A DNA stretch of 27,500 bases, taken from the NCBI GenBank assembly GCA_000310025.1, contig FN648508.1:81921-109420 (forward strand). Direction: 5' to 3'. How positions within the stretch are numbered: the first letter of the stretch is position 1; the number at the start of each line of letters is the position of its first letter. A program made the translations under genes and the position numbers. The notes below the pieces were generated by a model. The model made no database searches. It was not told the DNA's origin and saw only the letters and a program-made list of their open reading frames with translations. Source of the stretch: Ectocarpus siliculosus (taxonomy: Eukaryota; Sar; Phaeophyceae; Ectocarpales; Ectocarpaceae). Below are positions 1-27,500 of the stretch, in pieces.

Positions 1-140
1 TGGACGGGGGGGGAGTCCAGCCTTCTTTTTCGGAAGGGCCCCCGAAAGGGTTTCCCCCAGGCCTTTTTGGAGTTCCTCCCCTTCGGCCCGGCCTTTTTTT
101 TTTTTTTGGGTCTTTTGGGGGGAGAGGGGGGGGGGGGGGG
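1..140. repeat. homopolymer-rich left edge
   Basis: The first 140 bases are dominated by runs of G, C and T, including a T run near 97-108 and an almost unbroken G run near 121-142. No gene is supported. The composition may be real low-complexity DNA, or it may be poorly resolved sequence next to a contig end or gap. Confidence 0.6.
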
Positions 141-404
141 GGCATGCATGTCTCGTCAGACACCAAAAGCAGTCAAGAGCTTTAGTACGCACCCTCCTTT
201 ATTGCCACCATCCCTGTTAATATGTAACTGGTATCATGACGTTAACCGTTGGACGGTTCCATTCTGTCCTCTATCTCTCACCCAACGCGACACCGGCTGA
301 TTCCTCCAGAAATATAGTATTTGTAGCTTACACCGAGAGGTGCAAAGAGACTGACGTTCGGAAGAAAAGGGACGGCAAACACAGGCAGGCACACGACGCC
401 CTTT

Positions 405-703
405 GAAGCATTTTTTGTTTTCACCCGCGCTGAGGCTGACGTCTTTTCATTGGTCAGCCGGTTGGTGCGGTCGATGCCAATAATAATACACACACACACA
501 CACACGTTTTGTGTTTTCACCCGCACTGAGACTGACGTTTTTTCATTGGTCAGTCGGTTAGCGCGGTCGATGGTAATAGTAATACACATACACACACACA
601 CACCTCACGGGGTCCCAGATAATGGCATTTAGAAGCATTTTGTGTTTTCAGCCGCACTGAGGCTGACGTCTTTTCATTGTTCGGCCGGTTGGTGCGGTCG
701 ATG
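405..703. repeat. three-copy direct repeat (about 70-bp unit) with CA microsatellites
   Basis: Three diverged direct copies lie at about 405-477, 506-572 and 632-703. Each reads TTTTCACCCGC..CTGAG.CTGACGT, then TTTTCATTGGTCAG, then CGGTT.G.GCGGTCGATG. Copies 1 and 2 are separated by an (AC)9 tract at 488-505, and copies 2 and 3 by a CA-rich tract at about 583-603. More diverged relatives sit at 5944-5990 and 6147-6188, so this is a dispersed family as well as a local array. Short reading frames in the array are repeat artefacts. Confidence 0.8.
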
Positions 704-709
704 CTGACA

Positions 710-902
710 ACAGTGGGGGGCCCGGTTTAGCGCCCCCTACTGTCACGACGAAATGTGGTCGCTAATAATCCGAACTAACAATTATGTTGCAGTTGTACTA
801 CCGAGGGTGCGGCAGTGCGACGTGATTTTGGTTGTCGCTAAACAGGGCATATCGCAAAACAGGGGGTCGCTAAACCGGGGGTCGCTAAACCGGGGGGGGG
901 GC
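710..902. mobile_element. possible MITE-like inverted-repeat element
   Basis: The left end near 710 reads CAGTGGGGGGCCCGGTTTAG. The right end near 870-902 carries two CGCTAAACCGG copies followed by a G run and CTAC, so CCGGTTTAGCG is inverted between the two ends of a roughly 190-bp segment. The interior has no coding potential. The CAGTG start resembles hAT-type termini, but no target-site duplication is clear, so the class is only a guess. Confidence 0.35.
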
Positions 903-905
903 TAC

Positions 906-1062
906 TTGTAAAAAGACGCACGCCCTCTCGTACAGGTACTGCTGTACCTTGCTGTCCCACAGCTCGCACCGGGGAAACGTCATCCCGGAGTTCCGCTGTC
1001 CCCAGGAGGCGCACTGCCACGGGTGCGCGTTCAGCCTGTGGGCCTGAAACTCGGCCATGTTT
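906..1062 (-). CDS. probable internal exon, degenerate RanBP2-type zinc-finger-like
   Basis: On the minus strand a pyrimidine tract ending in TTTTTTCAG precedes an open segment that starts at 1062. It encodes NMAEFQAHRLNAHPWQCASW, then GQRNSGMTFPRCELW and DSKVQQYLYERACVFLQ. A weak GTAGCC donor follows 906; without it the frame stops at 885. The spacing W-x-C-x2-W-x3-N-x7-C-x2-W resembles a RanBP2 zinc finger (W-x-C-x2-C-x3-N-x6-C-x2-C), but the second and fourth cysteines are tryptophans. The residue composition is strongly protein-like, unlike neighbouring frames. It could belong to a separate gene or be a distal exon of the IQ/WW gene to the right; the phases of the modelled last IQ/WW exon do not join it directly. 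No other exons of this gene were identified. Confidence 0.45.
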
Positions 1063-1159
1063 CTGAAAAAAGACGACGACGACGTTGACACGTATCGTCA
1101 GTGTTCGTGTGCCCCGTGTGCATGTATGTTAGCAGGCGTACAGAGAGGGAAGGGGGGGG

Positions 1160-1275
1160 GGGGGTGTACTCATAGTCGTGCATGCCCGTAGTCGTTAGAC
1201 CATTGACCTCGCATCCCTACAAAGCCGGGACGGAGCACGCCGGGTTCTCACCGGACCAGGCTCTCACATCACCAA
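1160..1275 (-). repeat. dispersed repeat, left member of an inverted pair
   Basis: The reverse complement shares several ordered blocks with 26850-27030: CCTGG.CCGGTGA.AACCC, then GCTCCGTCCCG, then GTAGGGATGCGAGGTCAATG, then AACGACTA and GTGCA.GACT..GAGTAC. The two members are in opposite orientation about 26 kb apart. No coding capacity or clear termini were seen; a SINE- or MITE-like origin is possible. Confidence 0.65.
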
Positions 1276-1627
1276 GCGCGAAGCGCCGTGAGGTATGCGG
1301 CGAGTCGCATGAAGGGTGAGCTGCATCCTGCTAAGGGTGTTCGGCATCTTGTGCTTACTTCCTTGCGTACGGATGACAGCTGCGTATGACTTAATTTATT
1401 TTCTGGTGCTTTCACTTCCAGAGACAGTTGTAAGCACTGTGTAACTGCCTCGAGGATGCTTGACCATTATAACACAACGTGGTGCGATCATCCCCCTTGC
1501 GCGGAGTGAGGGTTCTCGACCCCGCACAACATGATCTACTCGACCACCACTATGGTTACCGCAAAAAAAAAAACGAGGTAAAAAAAAAAACGGTAACCTG
1601 GCTGCCGAGTTCACGAAGTGAATTGGC

Positions 1628-1866
1628 TTGTTTTACAACGTCGTTGCCAAGCGACGAAAACCCAATCCCGATGGCAATCACCGAGGGGGGGGCTTGTTTT
1701 ACAACGTCGTTGCCAAGCGACGAAAACCCAACCCCGATGACAACGGGGGGGGCGGCATGTTTTACAACGTCGTTGCCAAGCGACGAAAACCCAACCCCGA
1801 TGACAACGGGGGGGGCGGCATGTTTTACAACGTCGTTGCCAAGCGACGAAAACCCAACCCCGATGG
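1628..1866. repeat. VNTR, four units of 63-66 bp
   Basis: Units begin at 1628, 1694, 1757 and 1820 and share TGTTTTACAACGTCGTTGCC, then AAGCGACGAAAACCCAA.CC and CCGATG. They are separated by short G-rich linkers. Because the period is a multiple of three, long frames stay open on both strands, which inflates apparent ORFs. Each unit contains a short inverted repeat, CGTCG...CGACG, around TTGCCAAG. No start context, splice structure or known domain supports translation. Confidence 0.9.
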
Positions 1867-2110
1867 CAAACACCGGGGACGGGGGAAGGGGGGGGGCTTT
1901 GGGGTTGTGGGTTTTGAAAAGTATCTTGTAATCGTTGATTGCTGTTGGCTTGCGGACCCCTCTGGTCAATTTTTTTTAGTGCTTCCAAGTATAACTTTGT
2001 TGGGGGGTAAGTTAGCCTGCGACCACGGGAATCGACCGCGTCAAGTTCTTGACTAATACGGTCAGAAGAAGGTACTGGGTAGAGAGAACGGAACATTTTT
2101 TAATGTGAAG

Positions 2111-2125
2111 ACAACAACAACATCG

Positions 2126-2159
<34 letters not shown>
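2111..2159. repeat. (AAC)n microsatellite
   Basis: An almost pure AAC trinucleotide tract with one CATCGAC interruption. Poly-valine reading frames on the minus strand are artefacts of it. Confidence 0.95.
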
Positions 2160-2160
<1 letters not shown>

Positions 2161-2615
2161 CGCAAGCACGTCCGCCGGCAGGAGAAAATGTGGGGGCTGC
2201 TCAGGTGCCAAGTTTGGGGTGAAGGCCGAACTGTATTCGAACGGCATAGAGCGAATGCCCAGGCGCGGTTCTTCCTAACGTAGAAAGGCGTCGGTAATAG
2301 GTAAGTCAGCATGAAGGAAATGAGTCTATCAAAGTCGCCTGGTGTATGTGATGGTCAATAACGTGTGTCAAGAGCTCAGCGCTACGCAAAAAAAGAGGAG
2401 CGTATTCGGGCGAAAACTTTATTTCGTACACAGTAGTCGAAAAAGTACAAGCTCACATCATCATATACATGCACAGGAGGCGGTAGGTCATGTTCATCGT
2501 AGACATGACTTGACAACATCACATGCGCCACCATGCCTGCAGTCGCCCAGCAAAAACAGCAACTCCATCATGCGGAGAGAGAGAGAGGCATTTGGCCTGG
2601 CTTATGGCCGCAAAA

Positions 2616-5600
2616 CTACGCGATCCAGATATTAACGTCGTTACCAGCTACCATACCCTTGAAGCCGTAGGCATGGCAGGAGAAGTAGTGGTTGTGGTAT
2701 TCGTGATAGTAGGAGTAGACATCGCTGACAGCGAGGGTGCCTACTACGGGATAGCTCTTTGACAGGTTTTACCGGTGCTACCCCCATCTGAAACCACCTC
2801 GTAGTTAAAAATCACGGATGTCAAAGGTACCCCACAAGAAATAACTCACGTAAAAACTTTTCGGCAGGGCTTGTCGAGGGGGCTTGAGTAAGGCACTGGC
2901 CACGGGTCCCACACGCACGTCATTGAGTCCGAAAAGTCTTTCGGCGCGTTCCACGTGCTGTGCTTCGTGGACTGAAATCGGAGCGCACGTCGTTGGCGCA
3001 AAACGTACAGGTCGGAAGGGTCTTGCGTGAAAATCATTGTATTTCAATTGCTTACCTGTGTAAATTCAGTACGAGGTTGAAACAGAAAGGTCAAAAACGA
3101 ACATCAAACAAACAAGCAAGAAACGAAACAGTAAGAGCTACCTAGCTTTAGGCAAAGAGGAACTAATATGTCCGACAAAAGTGAAGCTGCAGACGACGAC
3201 AGCCACTCCGTAGCATCAAAAGATGTGAAGGTTCACCCAGCTTTCGACTGCGCGATGCAAATGGTTCACCGAGAGACAGACATGCCGCACATTTCACTCT
3301 CGTATGGCCACTTTGGCTGCTCGTCATGTAGCCAAAAGCGCACACAGAACAACAATGAAAGATTCCCCCACGTATGAGATATTTCTCCGTCCGAAGGGTG
3401 TGTGTTGAAGTCCTTACAGCAGCGAGGGCAAAGGGACACCTGCTAGATGATACTAGACATACGAAAGTCCATCATAATTTCTAGACATTGAAAACGGTGA
3501 AGACAGCGGAAAGAAAAATCCCCCGTAGAGGTACTTGTAAACAACATGCCATAGAGCATGATTTCCTCAGCAATAGCAACAAGGGATGCTGCCGCACTTC
3601 TTTTTTTTTTCTTTTGGTATTCACTTCAAATCAGCGCTCACAGTACTATTAATATTGCCGTTTATTCCAACGCGTGGTCACACAGAAGAGCCCCTCTCTA
3701 CCCTCCCCTCCTGCGGTACTTTGCCTTCTGCACTCCCCCGAAATGAAATGTTGTCCGTTGTACGGTTGATGATGATCATGCACAATACACGTTATGCACA
3801 CACTCGCAAGTATGACCATCTTTCCAGGGTCATGTGACAGCGCGCCTATAGCCAAAGGACCAAGGGTTCCGCCATATACGCGCCACCCGTGCCCCCCCGC
3901 CTTTCCCCGGCCGCCCACAACCAACGTGGAAGCGAAGCCCAAACACGAGCGTCACGCACAGCGCGCCAACAAGAACGTTTCCAACAAGAGCGGTTCACAA
4001 GCGTTTTATCATCTCTGACGTGCACGTTGTTCACGACAAGACATGGGGGCATCCAACGCAAGACGAAATCCACCTTCGCATCCGGTAGAATCGTGCATGG
4101 CGCATGCTTGTAGGATCTCACATTTTCGAGGTACCAGAAGGCGCTTGTATCGGGGTCGAAGTACTCCACCCAGCCCCCAACCTCCTGGACCTGTCGGCTG
4201 CGTTGGGTCAACAGCTTGAGGGAGTATGACGTCCGCACCACCTGTTGTTTCAATGTATTGTATCTGTTGTTGCCGTCGTCTTTATTGTCGTCCTCTTCAA
4301 AAATTATAGCCGTTCTGACCCCTGCCCGTACTTGGCTCGTTCGAGCTACCCCAAGGCATTGCATTGTGTTTCCGTGTTCGAAGGTTGAATGAACCCCATT
4401 CCATTGCCGTGATATGAAACGAAGCCGAAGGGGGCACGCACGAGGAAGGAGCGTTGCTTTCGGGAGAGGCATGGCGTGGTGCGACAAGCCCCGGGACTGA
4501 CCTAGCTCTTTGCTGCCGCCGCTGCCACAACTATTTTCCTGTTGTTTTTACCCGAAAAAGCGGCAGCTTGGTCAACTCATTGGCCGGGAAAAGGAAACCC
4601 GGGGATACGCTCCAGCACCCCCTCTCGGCGAATGCCACACAAAGGTTTCGGCTTTGCACGCGTCTTGAGTAGAAGAGAGGCAGAGACCCGATAGCGGCGG
4701 TCGCCACCGCTGTGACGTCACCGCGTTTTTTCTAAAGTTGGGCCTGTCTACAGCGAGGCTGGGGGACAGTTGGAAACTATGGAATCACCCCCCCCCCCCC
4801 CTCCGGTCTTCCTTTTCCTTGCTGCAATGTCTTAGTCCTGCGGATGCGTTTTGGGAACTTCTACTCTCGTGTAATCGTTCCTCCAGTCGACACTCCTTGA
4901 ATTATCGTTGAGCCCCTTTGCTTACAGCATATGTATGTGCGGGGAAAAACAACTCACCTGCAGCTGTTTCCAACGTTCTTCCGTCGCCCGACGACGCCCC
5001 AGCACGCCTCTCCACCGGCTCTGGATGCACGTCGCCGCCTCCACGCGGGCACGTCTGCCGTGTTGTTCGTTTTTTGGTGTAGAGGGGTGTGGTGGTGTAA
5101 AGCCGTGAACAACAGAACAACGACCAGCCTACCTACACCCACGGCGGGCGGCGGGCGCAAGCCCGTTGCGTTTGACGGTAGGTTGGTGTGATTGCAAAAC
5201 GAAGGACTTTAAAAACAAAACACATGCATGAATGCCACCAGGTTTTGGTCGTGACCTGGCAAAAAAAGAAGAAGAAACAACATGCATGCCACCAGGTTTT
5301 GGTCTGTGACCTGGGGATATGAACGCATGTACTGTATGCATAGGGTGTATTACCAGTCGTACCGTTACGGAGGCGAACACCACCTGAAGGAAGGCACGGG
5401 GGGTCGGAGAGAAGGCGGTTCCTTCCAAGTGGGAAACGCTCCGGATGATGGGAGCTGCAATCTGCAGAGACTACCTCGACCATGGGAGAGGTACTTTCTT
5501 GTACAGCCGTTTCACGACGAACATAGAAAGGCTGTTGTGGAACAGAAGAAAAAAACTCCTTTGAAAAGGGAAAGCCTTTGATTCACAACAGGAGACTGTA

Positions 5601-7395
5601 CCCAACGGTCCACCCTCTTCCGCACGACATCCCCTTACAGCACTGTCGGTGGACCCGCGACTCAGAAACACGTTGCAGTCGTCCAGTGTGTACAAGAGCG
5701 CGGCCGCTCTAATAGCACTGCTTTTTTTTAACGGTCTATTCAGTAATAGATTTTAGGAGTCCGTGGTAAGAGGAAGCATCGAAGAGACCCAACCGGAAGT
5801 AGGAGGCCTGCTGAGGCACACATCCATTGTTCAAGGATGACCGTCCCGCCTTTCACACTGTTCAACTATGGAGGAGCGGTGTACGCCAAGCGTGGAGGAG
5901 CGGCGGGAGCACACCAACAGTCCACACTTGTATAGGTGTCTCCGCCGAGACCGACGCTGATTGGCCGGCTAACCGGGTAGCGCGGCCGATTTAACGGACG
6001 ACACATACCACAGGTATAAGTGACGCCTTCTTTTCCAGGTGCACTGAACCCCGGGGGCTAAATCCTCTCCTTCTGTTGCCATTCCTCCTCCCCCCCCAAC
6101 CTGTCGAGGGGCCCCAGAACGCTTTCTGGATGTTTGTCCCTAAATGCTGACGCTTGGTCATTCGATCAGCCGGTTAGGCCATCAATGCGAAGCAACATGC
6201 TGAAAACCCCTGACCTGTCGGCTGCGATCTGGCGACCTTCCCAGCCCCGATATGCGGCCTGCATGGCCGTCGCCGCCTGCTCCCTCCGATCCGCTTCCGC
6301 TGCCTTGAGGTCCTGCAAAGTTATTCAGAATTTTTTTCCAAACAGAACGAAAGGCAGCGGGGCTTGTTACGTACAGTAGCATGACGCTACATCGCCTAGG
6401 CTCTTGAAACACGCTACAATGACGATTCCACCTGTCGATGTCGCAGTGCTGTGCGGATCTTTCGCCGGTCTCATTTGTCGCACCGAGTACATTGGCGACG
6501 TCGAACGAGATACTATGTGAGTGTAACTAATAACCAATGCCCGTTGTGCGTGTGGCGGGCAGGCTTGATGGGACAAGCACAAAAGTCGGGACGAGATACT
6601 TGCAAGGAGGCAAGTGTTGAACAACACTTAACAGAATTCTCGATGCACCGACCGACAAGTACACACAGGGTTAGCCTACCCCGATGCTTCGGGGGGTGCA
6701 AAGGGTCACTATCTTGGGTTTGGCCATACAGAGGTCAAAACGCATGGTGTTCACGTAGGTTTGATAGTCTCCCTACATTTCTACAGATAGCTGTTAAGGC
6801 CCCGACATCACGGGTCGAGACAGGCTCATCGCACGTGCTCTTGGAGGTCTCGTGAGTGCAGTGCTTGTCAGAGACAACGAAACACGATCCATCCTCATCG
6901 TCTCTTTTTGTCAGACCTCCCGCCCTCTTTCGTTGGCTTCGCGACAAGTGTTCTTTCGGGCTGCAACGCGCGTATTCCCCCCCCCCCTGCCCCGCGACCG
7001 ACTCTAGCGCCTGCGCTTACGTCTTTGGGACGGTATGAAATGAACTGCTGTACACAACGACCCTGTATACGCAATCACCACTACTGTCTGCGGTAGTCTG
7101 GACTACACCAGTGCAGCACCAGCAACTTGTACGAAGTCGGTGTAGGCAGTGCAATACAGAAAATTAGCCTGCAGCGCTCCTGTGCATTGGCTTATAAAAA
7201 CCGACCCCCGCCTTTGAAAAATGACGCTGTCACCCTGCCATCTCACCTCCCAGTAACCCATCTTGGTGGAGCTGCAGCCGTCGACCCATTCTCGTGCCTG
7301 CTGCAGCCGTCGAGACGCTCTGCCATCCCGGTCGCGACGACGTAAGAACGCCCGCATGGTGCCTGCCTCTTCTTCTTCGGGTACAGCAGTATAGA
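2616..7395 (-). CDS. IQ-motif and WW-domain protein, multi-exon, 5' end unresolved
   Basis: Six minus-strand exons join with matching phases: 7395-7247, 6312-6215, 5054-4958, 4241-4122, 2971-2850 and 2754-2616 (TAG). Exon 1 here gives an acidic-then-basic segment ending KMGYWE. Exon 2 holds an IQ-like motif (AATAMQAAYRGWEGR). Exon 3 holds a canonical IQ motif (AATCIQSRWRGVLGRRR), the consensus for calmodulin or myosin-light-chain-type binding. Exons 4 and 5 together form a WW domain: GGWVEYFDPDTSAFWYLEN, then STKHSTWNAPKDF, with both signature tryptophans, the aromatic pair, Asn and final Pro. The last exon is Tyr/His-rich (DVYSYYHEYHNHYFSCHAYG). Donors are GTGAGA, GTCAGG, GTGAGT, GTGAGA and GTGAGT. 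Exons 2-5 are the most secure; the first and last are weaker. Upstream exons and the start codon probably lie at 7400-7900. WW domains bind proline-rich peptides, so a calcium-responsive scaffold is a reasonable inference, but no specific orthologue is recognised. Confidence 0.7.
4122..4241 (-). CDS. exon with N-terminal half of WW domain
   Basis: Forty codons between an acceptor ACAACAG and the donor AAT|GTGAGA, phase 0 on both sides. It begins VVRTSYSLKLLTQRSRQVQE and ends inside the WW domain at WYLEN. This exon is part of the IQ/WW gene and is listed separately because it anchors the domain call. Confidence 0.75.
4958..5054 (-). CDS. exon with canonical IQ motif
   Basis: Ninety-seven bases between an acceptor ACGGCAG and the strong donor CAG|GTGAGT. 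It encodes RARVEAATCIQSRWRG then VLGRRRATEERWKQLQ, which fits IQxxxRGxxxR exactly. The incoming phase (one base) matches the two bases left over by the exon ending at 6215. Confidence 0.8.
5223..5314. repeat. short direct duplication, 58-bp period
   Basis: CATGCATG(AATG)CCACCAG followed by GTTTTGGTC(T)GTGACCTGG occurs at 5223-5259 and again at 5281-5314, separated by an A/G-rich spacer. Each copy contains the partial inverted repeat CCAGGT...ACCTGG, so each could fold into a small hairpin. It lies in intronic or upstream DNA of the IQ/WW gene. Confidence 0.8.
5944..6188. repeat. two diverged copies of the dispersed repeat at 405-703
   Basis: Bases 5944-5990 contain CCGACGCTGATTGGCCGGC followed by TAACCGGGTAGCGCGGCCGAT-like sequence. 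Bases 6147-6188 contain CTGACGCTTGGTCATTCGA, then TCAGCCGGTTAGG. Both keep the CTGACG / ATTGGTCAG / CCGGTTAG order of the array near the left end, in the same orientation. They fall in a presumed intron between exons of the IQ/WW gene. Confidence 0.5.
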
Positions 7396-7960
7396 CTAAG
7401 CAAACACCTTCCGCTTTAGGAGATCCCGATAGCAAATTCACTCCGACAGGCCTGCCTATCCAATCATGACAATGTTGGGAGCTCAGGGTGCCTGGTTCGG
7501 CATGTATCGCCGTCTGTGGTTGACTTCGAGGTCATGGAAGACACCAGAAAAGCATGCTTACACTGGCGCGCTGAGCAAGTTATAAGCACCGAAATAGCAC
7601 CCCATCGACCTCAGGCATGCGCACAACTTCGCAGCCTACGGCGCACGTATGACGAAGCCCACGACACACAGCAGTAGACACGGCCGTGCCAAGCGAGAGC
7701 TACACAGCTCGCGGAGAGCCTACGGCTGCTGTACATGTGCTCATGTGCTACATTTTAGAAAAGGCGGCGCAATTTTGCCGTTTCGCGAACAGTCCCGCTG
7801 CCGTTGATTGGTCGCGCTATTGTTGATGTCATATGCCCCCCCAAGATCTGTCCTTTATCAGCACGCGAGCACACGCGCCCGCCCACTCTCCCTCACTCTG
7901 TTTCCTGCCCACAAAATCTCTCAACACCTTTCTCTTCCCACACCACCACCTCACATCAAG
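7396..7960. promoter_or_regulatory. divergent intergenic region between IQ/WW gene and LHCF gene
   Basis: This interval separates the minus-strand IQ/WW gene from the plus-strand LHCF start. It should hold the missing 5' exon(s) of the former and the promoter and leader of the latter. An inverted CCAAT box (TTGATTGGTC) lies at about 7804-7813, roughly 150 bases before the LHCF ATG. The last 60 bases are C/A-rich (CACACCACCACCTCACATC), a usual leader composition for highly expressed algal genes. No TATA box is evident at a sensible distance. Confidence 0.4.
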
Positions 7961-10131
7961 ATGAAGTCCTGCGTTGTAGCCGCTGCCTGCGTGGCCGGAG
8001 CCCAAGCCTTCGTGGCACCCAGGTGAGAGTAGTAGCCAGATCAAGCTTCTTGTTGAAAATGTCTTGATGGGCAGGTTTGGTATCGAATATTTTTCTGAAG
8101 CTTTCCGCCATCTGCTGCTTGTGTGCTCTCTCGGCGCTCCAGCGTCTCCATCCCCATCCTCGGCGCTCTAGCGTCTCCATCCCCGTCCCATGAGTCAATT
8201 GATGCCCTCGGCCTGGCGCCGCCGCCGCGTTCCTTCTGCTAGATGCGGTGTGTGCGATGCGCTGCATGATCAAACCCCATTTACAACGGCGATTGTTTTT
8301 TGGGGGCTGCTGGTACGCACAAGAGCCGAACAGGCCGGCAGAGGTGGCCCACCGACCCTTCTGAAGAAACAACGGCATTCATGTTGCCTTGTCAAGTTCG
8401 ATCTGAAACATCTCGAGCGGTAGTACTTGTTTCGCATGCGCGACTATTTACGTATCGTGACCGCCGGCTTCAAACAGGCGCTCCGTTTCATCACGTGCCC
8501 CGCTTTTGGGGAAGTCACCCGCGCATGATTCATGTCGCATATTCAGGGCGGCTAAAATGGAGGCACGCGAAACCCGCGTTCCTCACTGGCTTAATTCATG
8601 CGCGATGGCACACGCCCGACCTACCTTGTCATACTGCGGTACCCACGTCCTAAAGAGAAACACCTCTCTACATGTGATGAACGTGCTAGCGTCGATTTAT
8701 CCCATCCGTGTGTGGCTTTTTTTTAGAACAATTAGGTGGTTGTTTGAATCGACCCTGTACATTTTTCGCTCTGTGCAGGAACGTATATTCGCACGGGGCA
8801 CATTAAACATTGGCCGTTTGTCGCCGAGTCAAGGACTCCCTGGCTCTAGCACGCCTGCCAAACTTGATCACGGATCTGGCGGAACCCATACTCCTTACAG
8901 TATCTCTGTCACGCAGTGCTAGATATATGCCGTGTTCTGTTCCAGGCGCTGCCGCGTTCTGTTTCCAAGTTTCCCGCACGGTCTGTTGGGTCGGCACATT
9001 TTTCTCTCGTGGAGTGCACGTGGTCTGGAAGATTCCAACGGAACAGATGGTTGATTGTAAAAAAAAAACAAAGAAAACGCGCCGTCCGCGAAAGCTCTAC
9101 GCAAATTCTTGTGCCATTGACGGTTACGGCGGGTGTCTTGCTCTCGTGCACTGTCAATAGTGGAAATAATTTTGGTTCCATGAGGGAATTTGTTGTCACC
9201 GGTCGCGTTTCCGCCATCATCTCATCTGCAACACTGTATGATCCGATATGTATGCAGGTGTACTGCTGTACCGTCGTTTGTCCTCCGATCAAAAAAAGAA
9301 AGTACCGATTCAAGAGTCAAACTGGCTTTGTCACGACCATGAGAAATACATCAACACTCCATGTGACGTACGGTTTACTAGAAACACTGGCTTGTCACGA
9401 CCCCCTATATCCGTAGCCACCACTACTGTTGTACATCTCGCTCAAGCTTGACTACGTTTCCAGCGTCAAACCCTTTGCTCGACCACTCAATTATCCCCTC
9501 CCTTTTCCCAATGCCCCCCTACCCTCTTCAAAACAGCGCGTTCAAGGGCGCCGCCGTGGCCACCCCGGCCAAGTCGTCGTCGGCCATGAAGATGTCGTTC
9601 GAGTCGGAGATCGGCGCGCAGCCCCCCCTCGGATTCTGGGACCCGCTCGGCCTCCTCGAGGACGCGGACCAGGAGCGGTTCGAGCGCCTCCGGTACGTGG
9701 AGGTGAAGCACGGGCGCATTGCTATGCTCGCCATCGCCGGTCACCTGACCCAGCAGAACACCCGGCTCCCCGGCATGCTCTCGAACTCGGCGAACCTGTC
9801 GTTCGCGGACATGCCGAACGGCGTGGCCGCTCTGTCTAAGATCCCCCCGGCGGGCCTCGCCCAGATCTTCGCGTTCATCGGCTTCCTTGAGCTGGCTGTG
9901 ATGAAGAACGTGGAGGGCTCGTTCCCCGGAGACTTCACCCTGGGCGGCAACCCGTTCGGGTCCTCGTGGGACGCGATGTCGGAGGAGACCCAGGCGTCGA
10001 AGCGCGCGATCGAGCTGAACAACGGGCGCGCGGCACAGATGGGCATCCTGGCCCTGATGGTGCACGAGGAGCTGAACAACAAGCCGTACGTGATCAACGA
10101 CCTCCTCGGCGCGGGATACACCTTCAACTAG
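7961..10131 (+). CDS. LHCF: fucoxanthin-chlorophyll a/c light-harvesting protein (FCP/LHCF)
   Basis: Two exons, 7961-8022 and 9537-10131 (TAG), join in phase 2 (donor CAG|GTGAGA, acceptor AAAACAG) to give 218 residues, normal for FCPs. The protein binds fucoxanthin and chlorophylls a and c in the thylakoid antenna. Residues 1-16 form a signal-peptide-like segment (MKSCVVAAACVAGAQA), followed by Phe17 in AQAFVAP. This is the ASAFAP-type motif that directs import into secondary red-type plastids. The mature part starts near MSFESEIGAQPPLGFWDPLG (40-59). Helix 1 carries RYVEVKHGRIAMLAI (73-87, chlorophyll ligand Glu76 with Arg81). Helix 2 is GLAQIFAFIGFLELAVM (127-143). Helix 3 carries AIELNNGRAAQMGILALM (178-195), with Glu180, Asn183 and Arg185 typical ligands or salt-bridge residues. 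Third codon positions are strongly C/G biased, as in highly expressed genes. The exact LHC subfamily was not assigned. Confidence 0.96.
8023..9536 (+). other. long intron of the LHCF gene
   Basis: This 1514-base intron separates the targeting presequence from the mature antenna protein. It contains a 29-bp tandem duplication at 8131-8188 and an A-rich patch near 9059-9075. It ends in a pyrimidine-rich tract (CCCTCCCTTTTCCC...CCCCCCTACCCTCTTC) before the acceptor. No nested gene was found. Confidence 0.9.
8131..8188. repeat. 29-bp tandem duplication in LHCF intron
   Basis: TCGGCGCTCCAGCGTCTCC plus ATCCCCATCC (8131-8159) is repeated with two substitutions at 8160-8188. This is a simple local duplication. 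Confidence 0.9.
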
Positions 10132-10849
10132 ATTACTAGCCCATGCGCGGCCTTCAGCCATTTTGGACCAGTTTTGTTGCTGGGCGCGCTTTTGTGAATA
10201 GCGGTTCCTTCTGTGTGATTTTGTTTTGATGTTTAGAAGCTGCCATGCGGGGAGGGGACCACCTCGTCCTCCCTAGATTGGAGCCGGATGATGCTCTGCC
10301 GCGGCCACGTTAAAATTTCTCTTGGGCTCATAGGACAGGTGTCATGTCGACCGATGCAGGACAAAACGACCGCAGGGGAGGGGACTGGGGGAAGGGGGTC
10401 TCTTTTTGGTGGTAGTTTCTGCTGCGCCTGACGTTTTTTGCCTCGGGGATCGTTTTCGGTTGTTGCCGTTGTCTGTTTGCTTGCCGTTGATGCCTACACT
10501 AGAGAGGCGTGCTGCGATGGTAGATGTCTTCGCTTCTGCACTCTCTTCTGAATGATTTGAACAGGAGACTGCTGTCGATGAAAACAAGCTTTTGAAAGAA
10601 CCAGATGAGCTTGCACTGTCGTGCTTGCGAAAACACATACTCCCGCTGTCTTTGTGTGGTGTATCCTGGCGGTGATGTTTAGCACTTCCCAGGGTGCGCC
10701 AGCACGTGAGGAGGATTTGGCCGACATCGGAACCTGCATTTTTGGATGGTCGGTCCATCACCACACCACAGGCCATTTCACGGAACGGTAGGGCACAGCC
10801 CGAGACTTGGATGGATGATACGAGCGCATGTTAAGATGTTCCCATACCT

Positions 10850-10942
10850 GTTCATCGCATACAGTAGGCCGGCATGACCAAACCCGGCAGTTAACATGTG
10901 ACATGGCCGTTCATCGCGTCGGCCGGCACGACCAAACCCGGG
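10850..10942. repeat. imperfect direct duplication
   Basis: GTTCATCGC..., then GGCCGGCATGACCAAACCCGG, spans 10850-10889. It recurs as GTTCATCGCG, then TCGGCCGGCACGACCAAACC at 10909-10942. Confidence 0.75.
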
Positions 10943-11271
10943 TTTACGCTGCTGATGACGCGCCAGCATAGCAGCAGCAGTAGCTCGAACGATTTGGTCG
11001 GTTTGTTGCTCAAGTCCTTTCTCTCTCGCTGGGACCTCTCGTCTCATCGCAGTTGTGTGGCTAACGACGTACGTTTGGCACACCACAGCAGATCAATATG
11101 TTTGGCCGAGCAATGAGCTCCCGCGCTCCGCATGGCATTTGAATCCTGTGTGCCGTGCTACAGCTTTTGCTGCCGCAACGCATACGGATATCTACTCAAG
11201 TCAGTTGATGATGTACGATGAACCAAGCGAGTAGACGCCGGGCGCAGTTCTGACGGTGAGGTCGGTCGAGG

Positions 11272-11301
11272 TCTATTGAGCGGGGCGGCAAAAGCCGCCA
11301 G
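11272..11301. repeat. hairpin repeat, copy 1
   Basis: This 30-base unit, TCTATTGAGCG then GGGCGGCAAAAGCCGCCAG, contains a perfect six-base stem (11284-11299): GGCGGC-AAAA-GCCGCC. It is nearly identical to the unit at 11496-11525, 224 bases away in the same orientation. Confidence 0.9.
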
Positions 11302-11495
11302 CACTACCACCACTGCCTCATTTTGATGTTCGTCAGATACTATGAAAACTACAATTAATTACTACGCTACATGGCATGAATCGAGTACGCCCTCTTTCTG
11401 CACCGATCCATATTTATTCTCATTTTAAATGCTTTTACGTGTACTGGCACAATTGAATGTTGAGTACCACTTATTATCGCGTATCTTGGAACCGA

Positions 11496-11525
11496 TCTAT
11501 TGAGCGGGGCGGCGAAAGCCGCCAG
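11496..11525. repeat. hairpin repeat, copy 2 (GNRA-type loop)
   Basis: Same 30-base unit as at 11272, with one substitution that changes the loop to GAAA. The stem-loop at 11508-11523 is GGCGGC-GAAA-GCCGCC, a GNRA-type tetraloop that would be very stable as RNA. It could act in a transcript 3' end or be part of a small repeat family; no function is shown. Confidence 0.9.
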
Positions 11526-12329
11526 ACCCTTGTATATACTTCAAAATAAACTAGTGTTGCTTTGTACAAGGGTCCAACTTCTCCTCCGATCGAGGAGGAG
11601 GAGCACAAAAGGAAGCATTGGAAATAATCAAGTCCTTCTCCTTTCCCCCCTCCCCCCAACAAACCGAGTGGGGCCCTGCCGGGCTTGCCTCTCCCTCTCT
11701 ATGTTGTTTGTGGTCCTCTCGAAACAGCGCGGGCAAAGAAGAACAGCCTGACTTTTTTCTACAGTCCTCCGTACGGAACGAGGACCTGTGTGTCCGTCGA
11801 TTACGTCTCTTGCCCAAAAAACAAACTTTGAAAAACTCAACCAAGCCGAAAACCAAAGTGAATGCTGGAGGACACAGCAACATGGTGTGGTGGTGCGTTA
11901 CGTCCTCTCTATTATATCTATTAGATCATTTGCTCTCCACCACGGAGACGACGTTGCCCCTCCCCCCACCTCTCGCTCTCTCTGACTTGTTGTCATCTTG
12001 ACTGTCTCTATTATTATTGGCGACGTGATGAGGGAGGGTGCGAGGGACCGAGAAATGTGGAAAAAAGAAAAAAGAGTACTACTACTACAGAACGCGCCTG
12101 AAGGTAAGAACCTGGATGATCATGATCAATCTACAACAAACCAAATCAAGAACTTGGGCACCATTTGCGAGCTCGGTTGAGAACCCCTTACACTAAAACC
12201 AATGTTCAACAGTTGTTCTGTTGTAGTGACCATTCGTAGCAAAACACTAGGAACTAAGAGCCCCACTGGCAACACGATAATAATAATAATAATAGAGGTT
12301 CTCAAGAGCGGGCGCGGTCTTTCTGTAGT

Positions 12330-15300
12330 CTACGTCGTCAGCCTCCTCTCGTTCTCGTCGATAGGGATGTCGTTCGCGCTCATGTCTCTCCAGCGCATGT
12401 ACCCGAGGTCGTCGAACTCCCAGTGCTCGTTGCCGTGCGTCCGGTACCACTGACCCTTCTCGTCGTACCACTCGTACTCGAAACGAGCGCTGATGCGGTT
12501 TCCCTGAGTATTAGCAAGCAGTCGGAGAGGAACGGGGGAGTTGGTATTATGGTGGCAGTAAGCCCCGAGCCAGAGGAGGGTCATCAGGGATGGCTGCGTG
12601 TGTGCGGAGCTAGGGGTACTCCGACACTTACTTACTTGTGGTTCTGGTTGTTTCGGCCGCTACATGTGTTGGACTGGATGGGGTGAAAATAGTGTGTCAA
12701 CCCGGGTTACCCGATCGATGGCGGGGATGTTGGGCATCGTCTCCTAAAAAACGAAAATTGCTTGATTACTTGAGATTGTATGGATTAATCAAATTTGCCA
12801 GAGCAGTGGCGTACACGATTGATTCCGCTGATCATACAGAAGCCGGGCTGCACTGACTGACACCTGGCACCAGGGCTATTTGTTGTATTTGCTGTTGAGC
12901 AAGGAGTTTTTCACCACCAGTATTAACGAGACGTGGGTGTGTGTAGTGGTATGCACGCGTGATGAAGTCTGGTTGACCCGTGAAGAAGAACTCACTTGTT
13001 GTTACTCTTGTAGAACAGCAGCAGCAGTAGCTGTTGCCTTGGGTATCGGTAGGAATGACACCAAGGGGCACAGGATCCTCTGCACAAGCAGGGGCTACTA
13101 GATCCTGTCCCCTGCTTTTTATCCTTCCGCGGAGAGTTACATCTCTCCGCGCCTTCTAGAAGGAACCAAGCTCTTCTATGTTCCGTCTACACATCTGAAT
13201 CCTATAACACTAGCCCACCCTGGAGGTTCTCATACGCAGATACTGTAAAACCTCGAGTCTTGACAAGCAATTGTCGAGTCTCTAAATGAAAGTATCGAGG
13301 ATGTGGAGCTCCAAAACAGCACAATTCACCCTCCCACACCTCTCACTCGATGAGTCGGAAGACCATCGTTTGACTTCTAAAACGACAAAAAGACACAGAC
13401 AGGAAGGAACTGACGGGGCTAAGAAAAGCCTACGACGACCGGAAGAAGATCGGAACCAAAGAAAGGAAGAAAAACAGAAAAGAAAAACAGAGGTCGTCAT
13501 AACGACAAAAAGAAAGGGTCACTGTAGGAACCACAACAAGACCGGTATCGTAAGAAAAGATCGTGTACGTCAGCGGTGCCTTCGGCGGTGAATTCTGCAG
13601 CCGTAACCGCGTACATGTCAGCACGGCGGCTGAAACGATCAGTGAAAAGCAGAATATATGTGTTTCCGCGCGGTGTCAACGGGAGGGGACCGAAATAATC
13701 GACGCTCACCGATACACCAGGGCCCGAAGGCAGCGGAAGGCACAAAGTAGGCCATCGAGGCGTTTGACGAGATGACTTGCGAGCTTGGCATCGCAAACAA
13801 TGCCGTACCCACCACTTCGTGCAAACACTCATGCCAACCCACCAATAAAAACGTTCCAGCATGCTAAGCGTGCGAGCGGCACCGAGGTGGCAGGATGCAT
13901 CAGCGTGACAGGCTTGCATGATCCACGGACGCATGAGCATGGGAACATAAATCCGAATGGGTTCGTCGTTGAGAAGGCGAGCAGCACGCCCGCCAGGACG
14001 TGTGGTCGTAGACGACGGGGGCGCTGTTTGCTTGCGAACAAGCAAGACCAAACCATCATCGTCAACATGTAACCGGCCTTTGTTAGACAGGTCACGAATC
14101 TCCGACAGAGGGGGTCGACGAGCGGACGGAAGATGATCCAGGAAATCCGGAGGGAGAGCCGAAGGCCGACCCAGAAGGATGAAACGAATAGCTGCAACAC
14201 AAACAGGTTCGTTACGTTGCTCGCGAGCCCAATCAGCATGCGAGAAACGTTCGACAGACGCCCGGAAGGCTAAATCTGCCGAGGAATGTAAAGCCGCCTC
14301 GATAGAAGAGGGGGCCGATTCCTGAGGCTCCGGCTGCAATCCACCCGAAGGCAGAGTAGCAGCGGAAACCGAGGACGAAGGCGTATAAGTGGTCGAAACC
14401 AAATGCGTCGAAGATTCCGAAGAATCGGGAGCAGCAGAAGACTGCTGGGCAGGAGCAACCGAAGTTGCAGGATGCGTCGAAGACGCAAGATCCCTTCCAC
14501 GAGCCAGAGGCGTAGGAAGGTCCGAGATCGAAGGGTCAGCACCAGGAGTCGAAACCAACCTGGTCAAAACGGGGGGCGCCGTCGATGCTGATTGTGCAGG
14601 CGGGGAACGTCGAAACGATCGGGGCGAAGCGGAAATCCGAGTAGGAGCAGGCGGGTCCTCGGAGAAACCATAATCCACGGGCGGGAGGGGCGTGCCTGCC
14701 ACAACCGCCGTGCGACGGCGAGTTCGCGTGGAAATTAGTTGAGTAGGGTCGAGAGTCCGTCGTGATGCTGCAGTCGGCGAGACGGCCGGCGAAGACTCGG
14801 GCTCGAGAGCCAAAATGTCCTCCACCGAAGAATGTAAGGAGCCAGACCAATCGAGGGTCCTGTCACCCAGGCGTCGTAGCGAAGGAGACAACCCGCGGGA
14901 GTTGATGGACGGCCAGGGTGCGATGTTCCAGATGCCAGACGGAGACGAAAGGCCTGACGGCGAGAGACGTGGACCATGCCGACGGAAGTCGACAAAATCA
15001 TCTGTAGAGGGGGCCAGCCCACCCAAGACCGAAGTCGGGGAAGTCGGGACGAGCCCACCCAAGCCAACACCCACGGCGCGATGGCCAGAAGGCGTAAGGC
15101 CACAAGAACGGATGAAGAAGACGCTCTCCTCATCGTCATCCGGTGTCAAGCGACTGCGACCAGATCGGTCACATTCCGCCGCATCGATCGGAAGGCGAGA
15201 GAGGAAATCAGCGTTGCCATTTGCTGAACCCTTGCGGTACTCGAGAGTGTAATTGTAGGCGGTAAGAAATTCAAGCCAACGCTGAACGCGGGCATTGTTC

Positions 15301-18300
15301 TCCCCCACCTTGGCAAAATGCTCAAGAGATTTGTGGTCGGTAAAAATGCGAAATTTCGTGCCCCACAAATAACCGCGAAGTCGTTTGATGCACCATACGA
15401 TGCTACCCGCCTCGAGGTCGAGGGGAGTCCAATGACGTTCGGAGTCCAAAGTAGCTCGGCTGATGAAAACGATGGGCCGGATGGAGCCATCCGGCTGTTC
15501 TTGTTCGAGAGTCCCGCCGAACCCATCGCGACTAGCATCACAGTAGAGGCGAAAAGGTCGCGAGCCGTCCGTAACGGCATCCCAGTCTGGATAAACCAAG
15601 ACAGGAGGATTGGCCAACTCAGACAGCAGGACGCGAACAGCTTGCTCCATGGCAGGGGTGAAGGCAAACGTCGCCTGCTTCTTGAGAAGAGTGGTCAGAG
15701 GTCGAATTCGCGTAGCCATGTTGGGAAGGAACTTGCGGTAGTAGCTGAGGCCGCCAAGAAGAGAGCGAAGTTGTTTAACATCCTTAGGCATGGGCATTTT
15801 GGTGAGGGTCGCAACCTTGGCCCCGTTAGGCCGAACACCGTCAGGGGAGATGGTGTGGCCGAGGAAATCCGCTTCGGTAGCGCCAATGGTGGCCTTCGGT
15901 GGGGTGAGTTTCAAGTTGTGTGTGCGCAAGCGTTCAAACAGAGCGCGCATGGTATCAACATGAGAAGCAGGGTTGTCGTCGAAAACGATCAAATCATCCA
16001 AGTTCGATGCAACACCGTGGAGATTTTTGATGACTTCGTTGACCACCTTGCAAAACCACCCAGGGGCAGCAGAACTGCCTTGAGGCATCTTCAACCACTC
16101 AAAAAGCCCGGAAGACGTCACGAATGCCGTCAAAGGGATTGTATCACGGTGAACCGTGATTTGGTGGAATGAAGACTTCATGTCGAAAAGGGAATAATTT
16201 CGCCCTTTCAACAACTTGTCCAAAGTATCATCAACTCGAGGAATCGGAAGCTGGCTCAAAGCACAAAGCTTGTTGAGCTTGCGATAGTTGACAGTGATGC
16301 GAACACCACCAGATTTATTCGGTATGACTACCAAAGGACTCGAGTAGGGCGAGGTCGAATGTTGGATCAGACCAGCGGCAAGATATTGATCAAGGATCGC
16401 GTCAACTTGTTTCGCCACCGGGGGGTTAACGCGGTATGGACGCCGTTGAGCGCGAGCCGCTGCTTGTACACGATCGCTACGAGAAGAAAAAGGGGGAATC
16501 GCCGGCACTGTATAGTCGAACTGCAACGTGCTGCGAGAAGCCGAGCGACTGGACAAGCGTGGTACTACAGGGCCAGCAACATGGTCGAAACCGATGTCGG
16601 TCCCAAGAGCAGGGTGCTCAACGGTGGATGGGGCGAGAGGAAAATTCGAGTCGACATGTGGTTCACGCGGGAATTCAGAAAGCTCATCACCAGCAGCCGT
16701 CGAGACGGACTGCTGTTGTACACCCAAAGACACAGAGGCAGGAACCGAAGTTCCAGGTGTGGGTGCTGGCGGTTTGAGGACAGCACCCACGGGGTTAGCG
16801 TCGACCGAAGCCGACGAGGCGAACCTCTCCCGAATGCGTTGAGCGCGAAGCTCTGACAAACGAGCGGCATCGGCAACAGGGTCAGCGGCACGAGCACCGT
16901 CCGAAGACAGCAGCAGCTGTGTGGCCTGACGGCCAGCTGCCGGGGACCCGAAGGTCGCTACGCGAGGCGGTGACACCGGCGAACGCGAACGTTCAGAATG
17001 CTCAGGGCTCGCCGAAGCCGAGTCCGATGAGCCGACGCTAGATTGAGACATACCGATAAGCGAGGCAAAGCTAAGCTGTGGTTGGGGCGAAAGCGCAAAA
17101 AAACTGCAGCAGCAGTCTAAAGCACCAACCGCGCCAAGACACAACCAAGCCAGACAACACCGTACGAATAAGCCGACAACGCCAAGTGTAGTGGTATGCA
17201 CGCGTGATGAAGTCTGGTTGACCCGTGAAGAAGAACTCACTTGTTGTTACTCTTGTAGAACAGCAGCAGCAGTAGCTGTTGCCTTGGGTATCGGTAGGAA
17301 TGACACCAAGGGGCACAGGATCCTCTGCACAAGCAGGGGCTACTAGATCCTGTCCCCTGCTTTTTATCCTTCCGCGGAGAGTTACATCTCTCCGCGCCTT
17401 CTAGAAGGAACCAAGCTCTTCTATGTTCCGTCTACACATCTGAATCCTATAACATGTGTGGGCTAGGGGATAGCGTTCTTCTGTCCGTGCGCCGACCCGC
17501 CTCGAGTTCACTTCCCACAGCTTTGGTGACTTTCGCACGCGACCAAAGAGCGTCGCCCGGAAGGCGTTTGCGCCCGAAATAATTGATCCTGCCTCCATAT
17601 TGTCTGCCCAAAACCAAACACATTCCCCAAACCAGAAACAATTAATTAATTAATTAAAATACACCCCACAGATACCACAACAATGGGTACTCTGCAGGCA
17701 GAGCAGGGACCTGCTCCCTGCTCCCGCTACCATCACTGTGACTGCTCGCACAGAACCAGCAGTAGCGCACAGAACCAGCAGTAGCAGCTCAGCAGCAGTA
17801 GTACACCTAGCCCACCCGAGCTGTACCCAAGTGTTGTCTACCTTCCTTACCGTAGGATACCCACCCTCAAGTGAGTTGAGGTGCTCACAAACAAGCGTGG
17901 GACAGGGTGGGCAGAGCGAGACACACTGGCGTAGTATGCAGATGATGTGGGTTGCTTTTACCTTGCCTATCGTAAGCAGACCTGCCCAGCGAGGCGGTAA
18001 ACTATAAATATATCGTATGCATGTGGCAACAAGAAAGTTCCCTCGCATAGCCTCCTGTTTCTCCGATGTTAAACAAGAAGTTATTTTCATGAGGTAAACT
18101 AGGTTGGGAAATCTTCACAATCTCCTTGCAAAACCCACGCAAAGGTGGCAACATCACAAAAAAACAGCAGCAACAGCAGCAACGATAACGACAACGACAA
18201 CAACAACAACAACACAACAACAATAACAACAACAACAACATACCTCGAACGACCAGAGGTGCTTCTTGAGGCGGTACCCCTGCTCCTTGCTCCACTTGCG

Positions 18301-20876
18301 TGTCAGGAAGGCTTGGACTTCCTCCCTCCCTTTGAAGGCAAACAGAGCACCAAAATCAGATCAAGTCAGCAAAAGGAATAGTCCTCGATAGTCGTTGGGG
18401 GGGTGTGACCGGTTACAAAGGTCATCTCCACTAAGAGTATGTCCACAAACATACGCAAAAAAAAAAGCCCCTTTTGAGTTCCTAAGAGGTCAAAGTCACT
18501 TTTACGGGCTCTTGAACCTTACACACATTTTCTTTCGTCATGTTTGCTGCTTCGTCTCCTTTTCTTTCTCGAACTAAAGCCTTAACCTATTCGACCCAAG
18601 GCCTTCAGCACACGATGAGTTAGTTCTTCGAAGTTGGGTTGTTTCTCTCTCAAGCCTGTTTGATTCGCAGGCGAGGGCATGGGTGAAACCACACCGGCAC
18701 GAAACTCAACCTAAAGTCCACAATTAATTCCCTTCTCAATATTCTCCCATTAAGCCGGAATCGGAGAGGTATACGGTAAAACGTGTCTGCAACCACCACA
18801 GCTGTAGGTGACCAATCGGATCGGATCGCCTTGGCGAGAAATTAAGTTGACGAGGAAATAGAACAGGGAGGGGGTACGCAGACCCTACCCCTACCCCTAA
18901 CCCTAACCCAACTTCCCCGATTGTATGCTTTATCCAACATGTTTACTGAAAAGAAGAACCCTGCGAAGCCGCTGGACGAATCAGAACAACCCTCCGGAAC
19001 TTGACTTCGTCGGTTGGGATTCTGCCGGCTGTCACAAGAAACAAATCCTAGCATATGGCAGAATCCCTCTCTGCTTGTTGCGGTTGCCATTGACGCAGCC
19101 AGGACACGGCAGCAGGTCGATTTTTTGAAGCGGCGGAGAACAAGCGGTAGGCTCGTTTATGGTGCAGGAAATTTGGCAGTAGCGGGGCACCAAGACTAGA
19201 AAAATGAAAACCACGCTTCTGTTGTCAGTCGAGACAAATTTTGTCGTTCCCACATCTTCAAAGGTGCGTGCAGTACCGATACGCTAGGAAACACGATCCG
19301 AGCATGTTCCGGCTCATTGTTAAGCACCCACAAATGCTGCAACATACATACACATCGCTCAGACTACGCTCAGAGACAAAATCAAACCCCAACAAGCAAG
19401 AATTTCGCAGTTCGCCGACGTACGTACTCTTATATGTGCTGGTGTGTACACACCCATGTACCTATGCACCTGCGAATATCTCGTCCCTGTTTCTCCAGAC
19501 AGTGTCCGGGCTGTAAGCAGCGGCGACCTTCGCCGGGTCTCGGGTGTTCCACGCCGCCTCCGCTGCTTTGGTCTTCTTCAGAGCGGTCTCCGCAGTGAAC
19601 GGCGGCAGGGGGTGCTGGGGGCGCGTGCATATGCAAGCAGACAACGTAGAGCAGTGAGGGGTTGGGAGGGGGGGCGTACGTGATGCCCGGTAACATTCAG
19701 GGGGGGCACTCCTACATCTATTTAGGCAACATCAGAGTGTTGGGACCTCTGGATTTTTGCTGCATGAACGTCTACGTTAACGGGCTTTGTCCGAGTGGTA
19801 CGGTGCTTGCTCGGCAGCAGGGGCGGCCACGCCTTGGCAATGCTTGTTTTTTTTCCTCGAGTGAACGAAAGGCGCATGGGCCATGGGATGACGCTCTGTT
19901 TCCAGGCGTGGGGGAGCACATTGCTGCCGCGCGGCAGACGGTGATGTGTGTAGGAACAAGCGAAATATGTGGTGCAGTGCCCCTACCGAAACTGAGCTAC
20001 AGCAGCGACCCCAACGAGGTGGGTATGTATTTGAAAAGAATTGTTCGGCCCAAGCGGATAATCGGGGCGTTAGTGCGTTTATCTCCCGAACTTTCAAGTT
20101 AAACAGCAGTGCAGCAATGCCACCACTGGTGCTGCTGGTTCTGCCGCCGCTGTTTCGTGTGTGTGCCAATGGAGCTCTACCTCAGCACCAACCCGACACT
20201 CACGCGCAAAATACGCTCAGCAGCATGAGCACACGACGTGCCAGTGTGGTGCCGAGGGGGTGCCAACATCGTCTCAGATCCACCGCAACATCTTCACGTT
20301 TGGTCTCATGTTTTCTTCCTTCCCATCTGCGTACAGACTATGCCGGGCGCCTGTAGTTAGCGTTGTGCTCTACGCTGGAGCATGAAGAGAAGCACGCGCG
20401 TCAACCCCCCCAACTGATTATATATAAACTTCGGACTGCGGGAGTGAAAAGGTCGTCGTATCCTGTTCGCCTCGCATATTTAGAGCGAGTTGCCGGAGGG
20501 TAAATGCACATCGGTACAACAAAACTTCCGCTGGGCGCACACCACCCGGTGTCACAAGGAAGGATCAACACGCGAAAACAAGAAGCATCGTACAGACCTT
20601 GGGGGGTTCCTCGTGGGGCTTCCAGGTCATGCTCCCCTCGTCCCCGTAGTCGCAGTAGATCTTGCTGCGGCTGCTGTGGGACAGGGCATTGAACGCGGCG
20701 GGGTTCGGCCACTCGGCTGCTGCCGCCGCTGAAGCTGGATCAGACGACGACATCCTGCAGCAGGTTGGTGAGAAGGATCCCGCCGCTGCTGCTGCGGCGG
20801 TCTTTGCGACGGCTCGCTTCCCTGACAACCGCGAGGAGGCGGAGAGCACGAAGCACAGCTTGTTAAGCACGAGCAT
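12330..20876 (-). CDS. DUF1348 / SnoaL-like (NTF2-fold) protein, four exons, retrotransposon in intron 3
   Basis: Minus-strand exons 20876-20598, 19614-19470, 18329-18244 and 12503-12330 (TAG) join in phases 0, 1 and 0 to give 227 residues. The last three exons encode a full DUF1348-like core that matches the bacterial family from end to end. Landmarks are [95 protein letters not shown] and [19 protein letters not shown]. The family adopts the NTF2/SnoaL cone fold; its reaction is not established. Exon 1 adds about 93 residues. The first 42 ([10 protein letters not shown]..., rich in Ala/Ser/Arg/Lys, no acidic residues) look like an organelle-targeting extension. Alternative starts are 20906 and 20753 (MSSSDP). 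Introns are 983, 1140 and 5740 bases; the last holds a complete-looking LTR element. The close similarity to bacterial proteins suggests ancient lateral acquisition, an inference only. Confidence 0.85.
12942..13209 (-). repeat. 3' LTR (268 bp)
   Basis: Matches 17187-17454 base for base as read. In element sense it starts TGTTATAGGATTC and ends ACCACTACA. It contains a TATA-like GGATAAAAAG (13115-13124) and an inverted repeat GCGGAGAG/CTCTCCGC (13129-13150). Confidence 0.95.
13210..13496 (-). other. non-coding segment between pol stop and 3' LTR
   Basis: This 287-base stretch follows the truncated integrase. In element sense it is T-rich, then mixed, and ends AGGGTGGGCTAG directly before the LTR, a poor but possible polypurine tract. 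No integrase remnant was recognised in any frame, consistent with deletion or replacement rather than a simple frameshift. Confidence 0.5.
13497..17051 (-). CDS. Ty3/gypsy pol polyprotein: RT, RNase H, truncated integrase
   Basis: The start chosen is ATG at 17051 (MSQSS), 135 bases inside the 5' LTR, because the in-frame extension to 17240 reads LTR and leader. The protein has 1184 residues. Residues 1-200 are Ser/Pro/Ala-rich with no CCHC knuckle and no D(T/S)G protease motif. Reverse transcriptase runs about 205-400 ([12 protein letters not shown] with Asp290; SNLDDLIVF at 349-357, with Asn in place of the usual Tyr of YxDD; FLGHTI). RNase H runs about 498-620 (LYCDAS Asp505, Glu547, [10 protein letters not shown] Asp572, NADFLSR Asp615). 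A low-complexity linker of roughly 350 residues follows. The integrase zinc finger is at 1049-1088 (H..H, C..C), then the first catalytic Asp in VDYFGPLP (1118). After about 1162 the frame leaves integrase homology and stops, so the second Asp and the Glu are missing. It probably cannot support its own transposition. Confidence 0.92.
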   Translation of the reverse strand: MSQSSVGSSDSASASPEHSERSRSPVSPPRVATFGSPAAGRQATQLLLSSDGARAADPVADAARLSELRAQRIRERFASSASVDANPVGAVLKPPAPTPGTSVPASVSLGVQQQSVSTAAGDELSEFPREPHVDSNFPLAPSTVEHPALGTDIGFDHVAGPVVPRLSSRSASRSTLQFDYTVPAIPPFSSRSDRVQAAARAQRRPYRVNPPVAKQVDAILDQYLAAGLIQHSTSPYSSPLVVIPNKSGGVRITVNYRKLNKLCALSQLPIPRVDDTLDKLLKGRNYSLFDMKSSFHQITVHRDTIPLTAFVTSSGLFEWLKMPQGSSAAPGWFCKVVNEVIKNLHGVASNLDDLIVFDDNPASHVDTMRALFERLRTHNLKLTPPKATIGATEADFLGHTISPDGVRPNGAKVATLTKMPMPKDVKQLRSLLGGLSYYRKFLPNMATRIRPLTTLLKKQATFAFTPAMEQAVRVLLSELANPPVLVYPDWDAVTDGSRPFRLYCDASRDGFGGTLEQEQPDGSIRPIVFISRATLDSERHWTPLDLEAGSIVWCIKRLRGYLWGTKFRIFTDHKSLEHFAKVGENNARVQRWLEFLTAYNYTLEYRKGSANGNADFLSRLPIDAAECDRSGRSRLTPDDDEESVFFIRSCGLTPSGHRAVGVGLGGLVPTSPTSVLGGLAPSTDDFVDFRRHGPRLSPSGLSSPSGIWNIAPWPSINSRGLSPSLRRLGDRTLDWSGSLHSSVEDILALEPESSPAVSPTAASRRTLDPTQLISTRTRRRTAVVAGTPLPPVDYGFSEDPPAPTRISASPRSFRRSPPAQSASTAPPVLTRLVSTPGADPSISDLPTPLARGRDLASSTHPATSVAPAQQSSAAPDSSESSTHLVSTTYTPSSSVSAATLPSGGLQPEPQESAPSSIEAALHSSADLAFRASVERFSHADWAREQRNEPVCVAAIRFILLGRPSALPPDFLDHLPSARRPPLSEIRDLSNKGRLHVDDDGLVLLVRKQTAPPSSTTTRPGGRAARLLNDEPIRIYVPMLMRPWIMQACHADASCHLGAARTLSMLERFYWWVGMSVCTKWWVRHCLRCQARKSSRQTPRWPTLCLPLPSGPGVSVSVDYFGPLPLTPRGNTYILLFTDRFSRRADMYAVTAAEFTAEGTADVHDLFLRYRSCCGSYSDPFFLSL
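17167..17184 (-). other. candidate primer-binding site
   Basis: Two bases inside the 5' LTR the element-sense strand reads TGGCGTTGTCGGCT, complementary to a tRNA 3' end of form ...AACGCCA. The TGG start and position are typical of gypsy primer-binding sites. The matching tRNA was not identified. Confidence 0.5.
17187..17454 (-). repeat. 5' LTR (268 bp)
   Basis: Identical by eye to the 3' LTR. In element sense it should drive transcription from the TATA-like motif at about 17360-17369, with the start expected roughly 25-30 bases further toward lower coordinates. The same hairpin lies at 17374-17395, upstream of the TATA motif. Confidence 0.95.
17641..17790. repeat. short repeats in host intron 3
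   Basis: An (AATT)n tract occupies about 17641-17657, and GCACAGAACCAGCAGTAG is duplicated in tandem at about 17748-17784. These lie in the host intron beside the retrotransposon. Confidence 0.7.
18184..18241. repeat. (AAC/CAA)n microsatellite at exon 3 donor
   Basis: A CAA-type tract abuts the 5' splice site of the minus-strand exon 18329-18244, so in gene sense the intron begins GTATGTTGTTGTTG. Length variation here could affect splicing. Confidence 0.9.
18883..18909. repeat. short interstitial telomere-like repeat
   Basis: CCCTACCCCTACCCCTAACC then CTAACCC has two exact CCCTAA units plus degenerate neighbours, the complement of TTAGGG. It lies in intron 2 of the DUF1348 gene. At under 30 bases it is not a chromosome end. 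Confidence 0.6.
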
Positions 20877-21246
20877 ATGGATGCTGGCTGAGGAACAAGT
20901 TGGCACCTGCTGGCCTGTGTGTGTGTCTTTTCAAAGGGGACACTCGAGGCCGGGACTGTACGAGTTACGAGTTTGCCGCACACAAACATGCCTCTTTGTT
21001 TTTTTGCCTCGCTCCAATCAGGGTGCTCCGTGCGCGGGAGGCTGCTACGCTGTGTTCCGCGCCCAAACAGCCGGGACTATTGTCCTCCTGTTGGATGTTG
21101 CAACAGGTGTGGCTGGCGGGCTGGCAGACCGCCGGGCTGTGAGTTGGCTATACACCGAGAGGAGCCTTGCTCCGTCACGAAGTCAAAACCCGACTGGTTG
21201 CACTTGGTTGCACCGCATTTTCATCAGTTCAGTGCTCACGGGTATC
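20877..21246. promoter_or_regulatory. putative bidirectional promoter between DUF1348 and Trm1 genes
   Basis: The two divergent starts are about 370 bases apart. The gap contains a CCAAT box (CTCCAATCAGG near 21014-21024), GC-rich stretches and no TATA box. Start sites are not known, and the DUF1348 start could be 30 bases closer. Confidence 0.45.
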
Positions 21247-23233
21247 ATGGCGAACGGCAAGGAGGAGAAGGTCATTGCGGAAGGTGCGTCGAGAGAAGAC
21301 GAACTCTCATGCTCACTGCCAATAATTTGAACGAGTAATGACGTTGTGGTGCTGCAGGTACATACTGGTAATTTACAATGGCCTGGGTTTGCTAGGTGGC
21401 GTGTATACTGCGGTAAAAGTCAAGATTGCAGCTCTACCTTTCGTGTTCTCACACGATGTTGCTAGGATTGCAGTCCACGCTGTCTGAAAAAAGGCCCGCG
21501 CTGCTCCAGTGGACAAGCTGTTCACTTTCAGCGACGCCTCTGCGACTCCACGTCTCTCGTCGTCGTGTGTTGCTGTTGAATCGCCGTTCGTATGGGGGTG
21601 AGTGCTTCGTCGATCAGTTGGGGTGTAGACTACACCTCTCTCTGCATGTCGCCATCCGTGTGCACGCAGGTCGAGCTCTGCTCTCCGTCACTCCGGGGGT
21701 GTTTTACAGCGACCATCAGGTGCGCAACCGCGGCAACTGCTGTTTTTATTGTCACATTCATATGGCACCTTGATCGTCATGAGGCTCGATGTGTCGCGTG
21801 AGCCCCATTCGCCGGCACCTCAAGAGCTTCCGTCGTACCTTGCGCCCGTGAGCCATGTTGCATCAGTCTACGTTAGCATGGCAGCACTTATCCTGCTCGA
21901 GAAAGCGAAACAAATCCGTTGCGGATGTTGAGTGTGAATTCGACGATGAAGGGACTGCTGCCGGTGTATCGAGGAAGCAGCGTTTGACAACAACCGGTAG
22001 CGACATGCGTACTGTTTGCGTACTGTAGGACTACATTGTAGGGGAACGTGTCGTAGTCACCACGCCGATCGGTTCAAACGACGGACACACGTAGACCGCA
22101 GTCAGTCGAGCCCACTGGGGCGCCTCCCCGGACCGCTTCCGAATTGTTCCGAATTGTTCCGAATTGTTGCGGGAGACAAGGTTCTTCAGCGAGATCTATC
22201 GGTCGCGGTCCTCCGAGCCTACCGCCAGTTTGCGCTCGAGGGCTCCCTCCGCCCCGCCCCCAAGCGGCGGCATCCATCATCCGCCGCCACTGCCGCCAAC
22301 AACAACAGCACCAACCATAGCAACAACGACGACGACGACAGCAACAACAGCAACGGAGGAGTTGCGCCGATCGGGGGGTTGCATGTTGGTCGACATGGGC
22401 ACCGGGACGAGGCCCCGCGGGGGGGTGGGGGGGGCAAGGAAGAAGTGAATGGCGGCGAGGCCGATGCCGAAAACTTTGGGGGGGGGGGAGCGAGCCCGCC
22501 AGAGCGAGGAGCAGCAACGCGCGTCCTTCGATTGTGGTGCGTCGAGCTTTTGTGCTGCGCTTTTGCTCTGGCAAACGATGGTGTGTGTTCTGAATCTCCA
22601 CATCCTGTCCCCTGCACATATTCCTTCATCGGCGAGCTTTCGCGCTGCTTCGGTGAACGAAGGATTTGTGTGCATACACAACATCAGTAGCGAACTTTCG
22701 TAATACTGTATTCCTCTCCGTTGGTAGATAGTGAATATTCACCGCACACGCTATGGATTGGTGATTGCCGTATCACCGCCCCCAAGGTAGAGCAGCAGCT
22801 CTTTGTCATGATTGGTACGTACGCCGTGTACACTTTTGGAGATACACCTCGGCCTTCTTGCTGCTGCGTTGCAGCCTGAGAAGAAGCAGCGCGATGCCGC
22901 TTTTCCCCGCCGGACTATCGTGTCATCAACACCCTCTTGCCGCGCTCGGACCGCTCACTCGTTTCTGGCAAGAAGACGCTTCGGGCTAGTCTCCTAACCC
23001 TCAGCCTTACCCCTACCGGAACTGACACGATCACTTTGCCCAAACCCCTGCTGGTCGTGCCCCCGTTTTGGTCGACAGCGATGTGCTGGCGGGAGGAGGT
23101 GTCCGCGCCATCCGGTACGCTCTAGAAGCCGGCCCCGTGGAAGTGTTGGCCAACGACCATTCCGAGGAGGCTTGTGAAGGTACTACCAGTCACTTCGTGG
23201 CCCAGAGAGTTCGGGAATCTATTTGGCTACTGT

Positions 23234-23319
<86 letters not shown>

Positions 23320-23321
23320 TC

Positions 23322-23355
<34 letters not shown>

Positions 23356-26300
23356 GCTCTCTCTTGTTGATAGTTTTTGTTGATCGACTTTTTAGAAGGG
23401 TGTCCCGGCAGCAGCAAGCTGATTGCACGTTTTCTTTATTTGTCGGGGGGGTTATTTGTCGGGGAGAGGAGCGGCTCTTGTTGGCTTTGTTTACCTCTTA
23501 GGCTGGGGCTAGAGTAGCTCGCTGTGCTGGTCGTGAGACCGGGCTTCGCGTTACTTTCAACACCAGCACCGTAGGTAGCACCGTAGGTGCGTGCGGACGG
23601 CAGTGGATTGCCGTGATCGGACACGTGGGTAGATCTGATGTCGAAGAGGTTATCGGGGCCGCCCGCTCAAGCATGCTTCTGTCCAACCGGAGCTTGACCC
23701 CTTTTTGTTGTTTTTTGTTTGCTGCGCCTTTTTGAGCTTGTTGGTTTTTGGCGGAGGAGGAAGACCAAGAACACACGCGCTCGAAGACAACTACCAATAC
23801 CTGACGACGACGCTTTTCCCTATGTACACTCTCGCTCACGCACATGTCAACTGGGGTCGGAAGCTGTTCGACGCTGTTACCTATGTACACTCTTGCTAAA
23901 CTCGCCTTATATCGATCGTCAACTATCAACTTTGAACTTGTTCTCAATTCAACCGAACGCCGCTAACTTCTTCTCAAACCGCGCACTTTCTGCCGCCGCC
24001 GCCGCCGCTGCCGCCGCTGGTGCCGGCGCGCGCCGGTGTGCGTTGCAGCCGTACGTCGCAGCGCCCTCCTGAGCGGCATTACCACCGTCGACGTGCTCGC
24101 GCACGGGGCAACCCCACCAGGAGTGTCCTCTCCCTCATCCAACGACAAACGAATTTTTGACACAGCAACGCCCGTCACGGTAGCAACGGCGGCGGCGGAG
24201 GAGGATGAGCAACAGAAATCGTCTACCGATAAGGATTTTGAAGCGTCAGCTGACAACGAGCTTGGGACACCGGAGAAACGGCGACGGCGGCGGCGGCTTG
24301 CTTCGATCGGTGCACGTTCGGAAGCGGCGTCGGTGGTACCGCCGCCCCCTGCCACCTCTTCTTTCGCCGTGCGCATGGGGGACGCGAACGATCTCCTGCT
24401 CTCCGGTGTCACCGCTCTCGCTTCCGGCGCACCCGCGCTCCCGACGGAACCGACCCAGGCTGGAACGGTGGCCGCGGCGGCGGCGGCGGCGGCGGCGGCG
24501 ACGCCGGTCGTTGCAGGAGACAAGAGGGACAGCGGCAGCGGTGGCAGCGGCGGCCGCGGCGGCGATGGCGGCAGCCGCAGCCGCAGCGGTAGCAGTGGCG
24601 GTAGCTGTCGCACGGGGCTAGTCCCCGCCGGTGGTTGGGACTTCGTCGATGTGGACCCCTTCGGCAGCTGCTTACCGTTTCTTGAGGCGGCCGTGGGGGC
24701 CGTGGCTGACGGGGGCGTGTTGGCGGTTGCGGCGACCGACCTAGCGGTGCTCTGCGGGAAGAACAAGGGCGGAGGACGCAAGGTTTGACCTGGATAGATG
24801 GTTCATTTTTTTGCTGTGCACAGTGATGCCCGATTTAAAGACGCTCGGGATACGTCGACTCCCCGCTTTAAAGAAGACGAAATGTTTTAGAGAACCTTGG
24901 GGCCCAGTGGTTTCTAAAAAAAGGGGGGGGGGGGAGGGGGGGGGCTTGAGAGACGCTTCCCCTCGTTCGAGACGCTTCTTTGTAAACCCCACGTGTGTCT
25001 TTACAGCGGGGACGACTACATTTTCCGCGAACCAGATTTGTGAGGTAATGTACGCACAGGCTTGCCGTTGTTTGGGGACTTTGTGCGTCCGCCTTCTTCT
25101 TCCCGACGGACCGCGAAATGATAGTTCTTTGGTGGTGCAGTCGTCAAAATAAAAAGAGGGCAACGGACGATGTGTAGAGGAGATCTTCGTTGCCGGACGA
25201 ACGATGAGAACACCCGAACAGCAAACGATGGGGTACGTCTGCGAGCACGGTGCAAGCAAGGCTAGCGTCACCAAACCTTGCAAGAAGGTCTGGTCAGCGC
25301 GCAGCGCTTTTTGCCGCCGAAACCGACTCGTCTAGGCGTGAAGAGTGTACGATATACGTCTTCTTGCACCAGGTCTTCGTGCTGTCGTACCTACATGTAC
25401 GCTAGGCGTGTTCAAGCGGTTCAAACCACATCTCTTGTTGCCCGATTCGTAGAAAACTCGCATCAAAGTAGCGACGAATGTTACGAGCTTCATGGATACC
25501 GAAGATTGCATACGATATCACACCCCCTGGACCGATTTTCAAAGATCGACATCTCCATGACGAAGAGGATGCCGAAATCAAATGGTACGTTTTTGGAAAG
25601 CTCTCGACGAGACGGTTCAAAAGCTGCAGTTTCCGGCACCGTCACCGCTTTTCTTTCCGAGTAATCGAGCTTTGAAAATCGGTCCCGGGGGGTGTGATAT
25701 CTTACGTCGCCTACGGTAGACTTGGTCTAGTTGGCCGTTTTATGCGAAAACCGTCTTATGTTTTTTGTTGCGTGCTTGACTCCGTTGTTGGGCGTTGTAC
25801 CAGCCCCCCCCCCCAGATAACATCAACACCACCCCTCGCGTAACTCCCTTCCCACCCCTCATCGCGACTCGCCTGCCTGCAGTAGGCTTGGCGTGCGGAG
25901 TCCGCAGGGAATAGTGGGCCCTAGCAGGCTGCATTTCTCAGCCGACAATATGCGTATGTAGCGGAAGGAGGACGCTTGAAGCGCGAGAAACCCGAAGGGC
26001 GTGCATAGGTACAAACAGCCATTTTTTTTGTATTTGTATCCGAACTACTGCTGTCATCCATGTACGCGAGCGCGAGGGTATATCCGAGATTGCCCCAGCG
26101 CCCACCCCACCCGCTAACAATCAACCACCCCCTTGGCCTTTTCCTCTCTTGGCATGCGGGTGCTCTGCCGCCGACCAATGGTGGTCTGGGGGCGGCGGGC
26201 AGAGGTGTCTCAGCCAGTACCGGGCGAGCGTCGTGGACAGGCCCTACGCCAAGGAGGCCGCGATCCGGGTCCTGCTGCACCGCATAGACAAGCTTGCCCG

Positions 26301-27370
26301 GCGGGGGGGGCGGCGCGTCTCGCCCCTGCTGTGCGTGGCTCTCGATTTCTATGTGCGTACTTGTCGTTCTTGTTGTTTTGGTCTAAAAAAGGTGGGCGCT
26401 GGCGGTGCACGAATAAATACCTCGTGCACGCCGATGTACCTCCTGGGGGGGGAGAAGGGAGGATTGGGTAATTCTCGTTGACATTGCTCAGCAGTGTTCT
26501 ACTACACCACTGATTTGGTTTTCACTTGGACGTCTTTATTTAGATAGGTAGGTATTGCTTTCGCTTTCTTCGTGCACCCTGGCGAAAGCGAGCAAGTGGT
26601 GGTTGTGTGGGGATCACTCTCATCACAACGGGCACACTCTCCCCAAAGTCTGTCGAGGACGAATTTCCTAGTTTTTGTTCTTTATTTATTTATTTGTTTC
26701 TTTTTCTTCTTGTGTACTTGGTGACGTTGTAGCCCTTTGTATATGTTGTCGCCCGGCGGCGATAGCCTTGCGATGGTATGGATGGCACGAACCCCTCTGC
26801 TATCTCCCATCCCTTACCTACCCCCCTACCCCTGGTGCATCCTTGCGAAACGTAGCCTGGGCCGGTGAAAACCCCGACACATCGCTCCGTCCCGATAGCA
26901 TTGTAGGGATGCGAGGTCAATGGTCTAGGTAACGGCTACACATGCGTTTGCACCACCCCCCTTTGAGGGGATGCGAGGTCAACGGTCCAACGACTAAATA
27001 AGGCGTGCACGACTTTGAGTACCCTCCCCCCTCCCCTGCCCCTGACCACCTTCTAGGTACGCCTATTCGTGCTGATCCTTCCGGCACCGGACGAGGACGC
27101 GGACGGGGTTTCCACGCCACTGGAGAAGCGTGCACCGCCGCCGGTCCTTTGGGTCGACCAGGCGCGCGAATCGTCTAGGTTCCGCTGCTACAACAGCAAC
27201 AACCGTACTCTCGATAGCAGTAACCGTACTCTCAACAGCAGTAGCGGTGATGGTGATAGTGGTGGTGGTGGTGGTAGTACCCGCCCGCCGATACACCGCC
27301 GTAGCGAGAACGATTCCGGTGCAAACCCCGGAGACGGCGTTCCTGGGCCATCGTCCATCGGGAAGGGGAG

Positions 27371-27402
<32 letters not shown>

Positions 27403-27500
27403 AGAAGGATGATGCCGGGATGATGGAGGACGCTCGTTCTGACACGTGGGCGGCCGCCGCCGCTGACAGCGATGCCGTGATTATGGCGCGGCAGCAAAGC
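21247..27500 (+). CDS. TRM1: tRNA (guanine-26 N2)-dimethyltransferase Trm1, 3' end outside window
   Basis: Trm1 transfers two methyl groups from S-adenosylmethionine to G26 of tRNAs. Seven exons, 21247-21283, 21670-21719, 22181-22536, 23079-23179, 24049-24782, 26203-26352 and 27057->27500, join in phases 1, 0, 2, 1, 0, 0 into 624 codons without a stop. Landmarks in order: N-terminal VIAEG and PGVFYSDHQ, then VLQRDLSVAVLRAYRQF (30-46); the SAM-binding CDVLAGGGVRAIRYALEAG (148-166) and VLANDHSEEACEAVRRS (170-186); MGDANDLL; catalytic VDVDPFGSCLPFLEAAVGA (about 382-399) and GGVLAVAATDLAVLCG; YRASVVDRPYAKEAAIRVLL; and LDFY joined to VRLFVLILP. Two family-atypical low-complexity insertions occur: Asn/Asp/Ser/Gly-rich in exon 3 and Ala/Gly/Ser-rich in exon 5. 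Exon 7 is also low-complexity. No organelle presequence is evident from this start. The splice junctions reproduce family spacing exactly. The C-terminal domain is beyond the window. Confidence 0.93.
22141..22170. repeat. three tandem GAATTGTTCC units before Trm1 exon 3
   Basis: The 10-mer GAATTGTTCC is present three times (the last ending GC), immediately upstream of the GACAAG acceptor at 22180. It may supply the U-rich tract or branch-point region for this intron. Confidence 0.85.
23236..23365. repeat. long (CT)n microsatellite with (TGTC)n tail
   Basis: Eighty-one bases of uninterrupted CT (23236-23316) are followed by CTGT/TGTC units and more CT to about 23365. It lies in Trm1 intron 4, just 56 bases after the exon 4 donor. 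It is expected to be length-polymorphic. Confidence 0.97.
24049..24782 (+). CDS. TRM1: Trm1 exon 5 with catalytic DPFG motif
   Basis: The largest resolved exon, 734 bases, begins after acceptor TTGCAG (phase 1) and ends AAG|GTTTGA (phase 0). It opens with AVRRSALLSGITTVDVL, completing the SAM-domain helix. It continues through about 180 residues of low-complexity insertion, including an RRRRRR stretch, poly-Ala and Ser/Gly repeats, and closes with the DPFG catalytic region. Listed separately because it carries both the catalytic motif and the unusual insertion. Confidence 0.93.
24783..26202 (+). other. Trm1 intron 5
   Basis: This 1420-base intron contains a G run (24918-24943), a fold-back element (25514-25701) and a C run near 25805. 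No nested gene is supported, although the fold-back element overlaps a 65-codon frame. Confidence 0.8.
25514..25701. mobile_element. fold-back / MITE-like element in Trm1 intron 5
   Basis: Left arm 25514-25549 (GATATCACACCCCC...GACCGATTTTCAAAG) and right arm 25665-25701 (CTTTGAAAATCGGTC...GGGGGTGTGATATC) are near-perfect inverted repeats of 36-37 bases around a 115-base core. Weaker symmetry continues outward, with TACCG on both flanks. The core contains no transposase, so a non-autonomous DNA transposon relic is the simplest reading. The ends and target duplication are not defined. Confidence 0.7.
26850..27030 (+). repeat. dispersed repeat, right member of an inverted pair
   Basis: Shares ordered blocks with the reverse complement of 1160-1275. 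Within this copy GGGATGCGAGGTCAA.GGTC is itself duplicated, near 26907-26927 and 26968-26988, so this copy has an internal expansion. It lies in Trm1 intron 6, ending close to the exon 7 acceptor (CCTTCTAG at 27056). Confidence 0.65.

Follow-up and report, generated by a model that had tools for sequence, protein, structure and literature searches.

The Ty3/Gypsy elements described from Ectocarpus include one lineage in which a NADAR domain of the YbiA family is conserved, for example Gypsy-12_Ec32, as well as families with chromodomains, and the published account gives lengths of 3.9-14.5 kb for the LTR elements of this alga (PMC12477816). According to the same account, intronic transposable elements (TEs) in Ectocarpus are shorter and more divergent or degraded than intergenic ones, and gene expression is not related in any major way to the TE content of introns (PMC12477816). 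We analysed a 27,500-nucleotide stretch of DNA from Ectocarpus siliculosus (hereafter the window; contig C92, positions 81921-109420, of a 189-Mb assembly in 492 contigs), in which an LTR retrotransposon lies within an intron of a gene encoding a DUF1348 protein. Internally deleted LTR elements of autonomous families keep their LTRs, primer-binding site (PBS) and purine-rich tract (PPT) and lose the coding interior, as the window copy has done. The element is real, recent and of an ordinary, already described kind; our preferred reading, to which we give a probability of about 0.8, is the recent insertion of a deleted Ty3/Gypsy derivative that would be passive in intron 3.

The host gene comprises four exons on the minus strand, arranged as follows.

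20598..20753, minus strand: exon 1, coding part from the ATG (open frame continuing in phase 0 into exon 2; start codon inferred)
19470..19614, minus strand: exon 2 (PF07080 positions 1-47; GT-AG)
18244..18329, minus strand: exon 3 (PF07080 positions 44-74; donor GAG/GTATGT)
12504..18243, minus strand: intron 3 (5,740 bp; about 1.22 kb when the insert is subtracted)
12330..12503, minus strand: exon 4, ending at the stop codon (PF07080 positions 72-129; AG acceptor at 12504-12505)

All three introns (983, 1,140 and 5,740 bp) have GT-AG borders, the exon 3/exon 4 junction is in phase 0, and the spliced product of 186 residues covers positions 1-129 of the 130 in PF07080 (E 7e-58), so that the domain is complete. 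These results bear out an earlier note on this DNA, which had placed a 4.5-kb element, in the same sense as the gene, between exons 18329-18244 and 12503-12330, had considered the host coding sequence intact and had estimated an empty intron of about 1.2 kb. The gene shares the minus strand with the element, and joining the two exons across the insert of 4,513 bp (12942-17454) gives a complete domain. A profile search of the genome with PF07080 returned three matches, each of them an exon of this gene, and a second DUF1348 gene was rejected accordingly. The family is widely shared, as PF07080 is also found in one of the 14 control genomes, that of a cyanobacterium.

Several minor features were observed in and around the gene. 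Intron 2 contains a short telomere-like run, GGGTTAGGGTTAGGGGTAGGGGTAGGG (18883-18909, minus strand), recognised by eye; a pattern search for it gave no match. A 41-nt inverted repeat, 85% complementary, lies close to both ends of the window (1189-1229 and 26956-26996) and perhaps represents two copies of a dispersed repeat, and a tandem array of about four copies of a 63-66 bp unit occupies 1625-1884. An Rfam scan of the window at gathering scores gave no match, nor did a search of viral contigs with the P0001 peptide patterns.

The insert itself has the following structural parts.

12942..17454, minus strand: LTR retrotransposon copy, a deleted derivative (4,513 bp)
17455..17458, minus strand: upstream copy of the target-site duplication, CACA (from flank comparison)
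17187..17454, minus strand: 5' LTR (268 bp, TG...CA)
17172..17184, minus strand: primer-binding site TGGCGTTGTCGGC (13 nt with one G-U pair to tRNA-Ser(AGA); pairing by eye)
13210..13221, minus strand: purine-rich tract AGGGTGGGCTAG (identical 12 bases before 18 of 19 3' LTRs)
12942..13209, minus strand: 3' LTR (268 bp, identical to the 5' LTR)
12938..12941, minus strand: downstream copy of the target-site duplication, CACA (from flank comparison)

The direct repeat as found extends over 269 nt (12941-13209 and 17186-17454) at 100% identity; its 269th base is a chance match, since the match ends at 268 in other family members, and an LTR length of 268 bp was obtained when 30 LTR loci, including both from the window, were compared. 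The LTR ends read TGTTAT...ACTACA at 29 of these loci, the remaining one ending in CCTACA. Duplications of 4 bp border five of the six LTR pairs examined (CACA in the window, then ATAC, GGAG, CCCC and ATTG); the pair on contig C89 has no edge duplication and shares a 7-nt string. In the window the length of the duplication is ambiguous between 4 and 6 bp because the flank reads CACACA. By eye, the PBS pairs with the 3' end, CCA included, of a tRNA-Ser(AGA) whose gene lies at C9:4386528. CTTGGCG directly follows the LTR in all 11 of the 5' LTRs compared. At the other end, AGGGTGGGCTAG precedes 18 of 19 3' LTRs, the window's included, and AGGATGGGCTAG, with one change, precedes the other. With two direct LTRs, TG...CA termini, a target duplication, a PBS and a PPT, the insert is an LTR retrotransposon, as the earlier note had recognised; what that note missed is that this copy, with its incomplete pol, carries two deletions and a mutated RT and derives from a family whose members measure 9-15.7 kb. 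Loci L012, L020, L025, L027 and L030 share the 268-bp LTR and differ in the leader just inside it: their match to the window copy stops at element base 283, L027 rejoining further in. In L012 the PBS fits tRNA-Ser(AGA) more closely, with 20 nt matching as printed, and that of L020 fits less well.

The element landed in an older repeat, about 425 bp long and dispersed in the genome, where it has tens of matches that are 72-97% alike over pieces.

17455..17670, minus strand: first half of the older repeat (approximate edge)
12736..12941, minus strand: second half of the older repeat (from genome matches of the joined flanks)

When the flanks were joined, the resulting 520 bases aligned uninterrupted across the insertion point at nine other distinct places (C2 at 1,087 kb and at 583 kb, C4, C16, C9 twice, C12 and C26 twice), although at C2 583 kb the alignment crosses that point by only about 19 bases. 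This search took in 15 loci, which include the window itself (L047), pairs for the same place, L046, which matches only another stretch, and L044, which has no listed match. The best uninterrupted place, on C2, reads CTAGCCCACACACCCACG, which fits a duplication of 4 to 6 bp. These paralogous empty sites of the older repeat back a clean insertion. No other allele or haplotig lacking the insert was seen, the flanks matching at full length only the window among the matches listed, where the other matches to the flank query are pieces within repeats. Seven of the nine places entered a multiple alignment, in which no clear terminal repeats of the older repeat were visible by eye. One edge of this repeat is rich in TTAATTAA.

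The element carries a truncated open frame and two deletion junctions.

13497..17246, minus strand: open frame of 1249 aa, truncated (leader, RT, RNase H and integrase zinc domain)
16442..16443, minus strand: deletion junction A (about 7.9 kb missing relative to the C89 copy: gag, NADAR and protease)
15849..16325, minus strand: reverse transcriptase RVT_1, motif NLDD (Pfam; YLDD in relatives)
15255..15563, minus strand: RT_RNaseH (Pfam)
13770..13946, minus strand: Integrase_H2C2 (Pfam)
13558..13565, minus strand: deletion junction B, with a 6-nt filler (about 1.7 kb missing relative to C89: most of the integrase and a weak chromodomain match)
L058 (C89:160000-167900), positions 1-2601, minus strand: NADAR ahead of the protease in the C89 relative (Pfam)

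The order RT, RNase H, integrase is that of Ty3/Gypsy, the assignment being made by domain order. At least 40 other pol matches align to the interior of the window copy, at 94-99% and only over 16442-13565 or parts of it; these matches include fragments, two of the matches adjoin each other on C92, and one further row of the pol search is a 3' piece on C132. The same LTR has at least 40 full-length matches in the genome, two of them the window's own, and these yield 11 pairs within 20 kb, of which the window pair delimits 4,513 bp and the ten others 8,993-15,658 bp. For example, the copy on C89 measures 14.1 kb; the 5' part of the window copy stops about 7.9 kb before the C89 pol, and its 3' part resumes about 1.7 kb past it. 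The C89 stretches missing from the window contain a NADAR domain (PF08719, E 4e-25) and an rve integrase core (E 2e-9), together with a CCHC-knuckle gag and a DTG protease motif that were recognised by eye, a Pfam search of the gag piece giving no match. A C-terminal Chromo match in C89 is weak and below the cut-off (E 0.016).

At 32 of the at least 40 other pol matches, NADAR is located upstream of pol at a distance of 1,483-1,661 bases, as measured with 35 of 150 NADAR matches picked by eye for their contigs. It is lacking at eight of 40, of which one is at a contig start and two are the adjoining C92 pieces. All 150 NADAR matches scored, from 230 candidates, were over the cut-off; some of them belong to other families. 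The C89 copy thus resembles the NADAR-containing Gypsy lineage of Ectocarpus in having NADAR followed by protease, RT, RNase H, integrase and a weak Chromo match, the likeness to Gypsy-12_Ec32 being drawn from the published description rather than from a consensus sequence. In contrast, the window copy is without NADAR, gag and protease and has lost the greater part of the integrase. The only Pfam domains of its frame are RVT_1, RNase H and Integrase_H2C2; rve is absent, and there is no NADAR in pol. Judged by LTR and pol identity it is a derivative of the NADAR-carrying lineage, not a complete member. Its RT motif reads NLDD, whereas YLDD is found in all seven relatives compared. With gag, protease and a complete integrase missing and this motif altered, the window copy should be incapable of autonomous movement, and any later move would need a helper.

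The identity of the LTRs (268 of 268 positions) agrees with the recent insertion proposed in the earlier note, and the alignment check shows no differences; by the rule of three, divergence is under about 1.1%. Across the six pairs examined there are 0 differences in the window, C89, C36 and C50 and 1 each in C85 and C21, so the family members examined are young. Identical LTRs could also arise by gene conversion, which counts against a recent insertion. Private substitutions in pol gave no signal for timing or for mobilisation in trans. The window copy has nine in 2,878 columns (four silent, five replacing) and seven relatives have 4-14, as counted on seven of the at least 40 pol matches after exclusion of gap columns and of sites variable among the other seven rows. 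Even if all nine postdate the insertion, this rate predicts only 1.7 LTR-LTR differences, and the private differences are too few to time either the insertion or the deletions.

How the copy came to be short can be considered from the two junctions. Junction A shows a 1-nt overlap and keeps the reading frame, junction B contains the 6-nt filler and the frame stops soon after it, and each was found at one place in the genome in a search allowing up to 2 mismatches. Neither has GT-AG borders, and an origin of the deletions from spliced RNA was rejected on this ground. The window copy is a one-off rather than a member of an amplified non-autonomous family, as each junction is single in the assembly, and a multi-copy short family was discarded likewise. 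In our preferred reading of a recently inserted deleted derivative, the genomic RNA of a full-length element would have been packaged with working proteins, and two internal stretches would have been lost when this RNA was reverse-transcribed, or else already in a source copy absent from the assembly searched. The cDNA, with intact LTR ends, would then have integrated with a 4-bp duplication into the older repeat in intron 3, and the insert would be removed together with that intron, with little effect on the host. That the deletions arose before or at integration is the somewhat favoured part of this scheme; splicing of the insert with intron 3 and a near-neutral effect on the host are each most likely.

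It is less probable, though a serious alternative, that a full-length element of 13-14 kb inserted first and was then cut down within the intron by two deletions, which were perhaps kept as shorter introns harm the gene less. End joining leaves short overlaps and fillers at junctions, and the overlap at A and the filler at B fit this process. Both junctions are also private to the window copy, and intronic TEs of Ectocarpus are described as reduced in length and more degraded (PMC12477816). The same structure would be seen if the deletions had followed the insertion, which weakens the case for deletion before integration. However, two separate large deletions would be required while the LTRs still show no difference.

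It is unlikely that the insert alters host transcripts, either through LTR-started RNA splicing from a GTGAGT donor to exon 4 or through host RNA ending in the element. The sense orientation, an ATAAAA box at LTR base 88, donor-like CAA/GTGAGT sites at 17240 and 12995 (one in each LTR) and a pyrimidine tract with CACAG that resembles an acceptor and ends at 17076, ahead of an ATG at 17051, would permit such changes, but consensus words by themselves prove nothing, and the published account finds no major link between intronic TE load and expression (PMC12477816). The earlier note had allowed for a polyadenylation signal in the LTR; AATAAA and ATTAAA are absent from the LTR on both strands, and the one such hexamer on the element sense strand, at 16319, is inside the coding frame. 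It is quite unlikely that a splice donor of the LTR itself (GTGAGT), lying upstream of the PBS, is used together with an acceptor in the leader that precedes the first ATG. If so, the spliced RNA would lose the PBS and serve translation only, the unspliced RNA being the template, and the same donor could join exon 4 to give an LTR-driven, N-truncated DUF1348 transcript.

A non-autonomous lineage carrying both deletions and mobilised in trans by full-length relatives is very unlikely, as the genome has no second copy of either junction at up to 2 mismatches, although some NADAR matches, certain of them in other families, lie in stop-free frames of at least 2,000 aa.

The locus offers a clean case for the trend towards short intronic TEs published for this brown alga (PMC12477816). 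Within a gene of a widely shared family, a large retrotransposon family is represented only by a shortened copy, whose junctions are unique and whose LTRs are identical, and this raises the question of whether the shortening came before insertion, or afterwards by selection.
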